Source: Liquorilactobacillus mali
GTDB taxonomy: Bacteria > Bacillota > Bacilli > Lactobacillales > Lactobacillaceae
NCBI RefSeq assembly: GCF_001437155.1
Contig: NZ_JQAR01000003.1
Coordinates: 1-64,000, forward strand
Length of the DNA: 64,000 nt
Reading direction: 5' to 3'
The stretch's first letter is position 1. Each line of letters starts with the position of its first letter. A program made the translations under genes and the position numbers. This document shows, piece after piece, positions 1 to 64,000 of this stretch. The notes under the pieces are model-generated. The model made no database searches. It saw nothing but the letters and a program-made list of their open reading frames with translations, and had not been told where the DNA came from.

Positions 1-57
1 TTGATTTGTCGAAACTTTGTTCAGTTTTCAAAGGTCTACTTAATTGCTTAACGCAAC
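1..57 (-). other. Putative rRNA operon 5' leader (partial)
   Basis: On the minus strand this stretch contains CTTTGAAAACTGAACAAAG (about 11-29), which resembles the TTTGAAAACTGAACAAA-type sequence found in rRNA leaders and 16S-23S spacers of bacilli and lactobacilli. It lies directly downstream of two strong tandem promoters that face the left edge. I infer that a 16S rRNA gene starts just outside the window. No mature rRNA sequence is visible, so a tRNA or other stable-RNA operon is also possible. Confidence 0.55.
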
Positions 58-63
58 CTTTAT

Positions 64-92
64 ATAATACCATGTTTAACAACAACTGTCAA
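64..92 (-). promoter_or_regulatory. Strong sigma-A promoter P2, probably of an rRNA operon
   Basis: Reading the minus strand, a perfect -35 box TTGACA (87-92) is followed after exactly 17 bases by the -10 box TATTAT (64-69). It points off the left edge into the rrn-like leader. Tandem strong promoters are typical of rrn operons in Firmicutes. Confidence 0.7.
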
Positions 93-150
93 ACACTTTT
101 TTATTTATTATTGGTTGCTTTCACTTTTTCTGAAACAAGCAACGAAATTA

Positions 151-179
151 AATATACTCTTAATTTCATCACTCGTCAA
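151..179 (-). promoter_or_regulatory. Strong sigma-A promoter P1, upstream partner of P2
   Basis: On the minus strand TTGACG (174-179) is followed after exactly 17 bases by TATATT (151-156). An A/T-rich tract lies upstream (180-215) and could act as an UP element. It is co-oriented with P2 about 87 bases away, the usual P1-P2 arrangement of rRNA operons. Confidence 0.6.
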
Positions 180-208
180 TCTTTTTATTACTAAAAAACA
201 CAATTTAA

Positions 209-580
209 TTACTTTTTCTTTTTTCTCGTCATTGCTCTCTTTAAAACTTGGAAAAAAGTTAGCGATTTTACTATTTTGTTGGCATCAACATATTTTCTGA
301 TCGCACGTAAAACTTTCTTGGGATCTTTGGAGGAAAAAGTAAATAATCCATTTCTCTTGGTCTTTAGAGCATAGCGTGGAATCCACATTCCTTTAAATAA
401 AACCGATACCACAACAACATCTACTTCTTCCCATGGAATTTGAATGAAGTTTTTTACATTGCGACTATCATAAAATTCAAATCCCTTATCACCTATCATT
501 ATTTTGCCGTAGTCTGTCATTCCCATATGAGAATTTCCCTTAATAACCAGATCCACTGTCGTATTAATCGATTTAACCAT
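209..580 (-). CDS. DUF956 family protein, mannose-PTS associated (ManO-like)
   Basis: This 123-residue protein matches the DUF956 family, small cytosolic proteins that almost always follow Man-family PTS genes and are sometimes called ManO. Visible traits are the start MVKSINTTVDL, a central IPWEEVDVVVVSV strand and a very basic C-terminus ending RKKKK. No catalytic motif is evident and the molecular role is not known; a regulatory link to the PTS has been proposed in lactic acid bacteria. The start has an AAGGAG-type SD. It lies 268 bases after the IID gene, separated by a terminator-like repeat, so it is probably expressed by partial read-through or its own promoter. Confidence 0.8.
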   Translation of the reverse strand: MVKSINTTVDLVIKGNSHMGMTDYGKIMIGDKGFEFYDSRNVKNFIQIPWEEVDVVVVSVLFKGMWIPRYALKTKRNGLFTFSSKDPKKVLRAIRKYVDANKIVKSLTFFQVLKRAMTRKKKK

Positions 581-699
581 TTTTTCTTCTCCTTCTTAAA
601 TTACGTACTTTAAGCAATTATATAGCTTTGCCATTGAACACGTAAAGCATTCTATTTCTATATTTTTCAATCCAATCAAAGACTCACTTATTATAGTAA

Positions 700-830
700 G
701 AAAAGGACCAGATCAAAAATTTCATTTTGACCTAGTCCCTCCTTAATTACATGTAAATGTATTCCATAAGTCAGAATTTCTTGCCTAATTCAAGTTAGGT
801 CTCAAATTTTACTGACTTATCTTATACATT
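700..830 (-). repeat. Dispersed 3'-UTR repeat with terminator hairpin, copy A
   Basis: A 14-bp hairpin (705-718 with 725-738) has the core GACCTAGTCC / GGACCAGATC. On the minus strand it is followed by TTTTCTTAC. On the gene side (740-785) is a tail whose minus-strand form begins GACTTATGGAATACATTTA. Hairpin and tail both recur in copies B (43106-43190) and C (27586-27665). Here the element sits between the IID gene and the DUF956 gene and would act as a partial terminator. Confidence 0.65.
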
Positions 831-848
831 TTTTATTCATTTTTAGTT

Positions 849-1763
849 CTACATTACACCTAAAACATGCATTACTACCCCAAATACAAAGAGGCCAAGT
901 ATGATAACAATTGGAGAAACGTTCTTCTTTAATAGCCACATACATAAGAATGTAATAAGCAAGGCTGCTAGCCCTGGAATCAATTGATTTAAGTTATCTT
1001 GTAAAGTAGTGACCTTGTATTCTGTTAGAGAAAGACCCGAACTCTGCTGAATTAAAGCCTCCTTAATTCCTGCTGCTCCTGAAGGTAATTTACTCCAGTC
1101 AATATATGCACCTGCACTTTGTTTGATACTTGAAACCTTAACTGGACTAAAGTCAACGTTAACCCATCTCTCTATAAGTGCCGCTAATATGAACATACCT
1201 AAGATTGAAGCACCTTTGGTAATATCTTGTAAAATTCCACCAGATAAATCTTCTGTAATTTTTGAACCAGCCCTATATCCTAGTTCTTGTGTATACCACA
1301 TAAAGCCCATTCTAATTGCATTCCAAACGACAAAATAAAGAATTGGTCCAATAATACTTCCACTTATAGCGAGTGATGCGGCCAATGCACCGACAATTGG
1401 TTTAACTGTATACCAGAACACTGGATCACCTACACCAGCTAATGGTCCCATCATACCAACTTTTACACCTTGAATTGTAACATCGTCAATTGGTGCACCG
1501 TTAGCTTTTTCTTCTTCAAGCGCTAATGTTACCCCAATAATTGGTGAAGCTACATATGGATGAGTATTAAAAAATTCCAAATGACGAGTTAGCGCTTCTG
1601 AACGTTCTTCTTTAGTCTTGTATAATCTTTTTAGTGCTGGTATTAAAGTGAAAGCCCAACCACCATTTTGCATTCTTTCATAATTCCACGAACCTTGAAG
1701 GAATGTTGAGCGCCACCAAACACTAATACGATCCTTTTTACTTAATTTAATTTGATTAACCAT
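849..1763 (-). CDS. manN: PTS mannose-family IID component
   Basis: This is the IID membrane subunit of a mannose/fructose/sorbose-family PTS; with IIC it forms the sugar channel. The 304 residues are usual for IID proteins. The N-terminal WWRSTFLQGSWNYERMQNGG block is the family signature, followed by the conserved GPLAGVGDPVFW segment. A long loop before the last membrane segments (about residues 205-255) is present, as in Gram-positive Man-PTS. IIC and IID of this type are the known receptors of class IIa bacteriocins. The gene follows IIC by 17 bases in the same operon. The SD GGAGGG precedes the ATG. Confidence 0.92.
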   Translation of the reverse strand: MVNQIKLSKKDRISVWWRSTFLQGSWNYERMQNGGWAFTLIPALKRLYKTKEERSEALTRHLEFFNTHPYVASPIIGVTLALEEEKANGAPIDDVTIQGVKVGMMGPLAGVGDPVFWYTVKPIVGALAASLAISGSIIGPILYFVVWNAIRMGFMWYTQELGYRAGSKITEDLSGGILQDITKGASILGMFILAALIERWVNVDFSPVKVSSIKQSAGAYIDWSKLPSGAAGIKEALIQQSSGLSLTEYKVTTLQDNLNQLIPGLAALLITFLCMWLLKKNVSPIVIILGLFVFGVVMHVLGVM

Positions 1764-1780
1764 TATTTTTCCCTCCTTCT

Positions 1781-2593
1781 CTAATATTTATCTATCAGGT
1801 CGCCGACTGGATCACCTGTATTTGAACTTCCACCATCGCCGTTACTATTGCCGCCTTTTTTCGAAAGAGTCAAGTAAATCAACGCTATTGAAATACCAAT
1901 AGCACCAAGTCCGATAAGTGTAATTTCACTAATAGCTGCAAAAACAAATCCAAGGATGAAGAATGGCCAAACTTCGCGACTAGCCATCATGTTTATAACC
2001 ATTGCATAACCAACGGCAACAACCATTCCACCACCAATAGATAAACCATCTGTCAACCAACTTGGCATTGAGCTTAATAATGACTTAACTGGGCCCGCAC
2101 CTAAAGCTAAAATTAGAGCTGCTGGAATTGCAATACGTAATCCCTGCAAACAGATAGCGACAATTTGCCAAAATTCGATTTTCCTAAAACTACCTTCTTT
2201 AGCAGCACCATCCATAAGGTGAACAATACCTGTTGCTAACGTACGAGTAATAATAGTGAGAAGAAGACCTGCAACTGCCAGAGGGATCGCTATAGCAATA
2301 GCTGATGAAACCCCTGCACGTCCTTGACCACCTAAAACTAAAATAATTGCTGATGCAATCGATGCGAGAGCTGCATCAGGTGCAACTGCAGCACCAATAT
2401 TTGACCAACCCAATGCGATCATTTGTAAACTTCCGCCTAAAATAACACATGGTAATAATTGCCCTGTTACTAAACCTACCAATGTACAAGCAATAACTGG
2501 TTGATGAAAATGAAATTCATCCAAAATGCCTTCCATGCCGGCTAAAAACGCCACTAAGACAACCAAAATGATTTGAATCATACTCAGGTTCAT
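1781..2593 (-). CDS. manM: PTS mannose-family IIC component
   Basis: This 270-residue integral membrane protein is the IIC subunit of the Man-family PTS. It starts MNLSMIQIILVVLVAFLAGMEG, then shows the family's GLVTGQLLPCVILGGSLQMIALGWSN region and several further hydrophobic segments. The Gly/Ser/Asn-rich C-terminal tail (GGNSNGDGGSSNTG) is typical of lactic acid bacterial ManM. It translocates hexoses such as glucose or mannose together with IID and hands them to IIB for phosphorylation. It lies 23 bases after IIAB. The substrate cannot be settled from sequence, but the close resemblance to ManM points to glucose/mannose. Confidence 0.92.
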   Translation of the reverse strand: MNLSMIQIILVVLVAFLAGMEGILDEFHFHQPVIACTLVGLVTGQLLPCVILGGSLQMIALGWSNIGAAVAPDAALASIASAIILVLGGQGRAGVSSAIAIAIPLAVAGLLLTIITRTLATGIVHLMDGAAKEGSFRKIEFWQIVAICLQGLRIAIPAALILALGAGPVKSLLSSMPSWLTDGLSIGGGMVVAVGYAMVINMMASREVWPFFILGFVFAAISEITLIGLGAIGISIALIYLTLSKKGGNSNGDGGSSNTGDPVGDLIDKY

Positions 2594-2616
2594 AATTTAT
2601 CCTCCATTTCTTTTGA

Positions 2617-3588
2617 CTAATGCTTTTCCTTCAACATTTCTTGTGCCTTTTTAAGAATGTTATCCATATTTTCTCTGCCATCACTTGGAACTTTACGTAC
2701 ATCAAAGGAAATTCCTGCATCTTCCAATTCCTTATATGCATCAATATCGCTCTGATCAAACGCCAGAACCTTATTAGGCTGTACTTTCCCAGCAGAATGT
2801 GCCATTGAGCCAATATTTAGTGTTTTAATAGGCACTCCACCTTTAATTGCCTTTAATGCATCTTGTGGATTTTCAAAAAGCAGCAAAGCTCTTTGTCCTC
2901 CAAAATGCTTATCATCTTTTGCTAATTTAATCATCTGCTCAATTGGCACCACATGTGCTTTGACACCTGCTGGAGCTGCTTGTGTGATCATCTTTGTGCG
3001 TAAATCATCTCTAGCTACATTGTCAGAAACAACAATAATTCGGGTTGGGTTAACCGTCTTGCTCCAAGCCGTTGCAACCTGTCCATGCAATAAACGTGAA
3101 TCAATTCGTGCAAGAACATATTCAAATTTGCCTGGGCGACCACTAGTGTTAGTTCCTGCAGCTGTTGCAGTCTTCACTTCTTTAGGTTGCAATTTCTCTG
3201 GCTTAACCTTCACACCGTCTTTTGCTGTCTCTATAATGTGTGTCGCAATTTCCTGGGCAGATTCCATTGATAATCTTGATGCATAAGCTTCAATTACCAT
3301 TGGAAGATTCATCCCAGCAACAATCGCCCATTTGTCTTTATGTTGCTCTAACAAATTGTTGGCTTGATTAAATGGTGTTCCACCCCATAGGTCAATCAAG
3401 AAGAGAACTTCATCTTGATTATCAAAAGAAGAAATAGCTTCTTCCATTTTGGTTCTTACATCATCTGGGCCTTCATTAGGCATTAAGGTTACAGCCTTAA
3501 CATTTTCTTGTTCGCCAAAAATCATCGAACCAGACTGGAAAATGCCTTCTGCAAACCCGCCGTGGCTCGCAAGAATAATTCCTACCAT
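2617..3588 (-). CDS. manL: PTS mannose-family fused IIAB component
   Basis: This 323-residue cytosolic phosphocarrier has an N-terminal IIA domain (about 1-130; phospho-His in GIILASHGGF) and a C-terminal IIB domain (about 155-320; phospho-His in RIDSRLLHGQV), joined by an Ala/Thr-rich linker. Phosphate moves from HPr to IIA, then IIB, then the incoming hexose. Length and domain order match ManL of streptococci and lactobacilli. The start is supported by the sequence GGAGGTATTAAAC before ATG. It is the second gene of the operon, 92 bases after the separate IIB gene. Confidence 0.93.
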   Translation of the reverse strand: MVGIILASHGGFAEGIFQSGSMIFGEQENVKAVTLMPNEGPDDVRTKMEEAISSFDNQDEVLFLIDLWGGTPFNQANNLLEQHKDKWAIVAGMNLPMVIEAYASRLSMESAQEIATHIIETAKDGVKVKPEKLQPKEVKTATAAGTNTSGRPGKFEYVLARIDSRLLHGQVATAWSKTVNPTRIIVVSDNVARDDLRTKMITQAAPAGVKAHVVPIEQMIKLAKDDKHFGGQRALLLFENPQDALKAIKGGVPIKTLNIGSMAHSAGKVQPNKVLAFDQSDIDAYKELEDAGISFDVRKVPSDGRENMDNILKKAQEMLKEKH

Positions 3589-3680
3589 GTTTAATACCTC
3601 CTAATATTTTTTCTTTTGCATCTTATGCAAAAGTTGATAAAACCTACTATATAACTCCACTATATTAAGTAATAAATCCA

Positions 3681-4178
3681 TCAAACCAATTTTTTTTCTG
3701 AGAGTGCATGCCACAAATCCTTTGAACTATCGCCCGATACTTTACGAACATCCAGCTTAATTCCCTTCTTGTGAATCCAAGAAAAAGCTGCCACATCCAC
3801 ATCATTCACTGCAATCGCATCACTAACCATTACCTTTGTTTTATCAAAACTAATTGCACCAATATTGACAGTATCAACTGCAACACCACCTGCAATCAAT
3901 CTCTTAGCATCTAAAGGTTCTTCTACTAGAATCATCACCTTTAGCAAACTAAAACGAATATCGTGGTAAATGCCGATCATCTTAGCAACTGTAATGACGT
4001 TGACGTTTATTCCCGGCGGACTGGCTTGTATCAATAAAGTTCTTCTAATTCTGTCTCTTGCAACTTTGTCAGAAACCACTAAAATACGATTAACCTTTGT
4101 TACCTTTGCCCAATTAGTAGTTACTTGACCGTGAAGCAATCGGCTATCAATTCGTAAAAGACGAACATCCATAGGCAC
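3681..4178 (-). CDS. Stand-alone PTS IIB component, mannose/fructose/sorbose family
   Basis: This 165-residue IIB domain has the phospho-His motif RIDSRLLHGQV and the RILVVSDKVARD strand, close to the IIB half of the fused IIAB protein encoded next to it. It is the first gene after the sigma-54 promoter. The operon thus encodes two IIB domains, both with an intact active-site His. Operons of this kind (separate IIB, then IIAB, IIC, IID, DUF956) occur in enterococci and lactobacilli. The free IIB could act as a second phosphate donor or as a signal domain for the LevR-type activator; this is inference. Confidence 0.88.
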   Translation of the reverse strand: MPMDVRLLRIDSRLLHGQVTTNWAKVTKVNRILVVSDKVARDRIRRTLLIQASPPGINVNVITVAKMIGIYHDIRFSLLKVMILVEEPLDAKRLIAGGVAVDTVNIGAISFDKTKVMVSDAIAVNDVDVAAFSWIHKKGIKLDVRKVSGDSSKDLWHALSEKKLV

Positions 4179-4232
4179 TGCTTATCACCTCATAGCAAAT
4201 GAAATTGTCACTTAATATAGTTTGTAGTCATC

Positions 4233-4247
4233 TTGTAAGCGATACCT
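4233..4247 (+). promoter_or_regulatory. Probable cre (CcpA site) at the start of the mannose PTS operon
   Basis: TTGTAAGCGATACCT matches the cre consensus WTGNAANCGNWWNCA at all but the last base. It lies just downstream of the predicted sigma-54 transcription start (about 4251), where CcpA could block elongation. The site is near-palindromic, so strand is nominal. Confidence 0.5.
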
Positions 4248-4261
4248 ACACCCTATGTATT

Positions 4262-4278
4262 AGCAACTTTCATGCCAA
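4262..4278 (-). promoter_or_regulatory. Sigma-54 (-24/-12) promoter of the mannose PTS operon
   Basis: The minus strand reads TTGGCATGAAAGTTGCT. The invariant GG (4275-4276) and GC (4263-4264) are separated by exactly 10 bases, and only small changes separate it from the consensus TTGGCACN5TTGCA. It lies about 85 bases before the first PTS gene and just after the gene for a sigma-54 activator of the LevR family. Function requires RpoN encoded elsewhere. Confidence 0.85.
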
Positions 4279-4324
4279 GTTTTGTGTATTATCGAATTTT
4301 CCTTCCATTAAGGGCTTTCTTTAT

Positions 4325-4370
4325 AAAAAAACAAATAATGACACACTAAAATTTAGTGTGTCATTATTTG
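4325..4370 (-). terminator. Strong terminator after levR-type gene
   Basis: A perfect 19-bp inverted repeat (4332-4350 and 4352-4370) is followed on the minus strand by seven T (4325-4331). It begins five bases after the stop codon of the activator gene and separates it from the sigma-54 promoter of the PTS operon. Confidence 0.9.
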
Positions 4371-4374
4371 TGTA

Positions 4375-7215
4375 TCAATTTTTCTGGAATTCTGTATTAA
4401 AAAGTTGCATTATATAATAAATTTCATTCCCACCTAATTTGATGTTCAAGGCTTCTTGAAGTATCTCATTGGCCTGTTGTACTGTACTATACAATGAGTC
4501 CTTCTTCATCAACTCAAGTTCATCAGCAGGAACTGCCATTTCAGAATTCGTTAAAACCCTCTCAATTGCTCCGGCCAAATGCATAATCAAACTGATTTTA
4601 AAGGCATTTGTAAGTTTTTTTTGAACCCTTCTATCGAGAAAGTCACAGTATTTCCACAGTATTCCCGTAATTTTCTTAGGATTTATAAATGTAAAATACT
4701 GCTCTAAATATTTCTGGGCAATCTCTTCTGTAAGAACATCAGAATACTCAAAATCCTCGCTTTGATCTATTTCTAATTCCATACCCTCAATCAAGCTGAT
4801 TAAACTCTCTCCACCATCTTGTAATAACTTTTCTAGCGGAATAAAGGGAACCGACACATTGGGATCAACTATTCCAGTTGCAGCCACTATTCGCTGATTC
4901 TTCTTTATCTTTTGTACTTCTTGTTTCATCTGTACTACCGAAATCGGGATGACTTTTAGGTCATTAATTAAATTATCAATGAGGATTTTGTCCAATAACT
5001 CCTTAATTTTTTTTGCTGTTCCTTCACCCGTAGAACAAACTGCAATAATAACTTTCTGTCGTCCATCATCGTTTGGTAGTGTACCTTTCTCCTTTTTTTC
5101 TGTAACCTTTTCTGTGGTACGTGAGTATCCTGCAAATTCACGCAATTCACGGTACACCGTCAATAGATCACTGTCGATTAACGCCGTCTTACGAGCAGCT
5201 TCTAGGATCATCGCAGTTGTAACCATGTCAATCGTTCGAACCTCTATCCGCGTTTTCTCCGTCAACTTGCTGCTAAAGGTACTTAAAGATCCCATATCTA
5301 CTAAAAGCAGTACCCCATTGCCTTGATTTATTTTCTTCACTTGGACAGCAATTCCGTCCAGTGCAACTTTTGGACTCATTTCTAGCGGCATATCAAAGGA
5401 AGTTATATTATCAACTGATAATAATTGCGTAACTACCTGAGCCATTGATGAAGCAGTACTTTTACCATGTGCCGCAACTACAATACCAACCTTTCCCGCC
5501 TTTGGTTCTGCTTTTAGTGATGCAAGCAAAATTGCCATATAATACACTTCTGACTCAGGAATAGGAAATTGGTAAGAGTCTTCTATTATGCCTTTGACCT
5601 TCTGTGCGACTTCTAATTCATCCGGATAATCATGTACCATGGACGTCAAATCCTTTGATATTTGTCTAAGCGGCTTGCCAGACTGGATTCTCTTCACAAA
5701 AGAACTGATATGTAGGCTCATTGCATATATGAAATTAGCGCGTGCAGGATAAGCCTCTTCTTCAACCAAAAATTTTTGAATTCTCTTTGTTAAATCAATT
5801 ATATCCTGATCGACAATTTCATTTAATTTATTCTCCGCCTTGTCAAGTTTTCCTCTACTATAAAATGATTTCAAATGTAAATTGATATCCGTCATAATAA
5901 AATTGTTTATTGATGATTTGTCTAATCCTTCATCCTTTAAAAGAGCCGCTTTATCACCAATAATTTCATATAGATTATATGGCAATTCATAACTATCAAC
6001 TTCGGTATATTTCTTTTGGGCATCAGGTTTAATGATCATCTTTGTATCTAATAATTTCGTTATCTCACCTAGTTCATGCCTATTATTTGCCAAGTGGGAC
6101 AACCCATCCTTGATATTTGGCGGTAATTGTTCGAATTGTAAACTAATTTCATTTTTATCTTGCATGCTGTTCAAAAAGCCCTGTGCACACACAAGTTGAA
6201 CATTTGATTTAAGTTGCCCAACATTTCCATATGTGACACTCCCAATTAACGCCTGTACTACATCTTCATTTAGACATATATTCTTCTGAATTCGATTTGC
6301 TTCGAGAGTCAGCAGCTGTTCCAGCAACTGAATCTTTTCGTGTGCAGTTTTTTGCTGAAAAGCAGGTAATTGAATAATAATGGGGATTCTTCTTACAAAT
6401 GTTTGAAGCAGCGAACTCTCTGGATTCTCAGTTGTAGCACAAACTAATCTGATATCAGCATGATGTACCTTCGCGGTTTCGCCAAGTCTACTATATATAC
6501 CATGATCCATGAAATAAAAAATCATTTCTTGCCCCTCAGGAGGCAAACGGTGAACTTCATCCAGAAACAGCATTCCACCATCAGCTTGCTGAATCAAACC
6601 GTCCTTATCCTCATTAGCTCCTGTAAAAGCACCTTTAACATATCCAAACAGATGAGACATTAACAATTGTGGGTTATGAGCATAATCTGCACAATTGAAT
6701 GTAATAAACTGTTTTTTCGTTAAAATATCGGAATCGACCGCAAAATGATACATAGTATTAGCAAAATAAGTTTTACCTGAACCAGTTGGGCCAATAATCA
6801 ATGTATTTAATCCATGTGGCGGATAGAGCAAAGCCGCTTTAGCCTGTTCAACTTGATTCTTTAAACTGTCTTGGTGTCCAACCATGCTTTCAAAAGTGTT
6901 TCCTTTTCTCCTTGAAAAAGGAGTGAAAACTTTCTTAGGTTCAATGCTTTTATCTGCAGCAAAACCTATTTTTGTACTTTCAATCTTTTTTTCTTCAATC
7001 GGATCAAGTTTTATCCCAGTTGTGTTCAACCAATATCTTACTGGTCTGCCACTTTGTTTATTCACAAGACCTTCGCGTACAAGTTGATTTAACTCCTTAC
7101 TGACATTCGATCTAAGGATACCTAGTCCTTCCGCCACCTCACTGGTTGTAACAGCCTCAATCATCCCAGTGCCATGACTCGCTAAATAATCAATAATTTT
7201 TTCGCGCCGTGTCAT
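4375..7215 (-). CDS. LevR/ManR-type sigma-54-dependent PTS activator
   Basis: This 946-residue regulator would activate the neighbouring mannose PTS operon. In order it has an N-terminal winged HTH (about 1-65), a sigma-54 AAA+ domain with Walker A GPTGSGKT (142-149) and the sigma-54 contact loop GAFTGA (195-200), PRD1 (His near 502), an EIIA-Man-like domain (His near 583 in VVAAHG), an EIIB-Gat-like domain (Cys near 727 in AVCSTGEG), and PRD2 at the C-terminus. Phosphorylation of these sites by HPr and the PTS sets activity in the family. An in-frame ATG exists 29 codons upstream, but the start at 7215 has the SD AAAGGGG eight bases before it and begins at the HTH. Confidence 0.92.
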   Translation of the reverse strand: MTRREKIIDYLASHGTGMIEAVTTSEVAEGLGILRSNVSKELNQLVREGLVNKQSGRPVRYWLNTTGIKLDPIEEKKIESTKIGFAADKSIEPKKVFTPFSRRKGNTFESMVGHQDSLKNQVEQAKAALLYPPHGLNTLIIGPTGSGKTYFANTMYHFAVDSDILTKKQFITFNCADYAHNPQLLMSHLFGYVKGAFTGANEDKDGLIQQADGGMLFLDEVHRLPPEGQEMIFYFMDHGIYSRLGETAKVHHADIRLVCATTENPESSLLQTFVRRIPIIIQLPAFQQKTAHEKIQLLEQLLTLEANRIQKNICLNEDVVQALIGSVTYGNVGQLKSNVQLVCAQGFLNSMQDKNEISLQFEQLPPNIKDGLSHLANNRHELGEITKLLDTKMIIKPDAQKKYTEVDSYELPYNLYEIIGDKAALLKDEGLDKSSINNFIMTDINLHLKSFYSRGKLDKAENKLNEIVDQDIIDLTKRIQKFLVEEEAYPARANFIYAMSLHISSFVKRIQSGKPLRQISKDLTSMVHDYPDELEVAQKVKGIIEDSYQFPIPESEVYYMAILLASLKAEPKAGKVGIVVAAHGKSTASSMAQVVTQLLSVDNITSFDMPLEMSPKVALDGIAVQVKKINQGNGVLLLVDMGSLSTFSSKLTEKTRIEVRTIDMVTTAMILEAARKTALIDSDLLTVYRELREFAGYSRTTEKVTEKKEKGTLPNDDGRQKVIIAVCSTGEGTAKKIKELLDKILIDNLINDLKVIPISVVQMKQEVQKIKKNQRIVAATGIVDPNVSVPFIPLEKLLQDGGESLISLIEGMELEIDQSEDFEYSDVLTEEIAQKYLEQYFTFINPKKITGILWKYCDFLDRRVQKKLTNAFKISLIMHLAGAIERVLTNSEMAVPADELELMKKDSLYSTVQQANEILQEALNIKLGGNEIYYIMQLFNTEFQKN

Positions 7216-7388
7216 ACTTGTAACCCCTTTCGCATTGTGTATCAAGAGTGTATCACTCATTTGAATTAGTTTCAAATTTTGACACTCAAATGTAAAACAC
7301 AATCTTTCTTACACAATATTCAGTAGCTAGTTTTACTCACAAACAGCTTCATATAATTAGCTTGAAGTTGTGGTAAAGTACGCTGCAT

Positions 7389-7436
7389 AAAAAAGGAGAT
7401 TACTGAAAATTTAAAAACATTTTCGGTAATCTCCTT
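7389..7436 (-). terminator. Terminator after oppA
   Basis: A 16-bp hairpin (7393-7408 with 7421-7436) is followed on the minus strand by six T. It lies about 80 bases after the oppA stop codon and insulates it from the activator gene start region. Confidence 0.85.
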
Positions 7437-7514
7437 CATTTTTGAAACATATTAGGTTCTTCTATTCCTTGCTAGCGTCACACTGAAAAAATAATTTCTG
7501 CTTTGGTTACTTCA

Positions 7515-9134
7515 CTACTTCACATATGCATCCTTGAAGTTAAAGTTAACACCAGCTGAATTGTAAATAACACCCTTAACCTTAGATCTAACCAAAGTTG
7601 CCTGTGCCTGTTGATACAATGGTGAAACACCTTGCTCCTTCATAAGAATTTCTGAAGCTTGTACCATATCACTCCAACGTTTTGCTGTTGAACCCGCATC
7701 CCTATTCTTGGAAGCAGAAATTAATGAATCATATTCGGAATTACTCCACTTACCATTGTTATATGAATTATCAGACGTAAATAAATCTACAAAACTAATT
7801 GGATCTGAGAAATCAGCTCCCCAACCTGAAAGAACTACATCAAATTGGCCATTCTGGGATTTACTTAAACGTGTCTTGAAAGGTACATTATTCACAGAAA
7901 CTTTAATTCCTGATAAAGTTTCTTCAAGTTGGCTCTGAATATAAGCTGAAACATCCTTTGCAGCATCTGTATCATCAGCTAACAGAGTAAATTGCACACT
8001 GTTTGTTCCTAATTCTTTAAGACCTTCTGCCCAAAGTTTCTTTGCCTCTGCCTTGTCACTCTTAACTCCGTCATAAGTCTTAGCATCCTCTGTAAAATCT
8101 TTGCCGTTATATGTTGCAAGTCCCTTAGATACAATACCAGGAGCAACAACAGATCCATCACCAAGAACTTTCTTGACTAATTGTTTACGGTTGATTGCCA
8201 AGGAAATAGCCTGACGAATCTTTTTATTTTGGAAAACCTTTTGTGTTTGATTAAATTCAAGGTAATTGATTCTTGCCCCACTACGAACGGTAAATTCTTT
8301 TGAATTTGACAATTGCTTTGCCTGTTCAGAGCCTAAAAGTGTCTCATCAAGTTTCCCGCTCTGATACAAATTATAACCAGTTGTTGTACTCTTAGTAACC
8401 TTAAAATTGATTGCTGATAATTTTACATCCTTCTTATCCCAATAGTTGCTGTTCTTCTTAAGTGTCCAGCTAAGGTTAGAACCTGTCCAGCCAGTCATCT
8501 TAAAGGGACCACTGTAAACCATATACTTGGAAGCTGTTCCGTATTTGCTGCCGTATTTCTCAACCGCACTCTTGTTTTGTGGGAAGAATGAAGGGAAACC
8601 CATTAAAAGTTTGAAGTAAGGTACCTTCTTTTCAAGTGTAACTACCAACTTATAATTACCTTCAGCTTTTATTCCAAGTGTATTAACTGCTTTCTTGCCT
8701 GCAGCAATATCATCAGCATTTTTAATGCCGCTAAACAGGTACGCATATTCTGAAGCTGTCTTTGGATTAACAGTTCTTTGCCATGAATAAACAAAATCTT
8801 TGGCTGTCAATTTATCACCATTACTCCACTTCGCATCCTTACGCAGAGTAAATGTATAGGTCATCCCATCATTAGAAATTTTTGTAGACTTTGCAATTCC
8901 TGGCTCGATCTTACTATTTTTACCTAGACGATATAAACCTTCGTTTGTGTTGTTCAACATATCAAAACTAATTGTATCTGTTGCCTTTGAAATATCCATT
9001 GAAGGCAGCTCCGACGGCTCACTCCAATTGATAACTTGTTTTGAACTAGATGAACTGCTATTACCACAAGCTACCAAAATTAACGAGCAAGCGGTAATTG
9101 CCACCCCTAAACTAAACCTTTTTTGTATCTTCAT
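7515..9134 (-). CDS. oppA: Oligopeptide ABC transporter substrate-binding lipoprotein (OppA family)
   Basis: This 539-residue protein would bind peptides outside the membrane and pass them to an Opp-type ABC permease. The start at 9134 is chosen over an ATG 12 codons upstream because it has the SD AAAGGGGATG and gives a proper signal peptide, MKIQKRFSLG followed by a hydrophobic stretch and the lipobox LVACG. The mature part shows SBP_bac_5 features such as GIAKSTKISNDGMTYTF and LAINRKQLVKKVLGDG. No permease or ATPase genes are adjacent, so it is an orphan binding protein that would use a transporter encoded elsewhere. A hairpin with a T run lies in its upstream region. Confidence 0.9.
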   Translation of the reverse strand: MKIQKRFSLGVAITACSLILVACGNSSSSSSKQVINWSEPSELPSMDISKATDTISFDMLNNTNEGLYRLGKNSKIEPGIAKSTKISNDGMTYTFTLRKDAKWSNGDKLTAKDFVYSWQRTVNPKTASEYAYLFSGIKNADDIAAGKKAVNTLGIKAEGNYKLVVTLEKKVPYFKLLMGFPSFFPQNKSAVEKYGSKYGTASKYMVYSGPFKMTGWTGSNLSWTLKKNSNYWDKKDVKLSAINFKVTKSTTTGYNLYQSGKLDETLLGSEQAKQLSNSKEFTVRSGARINYLEFNQTQKVFQNKKIRQAISLAINRKQLVKKVLGDGSVVAPGIVSKGLATYNGKDFTEDAKTYDGVKSDKAEAKKLWAEGLKELGTNSVQFTLLADDTDAAKDVSAYIQSQLEETLSGIKVSVNNVPFKTRLSKSQNGQFDVVLSGWGADFSDPISFVDLFTSDNSYNNGKWSNSEYDSLISASKNRDAGSTAKRWSDMVQASEILMKEQGVSPLYQQAQATLVRSKVKGVIYNSAGVNFNFKDAYVK

Positions 9135-9254
9135 AAAAGCATCCCCTTTTTTCCACAAAAAATTCAACATGTTAGCATGAAATCAATTTTAAATTAAAAT
9201 ATCATTAAAAGCAATAATTTAAAAAAAGTTTATTTAATCGTTTTCGCAACAAAT

Positions 9255-9287
9255 AAAAAATGGCGCCCACCTTCCGCAGTGGACGCC
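9255..9287 (-). promoter_or_regulatory. GC-rich hairpin with T run upstream of oppA (possible attenuator)
   Basis: On the minus strand GGCGTCCAC (9279-9287) pairs with GTGGGCGCC (9262-9270; 8 of 9 positions), followed by six T (9255-9260). A TATTAT -10-like box lies just upstream on the same strand (9295-9300). The hairpin would therefore sit at the very 5' end of an oppA leader. It looks like a factor-independent terminator ahead of the gene. No known riboswitch core was recognised. Confidence 0.4.
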
Positions 9288-9429
9288 TCACCGTATAATA
9301 GAATCTTAAGCTTACCAGTTAATCAAAAAAAAGTCAATATCATAAAGAGAACTTCAGTTCGCTTTTGTTGTTTTTTTTTATAAAAGGACTTAAAATATAG
9401 TTGAAAAATAAAGAAAGGAAGTTTTAGAA

Positions 9430-9861
9430 ATGAGTAACGAATTAACTAACAGAATCAATAACTGGATGGGACAAGACGATTTCTTCAGCAATTTGGGACA
9501 TTCATTTTTTGAAGGAGCAAAATCTTTTAATCAGGCTCTTAAGACCGATATCAAAGAAACAGATGATGCATACGATGTTAAGGTTGATGTCCCAGGGATA
9601 AACAAGGACGACATTTCTCTATCTTATGACAATGGAATTCTTTCAATTAGCGCAAAGAGGGACTCCTTTGAAGATGAAAGCGATAAGGATGGAAACATCA
9701 TCACCAGTGAACGCAGTTATGGCAGCTACTCAAGACAGTATCGTCTTCCTAACATTATTAAAGATCAAATTTCTGCAAAATACACTGATGGAGTATTGGA
9801 AATTACACTTCCAAAGTCAAAAAATGCTTCCTCATCTGAAAATCAAATTAAAATTGACTAA
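9430..9861 (+). CDS. hsp20: Small heat-shock protein, Hsp20 / alpha-crystallin family
   Basis: This 143-residue ATP-independent chaperone holds unfolding proteins in soluble oligomers during stress. The N-terminal region includes NNWMGQDDFF; the alpha-crystallin domain spans about 38-132, with VKVDVPGINKDDISLSYDNG and the conserved ADGVLEITLPK-like segment (TDGVLEITLPK). A C-terminal IKI motif fits the IXI anchor. Length is normal for lactic acid bacteria. The SD AAAGGAAG precedes the ATG. I saw neither a CIRCE element nor a convincing CtsR box upstream, so heat control is unresolved. It is monocistronic and ends in a repeat-type terminator. Confidence 0.93.
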   Translation: MSNELTNRINNWMGQDDFFSNLGHSFFEGAKSFNQALKTDIKETDDAYDVKVDVPGINKDDISLSYDNGILSISAKRDSFEDESDKDGNIITSERSYGSYSRQYRLPNIIKDQISAKYTDGVLEITLPKSKNASSSENQIKID

Positions 9862-10258
9862 TCATTTTATCACGAGTTTCTTTTAGAATAATATAGAAGG
9901 AGCTGGATCAAAAGCTATATTTTGACCCAGCTCCTTCTATTTATTACGTAAGTTAAAATTACCCATCCAATCTCGAATTAATACTCAGTCTTTATTGACT
10001 AATGTTACACTCCTTTTTTATTTGTCTAATTTTTCTAAAAACAACAACTTTAATTTGTGAGATACTGACTTTTATTTCATTGTTGTGCAGAAAAAATCAT
10101 CTTTTATCACTAGATTCTTTTTTGCCACTGACATATAGTTCGTAAAATTATAAATAATCATCTTACAAAACATATTATTGTATGATATAATCTCAATAAG
10201 CATATTATTAAGTTAATAAAACACAATATAGTTCGCGTTTAACGGAGGAGAATTTATT
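9862..10258. other. Intergenic region between hsp20 and the MFS gene
   Basis: About 400 bases without a gene. It holds the hsp20 terminator (9895-9938), followed by sequence partly similar to the tail of the dispersed repeat (9940-10015), then an AT-rich part. Near the right end is a TATAAT-like box and a direct repeat of CATATTATT (about 10170 and 10201), which could be an operator for the MFS gene, though nothing identifies a regulator. Confidence 0.4.
9895..9938 (+). terminator. Terminator after hsp20 (member of the dispersed hairpin family)
   Basis: A 19-base arm AGAAGGAGCTGGATCAAAA (9895-9913) pairs with 9920-9938 with one mismatch. The core GGATCAAAA/TTTTGACCCAG matches the hairpin family seen at 705, 27586, 43106 and 55058. 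It is followed by TATTTATT. Confidence 0.75.
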
Positions 10259-11482
10259 TTGAAGACAAATAGATATATTGTTGCTTTGGCAGGTATTATG
10301 TTACACCTAATGATAGGTTCAGTTTATGCTTGGAGCGTTTTTACGGGCCCAATTGCTAAGCAGACCGGTTGGACTGAATCTTCTGTTGCAGGAGCTTTCA
10401 GCATTGCAATCTTTTTTCTAGGAATGTCTGCTGCTTTTATGGGTAGGATTGTTGAAGCAGCTGGTCCAAGATTAACTGGTACAATTTCTAGTATCTTATA
10501 CAGTCTTGGAATAATTTTAACGGGTTACTCGATTCACATTCATTCACTTGTTCTTTTATACATTGCATACGGTGTTATTGGCGGACTGGGTCTTGGTTCT
10601 GGGTACGTTACACCAGTATCAACCATTATTAAATGGTTCCCCGATAAACGTGGCCTAGCAACAGGACTTGCAATCATGGGATTCGGCTTTGCCGCAATGC
10701 TTACAGGACCAGTTGCTCAGAATCTAATGTCCACAGTTGGACTTGAAAGAACGTTCTATATTCTTGGCACATTCTATTTTATTGTAATGATTATTTCTGC
10801 ACAATTCATTCGCAGACCTGATTCTTCGAATGAGGAAGTAACCCTTGAGAAAAAAGGGGTCCGAATTACAGTTGGGCCAGAACTTACTGCTAATCAAGCA
10901 GTTAAAACAAAATCATTTTCTCTCCTTTGGCTTATGTTCTTTATCAACATCACATGCGGCATTGGGCTTGTATCCGCAGCGTCTCCAATGGCACAGGAAA
11001 TGACTGGTATGTCAGCTGCCACTGCTGCTGTCATGGTAGGAATAGTCGGCCTGTTCAATGGTTTTGGTCGACTCGTTTGGGCCACTCTCTCTGATTTCAT
11101 TGGCAGACCTATCACTTTCAGTGCTATTTTCATCGTGAACGTTGTAATGCTTTCAGTTATTCTTGCCTTCAGTAACCCGCTAATATTTGTAATTGCACTG
11201 TGTTTAGTATTGTCATGTTACGGAGCTGGTTTTTCTGTAATTCCTGCATATCTAGGAGATGTATTCGGTACAAAGGAACTTGGAGCTATTCATGGATATA
11301 TTTTAACTGCTTGGGCAGCTGCCGGAATAGTTGGACCACTACTCTTATCCTTCACACACCAAGTCCTTCATAGTTATTCCGTTACATTAATTGTTTTCAT
11401 TGTAATTGATCTTCTTGCCTTAATATCCTCATTTTGGATTCAACGAGGATTTATTAAACTCGGAAAATTAACAGATAAGTAA
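10259..11482 (+). CDS. MFS transporter, oxalate/formate antiporter (OFA) family
   Basis: This 407-residue carrier has twelve predicted membrane segments. The N-terminal block MLHLMIGSVYAWSVFTGP is the signature of the OFA family (OxlT-like), with a GLGSGYVTPVSTIIKWFPDKRGLATGLAIMG loop typical of it. Family members exchange small carboxylates, but many lactobacillar members have no known substrate, so oxalate should not be assumed. The start is TTG, supported by GGAGGAG eight bases upstream. The gene is followed by its own terminator at 11500, so it appears monocistronic. Confidence 0.85.
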   Translation: MKTNRYIVALAGIMLHLMIGSVYAWSVFTGPIAKQTGWTESSVAGAFSIAIFFLGMSAAFMGRIVEAAGPRLTGTISSILYSLGIILTGYSIHIHSLVLLYIAYGVIGGLGLGSGYVTPVSTIIKWFPDKRGLATGLAIMGFGFAAMLTGPVAQNLMSTVGLERTFYILGTFYFIVMIISAQFIRRPDSSNEEVTLEKKGVRITVGPELTANQAVKTKSFSLLWLMFFINITCGIGLVSAASPMAQEMTGMSAATAAVMVGIVGLFNGFGRLVWATLSDFIGRPITFSAIFIVNVVMLSVILAFSNPLIFVIALCLVLSCYGAGFSVIPAYLGDVFGTKELGAIHGYILTAWAAAGIVGPLLLSFTHQVLHSYSVTLIVFIVIDLLALISSFWIQRGFIKLGKLTDK

Positions 11483-11499
11483 CAATGTGCAACCATAAT

Positions 11500-11537
11500 T
11501 ACGGAACTTTATCCATTTTATAGTTCCGTATTTTTTT
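11500..11537 (+). terminator. Terminator after MFS gene
   Basis: A 9-bp stem TACGGAACT/AGTTCCGTA (11500-11508 and 11522-11530) is followed by seven T. Confidence 0.9.
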
Positions 11538-11632
11538 GTCAAAAAATCCTTTAGTTTTACTACCAATTTTTATCTGCTAATATGTAGGCATAGATTATCA
11601 ATCTTGTCTTTTAATAAAGTGAGGTTATAAAA

Positions 11633-12568
11633 ATGTATTTATTTGCTATTGGCATCTGTATTGGCATTTTCTTACCTATGCAGACTGCGATCAACTCGCG
11701 CTTGCGTGTCTCCGTAGTTTCCCCTTTCATCGCTTCAACAATCTCCTTTAGTGTTGGTACCATTTTCTTAGCAATTCTCGTGATCATCACTCATGGTGTA
11801 CTGTTTCCAAGTACTACCCTCATCTCAAACCAACCATTGTGGATTTGGTTAGGGGGAATTCTTGGAATCATATTCTTAACTGGTAATATTTTTCTTTTCC
11901 CACATATTGGCGGAGTTCAAACAGTCATCATGCCGATATTAGGACAAATACTCGCAAGCATGTTAATTGATAATTTTGGATTATTCTATTCATCCCATCA
12001 TCCATTGACATTTCTTCGCCTTTGCGGAGCAATTTTAGTTTTTGTAGGAGTAATCGTAGCAGTTGCGTTGCCCAGTATTCTCCATCGTGATAAACTTGCT
12101 GCAAAAGCAAAAGAATCATCTCTCTTATTGTTTTGTTGGCGCCTTTTTGGAATTATCACCGGTTCTTTCAGTGCTATCCAGACTGCGATTAATGGTCATC
12201 TAGGTGTTATACTTAATTCATCCATCAATGCAGCCTTCTTTTCTTTTCTGGTTGGTACGATCTTCTTATGGCTAATTGTGTTGATTAAGGATCGTAAAAA
12301 TCTCAAAAATCTAAAGAGTCCGCAAATTATTTGGTGGAACTGGACGGGCGGTTTGCTTGGCGCTATCTTCGTAACAGGTAATTCTTTTTTAGTGCCACAT
12401 CTCGGAACAGGAATCGTAACTGTGATTGTGTTGATTGGAATGATTATCGGGAGCCTTTTGGTCGATCATTTTGGCTTGTTTCTCTCACCAAAGCACCCTG
12501 TCCAATTCACACAAATCATTGGGATCGTTGTTATGGTAATTGGTGTTGGTATTATCAAATTGTTGTAG
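11633..12568 (+). CDS. DMT-family membrane protein with duplicated YdcZ/DUF606 unit
   Basis: This 311-residue membrane protein is made of two homologous halves. The first (about 1-145) contains QTAINSRLRVSVVSPFIAS and VGTIFLA; the second (about 165-311) contains QTAINGHLGVILNSSINAAF and VGTIFLW. Each half is a YdcZ (DUF606) unit of about five membrane segments, in the drug/metabolite transporter group. Many bacteria encode the two halves as separate genes; here they are fused. Substrate unknown; export is common in the group. The SD GAGG lies before ATG. Its end overlaps the open frame of the next gene. Confidence 0.8.
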   Translation: MYLFAIGICIGIFLPMQTAINSRLRVSVVSPFIASTISFSVGTIFLAILVIITHGVLFPSTTLISNQPLWIWLGGILGIIFLTGNIFLFPHIGGVQTVIMPILGQILASMLIDNFGLFYSSHHPLTFLRLCGAILVFVGVIVAVALPSILHRDKLAAKAKESSLLLFCWRLFGIITGSFSAIQTAINGHLGVILNSSINAAFFSFLVGTIFLWLIVLIKDRKNLKNLKSPQIIWWNWTGGLLGAIFVTGNSFLVPHLGTGIVTVIVLIGMIIGSLLVDHFGLFLSPKHPVQFTQIIGIVVMVIGVGIIKLL

Positions 12569-12599
12569 AAATTCGTATCATATGGAAAGGATGACAAAA

Positions 12600-13460
12600 T
12601 TGAAAATTGGGTTTATTGGAACTGGCGTAATGGGTGCTGCAATTGCAGGCCATTTAATAAAGGCTGGTCACAAACTAACTGTCTATAATCGTACAAAAAG
12701 TAAAACCGACAAATTAGTCGCTGCTGGTGCAACTTGGGCCGATACTCCGACTGAGGTTGCCAAAACAAGTGATGTTGTCTTTACAATGGTAGGCTTCCCA
12801 ACCGATGTCGAAGAAGTTTATTTCGGTGGCAAGGGTATCTTCAAAGGCTTAAAAGCAGGAAGTATTACAGTTGATATGACGACAAGTCGTCCAAGTTTAG
12901 CAGTCAAAATTGCAGACTATGCAAAAAAACATGATTTCCATGCTGTTGATGCGCCCGTTTCTGGTGGTGATGTTGGCGCTCAAAACGCAACATTAACCAT
13001 AATGGTTGGTGGAGAAGAAGAAACATATAACGAACTCCTCCCCCTCTTCAAAGTTATCGGTAAGGCAACTAATTTCTTTGGAGCTGCGGGATCTGGCCAA
13101 CACGCTAAAATGGCAAATCAGATAATGATTGCTGGTACAATGACAGGTTTGACAGAAATGCTTCTTTATGCGCAGCATGCTGGACTTGATGAACAAAAAG
13201 TCCTTGAGACGCTTTCTGCCGGAGGTGCAAATAACTGGAGCATGACTAATTATGTCCCACGCATTCTAAAAAATGACTTCACACCTGGATTCTTTGCTAG
13301 ACATTTTCTTAAAGATTTGCGCATTGCTCTAGAAGAAGCCGATAAAATGGGGCTTGATCTTAAAGCCACTGCTGAGGCTAAACGACTTTATGAAGTAATG
13401 GTTGATGTCAAAGGCCTTGGAAATCAGGGAACTCAGGGCTTAATCAATATCTATAAATAA
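12600..13460 (+). CDS. NAD(P)-dependent beta-hydroxyacid dehydrogenase
   Basis: This 286-residue enzyme belongs to the 3-hydroxyisobutyrate dehydrogenase / tartronate semialdehyde reductase family, which interconverts beta-hydroxyacids and their oxo forms. It has the Rossmann motif GFIGTGVMG at the N-terminus, the substrate-binding DAPVSGGDVGA, and the catalytic Lys in GSGQHAKMANQ. In-frame ATGs lie upstream at 12582 and 12591, but the SD GAAAGGA sits at their position and is eight bases from the TTG at 12600, which also fits family starts. Substrate not determined. It lies about 30 bases after the DMT gene and may be co-transcribed. Confidence 0.85.
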   Translation: MKIGFIGTGVMGAAIAGHLIKAGHKLTVYNRTKSKTDKLVAAGATWADTPTEVAKTSDVVFTMVGFPTDVEEVYFGGKGIFKGLKAGSITVDMTTSRPSLAVKIADYAKKHDFHAVDAPVSGGDVGAQNATLTIMVGGEEETYNELLPLFKVIGKATNFFGAAGSGQHAKMANQIMIAGTMTGLTEMLLYAQHAGLDEQKVLETLSAGGANNWSMTNYVPRILKNDFTPGFFARHFLKDLRIALEEADKMGLDLKATAEAKRLYEVMVDVKGLGNQGTQGLINIYK

Positions 13461-13798
13461 TAATCACTACAAAAAGTCAGTATCCATACAATGATATATC
13501 TGTACAGAATTATAATTTTTACCAATTCTATATCTAGATTTTTTGTTTCTTGTCAGTGACAGTTGCTGGAAAGTTTAAAAAAGAAATCAACTCAAAAACG
13601 AGTTGGTTTCTTTTTTATTTGAACAGTAATTAAATTCTGCCAAATTTATGTAAAAAAATGCGCTCAATTTAGTAACTAACTTTTTCAACTTGCTTGATCT
13701 TACACTTGATCCCTTATAGAAATAGGAATCTATTAAAAATAGTATTCACTGTTCTGTCTTTGATCAAGTGCATAACTGACCCTACCAGCTAATATGAA
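13461..13798. other. Intergenic region between convergent genes
   Basis: This gap of 338 bases holds the terminator at 13580-13617 and AT-rich sequence with no ORF, RNA gene or further repeat that I can recognise. Confidence 0.5.
13580..13617 (+). terminator. Terminator after dehydrogenase gene
   Basis: AAAGAAATCAACTC (13580-13593) pairs with GAGTTGGTTTCTTT (13600-13613), one G-T pair apart from perfect, followed by a T run. It lies about 120 bases after the stop codon. Confidence 0.85.
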
Positions 13799-14308
13799 TT
13801 AGCCTTCATAATTTTGAAACCTTCTTTCAAAATATGCTAGGTCATAAACCCTTCCATTTTTTTCAAAAGCCCTTTTTTCTAAAGTAAAAAAGGACATCCC
13901 ATTTTTAAGCATCACTTTCTTTGAAGCAACATTATCCGGTACACATCCCCCAATTACTTTGTTTAATGAAAAACTCTTAAAACCAAATTCTATTAATGTC
14001 TTGACGGTTTCGCTAGCAAAGCCATGCCCCCAGTACTCTTCTGCAATTGTGTATGACAACTCACCAGTTGTCCCCTTGATCGCGAATTGACAATTACCAA
14101 TTAGCTTATTACTTTTCAAGAAGATACCCCAAAAATTGCCTGCTTGATTATGCCTTTCAATAAAAGCTTGCGCCTCTTCAATACTTTTGAAATTGTCATG
14201 CTTGGTATACACAAATAAATTTGGGTTTTTAAATATTTGATATTCTTCTTGTGCTAACTCAATTGGGATAACAGCTAGTTTAATTCTATTGCCATTAATT
14301 TCATTCAT
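13799..14308 (-). CDS. GNAT-family N-acetyltransferase (RimJ/RimL-like)
   Basis: This 169-residue acetyl-CoA-dependent acetyltransferase has the acetyl-CoA loop in EEYWGHGFASE (RxxGxG-like) and the family's NVASKKVMLKNGM helix. This subfamily (Acetyltransf_3) acetylates protein N-termini or small amines; the target is not known. Start ATG at 14308 is preferred to a GTG four codons upstream because GTGGGA lies upstream at fitting distance. It is the last minus-strand gene before a gene-free gap and lies downstream of the citrate operon, separated by a degraded repeat-like hairpin sequence, so a functional tie to citrate is doubtful. Confidence 0.8.
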   Translation of the reverse strand: MNEINGNRIKLAVIPIELAQEEYQIFKNPNLFVYTKHDNFKSIEEAQAFIERHNQAGNFWGIFLKSNKLIGNCQFAIKGTTGELSYTIAEEYWGHGFASETVKTLIEFGFKSFSLNKVIGGCVPDNVASKKVMLKNGMSFFTLEKRAFEKNGRVYDLAYFERRFQNYEG

Positions 14309-14402
14309 CTGAATTCCCACTTTCTAAAACTCACAGGGATGTTAGATCAAAAGTTAAGTTTTACCAACTTATGTCGCCCCCATGAAATACAGATAATTAC
14401 TA

Positions 14403-15200
14403 CTACTCTTCATCATCCTTTTTCATTATAAAAGTCAATAATATCTGATTAAATTTCTCTGGTACCTCCATGTGTACTAGATGGCCCGCATGTTTTACAA
14501 CTGATACATCAGCATCTTTAGCGATATCTGCACAAAAGGTTGCGTAATTGCTTGACCATAATGGCGAACATTCCCCTGCAATAAATAACTGGGGCTTTTT
14601 GATTGTAGAAATAATATCACGCCAATCTTGTTCCATATGATTAACCAACAACGGTTGATTAAGCTCATAATCGAATGGATATTGCTCACGTTGTTCTTTC
14701 AATTCTTCTACAAATTCAGGATTCAAAGCAATCGCATTCAGATGTTTTTTACCTAGCAGGGATATATTTACCCAAAAATTATTCCAGTAAATATCCTTAC
14801 TTCCATATTTCCAATAATCATCGTTAATTAGTTTTGGCGATTGATCAACAGTTATAATCTGCTCAATTTTGTCCTCACCAAATAATGAAACATATGCCCA
14901 AATGGTGCTGGCCCCCATTGAGTGACCAACAAGAATTACTTTTTCCAATCCCAAGTATTCTATCAATTCTGAAATATCCGCAGCTAAACGGTAAATACGC
15001 AAATTTTTGCTAGTTCTCATTGATTCCCCATGATTGCGCCAATCTATTGTCAGCACATGATAATTATTCGCTAATAATACCTTTTTTTGATACTTCCATT
15101 CCTCTTTGATTCCTGAATACCCTGATAACAATAAGACGGATCGTCCACTTCCTTCGGAGGTATACGTCAGCAAGACATTATCACTAGTTTTAAACTGCAT
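14403..15200 (-). CDS. Alpha/beta hydrolase, coupled to citXG
   Basis: This 265-residue alpha/beta-hydrolase has the nucleophile elbow VGHSMGAS (Ser94), the oxyanion region LLLSGYSG, and a C-terminal HAGHLVHMEVPEKF containing the catalytic His (about 240). The acid residue is probably in AGECSPLW, where Glu stands near the usual Asp position. The substrate is unknown. Its ATG overlaps the citXG stop codon (TAATG) and the SD GAGGGG lies within citXG, so translation is coupled to the prosthetic-group enzyme. That suggests a role linked to citrate lyase or CoA thioesters, but this is only positional. Confidence 0.8.
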   Translation of the reverse strand: MQFKTSDNVLLTYTSEGSGRSVLLLSGYSGIKEEWKYQKKVLLANNYHVLTIDWRNHGESMRTSKNLRIYRLAADISELIEYLGLEKVILVGHSMGASTIWAYVSLFGEDKIEQIITVDQSPKLINDDYWKYGSKDIYWNNFWVNISLLGKKHLNAIALNPEFVEELKEQREQYPFDYELNQPLLVNHMEQDWRDIISTIKKPQLFIAGECSPLWSSNYATFCADIAKDADVSVVKHAGHLVHMEVPEKFNQILLTFIMKKDDEE

Positions 15201-16603
15201 TAAATAATCCCCTCAATTCTGCCTGCAAAAATCGTCAAAATCAACAGATCTGCCGATCCCCCTAAACTCAGGTTCCTTCTTTTAAAAACCTCATCTAATT
15301 CATTCAAAAATTGTATTCCAGTGACAGTTTGGCTCCCACCTAACTCGAAAAATCTCGCAGACCATGATTTCATCTCACCTAGAATTGTTAAACTTTGTGC
15401 CCTCTTAATCAAATTAGAATCACTCGCATGTCCTGCAATATACATCAGCGTATTAAGCAGCCGTTCATTAATATTGCCCTTTGTACTCTTCAAGAATGGC
15501 AATGCTAAATCAAACACAGCTGGATATCCAGCAGCAGCCTCACCTCTGATTCCCATGGTCTTGTATTTCAAGAATTGGAATTCTCCCGCGCTTAGCTTAT
15601 CTTTAGGTTTCTTAGAAACTTCCTTAAAATCATTTTGCAATAAATTGATCAGCATTGCTTTAATCGTTGCTGTCAAAGTAGATTGGCTATACACCCCGTT
15701 TTTCTGCAAGTATGCAGTGGCACACACAAATATTCCTAATGAGAAAATTGCACCTTTGTGGGTATTTACTCCATTTGTAGCATGAAACATTTTCCTTTCA
15801 GCCTCAACACCAACCCGACGTAACTGATTAAACATCTCGGGTAACGAATTACCAGCAAATTCAAAGCCTATCTCCTGAGCAAGATGAAAATATGACCGTA
15901 ATGACTGAGCACTTTCGATAAAGGTAAAGACATCCATGTCTTTATGTGCCCCATTACTAGCAGGATCGACAAGACCTGGCTTGGGATTCGTAACGACTTC
16001 ATATAATAAGGCTGTAACTGCAATTTCTGCTAAATCTTCAGTTCTTCCCAGATTATTAGATTTCTGATTGTCTTCATCAATCAGTTTTTGAATTGCCCGA
16101 TATATTTCATTGAGAGTGTGCCTTTGTTCTTTTGCACAAAATTTTGCATTGCGTCCACATACAAGGCACCTGCGCGCCTCAAAACCCAGTTGAGTTCTTG
16201 ACAGCTGATATTCATCACCATTTTGTGACATCACATCGGCATCAAACAATCTTCCAAATAAGAAGCTGCTTTCAAATAGAATCGTTAACTGCTTAATTTG
16301 GTTTATTTTACCGGTAACTACCAGCATCCCTTCCGGTCCCGTTTGCTTATCTAGAAAGAGTCTTAGAAAAAGAATCTCATGACTAGCTGCCCGAAGCTGT
16401 TCTAATAGCTCTTTCCAACCATCAAGAAACATCTTCTTCAAATATATGCTTGTTTTTATAGGACCAGGGATATTTAACTTGACCCCAATTACTATCTCAT
16501 TTGGAAATTGCATTTCTAAGCTTTCCTGATAATTTTGCCTCCATTCCCTTGTCTCAAGAACTGCATTCAACCCTATTTCCTGCCCACCGGCTAGAAAATC
16601 CAT
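15200..16603 (-). CDS. citXG: Fused CitX-CitG: apo-citrate lyase phosphoribosyl-dephospho-CoA transferase / triphosphoribosyl-dephospho-CoA synthase
   Basis: This 467-residue bifunctional enzyme makes and attaches the citrate lyase prosthetic group. The N-terminal CitX domain (about 1-165) transfers phosphoribosyl-dephospho-CoA to the acyl carrier protein CitD. The C-terminal CitG domain (about 185-467; ALLYEVVTNPKPGLVDPASNGAHKDMD signature) makes the triphosphoribosyl-dephospho-CoA precursor from dephospho-CoA and ATP. Start at 16603 is set by GGAGGG seven bases upstream; an ATG ten codons earlier lacks an SD. It follows citF by 176 bases, with a terminator hairpin between. CitXG fusions are known in some Gammaproteobacteria and lactobacilli. 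Confidence 0.92.
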   Translation of the reverse strand: MDFLAGGQEIGLNAVLETREWRQNYQESLEMQFPNEIVIGVKLNIPGPIKTSIYLKKMFLDGWKELLEQLRAASHEILFLRLFLDKQTGPEGMLVVTGKINQIKQLTILFESSFLFGRLFDADVMSQNGDEYQLSRTQLGFEARRCLVCGRNAKFCAKEQRHTLNEIYRAIQKLIDEDNQKSNNLGRTEDLAEIAVTALLYEVVTNPKPGLVDPASNGAHKDMDVFTFIESAQSLRSYFHLAQEIGFEFAGNSLPEMFNQLRRVGVEAERKMFHATNGVNTHKGAIFSLGIFVCATAYLQKNGVYSQSTLTATIKAMLINLLQNDFKEVSKKPKDKLSAGEFQFLKYKTMGIRGEAAAGYPAVFDLALPFLKSTKGNINERLLNTLMYIAGHASDSNLIKRAQSLTILGEMKSWSARFFELGGSQTVTGIQFLNELDEVFKRRNLSLGGSADLLILTIFAGRIEGII

Positions 16604-16653
16604 CCTGATCCCTCCAAAAATAACTTTACACATGTAACACTTATATATGTATT

Positions 16654-16688
16654 AAAAAGAGCTGCAACACTCTTATAATTGTTGCAAC
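16654..16688 (-). terminator. Terminator-like hairpin between citF and citXG
   Basis: On the minus strand GTTGCAACA (16680-16688) pairs with TGTTGCAGC (16661-16669), followed by five T. It lies inside the citrate operon, upstream of citXG, and could lower or gate expression of citXG. A second small palindrome (CTGATT/AATCAG, about 16711-16726) and a tail similar to the dispersed repeat lie closer to citF. Confidence 0.6.
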
Positions 16689-16779
16689 CCTAGTATATCA
16701 AATAGCTCTGATTAAAGAATCAGTCCTTTATTGACTCTGGATAAACGTATTTTCCCCAAGTCAAAATTCTCAGTTATAG

Positions 16780-18318
16780 CTAATCTTTGACTTCCTTGAT
16801 CACATCGATCAGTGAACCATCACGATATTCGATCAAAGCGACCACACGATCAGTGAATTCTAATGGCTTTGGTGTCCCAACCTTTTCTTGTGCCATTTTC
16901 TGTAATTCTTCGATCGTGTATACAGGAACACCTGGAATCTTACTTAAACTTGCAATTAAGTCTTTCCGTTTTGGATTTATTGCAATTCCGACTTCAGTAA
17001 CTAATACATCAATCGAATCTCCCGGAGTAACAACCGTAGTAACATCTGGAACTACAGTGGCAATTCGACCGCGGACCAGTGGTGCAGAAATAATTGTCAA
17101 TTTGGCAGTCGCGGCGTCCTGATGTCCCCCAATTGCACCACGGATCACACCATCTGAACCGGTCATTACGTTAACATTGAATTTAGTATCGATCTCAAGA
17201 GCCGACAAGATTACCACATCTAAAGCGTCGACCATAGCACCTTTGTTAGCAGGATCTGCATACCATGAAGCATCAATTTCTTGTTGATTCTTATTTTGAT
17301 GCATTGATTCCGCAGCACCCTTATCAAAATCCTGCACATCCATTACCCGATCAACAAGACCTTCTTCGAGTAAGTCAACCGTTGGCTTTGTAATCCCGCC
17401 AAGGGCAAATGAAGCCTTAATCTGATTATCAATCATTGACTGACGCAAGAAACGTGTCACAGCTAATGCAGCACCGCCCGAACCTGTTTGGAATGAAAAA
17501 CCATCCTTGAAATATTCAGAATGAGTAATTACATCATTAACAGTTTTGGCAATCTTCAATTCTTTTGGATCCTTAGTAAATCGAGTTGCTCCAGAACCGA
17601 TTTTATCTGGATTACCAACTGCATCGACTTTAACAACATAATCAACCTGTGTTTGTTTGATTGAAGCAGGAGTATTTGGATAAGGTCTGATATTATCAGT
17701 TACCAAAACAACCGTTTCAGCGTATTGTGCATCCATTAAGGCATATCCTAAAGACCCGAATGCAGTCTCTCCGTCCATTCCATTTGCATTACCCATCGCA
17801 TCAGAATTAGGAACACCTAGGAATGCAACATCAATCCTTATTTCACCCGTTTCAATTGCACGTGCACGATTGCCATGAGACCTGAAAATAACAGGATTTT
17901 TTAGTGCACCATGTGATACAGCATCTCCAAGGGAACCACGCATGCCAGAAGATGTAATGTTAGTAACAACACCCTTTTCAATAGCTTCAACGACAATATC
18001 ATTCATTACATTAGTCAACGATGATGGTGCCAGAGTTAAGTCCTTAAAACCATGATCAATGATAATACGCATTACTTTATCGAATACATAGTCGCCTTCT
18101 CTGAAATGATGATGGAAAGAAATTGTCATTCCGTTCTTAACTGTTTTCAGTACGACATCTTCAAGCGAGTCAACGACTTTTTCACTCCCAGTCGTTGCAC
18201 GCAGCTTTGGTGCTACTTTCTGGATTACAGGAGTTCCAAAATCATCCGTTGTATATGCTTGGTAATTTTTTTCTTTTAAGATTTCGTCTGGTATTTCACG
18301 GTTTATACTATTTTTCAA
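16780..18318 (-). CDS. citF: Citrate lyase alpha subunit (citrate CoA-transferase)
   Basis: This is the alpha subunit of citrate lyase, which swaps the acetyl group on the acyl carrier protein for citrate, giving citryl-ACP and acetate. It is 512 residues, the family's usual size. The start is set as TTG at 18318 with the SD GAGGAGGG eight bases before it, giving [10 protein letters not shown], the classical CitF N-terminus. Upstream in-frame codons overlap citE and lack support. Its start overlaps the 3' end of citE by 11 bases, implying translational coupling. The protein shows FHHHFREGD and [13 protein letters not shown] motifs of the CoA-transferase fold. Confidence 0.95.
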
Positions 18319-19222
18319 TATAGTTTCCCTCCTCATCAACAAGATTTGCGGCAGCTGCGAGGCGCATAACACGTTCTGCACGCAACACAACTGGTCGGTC
18401 AACCATTTGACCATTCATCGAAATAACACCAGATCCCCTGCGTTTGGCTTCTTCAATTGCTGCAATTACGCCTTGTGCATTCAAAATCTCTTTCTTAGTT
18501 GGCTCATATACTTTATTAACCATCTCAATCTGACGAGGGTTGACTAATGACTTACCATCAAAACCAAGTTGGTGGATCAACTCTGTTTCACGGTAGAATC
18601 CTTCTTCATCATCCATGTTTGTAAAGACAGTATCAAATGCTGCAATACCTGCTGCACGCGCAGCATGTAAGATAACATTGCGAGCATATAATAATTCTTG
18701 TCCATCCGAATAACGATGTGTCTTCATATCGGTTGTATAATCTTCAGCCGATAAAGCAATTCCGATCATCCTATCCGAAGAAGTAGCAATCTCATAGGCA
18801 TTAATTACACCCTTTGCAGATTCAATTGCTGCCATCAAATTTGTTGTCCCAACTTCAATGCCAAATTCTTTTTCAGCTTCAGCGACTAATTTTTCAAGCT
18901 TTTTCATCATGTCTGCAGATTCGACTTTTGGCAACCGAATAACGTCAACACCGGCCTTAACCATTGCCTTAATGTCATTCTTATAATATGGTGTATCTAA
19001 TCCGTTTATTCTAACAACAAGCTCAGAATCACCATAATCAATTGTTCTCAATGCCTCATAAACAAGATAACGTGCAGCATCTTTTTCTGTTATTGACACA
19101 GCATCTTCCAAGTCGAACATAATTGAGTCAGCTCCAAAGATTCCAGCATCCTTAACCATCGCAGGATTGTTGCCTGGTACAAACATCATTGTCCGACGCA
19201 AACGTTCTTTTTGGTCTTTCAT
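18308..19222 (-). CDS. citE: Citrate lyase beta subunit (citryl-ACP lyase)
   Basis: This is the beta subunit, which cleaves citryl-ACP to oxaloacetate and acetyl-ACP. At 304 residues it is of normal length. It has [14 protein letters not shown] at the N-terminus, the Mg-binding region MFDLEDAV and the LVNPRQIE segment typical of the CitE/HpcH TIM-barrel family. The start at 19222 overlaps the citD stop as TAATG, with GGGAGGTG upstream. It is the central gene of the citCDEF set and is coupled to both neighbours. Confidence 0.96.
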
Positions 19223-19518
19223 TATTTGAGCACCTCCCATTTGGGTGCATCAACAATATCTAAAGCACGTTGAACTGCAGCAATTGCACGGGCTTTGATA
19301 ACAAGATCTAAGGCGCCTTTATCGACTACCTTTATTTTTGCATTTTTCACATCATACATCTTCAAAACTTTTGTAATTGTTTCCTTGATTTGATCACCAA
19401 ATTGTTTAGCAACATCTGATTCAAGATCAAACTCAAAACCGTTTGATCCTGCACTCAACATAATCTGTACGTCCGAAGATTCCAATGTTCCCGCAATTGC
19501 GGTTTTCTTAATTTCCAT
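19222..19518 (-). CDS. citD: Citrate lyase gamma subunit (acyl carrier protein)
   Basis: This 98-residue acyl carrier protein carries the phosphoribosyl-dephospho-CoA arm of citrate lyase. The attachment Ser lies in GTLESSDVQIM near residue 14, as in Klebsiella CitD. The start ATG at 19518 follows a TTG in the same frame. The gene overlaps the 3' end of citC by 11 bases and the start of citE by one base. Modification needs CitXG, encoded downstream; acetylation needs CitC, encoded upstream. Confidence 0.95.
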   Translation of the reverse strand: MEIKKTAIAGTLESSDVQIMLSAGSNGFEFDLESDVAKQFGDQIKETITKVLKMYDVKNAKIKVVDKGALDLVIKARAIAAVQRALDIVDAPKWEVLK

Positions 19519-20563
19519 CAATCCTCTGTCCTTTCTTTATGCGTAACTGCAATCTATCTAAGTTTGCCGTAATATAGGCAACTGTCGTGCTTGGAATATA
19601 CTTCAAACACTTATTAACATCACCTTCTGCAATTGCTTCTCTAACCTTTGTAGCTGACACCACTTCCTTATCAACTTCTAGTCGATCAACGATCACGACA
19701 TCAATTTCAGCTCCCAATTCTTTTTGCAATGCTTCATTATATAAATCCGTAGTATGTGAAAGTGGCTCATTTCCTAAGTAACGGCTGGTAATGCCCAACG
19801 GTTTAATAATCTGCGTCCTAAAAATTCTAGCATCCAGCAGTGTTTGATATTTAATAATTTTATCCGTATTCTTAATGAAATAAGCAGGGAAACTAACAAA
19901 GCTAACCATATAGTCACCGCCATTAATAACAGCAACATTCTCCAAATCAGCGGTCCCCTCTTTAACCAATTCTAATCTTTCTGCCGTTTTAAAGAGTGAA
20001 GCATCTTGTTTAACTACAAACACATACACATAATCATTTTCTTTTGCCGCTTTTTCAACTAAGTATCTATGCCCATTGGTAAATGGATTCGCATTCATCA
20101 CAATGCTCGCAATTTTGTTTCCGGCATCAAATCGTGGAATCTCATCAAGATAGTCATCTACATTAGGTGTGCCCTTTTCAAGAATTACACCAAACTCAGT
20201 TGCGGCCAAGGCTTTGAAACCTATATACTCAAAACTTGTTTGATATCTTGGCTTAGTAAATACGAAATAATGAAATTTGTTCAATTGAGCCAGTCGACTC
20301 TCTATTTCTGAAATTATTTTATTGAATCTTGCACCTTTATTGTGTGCTCCAATATCACAGACCGCTACATATTTAATGACATTATTAGCAATGGACCCTG
20401 TTGCGACTAACCTGTCTTGCTCGTCAAAAAGCCCGATCGTTTGTTCAATTAATTTCGTTTCGCTTTCTGCAAAGTTCTTGATTCCACGTTTCTTTAAAAA
20501 TGCCATCCACTCTTGCTTGGCACTTTTATTAGACAAATAAATATCTTGAATCCTCTCAGTCAT
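19508..20563 (-). CDS. citC: [Citrate (pro-3S)-lyase] ligase
   Basis: This 351-residue enzyme acetylates the prosthetic group on CitD with acetate and ATP, converting inactive lyase to its active acetylated form. The N-terminal part is a GNAT-like region (about 10-120), followed by a nucleotidylyltransferase domain with MNANPFTNGHRYLVEKA (HxGH-type signature) and the late TKVREAIAEGD motif (ISSTxxR-like). Start ATG at 20563 follows the SD GTGAGG; the GTG four codons earlier is the SD itself. It is the first gene of citCDEF and lies 18 bases after the AEC carrier gene. Confidence 0.94.
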   Translation of the reverse strand: MTERIQDIYLSNKSAKQEWMAFLKKRGIKNFAESETKLIEQTIGLFDEQDRLVATGSIANNVIKYVAVCDIGAHNKGARFNKIISEIESRLAQLNKFHYFVFTKPRYQTSFEYIGFKALAATEFGVILEKGTPNVDDYLDEIPRFDAGNKIASIVMNANPFTNGHRYLVEKAAKENDYVYVFVVKQDASLFKTAERLELVKEGTADLENVAVINGGDYMVSFVSFPAYFIKNTDKIIKYQTLLDARIFRTQIIKPLGITSRYLGNEPLSHTTDLYNEALQKELGAEIDVVIVDRLEVDKEVVSATKVREAIAEGDVNKCLKYIPSTTVAYITANLDRLQLRIKKGQRIDGN

Positions 20564-20581
20564 TTCAAACCTCACTCTTTT

Positions 20582-21568
20582 TTACAAAGCACTTTGTAAA
20601 ATCATAACTATTGGAACAACTATTACGAATAAAACCGATGAAGAAACAACCACATTTGTAGCAAATTTTACATCACCATGATATTCATTAGCCATAATTG
20701 GTAAAACAGCCAGTGTTGGGGTAGCCGATTGAATAATCAATGTCTTTTGGAAGATTGATGTCAATTCAAACCCCAATGCATGTGCACCAACCAAAATTAC
20801 GATTGTCATAACGATTGGGGAAATAACGAATCTTCCAATCAAAGTTAAGGAGATATGCCGGTCGAATTTCATATTCTTCAATCCGAATTGCTGTAACATA
20901 ATTCCAATATAAATCAGCGATAATGGTGTTACAAGGGCTCCCATATTAGGAACAAATGTATTACTTAAAAATGTCAGGTTCATATAGAAATGTTTCAACG
21001 GTTCAATATAGATAAATGGCAATGCAACAATAAAGCCATACAAAGGAACCGGTAATAAGTGAGATAAATCAAACTTTACATTGTCATTTCTGCCCTTAAC
21101 AGTTGGATCATCATTAGCGATAACCCATACACCGACTGTCCATATAACTATGGTATTCACAATGTAGTATACAAGTAAGTATGGAATAGCACTTGTTCCA
21201 AATAAAGCATTGTTCAAGGGCATACCAATAAATACGGTATTTGCACCCGTAAATGCTTGGATCATCAGTCCCCTTTTACCTCTTGGAACGCGAAATACTC
21301 TTGTTAAGAGAAATGCTATTACGTAGTCAATTGCAACCGCAATGATCACATAAATAAGTCCTGCACCTAATCTACTCAAAACAGTTGGGTTGAAGTTTTC
21401 TAGCATTGAGTTGAAAATCGCCAGTGGTAAAGCAATTTTCATAATTAGTTTTGATAATGAATTAGAAAAATCTTTACCGAAAAATCCAACCTTTTGTGCA
21501 AAATAACCAACAGCGATCATTAAAACAATAGCCAAAACGCTTTGTATCGAAGTGAAAAAAACGCTCAT
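20582..21568 (-). CDS. maeP: AEC-family carboxylate carrier (MaeP-like)
   Basis: This 328-residue membrane protein of the auxin efflux carrier family has about ten hydrophobic segments, starting MSVFFTSIQSVLAIVLMIAVG, and the NTVFIGMPLNNALFG motif typical of AEC proteins in lactic acid bacteria. Its place between a malic enzyme gene and citCDEF matches the maeP gene of the Oenococcus oeni citrate locus. It is therefore the likely citrate or malate carrier of the pathway, since no CitP-type (2HCT) permease is visible here. The substrate is inferred from context only. Confidence 0.85.
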   Translation of the reverse strand: MSVFFTSIQSVLAIVLMIAVGYFAQKVGFFGKDFSNSLSKLIMKIALPLAIFNSMLENFNPTVLSRLGAGLIYVIIAVAIDYVIAFLLTRVFRVPRGKRGLMIQAFTGANTVFIGMPLNNALFGTSAIPYLLVYYIVNTIVIWTVGVWVIANDDPTVKGRNDNVKFDLSHLLPVPLYGFIVALPFIYIEPLKHFYMNLTFLSNTFVPNMGALVTPLSLIYIGIMLQQFGLKNMKFDRHISLTLIGRFVISPIVMTIVILVGAHALGFELTSIFQKTLIIQSATPTLAVLPIMANEYHGDVKFATNVVVSSSVLFVIVVPIVMILQSAL

Positions 21569-21636
21569 GTTCTACACCTTCTTTTAAATTTAGGTGTGGT
21601 AGAATTGACCATCGCACCCAGTAATGCCTTTATATA

Positions 21637-22788
21637 CTATTTATTTGCCTTACTGTATTCCACAACTGCATTTGCAACAGCATCAACGACACCATAATCA
21701 AACACAGCTGGCACAATATTATCTTTATTCGGTTCTTTAATCATGTTTGCCAAACCATTTGCCACGCTAATCTGAAGATTCATATCAACACTCTTCACAC
21801 CGCTAGCCAGCAGACCTTTGAACAATCCTGGAAATGCCAAAACATTATTTACTTGGTTTGGCCACTGTGCTGATCCTGTAGCTGTGACAACAGCACCACC
21901 TGAAGCGGCTTCTTCCGGTAAAATCTCAGGAACTGGATTTGCAAGCGCAAACACAATCGCCTTGTCATTCATTCGTTTAACTTGGTCAACACTTAATACC
22001 TTTGCATCAGAAAGCCCAATAAATACATCTTGGCCATCAATAACATCATCAAGTGTTTTCCCCTCAGTCTGATTAATTTGGCTAACCAAACCGCGCTGAT
22101 ATTTGTTATATCTGTCATCGTTAGCCGTAACAACACCGTGAATGTCTACAAGCGTTAAGTTCTTTGCTCCCGCGGCAATCAGTAATTTAGCCGTTGCAAC
22201 TCCAGCTGCCCCTATACCATTAATCAGTATCTTCATATCCTTTAATTCTTTGCCAACAACCTTAGCAGCGTTAATAAGACCAGCTAAAACAACAATTGCT
22301 GTACCAGTTTGGTCATCATGATAAACAGGTATACTTAATTCTTCACGCAATCTCTTCTCAATCTCAAAAACTCTTGGAGCAGCAATATCTTCCAAATGAA
22401 TTCCTGCAAACGATGTTTCCATATTCTTCACACAACTCACAAATTCGTCAACTGTACCTTGCGCAAATGCCAGTGGAATTGCATCTACTCCTGAAAAACT
22501 CTTGTATAAGAGTGCCTTGCCCTCGATAATTGGAAGCCCAGCTGCTGGTCCAACATTCCCCAGTCCCAATACAGCAGATCCATCAGTTATGATTGCGACT
22601 AATTTACCGCTCATCGTATATTTATTCTTATTTTCAGGGTTTGACTCAATCAATTTGGCTAATCCAGCAACACCAGGTGTATATGCTTCGCTAAGTTCAT
22701 TGCGATTAACAACGCTGAACTCAGGAAAAATCCCTAATACACCCTTATGTTTTTCATGAATTGACAAGACCTTATCCATATCAACCAT
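21637..22788 (-). CDS. citM: Malic enzyme family, probable oxaloacetate decarboxylase CitM/Mae
   Basis: This 383-residue protein is a short malic enzyme homologue with the N-terminal VNRNELSEAYTPGVAGL, the DGSAVLGLGNVGP metal region and the Rossmann-type INGIGAAGVATAKLL. In citrate loci of lactic acid bacteria such enzymes decarboxylate oxaloacetate to pyruvate and use malate poorly. Start at 22788 is chosen for the SD AGAGG seven bases upstream; an ATG 12 codons earlier lacks one. It is the first gene of the citrate operon, divergent from citI, with a promoter TTTACA-N17-TACACT at 22852-22880. Confidence 0.92.
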   Translation of the reverse strand: MVDMDKVLSIHEKHKGVLGIFPEFSVVNRNELSEAYTPGVAGLAKLIESNPENKNKYTMSGKLVAIITDGSAVLGLGNVGPAAGLPIIEGKALLYKSFSGVDAIPLAFAQGTVDEFVSCVKNMETSFAGIHLEDIAAPRVFEIEKRLREELSIPVYHDDQTGTAIVVLAGLINAAKVVGKELKDMKILINGIGAAGVATAKLLIAAGAKNLTLVDIHGVVTANDDRYNKYQRGLVSQINQTEGKTLDDVIDGQDVFIGLSDAKVLSVDQVKRMNDKAIVFALANPVPEILPEEAASGGAVVTATGSAQWPNQVNNVLAFPGLFKGLLASGVKSVDMNLQISVANGLANMIKEPNKDNIVPAVFDYGVVDAVANAVVEYSKANK

Positions 22789-23097
22789 TTGTTTTCCTCT
22801 TTTCAAATTTTTAAAAAAACACAATACGTATTAATGTAATTCCCGTTGCCTAGTGTAGATCTTATATTCTAAAATGTAAACAAAAATATTTATAAATTTA
22901 AAAAATAAACAGCAAAAACAAAATAATTTTTAAATTTTTTAAAAAAGAAAGTTGCTTTTTAATTACTATAACTGTTTGCAAAACATTTTAAAAAGATGAA
23001 ATGTTGTTTAATTTTTTAAAAAGCTCTATTATATACATTGAACTAAAGTTTTATTTATACACTACTCAAAATTTATTTAGGTTAGGAGCTGACTATC
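22789..23097. promoter_or_regulatory. citM-citI divergent control region
   Basis: About 310 very AT-rich bases. Minus-strand promoter: TTTACA (22875-22880), 17 bases, TACACT (22852-22857), serving citM. Plus-strand promoter: TTGTTT (23004-23009), 17 bases, TATTAT (23027-23032), serving citI. The palindrome-like motif AATTTTTTAAAAA occurs twice, near 22933-22946 and inside the citI spacer at 23011-23023. CitI is known to bind AT-rich operators in such regions, so these are the best candidates. A further inverted repeat AACATTT/AAATGTT lies at 22982-23005. Confidence 0.6.
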
Positions 23098-24039
23098 TTG
23101 TCTCATGAAGAACTATTATCAGCGATCTCAGAGGATTACTATCTTAACAAATTATCATTTGGAGAAATTTCAAAAAAATACGACATCAGCCGCTACCTCA
23201 TCAATAAGTACTTAAATGATGCAATCAAAGGCGGCATCGTCAAAATTGAAATTGCAACTGTTACAAAAAGAAACACTCAGCTTGAAACAATGCTAAGTGA
23301 CAAATTCAAAGGAATCCACTTCTTTGTCATTTGCGACGGTTCAAATGATATTGCAACATCTAAGGAACTATCGCAATCTGCCGCACTAGTTGTAGAAAAA
23401 ATGTTCAAAAACAATTGCAGTGTCGTTGGTACAAGCTGGGGAGAAGCCATATACAGCCTAGTCGACAGCCTGCATAGTTTCCCGCTTGAATCAGTAAAAT
23501 TTACTCAATTTATGGGGGAAAATATGAAATACAATTCAACGGCCGGCTCTATGAGAATGGTAGAGAAAATCGCATCAAAATTCTCTAGTGAGTTTCTAAC
23601 TCTACCTGCACCCCTATACATCGTGGATAACGATACAAGACAGGGGCTTTATGCAGAGCCTTCAATAAAGCACACTCTGAATGTTGCTAAAAAAATGGAT
23701 GTCTTATTAACAGGACTGGGGACAATTCGCTCGTTGCAATCCATTCCCATCTGGAAAGAAAACATACCTCTGTTATTTCCTGGCTTAGATATGACCAAAG
23801 TTGCGGGATTTATATATGGACGGCCATTTGATATTGAGGGAAACATTTTAAATTCCAGTGATGATAAGGTCTTAGGAATAACAATTGAAGAAGTGCTAAA
23901 CACACCAAAAAGAGTCTGCCTAGTTAGAAGCAAGTCAAAGACACGGGCGATCCTCGGAATTCTACGTGGAAAGTTGATTACAGATATTATATTAAGTGAG
24001 ACCCTTGCATACCGTGTTTTAGCAGAACTTAATCTGTAA
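23098..24039 (+). CDS. citI: CitI, SorC/DeoR-type activator of the citrate operon
   Basis: This 313-residue regulator has an N-terminal HTH (KISKKYDISRYLINKYLNDA-like region, about 20-45) and a C-terminal sugar-binding (SorC) domain, about 58-313, with SVVGTSWGEAIYSL and LTGLGTIRS. CitI of Weissella and Oenococcus belongs to this family and activates cit genes when citrate is present. Divergent placement next to citM supports the same role. The start is TTG, with TAGGAG nine bases upstream; no better ATG precedes it. A possible operator lies within its own promoter, hinting at autoregulation. Confidence 0.9.
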   Translation: MSHEELLSAISEDYYLNKLSFGEISKKYDISRYLINKYLNDAIKGGIVKIEIATVTKRNTQLETMLSDKFKGIHFFVICDGSNDIATSKELSQSAALVVEKMFKNNCSVVGTSWGEAIYSLVDSLHSFPLESVKFTQFMGENMKYNSTAGSMRMVEKIASKFSSEFLTLPAPLYIVDNDTRQGLYAEPSIKHTLNVAKKMDVLLTGLGTIRSLQSIPIWKENIPLLFPGLDMTKVAGFIYGRPFDIEGNILNSSDDKVLGITIEEVLNTPKRVCLVRSKSKTRAILGILRGKLITDIILSETLAYRVLAELNL

Positions 24040-24346
24040 CCACTGTAATCGCTTATAAATTTAAGTTATTTTCTTAACTTGTATAAATTAAGTTTTGCAC
24101 AATCTTTTTATAAAACAAATCCTTATTTTAAAGATTTTTTTATTAAATTGGCTAAAAATCATTGACAATTTGAATATAAATGAGCAAAATCATAGTATAC
24201 AAAAAAAGTGTCGCCACAAAAATACTTTGTGACAACACTTCTATTGATTAAAAAAGTATGTTTCAAAACTAAAATTGACTCTAAAGCTTGATCAAATTAT
24301 AAACATTATCAATCTAAGACTTATTCACAATTTACGGTTATGCTCT
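24040..24346. other. Intergenic region between convergent citI and ndh
   Basis: About 307 AT-rich bases. Apart from the hairpin at 24201-24239 I see no gene, RNA or repeat. Confidence 0.5.
24201..24239 (-). terminator. Terminator after ndh (convergent with citI)
   Basis: AGTGTCGCCACAAA (24207-24220) pairs with TTTGTGACAACACT (24226-24239), 12 Watson-Crick pairs and two mismatches or wobbles. On the minus strand it is followed by seven T, so it mainly serves the ndh-menA transcript, 107 bases after the ndh stop. Confidence 0.75.
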
Positions 24347-25555
24347 CTAATGATACAAATCGAAACGTCCCTTAGCAAGTACTTCTTTGACACCACCAGT
24401 AGCAAATAATGACTTATCCATAATCGCTTTCTTAATAAATGATGCTGGATAGCCCTTGACTGCTGATTTACCAACCATACCGAATGCATGGGTATTTCCG
24501 ATAGAAGCAACAGAGCCAAGTGATTTAAAGGTAAACTTTTCGATCTCATTGCCTTTTAATTGTGCAAGTAAATGTTTTGCAGCGTAATCACCCATTTTAA
24601 GAGCAACTTGTGCTGTTGTTGGATATGGTCGGTTGTTTTCCTTATTCATGAATGCCGAAACGTCCCCAACAATATAAACATTATCAAAGTCAGGATCCGT
24701 CAGGTTATCACTCACAATAACGCGCCCACGTCTTTGTGAAAAGCCAGAAGCCTCCATCACTTTGCTGCCACTTACACCTGTTGTCCAGATGATTGTGTTT
24801 GCAGAAAGTTCCTTAGTCGCACCAGTTTCTTTGTCGTCCTGATAGATAACTGTATTTGGTTTGATTTCTTTAATAGGTTTACCAGTAAGGAACTTGATAC
24901 CCCAGTTCTTCAAACTAGAAATCCCATAATCAGCCAGTTTTTCATCAAACATTGGTAAAAGACGAGTAACAGCTTCGACACAATAGATTTCTATCTGGTC
25001 AGCAGATACTCCAGCAATCTTAGCTAAAGATGAACGAGATTCTGTAAGTGAGCCTAAGAGTTCGATACCTGTAAAACCGGCACCACACACGACAATCTTC
25101 AGGTCGTCAGGATTCTGTGTCTTACTGTAGTCTTGCATTCGTTCAACAATATGGTGGTACACCTTCTCTGCACTATTAACGTCTACCATCTCAAGTGCAT
25201 TGTCTTCAACACCAGCAATCCCAAATGATTCTGAGCGGAATCCAAGCGAAACAATTGCATAATCATAGTTAAGAACCTGTCCATTATCCAACGTGACCGT
25301 TTTTGCTTCACGACCAATTGTTTCAACCTTAGCCTGAATAAATGTTGTCACTGAAGGTTTAACAACATCAGTTATTGCATAAGTAATCTTTTCCTTTGAT
25401 TGAGTACCTGCAGCAACCTCATGTAAATCAGTTGCCTCATAATGATAACTATTGCGATCAATAAGAGTAATATGGAAATCACCCACGTTTGCTTGTAATC
25501 GATGAAGAGCACGTAATCCAGCGTACCCTGCACCTAAAATAACTATTTCCTTCAT
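24347..25555 (-). CDS. ndh: Type II NADH dehydrogenase
   Basis: This 402-residue peripheral flavoprotein oxidises NADH and reduces membrane quinone without pumping protons. It has the FAD motif VILGAGYAGLRAL at the N-terminus, the NAD motif VVCGAGFTGIELL near 165 and a late VYIVGDVSAF FAD-binding strand. Length is normal for the family. The SD AAGGAG precedes the ATG. It follows menA by 18 bases in one operon. With MenA, the polyprenyl diphosphate synthase and cytochrome bd encoded nearby, it forms a short respiratory chain. Confidence 0.94.
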   Translation of the reverse strand: MKEIVILGAGYAGLRALHRLQANVGDFHITLIDRNSYHYEATDLHEVAAGTQSKEKITYAITDVVKPSVTTFIQAKVETIGREAKTVTLDNGQVLNYDYAIVSLGFRSESFGIAGVEDNALEMVDVNSAEKVYHHIVERMQDYSKTQNPDDLKIVVCGAGFTGIELLGSLTESRSSLAKIAGVSADQIEIYCVEAVTRLLPMFDEKLADYGISSLKNWGIKFLTGKPIKEIKPNTVIYQDDKETGATKELSANTIIWTTGVSGSKVMEASGFSQRRGRVIVSDNLTDPDFDNVYIVGDVSAFMNKENNRPYPTTAQVALKMGDYAAKHLLAQLKGNEIEKFTFKSLGSVASIGNTHAFGMVGKSAVKGYPASFIKKAIMDKSLFATGGVKEVLAKGRFDLYH

Positions 25556-25573
25556 TTCTGCATCTCCTTCTTC

Positions 25574-26485
25574 TTAGTTATTAATGAATGGCATGTAAAT
25601 CAAAAAAGTTAATGTTTGACTTACAGCTCCAATGGCAAGTATTTTGATTGCGCAGCTAAACGTCTCCTTCTTGACTTGTTTGTTGAAAAAAATCATAACT
25701 TGTCTAACGATAACTGGCAATGCAACCAAGGATAGCAACATCGTCCAAGGTGCAATTTTCAAAACGGGTGCAGCCACCAGAGCAATTATAGCTACAAAGT
25801 TCATTATAACAAATAACTGTAGTGAATGTCTCTTCCCAATATAATGAACTAAGGTAAATCTTTTATTTTTTTCATCCTCTGCAAGGTCACAGATATTATT
25901 GGCCAGCATTAGATTCGAAATCCACATAGTATTAGGTAATGAAATTAACAATATTGCCCCTACATTCACCAAACTCCACGAAAAATTCTGGTACGAATTA
26001 ATGTATACACAAATTAATGTAATCATAAAACCCATTGTTGGGCCGGAAAAAACTTCCCCTAAAGGCAAGCTGGAAAGCGGCTTAGGACCTGAGGAATAAA
26101 AAATTCCTACAAGGTAACAAACTCCCCCCATTATCAATAATGGCCAACCTGTTACATAGGCCAGAAAAAAGCCAATAATCGCTGATACAGCAATCATTCC
26201 AACCATAATCCCAAAAACAAGTTTCAAAGATAGATTCTCACGCCCAATAATATTGGTTTTCTTCTTGTAATCATGTTCCTCAGTTGCATTTTGATAATCG
26301 TTGTAATTATCTAAAATATCAACGGCCATATTGAACAAAAACATTGCAATAAAAAACATAACTAGCAATCCAAGATTTAATGAATGATAGTTGAACCAGC
26401 TAAAACATGCTCCCAATAAAAATGGTAGGATACTTGCCGTTTTAGCCTTTATTTCAACTAATTCTAAGAAAACTGGAACAGTCAA
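25574..26485 (-). CDS. menA: 1,4-dihydroxy-2-naphthoate polyprenyltransferase (MenA)
   Basis: This 303-residue membrane enzyme attaches a polyprenyl chain to 1,4-dihydroxy-2-naphthoate to give demethylmenaquinone. The first Asp-rich motif is DNYNDYQNATEEHD (near 57-70) and the second is DLAEDEKNKR (near 200). Eight or nine membrane segments are visible. The start is TTG with AAGGAG upstream. It heads the menA-ndh operon and is divergent from the polyprenyl diphosphate synthase gene. No other men genes are in the window; lactobacilli with only menA usually depend on supplied naphthoate precursor or quinone. Confidence 0.93.
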   Translation of the reverse strand: MTVPVFLELVEIKAKTASILPFLLGACFSWFNYHSLNLGLLVMFFIAMFLFNMAVDILDNYNDYQNATEEHDYKKKTNIIGRENLSLKLVFGIMVGMIAVSAIIGFFLAYVTGWPLLIMGGVCYLVGIFYSSGPKPLSSLPLGEVFSGPTMGFMITLICVYINSYQNFSWSLVNVGAILLISLPNTMWISNLMLANNICDLAEDEKNKRFTLVHYIGKRHSLQLFVIMNFVAIIALVAAPVLKIAPWTMLLSLVALPVIVRQVMIFFNKQVKKETFSCAIKILAIGAVSQTLTFLIYMPFINN

Positions 26486-26590
26486 TTAAATCACTCCTTC
26501 TCTTTATTATAGCTAAACTGCTGATTTTGGTTTAATATAGTGTAGAACATATTATGCTCATAGTTCACCGGAAAGGAATTCAATGTTAAT

Positions 26591-27571
26591 ATGCTAGATA
26601 TATGGTCTCACTACCCAAATGTTGCTCAAAAACTCAATACTGTCAGTTCTTTAATCAACGAACATCTCAGCACTGATAACCCTGACGTACAACAATTGCT
26701 TGCTGATTTGTCTCAAGAACAGGGGAAAATGTTACGTCCTGGCCTGTTTTTTCTTTTTGCAGAGCTTGGTGACAGCCATGAACAAAATGAAGAACAACTA
26801 CTTAAAATTGCTGCTTCTTTAGAAATATTACATAAAGCTACACTCGTCCATGATGATATCATTGATGACTCTCCCTTAAGACACGGTGCAGTTACGATTC
26901 AATCTAACTTTGGGAAAGATGTTGCCGTTTATGCGGGCGATTTGTTGTTCACAGCATTTTTTGAATTATTGATTGATACCATGAATGGTATGTCTATGAT
27001 GGAAGATAATGCTGCAGCGATGAAAAAACTCTTATTTGGAGAGCTCAGCCAAATGCATGCTCGATTTAATCAAGAACAGACGATTGAGAACTATGTTGAA
27101 AATATCAAGGGAAAAACAGCAGAACTATTTCGCCTAGCATGCTTGGAGGGGGCTTTCTTCGGCAAGAGTTCTCCCGAAACAACCCAAATAGCAGCCTCAA
27201 TAGGTGAAAACATTGGCATCGCCTTTCAAATTTATGACGATATCTTGGATTATACTTCCTCAAGTAAAATTTTAAAAAAACCTGTGTTAGAAGATTTAGC
27301 TCAAGGTGTCTACACTTCACCACTGCTATTTGCAATTGCAAAGAAGCCCCAAGCCTTCGCTCCCTTTTTGGATAAAAAGCAAGATATTTCAGTCGCTGAA
27401 ATCAAGAATGTAAGTAATCTGGTTCACAAGCTTGGCGGTGTCAAAGATGCAATTTCTTTTGCCCAAGGCTACACAAGAAAGGCCCTGGAAGATATTGATA
27501 AGTTACCTCAAAATAAGATTACAGCCAGTATCAAAGAATTAACAACTAGCTTACTGAATCGTAAGTTCTAA
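26591..27571 (+). CDS. Polyprenyl diphosphate synthase (long chain, IspB/HepT type)
   Basis: This 326-residue trans-prenyltransferase builds the isoprenoid tail, presumably for the menaquinone ring handled by MenA. It shows the first Asp-rich motif HDDIIDDSPLRHG (near 93-105) and the second QIYDDILD (near 215). Small and bulky residues before the first motif (LHKATLVHDD) suit a long-chain product, but the length cannot be read from sequence. The start ATG has its SD (GAAAGG) at a long distance of about 14 bases. The gene is divergent from menA with about 105 bases between. Confidence 0.9.
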   Translation: MLDIWSHYPNVAQKLNTVSSLINEHLSTDNPDVQQLLADLSQEQGKMLRPGLFFLFAELGDSHEQNEEQLLKIAASLEILHKATLVHDDIIDDSPLRHGAVTIQSNFGKDVAVYAGDLLFTAFFELLIDTMNGMSMMEDNAAAMKKLLFGELSQMHARFNQEQTIENYVENIKGKTAELFRLACLEGAFFGKSSPETTQIAASIGENIGIAFQIYDDILDYTSSSKILKKPVLEDLAQGVYTSPLLFAIAKKPQAFAPFLDKKQDISVAEIKNVSNLVHKLGGVKDAISFAQGYTRKALEDIDKLPQNKITASIKELTTSLLNRKF

Positions 27572-27585
27572 AAAACTGCCCGGAA

Positions 27586-27665
27586 GGGACTGGACCAAAT
27601 GTTAAGTTTTGGTCTAGTCCCTTTATTGTCCTCGTGTGAATAACTTCCATAAGTCACATTCTCTT
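27586..27665. repeat. Dispersed terminator repeat, copy C (convergent position)
   Basis: GGGACTGGACCAAA (27586-27599) pairs with TTTGGTCTAGTCCC (27608-27621), with one G-T pair. It is followed by the tail CTTTATTG... TTCCATAAGTCACATTCT, matching copies A and B. It stands between the polyprenyl synthase gene (plus) and cydC (minus). On the plus strand TTTATTG follows; on the minus strand a later TTTTTT follows, so it may stop both transcripts. Confidence 0.75.
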
Positions 27666-27771
27666 TTTTCGCAGAGTACGACCTTTTAGTGAACTAGCGA
27701 ACCATTGAGGGAGACATGCTCAGTTCACTCAATGATTATCACCAACCTATTTCACCACTGACCAAGCTTAT

Positions 27772-29532
27772 TTATTCGACAACATAATCACCATGGTCAA
27801 TTGCTAAAAGTTTCTTATAATGCTCGTTGGAAGATGCAAGTTCACCAGGTGATCCTTCAATTTTAAGTTTTCCATCTTCAATAAAAATCACTTTATCCAT
27901 CATTGATAATCCCTGCAAATGATGCGTAATCCAAATTATCGTTTTGCCCTCTAACTGTTTCATAAATGTCTCTATCAAGTCTTGTTCAGTCAGAGGATCG
28001 AGACTGACTGTTGGCTCATCTAATATCACTATTGGGGTATTCTTCAATAGTATCCTAGCTAATGCCAACCTGTGCCGTTCTCCTCCAGAGAAACGAAGAC
28101 CGGCTTCATCGACTACTGTTTCAAGTCCTTCGGGAAGACTTGCCACAAGATCCTTCAACCCCACACGCTCTAATACATTCCAAAGACTAGCAGCAGTTGC
28201 GTCTTCATTGCCAACTCTCAGATTATTGCTGATCGTCGTATTAAAAAGATATGGTGCTTGATGGATAACTCCAATATAGTCACTAATTGATTCACCAAGT
28301 TCACTCACATCTATTCCATTCAACTTAAGACTGCCTACACTTGGCTGCAAGTCTCCACGCAACAATTTAGCTAGTGTTGTCTTACCTGAACCACTTCGTC
28401 CTAAAATTGCCAGCTTTTGTCCACTGCCAACACTCAGAGTTAAATCATCCAAGACTTGTTTGTTATCATCTGGGTAATGATAACTAAGATTATTTACTGT
28501 TAGTACAAAGGGTGTCTTCAATTGCTTGATGCTTGCACTTGGTTTTCTATCTTTGGAAGATTCATTTGACAGTCCATTTAGACGTTTCAGCGAATCTTGA
28601 TAAATATTTGTTTCTTGAGCAGCGTCATCCAACGGTGCAAATGCATCAATCAACGGAAAAATAACCAAAACAAACGCTGCAATCCAATTAGCTGCACCTC
28701 CATGATTTCCGGGGAATTGCATCCCTGACCAAAGCAACAGGGCAATCGCTATCACTCCAAACATCAATTGAACTCCAGTATTACGATAATGATTACTCTT
28801 CTTGATTGCTCGTGTCACATGGTGAAGCTTATCTTCAATCTCCTTATGAAACTCTAAATATTCTTTTCCTCGTTGACTGAATATCCAATCAGAAACACCC
28901 AAAATATTATCAGTAAGCTCTGTATAAAGCTCATTTTTTAACATCTTCTGTTTCTCTTGACGCGCACCATTAACAAGAATTGCCATGAGTGGGAACAAAA
29001 TAACTTGGACACAAAGCAATAGAAGCATTATCAATGCAAACCACAGCGAAAAGATACCAAGAGCTATTACAATAAACACAGTGAGTATCCAAGCTATTAC
29101 TGTCGGAAAAACCGTTCTTAGATACAGGTTTTGGATATGATCGATATCTTCTGACAATAACCCTAGAATATCTCCCGTCTGATACTTATTCTTAAAAAAA
29201 ACGGCGTCCTTTTCCAAGACCCTATATAATTTTAAACGTAATTCTGAGGTTAATTTCAGGACCCAATTATGACTAGTCAGACGCTCCAAGTATCTAAAAA
29301 CAGGTCGACCTATTCCAAAAGCTCGTGTTAATACAATTGGCACATATACTAGAAGGATGTTTTCAGGATGTGCAGCGGATTTACTAATTAAAAAACCCGA
29401 ATTAAACATGAGCGCACCGCCACAAAAGAAAGTCATAAAGCCTAACGCCAATGCAAAGAAGAGCGACTTACGGTATTTACCTAAAAATGGTCTAATCCAA
29501 GTATCTTTTTTGAATAACTTAAATATCTTCAT
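27772..29532 (-). CDS. cydC: Thiol reductant ABC exporter subunit CydC
   Basis: This 586-residue fused membrane-ATPase protein forms a heterodimer with CydD that exports thiols (glutathione or cysteine) and is needed for cytochrome bd assembly. Six membrane segments span about 20-330. The ATPase domain has Walker A LGRSGSGKTT, the signature RFSGGERHRLALAR and Walker B PIVILDEPT. It is the last gene of cydABDC and begins one base after the cydD stop. Its start has GAAGATAGG upstream, a weak SD, so translation probably depends on coupling. Confidence 0.93.
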   Translation of the reverse strand: MKIFKLFKKDTWIRPFLGKYRKSLFFALALGFMTFFCGGALMFNSGFLISKSAAHPENILLVYVPIVLTRAFGIGRPVFRYLERLTSHNWVLKLTSELRLKLYRVLEKDAVFFKNKYQTGDILGLLSEDIDHIQNLYLRTVFPTVIAWILTVFIVIALGIFSLWFALIMLLLLCVQVILFPLMAILVNGARQEKQKMLKNELYTELTDNILGVSDWIFSQRGKEYLEFHKEIEDKLHHVTRAIKKSNHYRNTGVQLMFGVIAIALLLWSGMQFPGNHGGAANWIAAFVLVIFPLIDAFAPLDDAAQETNIYQDSLKRLNGLSNESSKDRKPSASIKQLKTPFVLTVNNLSYHYPDDNKQVLDDLTLSVGSGQKLAILGRSGSGKTTLAKLLRGDLQPSVGSLKLNGIDVSELGESISDYIGVIHQAPYLFNTTISNNLRVGNEDATAASLWNVLERVGLKDLVASLPEGLETVVDEAGLRFSGGERHRLALARILLKNTPIVILDEPTVSLDPLTEQDLIETFMKQLEGKTIIWITHHLQGLSMMDKVIFIEDGKLKIEGSPGELASSNEHYKKLLAIDHGDYVVE

Positions 29533-29533
29533 C

Positions 29534-31249
29534 CTATCTTCTCCTCAAAGACCGCATTAGTTCTGCGAAAGCCCCATTACTTTGTCGTAATTCATCCAAG
29601 GTTCCAGCTTCAACTACTTGCCCTTTATCCATTACCAAAATCAAGTCCATTTCTTTCATCCAATGTAATCTATGAGTGGCAAAGAACACCAAATGGTTCT
29701 CCATCAAAGGCAGCATTCTTTCCTTCAATTCAACTTCAGTTTCAATATCCAAGTGAGCCGTGGGTTCATCAAACAAAAGAACTTTCCGTTGTTTATCCAA
29801 AAAGGCTCGAGCTAAAGCTATTCGCTGTGCTTGTCCGCCACTAAGTGCACGTGCGCCCTCACCGATTTGCGTATCTAACCCCATTGGTAATTCTGAAACC
29901 AGTTCACTCAGCCCAACAACTTCTACGGCTTGTTTGACCTGCTCCATTGTTGCATCAGGTTGATAGAACACAACATTATCTCGCAGTGTCCCCTTAAATA
30001 TATAGGGACTCTGCGGAATGTAAATAAGTTGCTTCTGCCAATCTTTTTGAGCAAAGGAGGCGGCTTCTTTGTCATTAAACCTAATAACTGCTTCGTCCGG
30101 ATTCAAAAAACCGCTTAGAATGTTGATTAACGTAGATTTACCTGAACCACTTAATCCGATAATCCCAACTTTTTTATATCCGGAAACTGCAAGCTTTATC
30201 TTCTTCAATGCTGGTTTATTTTCTGCATAGGAAAAACTCAGATTACTAAATTCCAATCGTGAAGAATTATTCCATTCATTGATAGAAAGCGGTAGAATTT
30301 TCGGTTCTGGTACATCCAGAATCTTGTTTATTGCACCTAACGCGTTTTTCCCATTTAGCGTTGCATGATAGTCACTCGAAAAATCTCTAATAGGCAGAAA
30401 ATATTCTGGACTGAGAATTAGAATCGTCAATGCTGGATAAAGAACCATATGACCATCTATTAACCGCAATCCCAGAAAAACAGCGACAACGGCTATTGAG
30501 AGAGTTGTAAAAAAATCCAGTGCAAATGTTGAAAGGATTGCAATCTTCAGTGTGTTAAGTGTTGCCTTGCGGAATTTCTCACTTGTCTTGAAGATACTAT
30601 TAGCATACCGCTTACTGAGCCCAAAGTACTTTAAAGTGTCGATTCCTCTGAGAGAATCAACAAAGTGATTGGACAGCATCTGATATGAAACATACTGTCT
30701 GTCAGCCCTTGATTGAGCAGCATAACCCAATACAATCATAAAAATAATAATAACAGGAAAAATGCCTAACAAGAACGCAGCCGACTCCCAATCGAAGTAA
30801 AAAATTGCTGCTAGGACAATCCACGGAACAATCATCAAAGTTGTAACCTTAGCAAAAATAAGATGCAGATAATCTTCAACCTGATCAATTCCTTCAAGTG
30901 CCATTGTTGTGGTATTACCAGTACCATTACTTTGAATAACAATTGGTCCCAGATAAAAAATCTTTTCCAAAAGTTTTCCGCGTATGTTGCCAGCCTGTTC
31001 AGCAGCATATTTATCCAACAATTCCTCACGATAAAAATTAACCAGATGTCTGAGTGCATAGCACAAGAAAAACAGTAAAATCCACTTGAATTGACTGACT
31101 AATCCATTCCCGCTCCACAAATTAACTATTGCTGTCGACAAAAAGCAAGCTTGTCCAACAATTGCGACAGCTTGCATTAAAGCCAATCCGGTCAGGATTA
31201 ATAATATTTTTTTTATTCCCGGCAACAACATCAGCTTTTTATCAATCAT
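29534..31249 (-). CDS. cydD: Thiol reductant ABC exporter subunit CydD
   Basis: This 571-residue partner of CydC has six membrane segments (about 1-310), Walker A GLSGSGKSTL, the signature ALSGGQAQRIALAR and Walker B KVLLFDEPTAHLD. Both half-transporters keep complete ATPase motifs. Its ATG overlaps the cydB stop codon (TAATG), which suggests translational coupling and equal dosage with the oxidase. It maintains the redox state needed for haem insertion in the bd oxidase. Confidence 0.93.
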   Translation of the reverse strand: MIDKKLMLLPGIKKILLILTGLALMQAVAIVGQACFLSTAIVNLWSGNGLVSQFKWILLFFLCYALRHLVNFYREELLDKYAAEQAGNIRGKLLEKIFYLGPIVIQSNGTGNTTTMALEGIDQVEDYLHLIFAKVTTLMIVPWIVLAAIFYFDWESAAFLLGIFPVIIIFMIVLGYAAQSRADRQYVSYQMLSNHFVDSLRGIDTLKYFGLSKRYANSIFKTSEKFRKATLNTLKIAILSTFALDFFTTLSIAVVAVFLGLRLIDGHMVLYPALTILILSPEYFLPIRDFSSDYHATLNGKNALGAINKILDVPEPKILPLSINEWNNSSRLEFSNLSFSYAENKPALKKIKLAVSGYKKVGIIGLSGSGKSTLINILSGFLNPDEAVIRFNDKEAASFAQKDWQKQLIYIPQSPYIFKGTLRDNVVFYQPDATMEQVKQAVEVVGLSELVSELPMGLDTQIGEGARALSGGQAQRIALARAFLDKQRKVLLFDEPTAHLDIETEVELKERMLPLMENHLVFFATHRLHWMKEMDLILVMDKGQVVEAGTLDELRQSNGAFAELMRSLRRR

Positions 31250-32265
31250 TATTTCGTCTCCAAAACCGGTGCATGTTTTACTCTTCTTCTAAAAATATAA
31301 TAGGTCCACGCAATATATGCCAAAACTAATGGCAAGAACATAATTGCTGTATATGACATAATTTTCAGCGTATATGGACTGGATGAAGAATTTGTAATCA
31401 ATAAATCATACTTAGAACTAATTGAGCTAATCATCACTCTTGGAAACATACCCGTGAAGATTAACGCAACAAGTGCTACAAAAGTTGAACCACTTGCTAC
31501 AAAAGTCGTTATCTCAGCGTCTTTCATAACAGCAACATTGGCAATTACCGTCAATACAACCATCAATACAAGCAAGGTCAAGGTAGTTGCAAAATGCAGC
31601 CTGAAGAAATCTGTTTCAAAATACATCAAAACAGCAAACGCAACCAAGCCAATGTACAAAATTCCATATAAAAACTTTGCGTAATTCTTTGCACGGTCAC
31701 GAATAGGTCCAGTTGTCTTAAGAGCAATATAGTTCAACCCATGCAAGTAACTAAGCAAGACCATTGCAACTCCACCAACGATCGAAAATAAATTAATGTA
31801 ATCACCAAATGTAGCGGACATATTGCCGTTAGCATCTATCGGCATACCTTGAATCATACTAATAAACATCACACCAAAGAAGAATGGCACAATCAAACTA
31901 CCAATAGAAAGTGTCCAATTCCAAAATTGTTTCCGCTTAGCTGGAACATTCTTCCTAAATTCAAATGATACACCACGAATAATAAGCCCTGCTAATATCG
32001 TAAATAATATTAGATAATATCCACTGAACAATGTAGCATACCAGAAAGGATATGATGCAAACAAAGCTCCTCCAGCTGTTATCAGCCATACTTCATTTCC
32101 ATCCCAAACAGGCCCAATTGTTGCTACAATTTGATCCTTTTCATTTTCATTATGCGTAAGAGATTGAACTGCCATCCCCACACCAAAATCAAAACCTTCA
32201 AGAAAAAAGAAACCTGAGAATAAAACTGCGATTAAAATAAACCATAGTAATTGTAATCCACTCAT
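31249..32265 (-). CDS. cydB: Cytochrome bd ubiquinol/menaquinol oxidase subunit II
   Basis: This 338-residue membrane protein is the second subunit of cytochrome bd. The N-terminal LQLLWFILIAVLFSGFFFLEGFDFGVGM is the family signature, followed by GPVWDGNEVWLITAGGALFASYP. Eight or nine membrane segments are visible. Its start overlaps the cydA stop (TAATG). With CydA it reduces oxygen with quinol electrons; haem must probably be supplied from outside in this group of bacteria, which is family knowledge and not visible here. Confidence 0.95.
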   Translation of the reverse strand: MSGLQLLWFILIAVLFSGFFFLEGFDFGVGMAVQSLTHNENEKDQIVATIGPVWDGNEVWLITAGGALFASYPFWYATLFSGYYLILFTILAGLIIRGVSFEFRKNVPAKRKQFWNWTLSIGSLIVPFFFGVMFISMIQGMPIDANGNMSATFGDYINLFSIVGGVAMVLLSYLHGLNYIALKTTGPIRDRAKNYAKFLYGILYIGLVAFAVLMYFETDFFRLHFATTLTLLVLMVVLTVIANVAVMKDAEITTFVASGSTFVALVALIFTGMFPRVMISSISSKYDLLITNSSSSPYTLKIMSYTAIMFLPLVLAYIAWTYYIFRRRVKHAPVLETK

Positions 32266-33683
32266 TATTCAAATGCCTCCTTATCAAACGGATCAATCTT
32301 AGCAGCTCTTTTTTCCTCTTCATCGAGCTTTTCTTCATAATCTGGGCCCTTTTTAAGTTCACGAACAACCAATGAAATCATTGTTATCCCTATGCCAGTG
32401 AATAAGAGGAAATAGACAGTATTTGATATTAATAATGATGCAACTGAAACATTTGGCGAAATACTTTGTTTGATAGTAAATAAGCCGTAAACAGTCCATG
32501 GATAACGTCCTAATTCTGTTACTAGCCAACCAGTAGTATTAGCTAAAAATGGTGCAAAAGTACATAACCCTAAAATCCACAGCATCCATTTTTGACGATA
32601 TAAAAGTTGGTTTTTCTTTCTAGTAAAGAACAATCCCAGTAGAGAAATGAGCAGCATTAATGTTCCAAAGCCAGCCATTATCCTAAAACTCCAAAAAAGT
32701 ACGTTAACTGGTGGGTAGTAATTACGATTCCCATATTCTTTAACCAGTTGTTTATTTATAGCGTTCATTCCCTTAACAGATCCAGATGGTTCATCATATG
32801 CCAAAATGCTTAATACGTAAGGTACTTCGACACCCCAGACGCGTTTATGACCATTCTCATTTGCCCATGCTACAAGCGTCCAAGCAGCAGGATCACCCGA
32901 GTTTTTATATAACCCTTCAGTCGCCGCAAACTTCATTGGCTGCTCTTTTACAAGGGCCTTCATCTGGAGATCTCCAGCTGTTAAAACTGCAATTGATCCA
33001 AATAAAGCCACTAACAAACCAATATGCATCGACTTCTTGTAAAAATCAGGATTCCCAACCTTTTTCTTGAGTAACTGAAATGCTGATAGCCCTGTAATAA
33101 TAATCCCACCGGTTACAACTGCGGCAGCAATTACATGCCCAAATTCGTACCATAATTGCGGATTCTTTAAAAGTGCACTAAAACTCGTCATAACAGCATG
33201 ACCATTCTTGATTGTATAGCCAGTAGGATGTTGCATAAAACTATTAGCTGCCAAAATCCACAATGCTGACAGCGATGAAGCTAGGGTTACGATCCACATA
33301 AAAGTAACGTGTAATTTTGGACTAACCATCTTCCATGTGAAAATCCATAGTCCTAAAAACGTTGACTCCATGAAGAAAGCAAGCAGTGCCTCCACTGCCA
33401 ATGGTGCCCCAAAAATATCGCCGACAAACCGCGAATAAGCCGACCAATTCATTCCAAACTGGAACTCCTGAATAATACCAGTTACAACACCAACCGCGAA
33501 ACTCAATAGGAAAATATTACCCCAAAATTTCGTCATTTTTAGATATTCGTCTTTTTTTGTAACAACATACATTGTTTCCATAATTGCAACTACCAATCCC
33601 GTTCCAATTGAAAAAGGAACAAAGAAGTAATGATAAATTGTTGTCATCGCAAATTGAAACCTTCCAAGTGCGACAATACTCAT
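32265..33683 (-). CDS. cydA: Cytochrome bd oxidase subunit I
   Basis: This 472-residue subunit carries the haems b558, b595 and d. The haem-ligand regions are TTIYHYFFVPFSIG (His near 18) and LWYEFGHVIAAAVV (His near 180). GRYPWTVYGL, typical of CydA, is also present. The quinol-binding Q loop is of the short type. A good SD (AAAGGAGGGG) precedes the ATG. It is the first gene of cydABDC. An imperfect Rex-like sequence lies upstream at about 33809-33826, which would fit redox control seen in other Firmicutes. Confidence 0.95.
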   Translation of the reverse strand: MSIVALGRFQFAMTTIYHYFFVPFSIGTGLVVAIMETMYVVTKKDEYLKMTKFWGNIFLLSFAVGVVTGIIQEFQFGMNWSAYSRFVGDIFGAPLAVEALLAFFMESTFLGLWIFTWKMVSPKLHVTFMWIVTLASSLSALWILAANSFMQHPTGYTIKNGHAVMTSFSALLKNPQLWYEFGHVIAAAVVTGGIIITGLSAFQLLKKKVGNPDFYKKSMHIGLLVALFGSIAVLTAGDLQMKALVKEQPMKFAATEGLYKNSGDPAAWTLVAWANENGHKRVWGVEVPYVLSILAYDEPSGSVKGMNAINKQLVKEYGNRNYYPPVNVLFWSFRIMAGFGTLMLLISLLGLFFTRKKNQLLYRQKWMLWILGLCTFAPFLANTTGWLVTELGRYPWTVYGLFTIKQSISPNVSVASLLISNTVYFLLFTGIGITMISLVVRELKKGPDYEEKLDEEEKRAAKIDPFDKEAFE

Positions 33684-34167
33684 ACGAAACCCCTCCTTTT
33701 TGCTTTTTTAAAACCACTAATATTCCTCACACGCCACTAATTTATGTAAGAACATTAAACATACCCACCTAAAAATATACTACTATAATAAGTAAAATCA
33801 ATTATTAGACCGTGAAATATTGTGAAAAACCTATTTTTTTATTCAATTTTAATATTACCCTTTCTAATTACCTAATTTGGCAATTACTTTTATTTTCCCT
33901 ACTATAAAAGGGGTAGATAATTATCATTCTTTTTCCAGTCCTACTCTTTCAATGGTAAAATATGCTTTTCTCTTTATTATTGTAATAAATTATAGTAGCT
34001 TTGAAGGAAGTGAGGAGGATAGACACTACTTTCGTTATGAACAGTTCCAAATAGCCAGCAGAAAATGCCTTCGATATATACAATGATGCACAGAACTTAT
34101 TCTGCTGGGAAACTTATTATTTCAGTAGGTAAAGTTGGGAAGAGCTCATATTTAGGAGATGTAGATT
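33684..34167. other. Long divergent region between cydA and the GT4 gene
   Basis: About 484 bases without a convincing gene. Near 33811 is GTGAAATATT, half of the Rex consensus, followed by GTGAAAA in place of the expected inverted half. A leader-like part precedes the glycosyltransferase gene and contains a long-range inverted repeat CCAGCAGAA (34055-34063) / TTCTGCTGG (34100-34108). A 69-codon open frame at 33877-34086 has no credible SD and no recognisable features. Confidence 0.45.
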
Positions 34168-35244
34168 ATGAAGATATTAATTTGTGTAGAAAATCTAGTA
34201 ATGGATGGACTCAAACGAGTCTCAACAGTTATTGGCAATGAACTCGCCAAAAAAATAGAAGTAAATTATTATTCTCTTTCAGATAATGCTTCTTTCTTTA
34301 AGCTCGCCGCTCCGCTGATTACATCAAAACATCCTGTAAATACCGGGAAGAGCTTCAGAGGCAAGGAACCATTTATTAATTACCAAGATCAAATAACGGA
34401 CTTGATTAGAGTATTGGAAGTTGGAAATTACGATGCAGTTATCTTGACTGCTGGCTTACTAACTAGTTTTATTCCAAAAATAAAAAATCAACTCCCCAAT
34501 ATGCATTGTGTTGCTTGGATGCATAATAGTTATGAGACTTATATGAACAATTATTATCAATTTATGAAAACAGAATTTACAGACGGATTAGCCGCCGCTG
34601 ATAGGGTAGTGGTTTTGACAAGCCATGATTTGAAAGGGTTTTCAGGACATCAATCTAAGACCATACTATTATACAATCCGCTTACCATTAACATTAATCA
34701 ACTTTCTAACCTGAATAATCCTGTTATTAGTATGGTATCTAGAATTGATACACAGCAAAAAGGATTGGATTTATTGCTCAGCACAGCCAAACAACTTCAA
34801 GATGGTTGGACTATCAAATTAGCTGGTGATGGTCCGGACTTTAATGACTTTCAAAAAGAAATTAAGCGACTGGGACTGGAATCCAAATTGCAGCTTTTAG
34901 GAACACTAGCAGATCAACAATTACAAAAACACTATCAGACCTCCTCAATCTTTCTTATGACCTCACGTTGGGAAGGAATGCCCTTGGTGATTGGTGAGGC
35001 CATGAGTTTTGGTCTGCCCATCATTTCAATGCATAACACAGGTGCTTACGAATATTTGCTGGATAATAAATTTGGTATTATCACTGACGACCACATCGTT
35101 GCCGACTTGGTTGAAAAACTTAACCGTCTCACACAAAGTAAGAAAGCGCGTGCATATTGGGCCGATAAGTCCTTAAAAAGATCTCAAAGTTTCTTACTTC
35201 AAAATATTGCCGCACAGTGGAAAGTAATGTTAGAAACAATCTGA
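34168..35244 (+). CDS. Glycosyltransferase, GT4 family (GT-B fold)
   Basis: This 358-residue glycosyltransferase has an N-terminal Rossmann-like domain (MKILICVENLVMDG) and a C-terminal nucleotide-sugar domain with ISMVSRIDTQQKGLDLLL and the EX7E motif in EGMPLVIGEAMSFG. GT4 enzymes use UDP- or GDP-sugars to build glycolipids, exopolysaccharides or teichoic acid decorations. No other polysaccharide genes lie nearby, so the product is unknown. TAGGAG lies upstream of the ATG. A possible structured leader precedes it. Confidence 0.85.
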   Translation: MKILICVENLVMDGLKRVSTVIGNELAKKIEVNYYSLSDNASFFKLAAPLITSKHPVNTGKSFRGKEPFINYQDQITDLIRVLEVGNYDAVILTAGLLTSFIPKIKNQLPNMHCVAWMHNSYETYMNNYYQFMKTEFTDGLAAADRVVVLTSHDLKGFSGHQSKTILLYNPLTININQLSNLNNPVISMVSRIDTQQKGLDLLLSTAKQLQDGWTIKLAGDGPDFNDFQKEIKRLGLESKLQLLGTLADQQLQKHYQTSSIFLMTSRWEGMPLVIGEAMSFGLPIISMHNTGAYEYLLDNKFGIITDDHIVADLVEKLNRLTQSKKARAYWADKSLKRSQSFLLQNIAAQWKVMLETI

Positions 35245-35317
35245 CTAGTAAATTTTTAATAGTAGGATTTTTGAAGTTACTGGTGTAATTATCAATATTT
35301 TTAACATCAGATCAAAA

Positions 35318-35357
35318 TAGAGACCAGATCAAGATTTAAATCTTGATCTGGTCTCTA
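35318..35357. terminator. Perfect palindromic terminator between GT4 gene and glmS
   Basis: TAGAGACCAGATCAAGATTT (35318-35337) is followed at once by its exact reverse complement (35338-35357), giving a 40-base perfect palindrome. Flanks are A-rich on one side and T-containing on the other. It serves both convergent genes and shares the GACCAGATCAA core with the dispersed hairpin family. Confidence 0.85.
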
Positions 35358-35399
35358 TCAATTTTCTGTAAACTATTACTTATTTTTTAAAACTTATTT

Positions 35400-37220
35400 C
35401 TATTCAACAGTTACACTCTTAGCAAGATTACGTGGTTTATCAACATCGTATCCCCGTTGAAGACTTGTGTAATAAGCCAATAACTGACAAGGTACAATAG
35501 CTAACAATGGAGTTAACAGCGAATGTACATCGGGCAAAATAATTTGATCACCATCTTCTGCCAGATTACGACTTACGATATTTATAACGTTTGCACCTCG
35601 AGCCAAAACTTCTTGTGTATTGCTCCTAGTATGTTTTGCAGTCTTTGCCCAAGTAATAATTGCTATTACAGGAGTTCCCTCTTCAATCAACGCAATCGTT
35701 CCATGTTTCAATTCACCTGAAGCAAATCCTTCAGTCTGCACATAGGATACTTCTTTTAACTTCAATGCAGCTTCTTGTGCAACATCATAGTCGATTGCCC
35801 TACCAATATAGAACGCATTACGTGTTGTTGCAAGGGCGTTTGCTGCGATTTGTTCATACTGACCTTTTTCATCAACAAGTTCCTGCATCCCATTCGCAAC
35901 GGTTGTAAGTTCGCGTGCAACATTAAATGAATTTGCGGCTGAGACATCTTTTTCTTCGCCTAGTCTCTTTGCGAGAATTGCTTCAAGTGCAATCTGTCCA
36001 GTATATGCTTTAGTAGAGGCCACCGCTATCTCAGGTCCCGCGTACAACAACAGTGTAAACGTTGCCTCACGTGATAATGTCGAGTTTTCAACATTTGTAA
36101 TTGTTAAACTTTCGTATCCCCACTTGTTGACTTGTGCCAAAACTTGGCGACTATCCGCAGTCTCTCCGCTTTGTGTAAGGAAAATAAAGAAGGGCTTCTC
36201 AGACAGTATTGGTGGATTATAACCGAACTCTGAGGCAACATGAACTTCTGTTGGTACCTTTGCCAATCCTTCAAAAATTTCTTTACCAACAAGTCCTGCG
36301 TGATAACTGGTTCCAGCTGCTACTATATATAAGCGATCAGCTTTTTTCATACTGTCCAAGAGTGCACCGTCAATTATTACTGATCCATCATCTGCAGTAT
36401 AATGCTTAATTAACGAACGCATTACCGTAGGCTGTTCATCAATCTCTTTCAACATATAGTAAGGATATGCGCCCTTTTCAGCTTCAGAAGCATCTGTATC
36501 CACATGGAATGGTTTCCGATTAATGATATTTCCCTGTGCATCTTCAATTGTCACGCTTTGTGGTTTAACAATCACAATCTCGCCATCAACAAGTTCGATA
36601 AAATCATGTGTTTGATCAAGCATTGCAATTGCATCACTACATACAACATTAAAGCCTTTGCCTACCCCTATCAGAAGTGGGCTCTTATTTTTTGCAACAT
36701 ACAATGTTTCCGGTTCCTGATTATCCATCAGTAGGAATGAGTATGAAGAGCTTTCATCTATTAGCGAGATAACCTTTTTAAAAGCCTCTTTAGTTGCAAG
36801 ATTCTCTTCTTTTGCAAATTTTGCAATCAATTGCACGATTACTTCTGTATCTGTATCGCTGGCAAATTTAACGTCTTGAAGATAAGTTGCTTTTAATTCA
36901 GCAAAGTTCCCGATTACACCGTTATGTACCAAAAAGAAACGTCCGTCTGCTGAAACATGTGGATGTGCATTTTCTTTACTAGGTACTCCATGCGTTGCCC
37001 ATCTTGTATGACCAATGCCGCTTGAGCCATGGACATCTTCCCCGATTTCCTTACGTAAATCGTCAATACGTCCCTTTTCCTTAACAAGATACTCCTTGCC
37101 ATCTTGCGAGTTCACATATATGCCTGCAGAATCGTAACCTCGATACTCCAAACGTTGTAGCCCATTCAATAAAATGTCAACTGCATTTTCGTTACCTGTA
37201 ATACCTACTATTCCACACAT
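35400..37220 (-). CDS. glmS: Glutamine-fructose-6-phosphate transaminase (isomerizing)
   Basis: This 606-residue enzyme makes glucosamine 6-phosphate from fructose 6-phosphate and glutamine, the first step towards UDP-GlcNAc and peptidoglycan. The start at 37220 gives MCGIVGI, exposing the catalytic Cys after Met removal; an ATG eight codons upstream would bury it. The glutaminase domain covers about 1-220, with GHTRWATHG; two SIS domains follow with GTSYHAG and QSGETADS; the end KSVTVE is the usual C-terminus. The upstream 240 bases show no recognisable glmS ribozyme. Confidence 0.97.
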   Translation of the reverse strand: MCGIVGITGNENAVDILLNGLQRLEYRGYDSAGIYVNSQDGKEYLVKEKGRIDDLRKEIGEDVHGSSGIGHTRWATHGVPSKENAHPHVSADGRFFLVHNGVIGNFAELKATYLQDVKFASDTDTEVIVQLIAKFAKEENLATKEAFKKVISLIDESSSYSFLLMDNQEPETLYVAKNKSPLLIGVGKGFNVVCSDAIAMLDQTHDFIELVDGEIVIVKPQSVTIEDAQGNIINRKPFHVDTDASEAEKGAYPYYMLKEIDEQPTVMRSLIKHYTADDGSVIIDGALLDSMKKADRLYIVAAGTSYHAGLVGKEIFEGLAKVPTEVHVASEFGYNPPILSEKPFFIFLTQSGETADSRQVLAQVNKWGYESLTITNVENSTLSREATFTLLLYAGPEIAVASTKAYTGQIALEAILAKRLGEEKDVSAANSFNVARELTTVANGMQELVDEKGQYEQIAANALATTRNAFYIGRAIDYDVAQEAALKLKEVSYVQTEGFASGELKHGTIALIEEGTPVIAIITWAKTAKHTRSNTQEVLARGANVINIVSRNLAEDGDQIILPDVHSLLTPLLAIVPCQLLAYYTSLQRGYDVDKPRNLAKSVTVE

Positions 37221-37400
37221 ACCAAAACCAGCCTTCCTAACCATTTTCTAATTAATTACTAATTTTTTAAAATTGGTCTATATCAAATTTTATTTATTAA
37301 TAGCTTGAATACGTCTAATATAATACCTATCAATACAGTTGTCAAACACTTATTGAAATATTGGTATACGAAAATGTATAACAAAAAATTAACATATACC

Positions 37401-37445
37401 AAAAAGACACACAGCTTAGATAATCTTTCAGCCGCATGTCTTTTT
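37401..37445 (-). terminator. Terminator after mtlD
   Basis: AAAAAGACA (37401-37409) pairs with TGTCTTTTT (37437-37445), with the loop containing a further weak CAC/GTG-type pairing. On the minus strand the stem ends in a T run. It lies 14 bases after the mtlD stop. Confidence 0.7.
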
Positions 37446-37458
37446 CTAATGAATTTAG

Positions 37459-38613
37459 TTATTTATTAGCAAGTGCTTTTTTATAAGACGTAACAATCTG
37501 TGTTACTAATTCACGGTCCTTCAATCCGGTTGTCTGTTCTACAACATCCTCGATTGGTTTATCGGCAATTAACTTCTTCAATTCTTGACTTTCAGTATCA
37601 TTAGGCTCGTCAAAAGTATAGATCATCCCAACTGTTTCCAACAGTGCTTCATATGATAAGCCCCTATCTTTTGCTTCACGAATTGGCCGAATAAATCTTT
37701 CGTCATATCCTAATTTGCGAATTGGAGTTCTTCCGACTCGTGCAATATCATCAGATAAATATTTATTCTCAAATCTGCCAATTATCTTTCGTTGATAAGC
37801 TTCATGACTCTCACGATCAAAGTTCCATTTTGCAATCAACAAGTCCCCTGTTTCTTTCAAAACTCGTTTTAACTGTCCAAGAACTTGTTCATCGACTATC
37901 GCTGAACCAATATCTGAGTATCCTTTGTATTTACCAGTATATGCAACTGTTGCATGCCCCGTATTTACAGAGAATAATTTTCTCTCAATGTATGGTTCCA
38001 AATCAGGAGCATATTCTACACTCTTTAGTTTTATTTCAGGTGCCTTCATCTGATGTTCATCAACAACCCATTCTTTAAATGGTTCAACTGATACAAACAA
38101 TGGATCTTCATGTTTTTGTAGTGGAACAATCCGATCAACTGCAGCATTCGGGAATCCAACCGCTTCATCAGCATATTCCTGACCTTCGTCAGTTAAGTGT
38201 GTGTATACTTCCTTCTTCAGATTTTGGCTTCCACCAATCATATTCTCGCAGGCAATCACATCAATTTTATTCTTGTTGCCCGCAGCCTTTCTAGCAACAA
38301 TCCCGTCTGCTATTAATGGTGCAATGAACTTTAGAATCTTTGGTCCGATCGCTGTTGTTACAATATCTGCACCCGCAATTGCTTGAACAACCTTTTCCGG
38401 ATTTTTAGCGTTATTAATACCGCTAACATTAGTTACTGTAATTTCCTTTTGGGATTCATCGGCTAACTGGATTGTATAGCTTTTCTTCTCATTCAATGCA
38501 TCGATTATCGTTTCATTAACATCGACGAATTCAATTTCAAATCCATTGGCTGCAAGTGTTTCACCAATAAATCCACGACCAATATTACCTGCTCCAAAAT
38601 GTACTGCTTTCAT
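37459..38613 (-). CDS. mtlD: Mannitol-1-phosphate 5-dehydrogenase
   Basis: This 384-residue enzyme oxidises mannitol 1-phosphate to fructose 6-phosphate with NAD. It starts [18 protein letters not shown], the family's N-terminal Rossmann motif, and has the conserved [18 protein letters not shown] region with the catalytic Lys. Length matches the family. Its start coincides with the mtlF stop (overlap of one base), so it is co-translated as the last gene of mtlARFD. Confidence 0.97.
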
Positions 38614-39065
38614 TATTTATCGACCTCTTTCAACAAGTTTATAATTTCTTGTTCCGATTGCGCATCCGCAAGCTTTACAACATTATTAACATCGCTACAA
38701 AAAAGTGCTATCTGTGATAACAAGTTTAGATGTTCCCCATTTAGGCCTGCTATCCCAAAAACTACAGTCACAACATTTTCATTCTGACTATCTTCCGAAA
38801 AATCAACTCCCATTGGAATTTGAACAACTGAAATTCCAGTCTTCTTAATAAACTTCTTACCATCTTCGGTTCCATGGGGGATTGCAATAAAGTTCCCCAT
38901 GTATGTTGAAACATCTGCATTTCTAGCAATCATAGATTCTACATATTCAGGCTCAACATCTCCACTATCCACAAGTAATTTTCCTGCAAGACGAATAGCT
39001 TCTTCCTTGGTTGCTACATGCTGATTAAGCTTGATCATCTCTTTCTCCAAGTCCATCTTCATCAT
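38613..39065 (-). CDS. mtlF: PTS mannitol IIA component
   Basis: This 150-residue cytosolic IIA protein passes phosphate from HPr to the IIB domain of MtlA. The phospho-His is in [12 protein letters not shown]. The chosen ATG overlaps the mtlR stop codon (TGATG) and has AAGGA upstream; a GTG one codon earlier and an ATG one codon later are also open. It lies between mtlR and mtlD. Confidence 0.94.
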
Positions 39066-41134
39066 CACTTTCCTTTTATTTCAATTTGTTCCAAAAATTG
39101 CGTAGCTATCAGGTCGCGAACTTGTTCCTGATTACCTTTTTCAAAAATACCCGTAGTAAAATTACTCATTACGATTGCTCCACTGACCGTCCCCATTAAA
39201 ACATTCTGAAAATCTGTCATCGGAGTCGGACCTAGCATCAAAAGAATTCGACTTACTTTGATTGGAGCTTGGTCCATTGCCAACATGTCAATTGGCTCCG
39301 TAAGGTCATAAATGTTAAAGAAAGGCCTCTTTACATTTAAATTTGTAGCATGGACTAATGCTATCGTTGCTCTTGGAATTCCAACCGGAGCTAGTTGTAT
39401 TCTCTTTAAAAGTTCTGCTTTTATTTCTTGTTTTTCGCTTGTAACTTTTTCCGAAATTACCTCAAGTATCAAGTCCAATGTACTTCCTAAGTCACCTGTA
39501 CTATTAATCTTAGAGATTTCGACTGATTCCACGAACTCGTTTGCCTCATTTACTTCTTGGGCTAATAGCGTCAATTTCTCCTGTCCCTTATCGTATACAG
39601 CATCTGCCACTTTTTTGTTTTGTTCTTCCACATACTCGCGGCGCCCACCAAGTTTTCTGATTAAAGCCTTAACCTGCTGCACTTCTTCATCTAGAAGAAG
39701 CGGACTAACCACTAAGTAATTCCAGCTAAAGCCGGGAAGACTCACTGTTGACAGGATTAAATCATACTGACCAAGATCAACGTTATTAAGCTCTGAGACC
39801 TTTGCTATTCTCACGGTATGAATCTCAGCTATTTCTCTTTGCAGACGACTCTTTAAAATACTTGCTGTCCCGATTCCATTGGGGCACACAATTAACGTCT
39901 TCATTTTTTGTATTTTGGAATCACTGGTATAACTATTCGCAAAGTACAATAGTATCAATTGTTCTTCCATCGGTGTAAAAGTAAACTCGGGAAAGGTTTT
40001 GCTCAAAGCACCTTGAATTGCCTTATAGAGTTCTTGATATTGCTGGCTAACATTTTCAAGTGTTTCGATTCTTGTATTAGGCAATTTGAGTGTATTACTT
40101 TTCAGCAATAGGGTAATATGCTTGCTAAGCCTATCAAATAAGTCTCGATCACGACCAAAGTTCCAACCAAATGCATCCGAGACCCACTTGATCAATTCCT
40201 TGACATCGTATGATATCTGTAAATCGTAGTCATTCGACCAACTCTCGTTTGAAAAGTGATAATCAAGACCCTTCAGTTGAACTGCCAAAAAGTCGATCTC
40301 TCCAGAAGTTATTTTTTCCTTTATCTTACTTCCGAATTTGTCTAATATTGTCAAAACTTCCTGGCGATATTTGAAAATGCCCTTTTGCTTCGCTGCAGAA
40401 TAACTATTAATTACCGCTGTCTTCATTCGCAATATCGATATTGCAACCAACAAAACCCACTGTACTTCTTGCACATCTGATTTTGTATTATGTTCTATCA
40501 TCGTTTCTTTGAGAGCTGTGACACATTCGAACAAGATCTCTCTTGGTAGTAAATTCAGAAAGAAACTCTTAGCTGGTTTCTCATCAGTGGAGTTCAAATA
40601 GTCAAAAAACTCATATTCGTTGATTTCACTTGTGAGAATTCCACACAATATCAACCGTTTTTGTACCTCTTCACCTGTGATTTGAACACCAACAGACTTT
40701 TTCGCATCGACTTCTATTCCGTATTCTTCCAAGGCTTTTGCAATGCTTTTCAAATCTCTTTGAATAGTATTTTCACTAACTCCTAATGTAATGGCTAAAG
40801 AAAATATTTTAATTGGTTCGGTGCCAAGTAAAAGCATGCATACAACTGCAGCTTGTCTCTGACTACTTGATAGCGTAACCTCCGCAGCTTGATTATTTAG
40901 TTCAGTCATTAATTTCTTTCGATTTTCGTCTGATCCATTCAGCCAGTAGCGACCATCATTACTTTCAATCCTTAAGCCATGCTGCAAAAGATACAATTTT
41001 AGTTCTGAGAATTCACGGTACACCGTCCTTCTGCTAATCACCAATGAATCTTCAATTGCAGCCATTGAAACACCCTCATCGTGTTTGCACAGCTTTTGTA
41101 GAATCTTTTTCTGGCGTTCTGACAATAAAATCAA
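39065..41134 (-). CDS. mtlR: MtlR, PRD-type activator of the mannitol operon
   Basis: This 689-residue regulator has two N-terminal HTH domains (about 1-170), two PRDs (about 190-400), an EIIB-Gat-like domain with Cys in TLIVCPNGIGTA (near 415) and a C-terminal EIIA-Mtl-like domain with His in ATIALVHATN. Phosphorylation of PRD2 by HPr stimulates MtlR proteins, while phosphorylation through the PTS inhibits them. The start is TTG, with AAAGGATG upstream. It lies 15 bases after mtlA in the same operon, so it amplifies its own expression once induced. Confidence 0.93.
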   Translation of the reverse strand: MILLSERQKKILQKLCKHDEGVSMAAIEDSLVISRRTVYREFSELKLYLLQHGLRIESNDGRYWLNGSDENRKKLMTELNNQAAEVTLSSSQRQAAVVCMLLLGTEPIKIFSLAITLGVSENTIQRDLKSIAKALEEYGIEVDAKKSVGVQITGEEVQKRLILCGILTSEINEYEFFDYLNSTDEKPAKSFFLNLLPREILFECVTALKETMIEHNTKSDVQEVQWVLLVAISILRMKTAVINSYSAAKQKGIFKYRQEVLTILDKFGSKIKEKITSGEIDFLAVQLKGLDYHFSNESWSNDYDLQISYDVKELIKWVSDAFGWNFGRDRDLFDRLSKHITLLLKSNTLKLPNTRIETLENVSQQYQELYKAIQGALSKTFPEFTFTPMEEQLILLYFANSYTSDSKIQKMKTLIVCPNGIGTASILKSRLQREIAEIHTVRIAKVSELNNVDLGQYDLILSTVSLPGFSWNYLVVSPLLLDEEVQQVKALIRKLGGRREYVEEQNKKVADAVYDKGQEKLTLLAQEVNEANEFVESVEISKINSTGDLGSTLDLILEVISEKVTSEKQEIKAELLKRIQLAPVGIPRATIALVHATNLNVKRPFFNIYDLTEPIDMLAMDQAPIKVSRILLMLGPTPMTDFQNVLMGTVSGAIVMSNFTTGIFEKGNQEQVRDLIATQFLEQIEIKGK

Positions 41135-41149
41135 GCTACATCATCCTTT

Positions 41150-42955
41150 TTAATTTAAATGTGCTACAACCGAATCATATTCGTCAGCTTCAAGCAAATT
41201 AGATACACTCAAGATCTGAACGTTTGTATATCTCAATTTGAGGTTCTTTTCTGCTTCTTTTGTCACAATAACCAATCTATCCTTGCTATCTTCCAGTTCA
41301 TCTATTCCAATATTCTTAACCGGTATCTTTCTACCGGCTTTCTTCAAACGATCCTTGAACATTGATGCTGCCATTGTAGCAGAACCAACTTGTTGATCAT
41401 GATGAATAAAGTCTACTTCTTTAAGTACTTTAAAATCTATATTTTGTATCCCCGTCTCAGCAGTCGCACTTTCGTCAGAAATGTCTTTTTTCTCTTCGCT
41501 TGGAGCAATTTGATTCAATGCTTTCAAGTTAAGGACTACTTCATCATACTTAGGACTGCTCAAGAAGTTATCAACCGAAATATGCATTGCCCCTGGTGTC
41601 TTTTGTAAAGCTCTTTCAGCCAGTTCCTCTTGCGTAATAACAAGCAGACCGTCTTCATCTTTCAAACGACTAATTGCAGTATTGGTAACAGGGATATTTG
41701 TAATACCAGCTTTTTTAACCTTATCTCTTAATAAGGAAGCTCCCATTGCAGAAGAACCCATCCCAGCATCACATGCAAAAATAATCTTCTTAACATCTTC
41801 ATATTCCTTAACTTGTTCTGTAGCACTTTGACCAGTTGTAACAGTTGCAGTACCACCCTTTGACTCAGCCTTCATTGCATCCATCTGTCGTTGACGTGCT
41901 TCAAGGTCGTCCTCATCAGTCATTGATTTATCAGACTTCAAGATTATCGATGCAACCACGAAAGATACAATAGCTGCGACCAGAACACCCGTTAAAATCT
42001 TTAAATAATTACCCTTTGGTGTCATCAATAAAATCGCGATGATCGAACCAGGGGATGCAGCTGCCTTTAATCCTGTGCCTAAAAGTTGGAAAGTGAATGT
42101 TCCACTTACCCCACCTGCAATAGCTGCAAAGACCAATGCTGGTTTCATCAAAATGTATGGGAAGTAAATCTCATGAATTCCTCCAAAGAACTGAATTATA
42201 GCAGCTCCTGGTGCAGAAGCCTTTGCTGTTCCCTTACCAAAAATAATAAATGCTAACAGGATACCAATTCCGGGTCCTGGATTAGACTCCAGAAGGAACA
42301 ACACTGATTTACCTGATTGAGAAGCTTGTTGAATACCCAAAGGTACTAAAATCCCATTTCCAATCGCATTATTCAAGAACAATATTTTCGCAGGCTCGAT
42401 GAAAATATTTGCAAGAGGAAGCATGTGAATAGAGATAATCCAATCCACACCCTTACTCATGAAATTACTTCCGGCAGTTACAAGTGGATTAACTACAAAA
42501 ACTCCAAAAATTGCTAATAACATTCCTAAAATTCCACTTGAGAAATTATTATAGATCATCTCAAAACCGGACTTAATCTTATCTTGAAACAATTGATCGA
42601 ACTTCTTAATACTCCAACCAGCAAGTGGTCCCATGATCATTGCTCCTAAGAACATTGGAACACTAGAGCCAACAATCACACCCATTACTGCGATTGCACC
42701 TACAACTGCCCCGCGTTCTTCATAGACCATTCTACCACCAACATAAGCAATTAAAAGCGGAATCATATAATTAAGCATCGGATCAATTAGCGTCGCTATC
42801 TGCTTATTTGGAATCCACCCAGCTGCCATAAATATAGCAGTAATTAACCCCCAAGCAATAATTGCCGCTATATTTGGCATGATCATTCCACTAAGACTGG
42901 TACCTAGTTTCTGGATTTTAGCCTTAAGTGAATTTCTTGATTTCTTCATTTCCAT
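41150..42955 (-). CDS. mtlA: PTS mannitol IICB component with a second, degenerate IIB domain
   Basis: This 601-residue mannitol permease has the membrane IIC domain at about 1-340, a linker, a canonical IIB domain at about 389-480 with the phospho-Cys at 395 (FACDAGMGSS), and a second IIB-like domain at about 511-601. In the second copy FIHHDQQVGSATMAAS aligns with the active-site loop, and a His near 519 replaces the Cys. The usual IICB protein ends after one IIB domain (about 475-480 residues in Bacillus). It has the SD GGAGGG before the ATG and is the first gene of the operon. Confidence 0.93.
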   Translation of the reverse strand: MEMKKSRNSLKAKIQKLGTSLSGMIMPNIAAIIAWGLITAIFMAAGWIPNKQIATLIDPMLNYMIPLLIAYVGGRMVYEERGAVVGAIAVMGVIVGSSVPMFLGAMIMGPLAGWSIKKFDQLFQDKIKSGFEMIYNNFSSGILGMLLAIFGVFVVNPLVTAGSNFMSKGVDWIISIHMLPLANIFIEPAKILFLNNAIGNGILVPLGIQQASQSGKSVLFLLESNPGPGIGILLAFIIFGKGTAKASAPGAAIIQFFGGIHEIYFPYILMKPALVFAAIAGGVSGTFTFQLLGTGLKAAASPGSIIAILLMTPKGNYLKILTGVLVAAIVSFVVASIILKSDKSMTDEDDLEARQRQMDAMKAESKGGTATVTTGQSATEQVKEYEDVKKIIFACDAGMGSSAMGASLLRDKVKKAGITNIPVTNTAISRLKDEDGLLVITQEELAERALQKTPGAMHISVDNFLSSPKYDEVVLNLKALNQIAPSEEKKDISDESATAETGIQNIDFKVLKEVDFIHHDQQVGSATMAASMFKDRLKKAGRKIPVKNIGIDELEDSKDRLVIVTKEAEKNLKLRYTNVQILSVSNLLEADEYDSVVAHLN

Positions 42956-42982
42956 TAAAAATCCCTCCTTTTTACATCTTCT

Positions 42983-43012
42983 ATTTTACTGTCCTGTTGC
43001 AAGCGTTTTCAA
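42983..43012 (-). promoter_or_regulatory. Probable mtl promoter
   Basis: On the minus strand TTGAAA (43007-43012) is followed after 18 bases by TAAAAT (42983-42988). The -35 region overlaps the perfect cre at 42997-43011, so CcpA binding would exclude RNA polymerase. Confidence 0.5.
42997..43011 (+). promoter_or_regulatory. cre (CcpA site) of the mannitol operon
   Basis: TTGCAAGCGTTTTCA fits the consensus WTGNAANCGNWWNCA at every position. It lies about 45 bases upstream of mtlA. Strand is nominal because the site is near-palindromic. Confidence 0.85.
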
Positions 43013-43099
43013 GATAAAGTAAATGCCATTAAGTCACAGAATCTCGTGTCAGACTAAGCTCACAATTTCACATACACATTATTCCCATTTTTTTCCTAC

Positions 43100-43190
43100 A
43101 AAAAAGAACTAAATCAAAAATCAGCTTTTGATCTAGTTCCTTTATTAATTACCTATAAATGTACTCCATAACTCGAAGTTTTGTGTCAAT
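43100..43190 (-). repeat. Dispersed 3'-UTR terminator repeat, copy B
   Basis: GAACTAAATCAAAA (43106-43119) pairs with TTTTGATCTAGTTC (43126-43139), one mismatch. On the minus strand TTTTTT follows the hairpin, making a good terminator for treB. The tail 43140-43190 (TTATTAATTACCTATAAATG then ACTCCATAA) matches copy A closely. Confidence 0.8.
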
Positions 43191-43236
43191 ACTCTGTCAA
43201 CTTGTATTGAATTCTACGTGTAGCTTTTTGGATTTT

Positions 43237-44703
43237 TTATGCCTTTGCTGGATTCTTCTTCTTTTCAACTTTCGTTCCCGCCTGCATTTGGTCATTATAG
43301 CCCCAGAACCAAGTAACTAAGAAGCTGACAACCAATGCGGCCAAACTAGAAAGCAGGAATGCATAAAAGCTATTCAAGTCTGCGGCATTCTTTGGATTAA
43401 AGAATGATGAAAAACCAATCAATGAACCTGTGAACCCAAACATGTTTCCGTGCATCAAACCTGTGATAAATCCGCTGGCTGCTGAACCAATCAAGCCTGA
43501 AACAAATACCCTTCTATAACGCAGGTTCACACCGTATATCGCAGGCTCAGTTACACCACAAAAAGCTGAAATAGCTGCTGCAAAACCGAGACCTTTGATA
43601 TCATCCTTTTTAGATTTAATTGCAACTGCCAATACTGCAGCACCCTGAGAAACCATTGTTCCAGAAATAATTGCATTCAGTGCACTTTCTCCGCTTCCAG
43701 AAATTTGCTGTGCAACTAATGGTACGACTCCCCAATGCAATCCAAAAATTACTAATACCTGATAGAAGCCACCAATAACTGCTCCACCAAGCCACCCAGA
43801 AATGTGAACGAGCCAATTGATAAAGTCAGCAATACCATTAGCTGCCCCCTGAATAACAGGTCCTGTAATAACAAGCGTGATTGTACTTACAATTAAGACT
43901 GTGATCAATGGCGTAAAAATCATCTGCAAGTAACTTGGAAGATTTTTCTTAAGCCAATTGCCAATTTCTTTCGCAAACCAAGCAGCTAGAATCATTGGAA
44001 AAATTGAATACGTATAATTTAGAAATTGAAAGTTAAAACCACCGATTGAAAACATTGTCTTAAAATTGCTGCCCCATTCAATGATTTGCGGATAGGTTAA
44101 AACTCCACCAATTACTGCTGTTATAATCGGGTCGCCTTTCATATATCGGGCCGCCGCAAATCCTACAAAAATAGGTAGAAAGAAAAATGCCGAATCTGCC
44201 ATTGCACTAATGGTAAGATATAATGTACTTTTTGCACTTAATAATTGCCCTAATTGTGGTAGTGTCAATAATGCCAGGATTCCCTTAATAATACCAGAAG
44301 CAGCGATAACTCCGATTACAGGTGTCATTGATCCAGTAATGACTCCAATTAACTTATTTATATAATGCATTATTCCTTTTTTGTCTGGATCTGCTTCTTT
44401 TGAATCATTAGCGGCTTCGCCATCAGAATCTAACTTCTTAGCAAATTCTGGTCCCAATTCATCAACTACTGCATCGTATACATTTGCTACCTCATTACCA
44501 ATAACAACCTGGTATTGTCCTGATGCTTTTATGACATCAATCACACCATCGGTATTTTTTAATGCATCATCCTTTGCAATACTTTCGTCCTTTAGGTAAA
44601 AACGTAATCTTGTAATACAGTGAATCAAGTTGTCTACGTTTTTTTCTCCACCTACGTCAGCGACAATTTTCTTGGCCAACTTTGAATAATCCTTATTTGC
44701 CAT
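43237..44703 (-). CDS. treB: PTS trehalose IIBC component
   Basis: This 488-residue permease imports trehalose as trehalose 6-phosphate. The N-terminal IIB domain has the phospho-Cys in NLIHCITRLRFYLKDE (residue 28 region), and the IIC domain (about 110-470) carries the membrane segments with AISAFCGVTEPAIYGVNL. It has no IIA domain; the adjacent IIA gene presumably supplies it. GGAGGA precedes the ATG. The trehalose assignment rests on similarity and on the neighbouring TreR and phosphotrehalase genes. Confidence 0.93.
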   Translation of the reverse strand: MANKDYSKLAKKIVADVGGEKNVDNLIHCITRLRFYLKDESIAKDDALKNTDGVIDVIKASGQYQVVIGNEVANVYDAVVDELGPEFAKKLDSDGEAANDSKEADPDKKGIMHYINKLIGVITGSMTPVIGVIAASGIIKGILALLTLPQLGQLLSAKSTLYLTISAMADSAFFFLPIFVGFAAARYMKGDPIITAVIGGVLTYPQIIEWGSNFKTMFSIGGFNFQFLNYTYSIFPMILAAWFAKEIGNWLKKNLPSYLQMIFTPLITVLIVSTITLVITGPVIQGAANGIADFINWLVHISGWLGGAVIGGFYQVLVIFGLHWGVVPLVAQQISGSGESALNAIISGTMVSQGAAVLAVAIKSKKDDIKGLGFAAAISAFCGVTEPAIYGVNLRYRRVFVSGLIGSAASGFITGLMHGNMFGFTGSLIGFSSFFNPKNAADLNSFYAFLLSSLAALVVSFLVTWFWGYNDQMQAGTKVEKKKNPAKA

Positions 44704-44718
44704 CGTAATTCCTCCTAT

Positions 44719-45204
44719 CTACTTTTTTAATTTCAGAGTTCCAATAACGTCCCCAACAGCACAACTTTTTCCCTCTATCTCAAGTGTCTCAATCTTATCA
44801 TTAGAATTCGTTACAACCACCATAACGGTTGTTAATAAACCTTTATCCTGAATATCTTTCCTATTCATTGATGCCAGTTTCTGACCTTTTTTTACCTTAT
44901 CACCAACTTTAGCAAAAACTTCGAATGGTTTTCCTCCCAACTCAACAGTATCAATTCCCAAATGAAGAAGTACTTCCAAACCCTCAGCAGTTTTCATTCC
45001 TATAGCGTGTTTTGTTTCCGCAATCACAGTTATTTTGCCATCAAAAGGGGATACAATTGCGTCATCACTTGGCTCAATAGCAAACCCTTGTCCCATTGCT
45101 CCAGTAGAAAAAACCGGATCCTTTGTCTCAGAAAGCGCAACCAGTTTTCCGGAAACAGGTGCACGAACTTCTAATATATCTACTTTCTTTTTAAAACCGA
45201 ACAT
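44719..45204 (-). CDS. PTS IIA component, glucose (Crr) type
   Basis: This 161-residue IIA-Glc-type phosphocarrier has the two active-site His motifs: EVLLHLGIDTVEL and, upstream, the KHAIGMKTAEG segment. It probably phosphorylates TreB. Start at 45204 (MFGFKKKVDI) has GGAGG upstream; an ATG five codons earlier overlaps the SD. It is the first gene of the treB operon, with a promoter whose spacer holds a TreR-like operator. Confidence 0.92.
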   Translation of the reverse strand: MFGFKKKVDILEVRAPVSGKLVALSETKDPVFSTGAMGQGFAIEPSDDAIVSPFDGKITVIAETKHAIGMKTAEGLEVLLHLGIDTVELGGKPFEVFAKVGDKVKKGQKLASMNRKDIQDKGLLTTVMVVVTNSNDKIETLEIEGKSCAVGDVIGTLKLKK

Positions 45205-45248
45205 CGAAATCGCCTCCATATATCAAACGCTTACATAATTTCACTATC

Positions 45249-45277
45249 ATATTATAACTTGTATATACATCTGTCAA
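45249..45277 (-). promoter_or_regulatory. Promoter of the IIA-treB operon with embedded tre operator
   Basis: On the minus strand TTGACA (45272-45277) is followed after 17 bases by TAATAT (45249-45254); a TATAAT at 15 bases is the alternative. The spacer contains TTGTATATACAT (plus strand 45259-45270), one base from the Bacillus tre operator TTGTATATACAA. Confidence 0.7.
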
Positions 45278-45343
45278 CATATTGGGTTTGTACCCCTCAT
45301 ATATCCCTTTTAAAAAAGAACTTTATCAAGTAAAATATATTTA

Positions 45344-45371
45344 TTGATTGCATATACAGGAATGTTATAAT
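45344..45371 (+). promoter_or_regulatory. treR promoter with embedded tre operator
   Basis: TTGATT (45344-45349) is followed after 16 bases by TATAAT (45366-45371). TTGCATATACAG (45348-45359), a degenerate tre operator, overlaps the -35 box and spacer, so TreR would repress its own operon too. Confidence 0.65.
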
Positions 45372-45404
45372 AAAAAGAAACCGATTACTTAAGGAGGGAT
45401 GATC

Positions 45405-46163
45405 TTGCAAAGGAATAAAAGTAAACAAGATATTATCGCAAAAGACATTGCAGAAAAAATTCATCATCGTATTTATTCTCCCAAAAGTTTTTTACCAAGT
45501 GAGCATCAGCTTTGTGATCTATATGGAACTTCTCGTGAAACAATCAGAAAGTCCTTAGAGCAATTGACAGAACTTGGCTTAATTCAAAAAATAAAGGGAC
45601 GCGGATCACTTGTTTTAGACATTCAAAGATTTACATTTCCAATTTCCGGAATTACTAGCTTCAAGGAATTGAATAATTCACTTAATATGCATGCAAGCAC
45701 CAAAGTACTCCAACTGGAAAAAAGGACTCTCCCAAAATCACTAGTGGCGGGGCTCTCCTTACCAACACAGGATGCATTTTATCTTGAACGTCTTCGTTTG
45801 ATTGAAAATGAACCTGCCGTCTTAGATATCGACTATTTGTTAAGTCCTCCTGTTGCTGAATTACCGATTTCAGCTGCTGAAGATTCGATTTATGATTATC
45901 TTGAAAATGAGCTGGGCTTAGAAATTTCGTACGCCACAAAAGAAATTACAGTCGAGGAAGTCTCTGAAAAAATTAGCACCGATTTAATGTTAAGCCCCAA
46001 CAATTTAGCCGTCTTGGTAAAAAGCTTTACTTACCTTGGAAACACTCATCTCTTGCAAGTTACAAAATCATACCATCATCCTAAAAAATTCAAGTTCGTT
46101 GATTTTGCCAGACGACGGAAAATCATGATTCATGATGAATTAAAGGAGCATCGCTATGAATAA
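45405..46163 (+). CDS. treR: TreR, GntR-family trehalose repressor
   Basis: This 252-residue regulator has an N-terminal GntR winged HTH (IHHRIYSPKSFLPSEHQLCD, about 20-70) and a C-terminal UTRA effector domain; TreR proteins respond to trehalose 6-phosphate. The start is set at TTG 45405, six bases after GGAGGG; the ATG at 45399 directly abuts the SD and is unlikely. It is divergent from the PTS genes, with tre operators in both promoters, and overlaps treC by eight bases. Confidence 0.92.
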   Translation: MQRNKSKQDIIAKDIAEKIHHRIYSPKSFLPSEHQLCDLYGTSRETIRKSLEQLTELGLIQKIKGRGSLVLDIQRFTFPISGITSFKELNNSLNMHASTKVLQLEKRTLPKSLVAGLSLPTQDAFYLERLRLIENEPAVLDIDYLLSPPVAELPISAAEDSIYDYLENELGLEISYATKEITVEEVSEKISTDLMLSPNNLAVLVKSFTYLGNTHLLQVTKSYHHPKKFKFVDFARRRKIMIHDELKEHRYE

Positions 46164-47835
46164 AGAAAAAATACTCACCAAACTAGGAAAAAAGGTAATT
46201 TATCAAATTTATCCCAAGTCATTTTACGATAGTGACGGAGACGGAATTGGTGATATTCGTGGAATAATTGAAAAAATTGACTATTTAATTAGTTTGCATA
46301 TTGATATGATTTGGTTCAATCCATTTTTCATTTCACCGCAAAACGACAATGGTTATGATATAGCAGACTATTACAATATTGACCCATTATTCGGTACGAT
46401 GGCAGATTTTGAAGAACTAGTATCAAAACTGAGGGTTAATCATATTGGTGTAATGTTGGATATGGTTTTTAACCATTGTTCAACTTCGCATCCCTGGTTT
46501 CAGAAGGCACTCGCTGGAAATGAAAAATATCAAAAGTATTTCTATATTCGCCCAGCAAAAAAAGACGGTACTCTCCCTACTAACTGGAAATCCAAATTTG
46601 GCGGCCCAGCTTGGGCAAAGTTTGGAAATACTGACAAGTTCTATTTACATCTATACGATCCAACTCAAGCAGACCTTGACTGGCACAATCCAGACGTTCG
46701 TAAAGAAGCCGCTAATATCATAAATTTTTGGCGAAAAAAAGGAGTTACCGGATTTCGTTTTGATGTTTTTAATGTTATTGGTAAATCCGAAATTCTTACT
46801 GATTCCAACGGTGATGAAAACGACGAAAAGAAGCTCTACACTGATACTCCAGTTGTTCACAAATATCTACACGAACTAAATCGAGCAAGTTTTGGACAAG
46901 ATTCTGAAGTCATAACAGTCGGTGAGATGTCCTCTACCACGATTGCAAATTCTATTGAATATACGAATCCTAATAACCGAGAACTATCTATGGTTTTCAC
47001 CTTTCACCATCTTAAAGTTGATTACAAAAATGGTGACAAATGGCAGACCATTCCCCCTGACTTCAGCAAGCTCAAGAACTTACTTTTCACTTGGCAAGAG
47101 CAGCTTGATGAAGGTAATGGCTGGAATGCATTATTCTGGAATAATCACGACCAACCTCGCGCACTTAGCCGCTTTTGTAATACACGTAAATACCGGACAC
47201 AAGGAGCACAAATGTTAGCGACCGCTATTCAGCTCCTTCGTGGGACTCCATTTATTTATCAGGGTGAAGAAATCGGGATGATTGATCCAGACTATTCTTC
47301 AATTGATGAATATGTTGATATTGAGAGCAAAAACGCATATCACATATTACAAAAAAAGGGATTCTCCGCTCATGATGCTTTTCTAGCCGTTAAACAAAAG
47401 TCCCGCGATAATAGTCGGACTCCTATGCAATGGACAGATGATAAATACGCTGGCTTTTCAACTCAAAAGCCGTGGTTAACTTCTACTAATCAAGACACAA
47501 TAAATGTTGTTGCAGAATTAAAACATGGTGAAATATTCAAGTTTTATCAGAAATTGATTACGCTTCGAAAGAATGAACCTCTGATTAGTGATGGACACAT
47601 TAAAGCATTATTGCGCGAAGACAAACACATCTTCGCCTATAGTAGATATTTGGATGATTCAGAGTTAATTGTCCTTACTAACTTTTATGACGAACCTGCA
47701 TCCCTTGAATTACCTTCACAATATTTGCAATGCCCAGGCACGGTTCTTCTTTCGAATTATCAGCGAATTTTGAAGGAGTTACCCAGTTCAATAACACTAA
47801 AACCTTATGAGGCACTTGTATTTAAGTTTAACTGA
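46156..47835 (+). CDS. treC: Alpha,alpha-phosphotrehalase
   Basis: This 559-residue GH13 enzyme hydrolyses trehalose 6-phosphate to glucose and glucose 6-phosphate. It starts with the typical VIYQIYPKSFYDSDGDGIGDIRGI, and has the GH13 regions MLDMVFNHCS, GFRFDVFNV (nucleophile Asp), VGEMSS (acid Glu) and WNNHDQPR. Length is normal. AAGGAG precedes its ATG. It is co-translated with treR and followed by a strong terminator. Confidence 0.95.
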   Translation: MNKEKILTKLGKKVIYQIYPKSFYDSDGDGIGDIRGIIEKIDYLISLHIDMIWFNPFFISPQNDNGYDIADYYNIDPLFGTMADFEELVSKLRVNHIGVMLDMVFNHCSTSHPWFQKALAGNEKYQKYFYIRPAKKDGTLPTNWKSKFGGPAWAKFGNTDKFYLHLYDPTQADLDWHNPDVRKEAANIINFWRKKGVTGFRFDVFNVIGKSEILTDSNGDENDEKKLYTDTPVVHKYLHELNRASFGQDSEVITVGEMSSTTIANSIEYTNPNNRELSMVFTFHHLKVDYKNGDKWQTIPPDFSKLKNLLFTWQEQLDEGNGWNALFWNNHDQPRALSRFCNTRKYRTQGAQMLATAIQLLRGTPFIYQGEEIGMIDPDYSSIDEYVDIESKNAYHILQKKGFSAHDAFLAVKQKSRDNSRTPMQWTDDKYAGFSTQKPWLTSTNQDTINVVAELKHGEIFKFYQKLITLRKNEPLISDGHIKALLREDKHIFAYSRYLDDSELIVLTNFYDEPASLELPSQYLQCPGTVLLSNYQRILKELPSSITLKPYEALVFKFN

Positions 47836-47854
47836 TTCATGAATTCTTTAAATT

Positions 47855-47893
47855 AAAAGAGATTAGTACGAATTCTTGCTAATCTCTTTTTTG
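47855..47893 (+). terminator. Terminator after treC
   Basis: AAAAGAGATTAG (47855-47866) pairs with CTAATCTCTTTT (47879-47890) perfectly and runs into a T stretch, 20 bases after the stop. Confidence 0.92.
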
Positions 47894-48198
47894 TTTCATA
47901 AAATTTTTACTGTTCTGCTTATTAATTAAAATCAAATTTATTACCAATATACATAACTTATTTAATTGGTAACATAAGCTATCTGTAAAGTATTCACAAC
48001 TACCATTTTCTCTATTATGTTTTATCCAATATTTATCTTCACAATCATTTTCTTTAACGTAACTTTTAAAAATATTTATTCTAAAAATGTCAATGTTACA
48101 GATGCTGAACGTGTTGAAAAAGTAATTATTTTGTGCTTTTTATTACTAAAAGTACACCTTGTACACTAATTTATTGGCGTACATGTACAAAAGTTAAA

Positions 48199-48213
48199 AT
48201 GAAAGCGTGCTCA
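48199..48213 (+). promoter_or_regulatory. cre-like site at the PRD regulator promoter
   Basis: ATGAAAGCGTGCTCA keeps the cre core TGAAAGCG and the terminal CA; two positions differ from WTGNAANCGNWWNCA. It overlaps the position of the -35 box belonging to TATAAT at 48232-48237. Confidence 0.5.
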
Positions 48214-48265
48214 AAAAAAATTATCTTGGCCTATAATGTACTTGAGCTTGGAGGTGATAATTATC

Positions 48266-50299
48266 GTGAAAAAACGTAATCTACAAATTTTTTTTGAAAT
48301 TATTAAAAATCCTAATTTGAAAAGTGGTGATTTAGAAAATAAACTGCATATTACAAGGAGGCAGTTAACTTATGCATTATCGCAAATTAATCAGGATTTG
48401 GCTGACCAACAATTACCAAAAATTGAACGTACACCACGCGGTGAATTTATTACATCAAATAAGATTACAGAACTTTTCAATTTGGAAGCGGTTACTGGAA
48501 TCAGTCATGGAACATATCGAGAAGAGAAAGAACGCATTTTAATTACTTGCTTATATCTCCTAACAAGTGATGAATTAATTTCATTAACCCATATCTATGA
48601 TTTGAATAAGGTAAGCAGAACTACCGCTTTTGTAGATTTGAAATCTGTAGAAAAGTTTCTCGACAACCGAGACTTACAGTTGAAATATACAAGAAAGCTA
48701 GGTTATTTCATCAAGGGAACTGAGCTAACTAAACGTAATTTGCTTAATTATTTAGTCACTCAGCTCTTGTCATATGATGATGTCCATAGTGTAGTTGAAC
48801 AATTGGGCCGAGTCTCAATTGAACCTGTAATACATTTCATTCACAACTTTGAACATGTTCAAAAAATAACATACTCGGACGAATCTTTTAACTTTCTGAT
48901 GTTGATAATATCCATGAATGTAACTAGAAATCTATCACACGTATCGAGAAATACCCATTATTTTGAACATCAAATTGATGATACGCAAGAATTTGTTCAA
49001 ATACGTCAACTAATCCCGAATAATTGGATAACGAGTAATTCTGATGCTGAATGGCTTATCATCTTATTACTTTCTGCCAATACAATACATTGTGGAACTA
49101 ATATCACAAATGAAACGCTAATCAACGTTCTCCATGTAATGGTAGATAAATTTGAACAACGAACTTTTATAAAAATTGTAGATAAGAATGATTTTGTAAC
49201 CCGCCTTTTAACACATCTTCGACCAGCCATTTTCCGTGTTCGTTATAATCTACATTTGCAAGATATTGGCATTGATCAGGTAGTGATTTCTAATTCTCGA
49301 CATCACTTTTTAATGGAAACCATTAATATCATCATTGAGCCACTCGAAAAATTAACTGGCAAAACATTCCCAACAGATGAACGAAATCTCATTGCGTTTT
49401 ACTTTGCTGGAGAGTTGGAAAAATTTTCTAAATTGCATACAAGTAAGGAACGTGCAGCGGTTGTTTGTACAAATGGTTTGATTGTTTCCAAATTAATGAT
49501 ACAAAATCTACGTAGGTTATTTCCTGATATAAGCTTTCTATCTGCTACATCTGCACGTGAGTTCGAACATTTTTCTGGTGATTATAATCTTGTCTTTACA
49601 ACAATACCTCTTAAAACTGACGCAAGACAATATATTATTCATCCGTTACTAAGTGAAACAGAACAAGCTCAATTACGTTATCAAGTTCTTAATGACATCG
49701 GCGTCAAGAATATTCAACTAGGCGTTGAGGAGCTTACGTCGATTATCCGAAAAAGCGCTAAAATACTTGACTATAAAGAACTTAGAAAGAGCCTTCATCA
49801 ATTTTTGGCTGACCAAACTATTGCAGAACTTCCAAAAACAACACAATCAACTTTAGCAGCTTTTACTGCGCCAAGATTGATTCAGATTGGTAATGCTCAT
49901 GATTGGCAAGAAGCTCTTAAACAGGCTATTGATCCTTTAATAAAATATGGTTATGTGACAGCTGATTGGCGAGAAGTTTTGATTAAAGAAACTGCTTCTC
50001 CAGAGAATTATAGTTTTCTAGGAATGCATGTGGCAATTCCCCATACTATTCCCGAAAATGGTGTTCTCAAAAATGGATTTAGCTTCTTTGTTCTTAAAGA
50101 ACCTATTATTTATCCAAATGGCTTTAAAATTAAAATGATTGTTCCTATTGCAGTAAAAGATACCGATAAACATCTTAAAGCAATTCAAGAACTTACAGAA
50201 ATTATAAGTAATAAATCATTACTGAATATGATTTATAGTTCAGAAAATAATCGTCAAATTTACAATATTTTTCAAAACTATTGTTCACAAAATAGTTAG
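48266..50299 (+). CDS. PRD-type transcriptional regulator with EIIB/EIIA domains (BglG/MtlR class)
   Basis: This 677-residue regulator has N-terminal HTH domains (KNPNLKSGDLENKLHITRRQLTYAL, about 8-40, and a second near 80-150), PRD segments (about 170-400), an EIIB-like domain with Cys in AAVVCTNGLIVSK, and a C-terminal EIIA domain with His in HVAIPHTIPENG. It would sense the phosphorylation state of the PTS encoded downstream. GTG at 48266 is taken as start because GGAGGT lies ten bases before it; the ATG 30 bases upstream lacks an SD. It is nine bases from the next gene and heads the operon. Confidence 0.88.
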   Translation: MKKRNLQIFFEIIKNPNLKSGDLENKLHITRRQLTYALSQINQDLADQQLPKIERTPRGEFITSNKITELFNLEAVTGISHGTYREEKERILITCLYLLTSDELISLTHIYDLNKVSRTTAFVDLKSVEKFLDNRDLQLKYTRKLGYFIKGTELTKRNLLNYLVTQLLSYDDVHSVVEQLGRVSIEPVIHFIHNFEHVQKITYSDESFNFLMLIISMNVTRNLSHVSRNTHYFEHQIDDTQEFVQIRQLIPNNWITSNSDAEWLIILLLSANTIHCGTNITNETLINVLHVMVDKFEQRTFIKIVDKNDFVTRLLTHLRPAIFRVRYNLHLQDIGIDQVVISNSRHHFLMETINIIIEPLEKLTGKTFPTDERNLIAFYFAGELEKFSKLHTSKERAAVVCTNGLIVSKLMIQNLRRLFPDISFLSATSAREFEHFSGDYNLVFTTIPLKTDARQYIIHPLLSETEQAQLRYQVLNDIGVKNIQLGVEELTSIIRKSAKILDYKELRKSLHQFLADQTIAELPKTTQSTLAAFTAPRLIQIGNAHDWQEALKQAIDPLIKYGYVTADWREVLIKETASPENYSFLGMHVAIPHTIPENGVLKNGFSFFVLKEPIIYPNGFKIKMIVPIAVKDTDKHLKAIQELTEIISNKSLLNMIYSSENNRQIYNIFQNYCSQNS

Positions 50300-50308
50300 G
50301 AGGAAATT

Positions 50309-50935
50309 ATGAAATTATCTGAATATCCCACATTTACCATTATCATGCGAGGCTACACACCCGATCAAGCCGATACTATTATGCAGGCCATGGATGGATT
50401 TGAAAATCAATTTGGTGTTGAGGTGACAATGAATACGCCAAAGGCACTTGAGATTATTAGAGATGGTAACCAAAAGTACGGTAATAGAATCAAAATAGGA
50501 GCTGGAACAGTGACCACCCTAGATGAAACTAAATCAGTGATTGCTGCGGGAGCAAAGTTTATGTTAAGCCCTATCAAATTTTCTGATGAAATTTTCACTT
50601 ATGCAAATAAAAAGGGGGTAATTACCGTTCCCGCTGCAATGACTCCGACAGAGGTTCATGAAATGTTTAAAAAAGGAGCTGACATCGTCAAAATTTTTCC
50701 TGCAACAACAGTTGGCCCAGGTTTTTTCAAGGCTTTACAAGCTCCTCTTGGAAACCTACCTCTAATGGCTGTTGGTGGAGTAAAACTACAAAATGCTAAA
50801 GAGTTTCTAACCACCGGTGCTAGCTATCTCGGAATTGGGTCGAATCTATTCAATAAAGATGACTTGATAAATAAAAACATTAATGGTTTATCAACTTCTT
50901 TACAAGCCTTTATTGGCATAAAAAATATGCTCTAA
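50309..50935 (+). CDS. KDPG/KDPGal-type aldolase
   Basis: This 208-residue class I aldolase of the Eda/DgoA family cleaves 2-keto-3-deoxy-6-phospho-hexonates to pyruvate and glyceraldehyde 3-phosphate. The Schiff-base Lys is K128 in ADIVKIFPATTVGPGFF and the catalytic Glu is E38 in FGVEVTMNT; the IGAGTV strand is also conserved. The neighbouring DgoD homologue suggests 2-keto-3-deoxy-6-phosphogalactonate as substrate, but gluconate- and galactonate-derived substrates cannot be told apart by eye. AGGAGG precedes the ATG. It is the second gene of the operon. Confidence 0.88.
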   Translation: MKLSEYPTFTIIMRGYTPDQADTIMQAMDGFENQFGVEVTMNTPKALEIIRDGNQKYGNRIKIGAGTVTTLDETKSVIAAGAKFMLSPIKFSDEIFTYANKKGVITVPAAMTPTEVHEMFKKGADIVKIFPATTVGPGFFKALQAPLGNLPLMAVGGVKLQNAKEFLTTGASYLGIGSNLFNKDDLINKNINGLSTSLQAFIGIKNML

Positions 50936-50949
50936 GGAGGAATATATCC

Positions 50950-51414
50950 GTGGTTGTTGATTTAACTCTTGATAAAAACTTATTTTTGACACACTTAGAT
51001 GCAGAAGATAATCTAGATGCCTTGGGTAAAATTGCTGATAATTTATATAACTACAACTATGTAGAAAAGAATTATCGTCAAGCTGTACTTGAAAGGGAAG
51101 AAGATTATCCAACAGGATTACCTTCTCATTGGCCAATAGTAGCTATTCCACATGCTGCTTATAAATTGGTAAAGAAAACTACAATCTCAGTGGCTACATT
51201 ATCCCATCCAGTGAAATTTCATGATATGGGTGATGTTAATAATATACTTGATGTTGATGTCATTATCATGATGGCAATTGGGCAACCTCATGGACAGGTA
51301 GAGATGTTGCAAAAAATTGTTAGTGTCATTCAAGATGATAGTTTACGCAACAAGATTTTTAATGCACATAATTCAACTGAACTATACCAATTATTTAACG
51401 AACTTTTTAAATAA
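50950..51414 (+). CDS. PTS IIA component, galactitol/fructose type (GatA-like)
   Basis: This 154-residue IIA protein has its phospho-His at H68 in WPIVAIPHAAYKL. The domain belongs to the PTS_EIIA_2 group, as GatA does. It would take phosphate from HPr and pass it to the small IIB protein encoded next. The start is GTG, with AAGGAGGA upstream. The gene is 14 bases after the aldolase gene. Confidence 0.88.
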   Translation: MVVDLTLDKNLFLTHLDAEDNLDALGKIADNLYNYNYVEKNYRQAVLEREEDYPTGLPSHWPIVAIPHAAYKLVKKTTISVATLSHPVKFHDMGDVNNILDVDVIIMMAIGQPHGQVEMLQKIVSVIQDDSLRNKIFNAHNSTELYQLFNELFK

Positions 51415-51463
51415 CTAATTATATATTAGTAAGAATTCAGATTCTAATTAGGAGGAATATATT

Positions 51464-51751
51464 ATGGTAGCTCGTATTTTAGTAGCTTGTGGTAACGGTA
51501 TTGCAACTTCAACGGTGGTTGCATCAAAGATTAAAAGCTTTTTAGCTGATAAAAATATTACAGTTGAAACAACACAAACAAAATTGATGGAAGTTCCTAG
51601 CAAGATTGAAAATTATGATTTGTTAGTTACAACTGGTCAATTTGAAGGAAAAACACATAATGTACCCTATGTACATGGTTTACCAATCTTAACAGGTGTT
51701 GGTGCAGAAAGTACCTTGAATGAAATTTATAATGTTATTAAAGATAAATAA
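51464..51751 (+). CDS. PTS IIB component, galactitol type (GatB-like)
   Basis: This 95-residue IIB protein has the phospho-Cys C9 in RILVACGNGIATSTVVASK, the GatB active-site loop. Size fits the stand-alone GatB group. AGGAGG precedes the ATG. It lies between the IIA and IIC genes. Confidence 0.9.
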   Translation: MVARILVACGNGIATSTVVASKIKSFLADKNITVETTQTKLMEVPSKIENYDLLVTTGQFEGKTHNVPYVHGLPILTGVGAESTLNEIYNVIKDK

Positions 51752-51801
51752 TTAATGAACGGTAAAATGCTTACTTATTTAAATGGAGGGGTAATTTCAC
51801 T

Positions 51802-53178
51802 ATGCATATAATAATGGATGTATTTAATTGGTTAATTGCTGCTGGTCCTACAGTTCTCTTACCTGTAATAATCACCATTATCGGAATGATTTTTGGCCTA
51901 CGAATTGATAAGTCATTCAAATCTGGGCTTACTTTAGGAATTGGTTTTGCAGGAATTAAACTAATCTTGGACTTCATGACGACTAATGTTGGACCTGCAG
52001 CAAAAGCAATGGTTGAACGCACAGGCGCACACCTAACGGCACTAGACGTCGGATGGGGGTCAATCGCTGCTGTCACATGGGCTTCCCCCATCATTGCAAT
52101 TCTGATTTTTGCTATTTTGGCAGTAAACATTATTTTGTTAATTTTAAAAAGAACGCATACACTTGATGTTGATATATGGAATTACCATCATATGGCAATC
52201 GTTGGAGTTATGGTATATTTTGTTACCAAAAACATTTTACTTGGTGTTGGTGCATCAGTTGTAATGTCTCTTATTACTTTTAAGCTCGCTGACTGGTCCC
52301 AACCAATGACTGAAAAATTTTTTGGAATGCCTGGTGTTTCTCTACCAACAGTCTCTGCATTATCTTCATTGGTAATCGCTTGGCCCTTGAACTGGCTGTT
52401 AGATCGTATTCCTTTTATGCGAAAAAATAAATTCTCCATTCGTGATGCTCAAAAATATCTTGGATTTTTTGGAGATTCCATGATTATGGGTTTATTAATC
52501 GGAATGGCTATCGGATTTTTTGCCGGCTATGATCTTATGAAAATCATGCAGTTAGGTGTCTCGATGGCAGCTGTGCTTGTCTTAATCCCTAAGATGACAT
52601 CTCTATTTATGGAAGGATTAATGCCAATTTCTGATTCTGCACAAAACTGGTCACAAAAACGTTTCAAAGGGCGTCAATTATTTATTGGTTTGGACGCGGC
52701 TGTCGTTGTTGGGAATGCTGATGTTATCACAACAGCACTGATTATAATCCCATTAACTATCTTAATGGCATTAATTTTGCCAGGCAATCAAGTCCTCCCC
52801 TTTGCTGATTTGGCAGTTGTTCCTTTCCGTGTAGCTCTTGTAGTTGCCTTAACAAATGGTAACTTGCTCAAAAATATTATTATTGGCCTTGTCGTTACTG
52901 CGTCACTGTTATGGTGTGGTACTTCAACAGCACCTGTATTAACTGCAATCGCAAAATCGGTAGGAATTAAACTGGGTGCTAATTCATTATACATTTCATC
53001 ATTTGCTGCAACTTCAATGGTTCAGAGTTTCGCTGTTTACTTTGCATTCACATGGCATCCGTTACTATCAATTCCAGTATTGCTTATCATTTTCACTGGT
53101 GTATGGTATTTCTTCGATGGCATAAAACATGTCAATGCTGCTATGGATGAACAAAATAATCAAAAAATAAATGCTTAA
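51802..53178 (+). CDS. PTS IIC component, galactitol type (GatC-like)
   Basis: This 458-residue membrane permease of the EIIC-Gat family has about ten hydrophobic segments. Family traits are FNWLIAAGPTVLLPVIITIIG at the N-terminus, VGWGSIAAVTWASP and the MEGLMPISDSAQNW loop. Characterised members move galactitol, but the family also includes systems for other polyols and sugar acids. Given the adjacent hexonate dehydratase and aldolase, a hexonate is the likely cargo. GGAGGGG precedes the ATG by ten bases. Confidence 0.88.
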   Translation: MHIIMDVFNWLIAAGPTVLLPVIITIIGMIFGLRIDKSFKSGLTLGIGFAGIKLILDFMTTNVGPAAKAMVERTGAHLTALDVGWGSIAAVTWASPIIAILIFAILAVNIILLILKRTHTLDVDIWNYHHMAIVGVMVYFVTKNILLGVGASVVMSLITFKLADWSQPMTEKFFGMPGVSLPTVSALSSLVIAWPLNWLLDRIPFMRKNKFSIRDAQKYLGFFGDSMIMGLLIGMAIGFFAGYDLMKIMQLGVSMAAVLVLIPKMTSLFMEGLMPISDSAQNWSQKRFKGRQLFIGLDAAVVVGNADVITTALIIIPLTILMALILPGNQVLPFADLAVVPFRVALVVALTNGNLLKNIIIGLVVTASLLWCGTSTAPVLTAIAKSVGIKLGANSLYISSFAATSMVQSFAVYFAFTWHPLLSIPVLLIIFTGVWYFFDGIKHVNAAMDEQNNQKINA

Positions 53179-53236
53179 ATTAAGTTGCGTAGGATATACG
53201 TATGCGTACAAAAAATTTGGAGGAGGTTTTTTTAAA

Positions 53237-54382
53237 TTGAAAATTTCAGATGTTAAAGTTTATAAGGTTAAGCCCCGTTGGATATTTGTCAAAATATTGA
53301 CTGATGAGGGAATTGTTGGTTGGGGTGAGATGATTTCTGGGACAAAAACTGAAACAGTCGTCGCAGGGGCACGCGAAATGGGGAAAAAATTAATTGGGCG
53401 CAACCCATTTGAAATAGAACGACTTTGGCAAGAAATGCATCGTTCATTTTTTCGTGGTGGTCCAATTAATGGTACGATTATATCTGGCTTAGAGATGGCA
53501 CTGTGGGATATAAAAGGAAAAACATTAAATCTACCAGTTTACGAATTACTCGGTGGTGCAGCCCGTGATCGTATTCGTGTGTATTCTTGGATTGGTGGTG
53601 ACAGACCCTCTGATGTTGCTAAGCAAGCGCAGGCTCGTGTCAACAAGGGGTTCACAGCTATTAAAATGAATGCTACATCTGAATTACACTATATTGACTC
53701 TTATAATAAAGTACAAGAGGTTGTTGACAGAGTGGCTTCAATTCGCAAACAAGTTGGAGATAAACTTGAAATTGGTATTGATTTTCATGGCAGAGTTCAT
53801 CGACCAATGGCGAAAGTTCTCGCACATGCTCTTGAACCTTATCATCCAATGTTTCTTGAAGAAGTTGTTTTACCAGAAAATTGGGATTCATTTGATGATA
53901 TTGCCCGTGAAATATCTGTTCCTCTTGCAACTGGCGAAAGACTTTATACACGTTGGGAATTTAAAAATCTCTTCTTACAAGGAGCTATTGACATTGTCCA
54001 ACCCGATGTAGCTCTTTGTGGGGGTATTCTTGAAACACGTAAAATTGCAGCAATGGCAGAAGCTTTTGATATAGCTTGTGCCCCACATGCACCTTATGGC
54101 CCAGTTTCATTGGCTGCAACTCTCCAAATTGATGCTTGCACGCCAAATGTCTTTATTCAAGAACAAAGCCTTGGAATCCATTATAACCAAGGATTTGATT
54201 TATTAGACTTTGTTAAAAATAAAGAAATATTTGCATATGAAAACAGTTATGTTAAATTACCCAAAGGTTCAGGACTTGGCATTGATATGGATGAAGATAA
54301 GATCAAAGAAGTAGCTCAAGAAGGCTTGGTCTGGAGTAATCCATCATGGAAAAACTATGATGGTACAATTGCTGAATGGTAA
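53237..54382 (+). CDS. dgoD: D-galactonate dehydratase homologue (DgoD-like, enolase superfamily)
   Basis: This 381-residue mandelate racemase/enolase-type dehydratase closely resembles E. coli DgoD along its length (VGWGE, RGGPI, LWDIKGK, YSWIGGDRP, QEQSLGIHYN). Metal ligands and catalytic residues are all present: D182 and H184 in IDFHGRVH, E208 in FLEE, E234 in ATGER, H284 in APHAPYGP, E309 in QEQ. Each is one residue before its E. coli counterpart. TTG at 53237 is chosen for GGAGGAGG upstream and because it gives MKISDVKVYKV; an upstream ATG would add 22 unrelated residues overlapping the IIC gene. It makes a 2-keto-3-deoxy product for the aldolase in the same operon. Confidence 0.9.
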   Translation: MKISDVKVYKVKPRWIFVKILTDEGIVGWGEMISGTKTETVVAGAREMGKKLIGRNPFEIERLWQEMHRSFFRGGPINGTIISGLEMALWDIKGKTLNLPVYELLGGAARDRIRVYSWIGGDRPSDVAKQAQARVNKGFTAIKMNATSELHYIDSYNKVQEVVDRVASIRKQVGDKLEIGIDFHGRVHRPMAKVLAHALEPYHPMFLEEVVLPENWDSFDDIAREISVPLATGERLYTRWEFKNLFLQGAIDIVQPDVALCGGILETRKIAAMAEAFDIACAPHAPYGPVSLAATLQIDACTPNVFIQEQSLGIHYNQGFDLLDFVKNKEIFAYENSYVKLPKGSGLGIDMDEDKIKEVAQEGLVWSNPSWKNYDGTIAEW

Positions 54383-54412
54383 TTTATTAACAACGAAAGG
54401 GGAATATTTTTT

Positions 54413-55015
54413 ATGATTGATGTTTCTGCTACAACAATTCTAATTCTAATTTTACTTTACCTTGAGTTCCAACAACAACATAAATTGGCAATTAAAAGTA
54501 AATCATCAAAAATTAAAATCGTATTAGCAATTGTAGCAGCGATTTTGCTTGTAACCTTATTTTGGTCAACTAACACCATTAGCAACATTCGACTTGTAGT
54601 TCTAGCTGTGTTGATTGCAAGCATTGGTTTATATAATCAAGGACTTGGTAAAAATAAAGTAGTTACTTATGGTTCAATAATGCATGCCAGCGCTTATAGT
54701 AGATATGACCGTATCATCACCGAAACTATTAAGCAAGGCGTAATGGTAACTTTTTGGTCGCAAAAAGGTGGCAGCTATTTCTTGATATTTGACCAACCTA
54801 TCTCGACAATCCGTAAGTTTTTAAAATTAAACTTACCTCAAAATGTAAAATTGCTCACAAGTGAAGAGTTTGGTCGGTTAGAGGAAATAAACTCGCAAAA
54901 TGATCATAACCGTCAAGTGGAGTTACTTAAAGCAATAAGAAATCGTCCCCAGCGTAATCGTTTGCCTTGGCAAAAGAAAAATGATGCTACAACTAAATTT
55001 CGCCACAGAAATTGA
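54413..55015 (+). CDS. Membrane protein of unknown function at the end of the dgo-PTS operon
   Basis: I do not recognise this 200-residue protein. It has up to three membrane segments: a short one at 6-17 (TTILILILLYLE), then 33-52 (KIKIVLAIVAAILLVTLFW) and 57-75 (IRLVVLAVLIASIGLY). A soluble basic C-terminal part of about 120 residues follows, with KGGSYFLIFDQPISTIRKFLKL and an Arg/Lys-rich tail. It has the SD AAAGGGG and starts 30 bases after dgoD, so it belongs to the operon. A role tied to the PTS or to membrane signalling is possible, but nothing in the sequence shows it. Confidence 0.75.
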   Translation: MIDVSATTILILILLYLEFQQQHKLAIKSKSSKIKIVLAIVAAILLVTLFWSTNTISNIRLVVLAVLIASIGLYNQGLGKNKVVTYGSIMHASAYSRYDRIITETIKQGVMVTFWSQKGGSYFLIFDQPISTIRKFLKLNLPQNVKLLTSEEFGRLEEINSQNDHNRQVELLKAIRNRPQRNRLPWQKKNDATTKFRHRN

Positions 55016-55801
55016 TAAAGCAGCTGGTCATTAAAATTTAGATAAGAAACTCTTATTAGAGACTGGGTCAAAAGTTATTTTGATTTGGTCTTCTTTGTTC
55101 TCCCGCTAATCAGACTAGTTTTAGTACTCAGATTTGGCTAAGACACGTCAGTTTGAAACTGTATGTTCTCTTAAGTTTCCTATTCTTTAATTGTAAAAAA
55201 AATTCAGAAGATCTTTACATGGATAATTGTCCCCACCATTATGCATGCAAGAAATTCCTCATAAGGTTATCATTTTGATTTACCAATTATGACAATCCCT
55301 TTTTCTCTTTAATTGTTTCATTACCTAGTTTTGTGGGTTAGGTTTCTCCTTATTGGCTCCACAAATATTGTTGAGAAGGTAAGTATTGGTAAGCCCCTCT
55401 GTAGCAGTCAAACAAACCTACAAGGAAACATTTAAAGCCTGTAGGTATGTCCAAGATTTAATACGAAGGAATCGTGATAATAGACATTATCAGTATGGAT
55501 ACTAATTTAGTAATTCTTAAATAATTTGTTAATATTCAATACTTGAGAAACAATGTTAGCGATGGGTAACACTAGAAAAATACGGTTTTATACTATATTT
55601 ACAAGCTTATTACAGATATATTCCCCAACTACAGACCAAATAATTTACAAAAAGGTTCTAATGATTGACCCAAATAGAAATAAACTTGCTGAAATTGTAT
55701 GATTTTAATTACTTGTTCCGGTTGACCTAAATTGTTTATCTGTCTAAAATGAAGTATCATAATGAAGTGTGAAAACTTTTTAGTTATGAAGGAGAAGTTA
55801 T
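55016..55801. other. Gene-free region of about 790 bases
   Basis: No open frame over 60 codons and no RNA gene recognised. It holds the repeat-family hairpin (55058-55094), an inverted repeat TTTGTGG/CCACAAA near 55329-55369, another ACCTACA (55416-55422) / TGTAGGT (55440-55446), and ordinary AT-rich sequence. It may be the remains of a lost gene or element, but no protein relic is clear. Confidence 0.45.
55058..55094 (+). terminator. Terminator of the dgo-PTS operon (dispersed hairpin family)
   Basis: AGAGACTGGGTCAAAA (55058-55073) pairs with TTTTGATTTGGTCTTCT (55078-55094) with several G-T pairs. It shares the CTGGRTCAAAA...TTTTGAYYYRGTC core with the other copies and lies about 43 bases after the last gene of the operon. 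Confidence 0.6.
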
Positions 55802-56629
55802 ATGTTTGACATTATAAAAGCAATTATTCTTGGAATAGTTGAAGGTATTACAGAATTCCTGCCCATCAGCTCCACAGGGCATTTGGTTTTGGTCGATGAA
55901 TTCATTAAGATGGAACAGTCAAAGGCTTTTGTGGACATGTTCAATGTGGTAATTCAGTTGGGTGCCATAATGGCGGTTGTCGTTATTTACTTTACCAAGT
56001 TAAATCCGTGGGCATCAAAAAAAAGCCCACTTGAAAAGAAGCAAACATGGACCTTATGGAAGAAAGTTATCATTGCGGTTATTCCTTCGATTATCATTGG
56101 TTTACCGTTGAATGACTGGATGGATTCGCACTTGATGAACTGGTTAGTCGTTTCAATTGCATTGATTTTTTATGGTATTCTCTTCATTATCATCGAAAAT
56201 CACAATGCACATACTCAACCAAAATTCTCAGATTTAAATACGTTATCATATAAAACGGCGATTATCATTGGTTTATTCCAGGTCCTTTCGCTGATTCCAG
56301 GAACCTCTCGTTCAGGTTCTACCATTTTAGGTGGAATCATGGTTGGAACTTCCCGCTACGTAGCTGCGGAATTTTCATTTTTCTTAGCCATCCCAACAAT
56401 GTTTGGTGCATCCTTACTTAAACTCTATAAGTTCTTTAGTCATGGCGGAAGCTTGGCTGGGCTCCAAGGGGTTATCCTTGCAGTTGGTGTCATTGTTTCA
56501 TTTGTTGTAGCATATATTTCCATTAGATTCCTTCTTAATTACATTAAAAATAAGGATTTCAAGGTTTTCGGTTGGTATCGAATTGTCTTAGGTGTCATCG
56601 TGATTGGATACTTCCTTATTTTCCATTAA
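55802..56629 (+). CDS. uppP: Undecaprenyl-diphosphatase
   Basis: This 275-residue membrane enzyme recycles undecaprenyl diphosphate to the monophosphate carrier used in cell-wall synthesis, and overproduction gives bacitracin resistance in the family (BacA). The first signature is [20 protein letters not shown] (residues 11-30) and the second is [10 protein letters not shown] (near 170). Eight membrane segments fit the family. GAAGGAG precedes the ATG. It stands alone with its own terminator. Confidence 0.96.
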
Positions 56630-56680
56630 TTGTTAGTCGCTATAAGAGAAATTATGTTATGAGTTTTAAAAAATAAGAAA

Positions 56681-56716
56681 CTGAATCAGAAGTTAAATTT
56701 TGATTCAGCTTTTTTA
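56681..56716 (+). terminator. Terminator after uppP
   Basis: CTGAATCA (56681-56688) pairs with TGATTCAG (56701-56708), followed by CTTTTTTA. It is a smaller relative of the dispersed hairpin family (loop AGAAGTTAAATT). Confidence 0.75.
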
Positions 56717-56876
56717 TTATTTTCGGAAAATGATCGCAAAATTCTTGAATTAATCTAAAGTACTTAAATTTATAAGTAAGTTCTGGCCATTTTTCAGTTT
56801 AAACAAAAGTGATGAATTTTACTATAATAGCAAAAAAATATAAACTAGATAAGGTATAACAAGGAGGTACTTTATA

Positions 56877-58253
56877 ATTATTAAAAAAACAGAAATAAAT
56901 AAAGATGGCACTCACCGTTCATTAAGTAATCGTCATGTGCAGATGATCGCAATTGGTGGAACTATCGGTACCGGTCTATTTTTAGGGGCCGGGACTACTA
57001 TTTATAAAACAGGGCCTTCAGTTTTATGGATTTATTTAATTCTAGGACTTTTTTTCTTTCTCATGATGCGTGCTATTGGCGAAATGTTTTATTCTGATCC
57101 TTCACAACATACTTTTGTTGCATTTATCTCTCGTTATTTAGGAGATACGATTGGATGTTTTGCAGGTTGGACCTATTGGCTAGGTCTTATTTTCCTTTCA
57201 ACAGCCGAATTAACTGCTATAGGAACTTATGTGAAATACTGGTTCCCCGATTTTTCTGCATGGCTTATTGAATTAAGTTTCTTATTCATACTAGTTGTAA
57301 TTAATCTAGTTGCAGTTCGTTTATTTGGTGAAGCTGAATTTTGGTTTGCAATGATTAAGATTATTGCAATTGCCGCACTTATTGTCACTGGTATTTTTAT
57401 GATAATTACAAAAACAAAAACTCCTTTGGGCCATGCAAGTGTTAATAATATACTCACAGGTTATCAATTATTTCCAAAAGGAATTTTTAATTTTATTACT
57501 GCTTTTCCGATGGTTTTCTTTGCTTTTCAAGGAATAGAGTTTATCAGTATCACAATTGGTGAAGTTAAATCACCGCACTCCATAATTCGCAAAGCTGTTA
57601 ACGAAACTCTCATACGAATTCTCCTTTTTTACATAGGGTCTCTTGTAGTAATTATGTGCATCATTCCATGGCATGTACTGACTGCAGAAAAAAGTCCTTT
57701 TGTACAAGTTTATCGGCTAGCAGGAATTCCAGCGGCGGCAGCTATAATTAATTTTGTTGTTTTAACAGCAGCTGCCTCTGCTTTGAATAGCTCTATTTTT
57801 TCTGCTGGCCGCCATTTTTACCAATTAGCTCTTGAAACATCAGATCAAGATTGGTTAAAAAAAAGATTTGCTCACATTTCCAAAAATGGAGTTCCAACAA
57901 GAGCGATTATAGTTTCGGCCACATTGGTATTGATTGCACCTTTAATGAGCCTTTTGAAAGGAATTAACAAAGCTTTTACAATTGTTACTGGAGCTTCTAG
58001 TGACCTCTACATTATAGTTTACATTCTTATTTTATTTGCACATCGTAAGTATCGAATCTCTAATGACTTTTTATCAAATGGTTTCCTCATGCCAGCTTAT
58101 AAAATTACGAGTGTAGCCACTATTATTTTTTTTATTTTAGTTTTTATTAGTTTGTTCCTAATTCCTGCTGATATTCCAGGAGCAGTAGGAGCAATCATTT
58201 GGATAGTTGCTTTGTACAGTCTCATCTCAATAAGCAGGCATAAACAAATATAA
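56877..58253 (+). CDS. Amino-acid permease, APC superfamily (AAT/LysP-like), probable ATT start
   Basis: This permease of about 458 residues has twelve predicted membrane segments. The family signature QMIAIGGTIGTGLFLGAG follows an N-terminal RSLSNRHV. The first ATG/GTG-class codon in frame is GTG at 56937, which would cut off this conserved N-terminus and has no SD. The frame is open upstream to a TAA at 56850, with no ATG, GTG or TTG. AAGGAGG at 56861-56867 is nine bases before ATT at 56877, so initiation at ATT (or the next ATT) is inferred. The substrate is unknown; basic or neutral amino acids are typical. Confidence 0.82.
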   Translation: MIKKTEINKDGTHRSLSNRHVQMIAIGGTIGTGLFLGAGTTIYKTGPSVLWIYLILGLFFFLMMRAIGEMFYSDPSQHTFVAFISRYLGDTIGCFAGWTYWLGLIFLSTAELTAIGTYVKYWFPDFSAWLIELSFLFILVVINLVAVRLFGEAEFWFAMIKIIAIAALIVTGIFMIITKTKTPLGHASVNNILTGYQLFPKGIFNFITAFPMVFFAFQGIEFISITIGEVKSPHSIIRKAVNETLIRILLFYIGSLVVIMCIIPWHVLTAEKSPFVQVYRLAGIPAAAAIINFVVLTAAASALNSSIFSAGRHFYQLALETSDQDWLKKRFAHISKNGVPTRAIIVSATLVLIAPLMSLLKGINKAFTIVTGASSDLYIIVYILILFAHRKYRISNDFLSNGFLMPAYKITSVATIIFFILVFISLFLIPADIPGAVGAIIWIVALYSLISISRHKQI

Positions 58254-58358
58254 TTTAAATTGGCTATTCCAAGAAATAATAATTGTTTCAAAAATGTCCA
58301 AGTATTAATTCTACAAAATCTGTCATTGATAATAAGTTCTACTACTTTTAGCTCAACA

Positions 58359-58407
58359 CAAAATGCCTATTAAAAATATCAAAACGATATTTTTAATAGG
58401 CATTTTG
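58359..58407. terminator. Bidirectional terminator between permease and gltD
   Basis: A perfect 21-bp inverted repeat (58359-58379 and 58387-58407) with a seven-base loop lies between the convergent permease and gltD genes. The stem ends in AAAA on one side and TTTT on the other, suiting both directions. Confidence 0.9.
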
Positions 58408-58443
58408 CAATAACTTTTGTTTCACATGAAACCCATAATTTTT

Positions 58444-59868
58444 TTATACCTTAACCTGACAAGATTGATCAATCATATCAGCGGCCATCCGCCCCTCGTA
58501 AATACCCCAAATTACAAGACTAGCACCACGACGTGCATCACCAGCTACATAGACTCTTTCTTGATCCGTGGTAAAGTCTTTATTCATTTCGGTAATGTCA
58601 AAGGCATCAATAACTGATCTCTCAGCACCCGTAAATCCAAGGGCAATTACTACAAAATCAGCATCTAATTCTCTTTCGGTTCCAGGAACTGGCTTATATA
58701 AGCGTGCCTTGCTTATGACAGCTTTCTTAATCTTTCCGGCTCTACCCTTGAAACCAGTGGCAGTTGTCTCATAAATGGTCAAATCTCCATTGATTACACT
58801 GTCTGCCTCTTTTTGCCCATAACCTTTCTTAGAAACAATCGGCCATTCTGGCCATGGATTGCTCGATAGTCTCTTCAAAGGAGGCTGTCGACTGATTTCG
58901 AGCTGCTTGATGTCTGTTGCTCCTTGCCTTACTGCAGTTGCAATGCAATCAGTTGCAGTATCACCACCACCAACAATCAGAACCTTCTTACCAGCTAATT
59001 TTTTACTTGCTGCTACACCATCGTGCAAAACTTCCTTGGTAGCCAATGTCAAATAATCAAGTGCTTGCATGATACCTTTCAATTCACGACCCTCACCGTT
59101 AATATCGCGAGCCTGACGTGCACCAACAGTCAATAACACTCTAGCAAAACTTTCCTTGAGTTCATCAGCCGTAATATCGACACCAACATTGGTATTCACA
59201 ACGAATTTTATGCCAACATCTTTCATTACCTGAATTCGACGCGCAACGATATCTTTAGGAAGCTTCATATTTGGAATACCATACATTGCTAACCCACCAG
59301 GGCGATCATCTCTCTCAAACACGGTCACATCATACCCATATTTGTTAAGCTGCCAAGCGGCAGATAAACCCGTTGGCCCGCTTCCGACAATCGCTATCTT
59401 AATACCATTTCTATGAAGTGGCATCCCACTTTCTCTAACCCAATCAAATTTAAATCCTTGTTCAATAATAAACTTTTCATTGTCTTTAATTGTAATCCCT
59501 TTGCCATGAAGTGCCTCATTACAAGCCGCCTCACAAGGTGCAGGGCATACCCTCCCAGTAAACTCAGGAAGAGGATTAGTTTTTGTTAATCGTTCAAAGG
59601 CTCGTTTATCCTCACTCCGATACACTAAATCATTCCATTCAGGAATCAGGTTATCGTTGGGGCATCCACTAACAGCCTTACCACCAGCATAGAAGAAACC
59701 AGCATGACAATGCGGAACTCCGCAGTTCATACAACGGGCAGCTTGCTTACGTCGTTCTTCATCACTAAGTGAATTCTGCATTTCTGCAAAATCTTTAATT
59801 CGGTCTTCTACAGAACGTGTAGGGTTATCTACACGCGGATATTTCAAAAAACCAAATGGATCTGCCAT
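58444..59868 (-). CDS. gltD: Glutamate synthase small subunit
   Basis: This 474-residue beta subunit of NAD(P)H-dependent glutamate synthase takes electrons from NAD(P)H and feeds them to GltB. It has the N-terminal Cys clusters for 4Fe-4S centres (CMNCGVPHCHAG, CPNDNLIPEW, CPAPCEAACN), an FAD motif IVGSGPTGLSAAW and an NAD(P) motif VLIVGGGDTATDC. A closing YVAGDARRGASLVIW is typical of the family. The start follows AGGAGG-like sequence. It is 13 bases downstream of gltB in the same operon. Confidence 0.96.
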   Translation of the reverse strand: MADPFGFLKYPRVDNPTRSVEDRIKDFAEMQNSLSDEERRKQAARCMNCGVPHCHAGFFYAGGKAVSGCPNDNLIPEWNDLVYRSEDKRAFERLTKTNPLPEFTGRVCPAPCEAACNEALHGKGITIKDNEKFIIEQGFKFDWVRESGMPLHRNGIKIAIVGSGPTGLSAAWQLNKYGYDVTVFERDDRPGGLAMYGIPNMKLPKDIVARRIQVMKDVGIKFVVNTNVGVDITADELKESFARVLLTVGARQARDINGEGRELKGIMQALDYLTLATKEVLHDGVAASKKLAGKKVLIVGGGDTATDCIATAVRQGATDIKQLEISRQPPLKRLSSNPWPEWPIVSKKGYGQKEADSVINGDLTIYETTATGFKGRAGKIKKAVISKARLYKPVPGTERELDADFVVIALGFTGAERSVIDAFDITEMNKDFTTDQERVYVAGDARRGASLVIWGIYEGRMAADMIDQSCQVKV

Positions 59869-59881
59869 CTTCGTTTCCTCC

Positions 59882-62800
59882 TTACTTCATGATAGTTGGC
59901 TGAACACCCACAATTTCGTCAAATGCTTTTTGTTTCAGCTCTTCTTCAGTAACATTTTCACTTGCATACTTAGCCATAATTTCGTTGATATGTCTAAATT
60001 CTTTAGGATATACCTTCACAAAATGGCCTGCTTCTACTTCCCAGTTATCCAGAATGAACTTGGCCTTTTGTGAATCAGTATATCTAAAATGCTTACGCAA
60101 CAAGTCCTTTACAATTCTTTTATCCTGATCATTATTAGCAATATCAAATAGTTCAATCATTTCTAAATTGCACTGTTGTGGGAAACTGCTCGCGGGATCA
60201 TATACATACGCAACTCCGCCAGACATTCCAGCACCAAAGTTTCTTCCGGTTGAACCTAGGATCATCGCAATTCCATTTGTCATGTATTCGCAGCCATGAT
60301 CTCCAATTCCTTCTGCAACCACATGTGCACCCGAATTTCTAACACAGAAACGCTCACCTGCTCGTCCATTGAAGAATGCCTCACCACTAGTAGCGCCAAA
60401 ACATGCAACATTTCCAACAATTGGCGCATTGCTATAGATTTGTTGGGCAATTTTAGGTGCTCGGACTACCAATCGTCCACCGCTTAGACCCTTACCAACA
60501 TAGTCATTCGCTTCGCCCGTCAGATCTAGCTCCAATCCACGCGTAATAAATGCACCAAAGCTTTGTCCGGCGACACCAGTGTACTCAAACTTAATTTGTC
60601 CCTCAGGCAATCCATCATTACCAAAGCGTTGCGCGATCCAGCCGCCCATTCTTGCTCCAACAGTCCGCATTCGATTATTGATTGGTTGTTTGATAACTAC
60701 TGGCTGTTTACTTGCCAGTGCCATTTCAGCAAAAGCATTCAGTTCTGGCCATTGGTATTTAGGTACAAATGGATCAACCGACTTACGTTTGATTCCAACA
60801 GATGTACTTAAAATTCTAGAAAAATCAAGCGATTTTGCTTTGCCTTTGGCAATAAATCTTGGAGTAATATTTTCAGTGTGTCCTACCAATTCATCGATTG
60901 TACGATAACCCAATGAGGCCATTTCCTCACGTAAATCTTGGGCAATAAATCTCATGCAATTTTTTACATGCTCTGGTTTACCTATAAATAGTTTGCGCAA
61001 TCCTGGATTCTGCGTTGCTATTCCCGTCGGACACGTATTGAGACTGCATACCCGCATCATAATACATCCAATTGAGACCAACACCAGCGATGCAAAACTG
61101 AATTCTTCAGCACCAAGCATAATCGCAATAGCAACATCACGGCCCGTCATTAACTTACCATCAGTTTCAATTGTTGTTCGCTGTCTCAAATTATTTAAAG
61201 CAAGAGTCTGATGTGCTTCTGCTAATCCCATCTCCCATGGGAGACCTGCATCCCTGACAGAATTACGTGGGGCAGCACCGGTTCCTCCATCGTAGCCACT
61301 GATGGTTACTTTGTCGGCTCCAGACTTGACGACACCTGTAGCAATTGTTCCTACGCCCGTACTTGATACAAGTTTGACGGTTATCTTCGCAAAGGGATTG
61401 ATTTGTTTCAAATCGTGAATCAACTGTTTCAAGTCTTCAATTGAATAAATATCATGATGCGGTGGAGGTGAAATCAGACGAACTCCTGGAACAGAACCAC
61501 GGATTTCTGCAACCCAAGGGAAATTCTTAGTTCCAGGTAGTTGTCCCCCTTCTCCGGGCTTGGCACCTTGAGCAACCTTAATTTGCAACTCTTCAGCACT
61601 CATTAAATATTCAGCATTGACACCAAATCTTGCTGATGCAACCTGTTTTATCTTGCTGTTAAGGTTTCTTCCATCCGGTTGTGGTTTAAATCTTGCACGA
61701 TTCTCGCCACCCTCACCGCTATTACTCTTAGCATTTAATTCATTCATAGCCTGTGCAATACATTCATGAGCTTCCTTAGAAAGTGAGCCAAAACTCATTG
61801 CTCCAGCTTTAAATCTTTTCACAATTTGGCTAACCGGTTCAACTTCAGACAGAGGTACCGGACCATTCGTTCCCTTGATCTCCCAAAGAGAACGGAGTGT
61901 CGTTGGTGAATCCAGTTCCTCTTTTCGCACATCTTCAACATATTCCTTATAAGTCTCATAATTTCCTGTACGTACGGCCTGTTGAAATTTATACATCGTC
62001 AAAGGATTATATAGATGATGTTCACCATCAATACGATACTTGAAACTGCCACCTGATGGTAAATCCTCAACCGCTCTTGTGTTAAATGCCTTGCGATATC
62101 TCACAAGATATTCTTCTTCAATTTGGTTTAGGGTCAAACCACCAATACGACTTTCGGTCCCAGTAAAGTACTTATCGACTACCTTCTCTGACAGACCAAC
62201 AGCCTCAAATAATTGAGCACCTTGATAACCGATAATGGTGGAAATTCCCATTCTACTCATAACCTTAACAATCCCTTTTTCAGCCGCTTTTCGATAATTT
62301 TCAAGCTTATCTCCTAGATTGTAAGAAAGTAATGTTGCATATGCACCATATGGGTGAATTGCTGATGCGCCGTATCCAAGTAATGTTGCAAAATGATGAA
62401 TCTCGCAGGCCTCACCCGTATCAACAATAATTGATGCTAATTCTCTTTTCCCTTTACGTACCAAGTAATTATTCAAGCCTGAAACTGCCAATAACACGGG
62501 AATGATCAATTGTTCTCTTGTAGCGCCTCGGTCACTCAGAATTAACAGGTTTGCACCTTGCTCAATTTGCAATTCAGCTTCCTTGAACATGTTGTCCAAT
62601 GCTTGTTCCAAACGATTCGGACGTGGTGCAGTATCATAGCAAATTGATATAATTGCGGCCTTAAATCCATTTTTTCCGTTCAGATGTCTTAATTTCTCAT
62701 ATGATTTTAAGTCCAAAATTGGTGAATCAAGCTTAATCTTTTTCGCATTCAAAGGAACATCCTTTGTAATATCTCCGTCTGCGCCAAGAAACATCTCAGT

Positions 62801-64000
62801 TCCAATAACCAGCTTCTCTCTGATTGCATCGATAGGTGGATTTGTGACCTGCGCAAATTGCTGTTTAAAGTAGGTAAATAGCGATTGTGGTTTCTTGCTT
62901 AACACCGCCAGTGGAGAATCATATCCCATTGAAATAACCGGTTCCTCACCTTTTTGAGCCATTGGAATCAGTGCATCGCGAATGACATCTTCTGTGTATC
63001 CATGACGTCTCCATAAAGTCCGCAGTGCGCTTTCTGAAATGTTTTCATCAACATCTGCTTCTGACAAATCATCAAGTGTTAGTTGCTCATCTTTAAGCCA
63101 TTTAGCATATGGTTGACTGCTCGAATATTTTTCTTTGATTTCAGCAGTCTTGTAGAACTTGCCCAGACTAGTATCTACAAGAATCATATCAGCCGGTCCT
63201 AGAATTCCTTTTTCAATAATATCCTCGGGAGCAACATCGTAGACACCAGATTCGGAAGCAACTACTAAAAAATTACCCTTTACAAGATTATATCTTGATG
63301 GTCGTAGTCCATTTCTATCTAATGCTGCGCCAACCTGAACACCATCCGTGAAGCAAAGAGCTGCGGGACCATCCCATGGTGCAACAAATCCTGCATTGTA
63401 TTCATCAAATGCCGCCTGCTTTGCGGACACATGGGCATCTTTACCCCAAGCCTCTGGAACCATCATCAACAGAATCTGAGGAATGTCTCTACCATTTCGA
63501 TATAGATATTCCATACAATTTTCCAATTTAGCCGAATCAGAATCTTCATCATTATATATTTCTATATTATGACTTACCATCCAATTTTCCGCTCTCTTCA
63601 AAGTGTTAATCTCACCATTATGAGCAATAAATCTAAATGGTTGCGCACGTTCCCAACTAGGGAAGGTATTGGTGGAAAAACGCGAATGAATCAATGCAAT
63701 TGCAGATTCCATAGATTCATCATGCAAGTCTGGGAAGAATTCTCCTACTTGATATGCATGCAGCATTCCTTTATAACAGATTGTCTTACTTGATAGACTA
63801 ACGATTGCAAATTCTTCGGCAGAAAAAGTCTTTTCCAGATGTCTACGCAAACGGTAAAGGGAGTCCTCATACTCTCTTCCTGGAGCTATATCAAACGGTT
63901 TCCCAATAATTAACTGTACAAAGCCCGGCATTGTTTTCTGAGCTGTTGGTCCACAACTTTCATATACATATGGAACGTCTCTTGCCCCAATAACACGAAA
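59882..64000 (-). CDS. gltB: Glutamate synthase large subunit, N-terminus beyond the window
   Basis: This alpha subunit converts 2-oxoglutarate and glutamine into two glutamates. The frame stays open to the right edge, giving 1372 visible residues; full-length GltB has about 1480-1520. The ATG at 63931 is internal, since the residues before it (FRVIGARDVPYVYE) continue the amidotransferase domain. The missing part includes the catalytic N-terminal Cys. Visible are the rest of the class II amidotransferase domain, the central domain, the FMN-binding synthase domain with PPHHDIYSIEDL, the 3Fe-4S Cys cluster (CIMMRVCSLNTCPTG) and the C-terminal GXGXG beta-helix. Confidence 0.95.
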   Translation of the reverse strand, partial: FRVIGARDVPYVYESCGPTAQKTMPGFVQLIIGKPFDIAPGREYEDSLYRLRRHLEKTFSAEEFAIVSLSSKTICYKGMLHAYQVGEFFPDLHDESMESAIALIHSRFSTNTFPSWERAQPFRFIAHNGEINTLKRAENWMVSHNIEIYNDEDSDSAKLENCMEYLYRNGRDIPQILLMMVPEAWGKDAHVSAKQAAFDEYNAGFVAPWDGPAALCFTDGVQVGAALDRNGLRPSRYNLVKGNFLVVASESGVYDVAPEDIIEKGILGPADMILVDTSLGKFYKTAEIKEKYSSSQPYAKWLKDEQLTLDDLSEADVDENISESALRTLWRRHGYTEDVIRDALIPMAQKGEEPVISMGYDSPLAVLSKKPQSLFTYFKQQFAQVTNPPIDAIREKLVIGTEMFLGADGDITKDVPLNAKKIKLDSPILDLKSYEKLRHLNGKNGFKAAIISICYDTAPRPNRLEQALDNMFKEAELQIEQGANLLILSDRGATREQLIIPVLLAVSGLNNYLVRKGKRELASIIVDTGEACEIHHFATLLGYGASAIHPYGAYATLLSYNLGDKLENYRKAAEKGIVKVMSRMGISTIIGYQGAQLFEAVGLSEKVVDKYFTGTESRIGGLTLNQIEEEYLVRYRKAFNTRAVEDLPSGGSFKYRIDGEHHLYNPLTMYKFQQAVRTGNYETYKEYVEDVRKEELDSPTTLRSLWEIKGTNGPVPLSEVEPVSQIVKRFKAGAMSFGSLSKEAHECIAQAMNELNAKSNSGEGGENRARFKPQPDGRNLNSKIKQVASARFGVNAEYLMSAEELQIKVAQGAKPGEGGQLPGTKNFPWVAEIRGSVPGVRLISPPPHHDIYSIEDLKQLIHDLKQINPFAKITVKLVSSTGVGTIATGVVKSGADKVTISGYDGGTGAAPRNSVRDAGLPWEMGLAEAHQTLALNNLRQRTTIETDGKLMTGRDVAIAIMLGAEEFSFASLVLVSIGCIMMRVCSLNTCPTGIATQNPGLRKLFIGKPEHVKNCMRFIAQDLREEMASLGYRTIDELVGHTENITPRFIAKGKAKSLDFSRILSTSVGIKRKSVDPFVPKYQWPELNAFAEMALASKQPVVIKQPINNRMRTVGARMGGWIAQRFGNDGLPEGQIKFEYTGVAGQSFGAFITRGLELDLTGEANDYVGKGLSGGRLVVRAPKIAQQIYSNAPIVGNVACFGATSGEAFFNGRAGERFCVRNSGAHVVAEGIGDHGCEYMTNGIAMILGSTGRNFGAGMSGGVAYVYDPASSFPQQCNLEMIELFDIANNDQDKRIVKDLLRKHFRYTDSQKAKFILDNWEVEAGHFVKVYPKEFRHINEIMAKYASENVTEEELKQKAFDEIVGVQPTIMK

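Follow-up and report, generated by a model that had tools for sequence, protein, structure and literature searches.

An amino-acid permease gene of Liquorilactobacillus that is likely translated from a conserved near-cognate start codon

Results

The permease locus and its start region

The window analysed here is a stretch of 64,000 nucleotides of Liquorilactobacillus mali. In this window, an amino-acid permease gene lies between uppP and gltD. Its reading frame opens behind an in-frame stop codon (TAA 56850-56852) and closes with a stop codon at 58251-58253. The features of the locus are as follows.

56681-56708, + strand: terminator-like hairpin after uppP, with 11 pairs (3 of them G-C) and a T-rich tail behind
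56800-56828, + strand: candidate permease promoter, TAAACA-17-TATAAT, 10/12 matches
56861-56868, + strand: Shine-Dalgarno (SD) sequence AAGGAGGT, contiguous 8-nt match to the anti-SD complement
56874-56876, + strand: ATA, candidate start, 6 nt after GGAGG
56877-56879, + strand: ATT, favoured start, 9 nt after GGAGG
56880-56882, + strand: ATT, unlikely start, 12 nt after GGAGG
56937-56945, + strand: GTG 56937 and ATG 56943, the first canonical in-frame codons, within a conserved N-terminal motif and without SD
56877-58253, + strand: amino-acid permease gene (AA_permease, PF00324), stop codon included, counted from the favoured start

The product matched PF00324 with 297.2 bits (E = 2.7e-88), which passes the gathering cut-off of 24.6, and its closest solved structure by sequence is the lysine-specific permease 9eyd (E = 5.3e-53). 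Among NCBIfam equivalogs, a D-serine/D-alanine/glycine transporter (NF008272) scored highest, at 393 bits against a curated cut-off of 732, so that this narrower assignment was not made.

From 56853, the codons of the frame are GGT ATA ACA AGG AGG TAC TTT ATA ATT ATT AAA AAA ACA GAA, followed by ATA AAT AAA GAT GGC ACT CAC CGT TCA TTA AGT AAT CGT CAT and then GTG (56937) CAG ATG (56943). Reading these codons bears out the first-pass annotation, which had reported no ATG, GTG or TTG between TAA 56850 and GTG 56937; the program-made listing of open reading frames begins the gene at this GTG. The same annotation had placed a strong SD, AAGGAGG (56861-56867), nine bases ahead of ATT 56877, and both the position and the spacing are correct. 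It named ATT 56877 alone. Behind the SD there are three in-frame near-cognate codons, and ATA 56874 and ATT 56880 are thus further candidates.

With regard to transcription, three terminator-like sites were found in the region versus 1.2 expected, whereas promoter-like sites as a class were not above chance there (10 found versus 9.2 expected). The segment TGATGAATTTTACTATAAT, which contains the -10 box of the candidate promoter, is identical in the three species compared below, but the -35 part is not. From the sequence, the permease probably has a transcript of its own, whose leader measures about 40 nt.

We also looked for structure in this leader. A weak AT-rich hairpin (window 56848-56876) could place the SD in its loop, and it was not significant against shuffles. 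In each of the three species, a weak hairpin can form with the SD in or near the loop (-5.7, -5.2, and -5.8 kcal/mol; z-scores -1.7, -0.7, and -0.6). The leaders of the other two species fold differently from that of the window, yet they also enclose the SD. A longer stretch of the window gave a fold z-score of -1.2, and the alignment fold was a different, very weak structure (-0.96 kcal/mol, one two-sided change). The single Rfam match was far below the gathering score and fell on the uppP terminator. An RNA switch in the leader is not claimed.

Orthologues in two sister species

Fourteen genomes of Liquorilactobacillus were compared, including that of the window. Among them, the permease was found at 87% amino acid identity in two other species (G011 and G005), in both of which it lies downstream of uppP with gltD further on. 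The orthologous clade consists of only three genomes, one per species. In a DNA search of 397 genomes of the family, 144 were matched; after the window's own genome the top matches were G011 (86%) and G005 (83%), and the others were at most 78% identical among the matches listed. In the plasmid records, there was no near DNA match to the permease, and none of 995 protein-level matches exceeded 80% identity.

Elsewhere in the genus, the gene order differs. In G002, about 110 nt separate uppP from gltD, and the permease is absent. In G006, uppP is 99.4% identical in DNA to that of the window, and neither the permease nor gltD occurs in the 9 kb read. The permease was absent from all seven uppP neighbourhoods read from other genus members. 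These gene orders mark the permease as an accessory gene inserted between uppP and gltD (window 56630-58440). In addition, GC3 is 0.23 for the permease versus 0.40 for uppP, a contrast which hints that the permease was acquired from elsewhere.

The first-pass annotation had proposed a comparison of start codons in orthologues, and this comparison showed that both sisters are near-cognate too. They read TTC ATA ATC GTT AAG where the window has TTT ATA ATT ATT AAA. Both have the same SD, and the SD match is 8-9 contiguous nt in each of the three species. Between the SD and ATG 56943, no canonical start occurs in either sister, and the window has GTG 56937 only. One point against a near-cognate start comes from G005, where an in-frame ATG is found 8 codons ahead of ATC and 7 ahead of ATA; it precedes the SD, and inspection by eye showed no SD belonging to it. 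The near-cognate state is therefore conserved across three species, all of one genus.

In all three species the reading frame is uninterrupted from end to end, with dS of 0.71-1.03 and dN/dS of 0.059-0.091. For codons 56883-56942, comparison of the window with the two sisters gave 8 and 11 synonymous changes (12.5 sites) against 0 and 1 non-synonymous changes (47.5 sites). This synonymous excess indicates that the codons ahead of the first canonical start are under protein-level selection. Furthermore, the codons ahead of 56943 carry the N-terminal motif common to full-length homologues, in agreement with the conserved N-terminal residues noted in the first pass.

These results bear on three other explanations. 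The best of them is initiation within the conserved domain, at GTG 56937 or ATG 56943, which would give a shortened permease. No canonical codon of the window's frame comes earlier than these two, and all three species share ATG 56943. However, codons 56883-56942 evolve as protein and hold the motif of full-length homologues, neither codon has an SD, GTG 56937 is GTA in both sisters, and the strong conserved SD would be left without use. Thus, we consider an internal start unlikely.

A recent loss of the start codon, a silent pseudogene or a wrong sequence at 56877-56882 is less probable still. The accessory nature of the gene, with its absence from the seven other uppP neighbourhoods, and the ATG seen at the aligned place in distant homologues would fit a loss. 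However, three assemblies lack a canonical start there despite dS of 0.7-1.0, and the frame is open in all of them with dN/dS of 0.06-0.09. The common lack of a canonical start together with the coding-type evolution of the following codons contradicts the recent loss that the first-pass annotation had offered as its alternative, and makes a sequencing error very unlikely. Least probable of all is that ribosomes arrive, through frameshifting or reinitiation, from a short frame upstream that runs from ATG 56812 to TAA 56857: short frames from the same ATG can be read by eye in the sister sequences, but their ends differ among the three species, ATG 56812 lacks an SD and precedes the likely -10 box, and the in-frame stop at 56850 blocks any earlier shift.

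Homologues and shared genes as controls

As a homologue control, we used the best 80 (51-73% identity) of at least 574 relatives. A canonical start was present near the aligned place in 79 of the 80, and the remaining one was partial. Of the canonical starts, 76 have an SD-like motif. Canonical starts were also present at all seven further homologue loci of the genus, at 17 of 17 loci read from the further DNA matches in the family (some of which are the same genes as among the 80), and in all six paralogues read from the window's own genome.

We then scanned the genes shared by the three genomes. The scan covered positions 1-144000 of the window's contig and 63 non-overlapping genes with 100 codons or more, a shared gene being one whose orthologues in the stretches taken from G011 and from G005 both exceed 60% identity. 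A gene was flagged when two or more genomes had ATA, ATT, ATC or CTG 4-12 nt behind an SD match of 6 nt or longer, and no canonical start bearing an SD stood ahead of it or within 3 codons. In these 144 kb, the permease alone was flagged (1/63); applied to infC, the same rule flagged 3/3. Of the other 62 shared genes, 5 also had an 8-nt SD match. The arrangement at the permease is more than chance, since it is kept in two further species and is the sole one flagged among 63 genes.

The start codon of infC in the genus

The infC gene encodes initiation factor IF3 and provides a comparison within the genus. In all 13 loci read, the start region consists of GGAGGTGA, two codons and then an invariant ATA, just upstream of the NEGIR motif. 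This ATA sits 9 nt after GGAGG, and none of the 13 loci has a canonical start at the SD. The codon preceding ATA is ATC in 4 loci and ACC in 9, a variation which speaks against that codon as the infC start. In addition, no suitably spaced SD precedes the ATG five codons past ATA. Thus, by these sequence features, infC of Liquorilactobacillus very probably starts at AUA.

In a fourteenth genome (G012), infC was matched as two pieces in different frames (G012:C15:80764-80972). This suggests a frameshift or a sequence error, and the gene was left out of the 13-locus count.

Which codon starts translation

Near-cognate initiation, as the first-pass annotation supposed, is well supported by conservation in the three species and the coding-type evolution downstream. 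Its choice of ATT as the exact codon is less secure. We regard ATT 56877 (ATC in the sisters) as a more probable start codon than ATA 56874. Its register is identical to that of the infC ATA. It is also the modal aligned start, with 20 of 79 homologues against 16 at the position of 56874 (gaps assumed absent). Among 25 genes, the SD spacing was 7-8 nt in 18, 6 nt in 2, and 9 nt in 1. Neither candidate has the usual spacing, a point against both, although 9 nt is closer to it than 6 nt.

ATA 56874 is a possible start with a clearly smaller chance. It is invariant across the three species and is also the infC codon, whereas 56877 varies between ATT and ATC. The third codon, ATT 56880, is an unlikely start because its spacing is 12 nt and it is GTT in the sisters.

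Discussion

To our knowledge, few bacterial genes rely on AUU, AUA or AUC starts. Pairing of these AUH codons with the initiator anticodon fails at the third base only. The evidence above makes it quite likely that the locus holds an intact permease whose translation from a near-cognate codon has been kept since the divergence of at least three species. It would be a further example of a rare, already known device. Searches of an open-licence literature collection turned up no paper on such a start in a Lactobacillaceae permease.

Several such genes have been described. In Staphylococcus aureus, near-cognate starts with extended SDs occur in infC (AUA), ccpN (AUA), and cvfC1 (AUU) (PMC13009471). 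The same study reports about 10% of the AUG output in poor medium for reporters of cvfC1, ccpN, and citZ, and up to 30% in rich medium for that of ccpN. Weak third-base pairs are rejected by IF3; one in vitro assay recorded a drop of AUU/CAU to 31.1% full-length product with IF3 at 1.5 uM (PMC10158994).

The permease resembles infC in having a near-cognate start behind an extended SD. However, infC encodes IF3 itself and is autoregulated (PMC13009471), while the permease is an accessory transporter with AUU/AUC, not AUA, as the favoured codon. The AUA start of S. aureus infC has been measured, as PMC13009471 reports, whereas that of the genus infC is predicted from sequence. Like cvfC1 and ccpN, the permease pairs a conserved near-cognate start with a strong extended SD. 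In those cases, according to the same paper, the products are a 61-aa protein and a transcription factor, and start use was measured, while the permease is a case read from DNA; the conservation of ccpN spans S. aureus to B. subtilis, and that of the permease start three species of one genus. An AUU start that limits expression is also named in the title of a paper on E. coli pcnB (Binns and Masters 2002, cited in PMC13009471), an unrelated gene in a distant host. The permease has the sequence features of the infC, ccpN and cvfC1 kind, namely no canonical 5' start, cross-species conservation and an extended SD. By analogy, we infer that it works like the S. aureus near-cognate genes.

In the proposed mechanism, the 8-nt SD match would position the 30S subunit, and the initiator fMet-tRNA would read the AUH codon despite the third-position mismatch. 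This mismatch would make initiation inefficient. Permease output would then be low and probably dependent on the IF3 level or growth state; codon use, low output and IF3 sensitivity are here deduced from the start region and the known systems. Control of the permease by IF3 is plausible by the same analogy. A more speculative and rather doubtful idea is that the tandem AUA-AUU/AUC is a regulatory start, in which the IF3 level sets amino-acid uptake and both codons are perhaps used.

For annotation, callers restricted to ATG, GTG and TTG miss such starts; here they move to GTG 56937, and the conserved N-terminus is lost. The near-cognate start probably serves to hold expression low. That a conserved case occurs on a transporter, and not on a translation factor or regulator, suggests a broader use of the device in Bacillota. 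If the tandem start is true, it would make nutrient import depend on how stringently translation is initiated, in a genus whose infC itself very probably begins with AUA.
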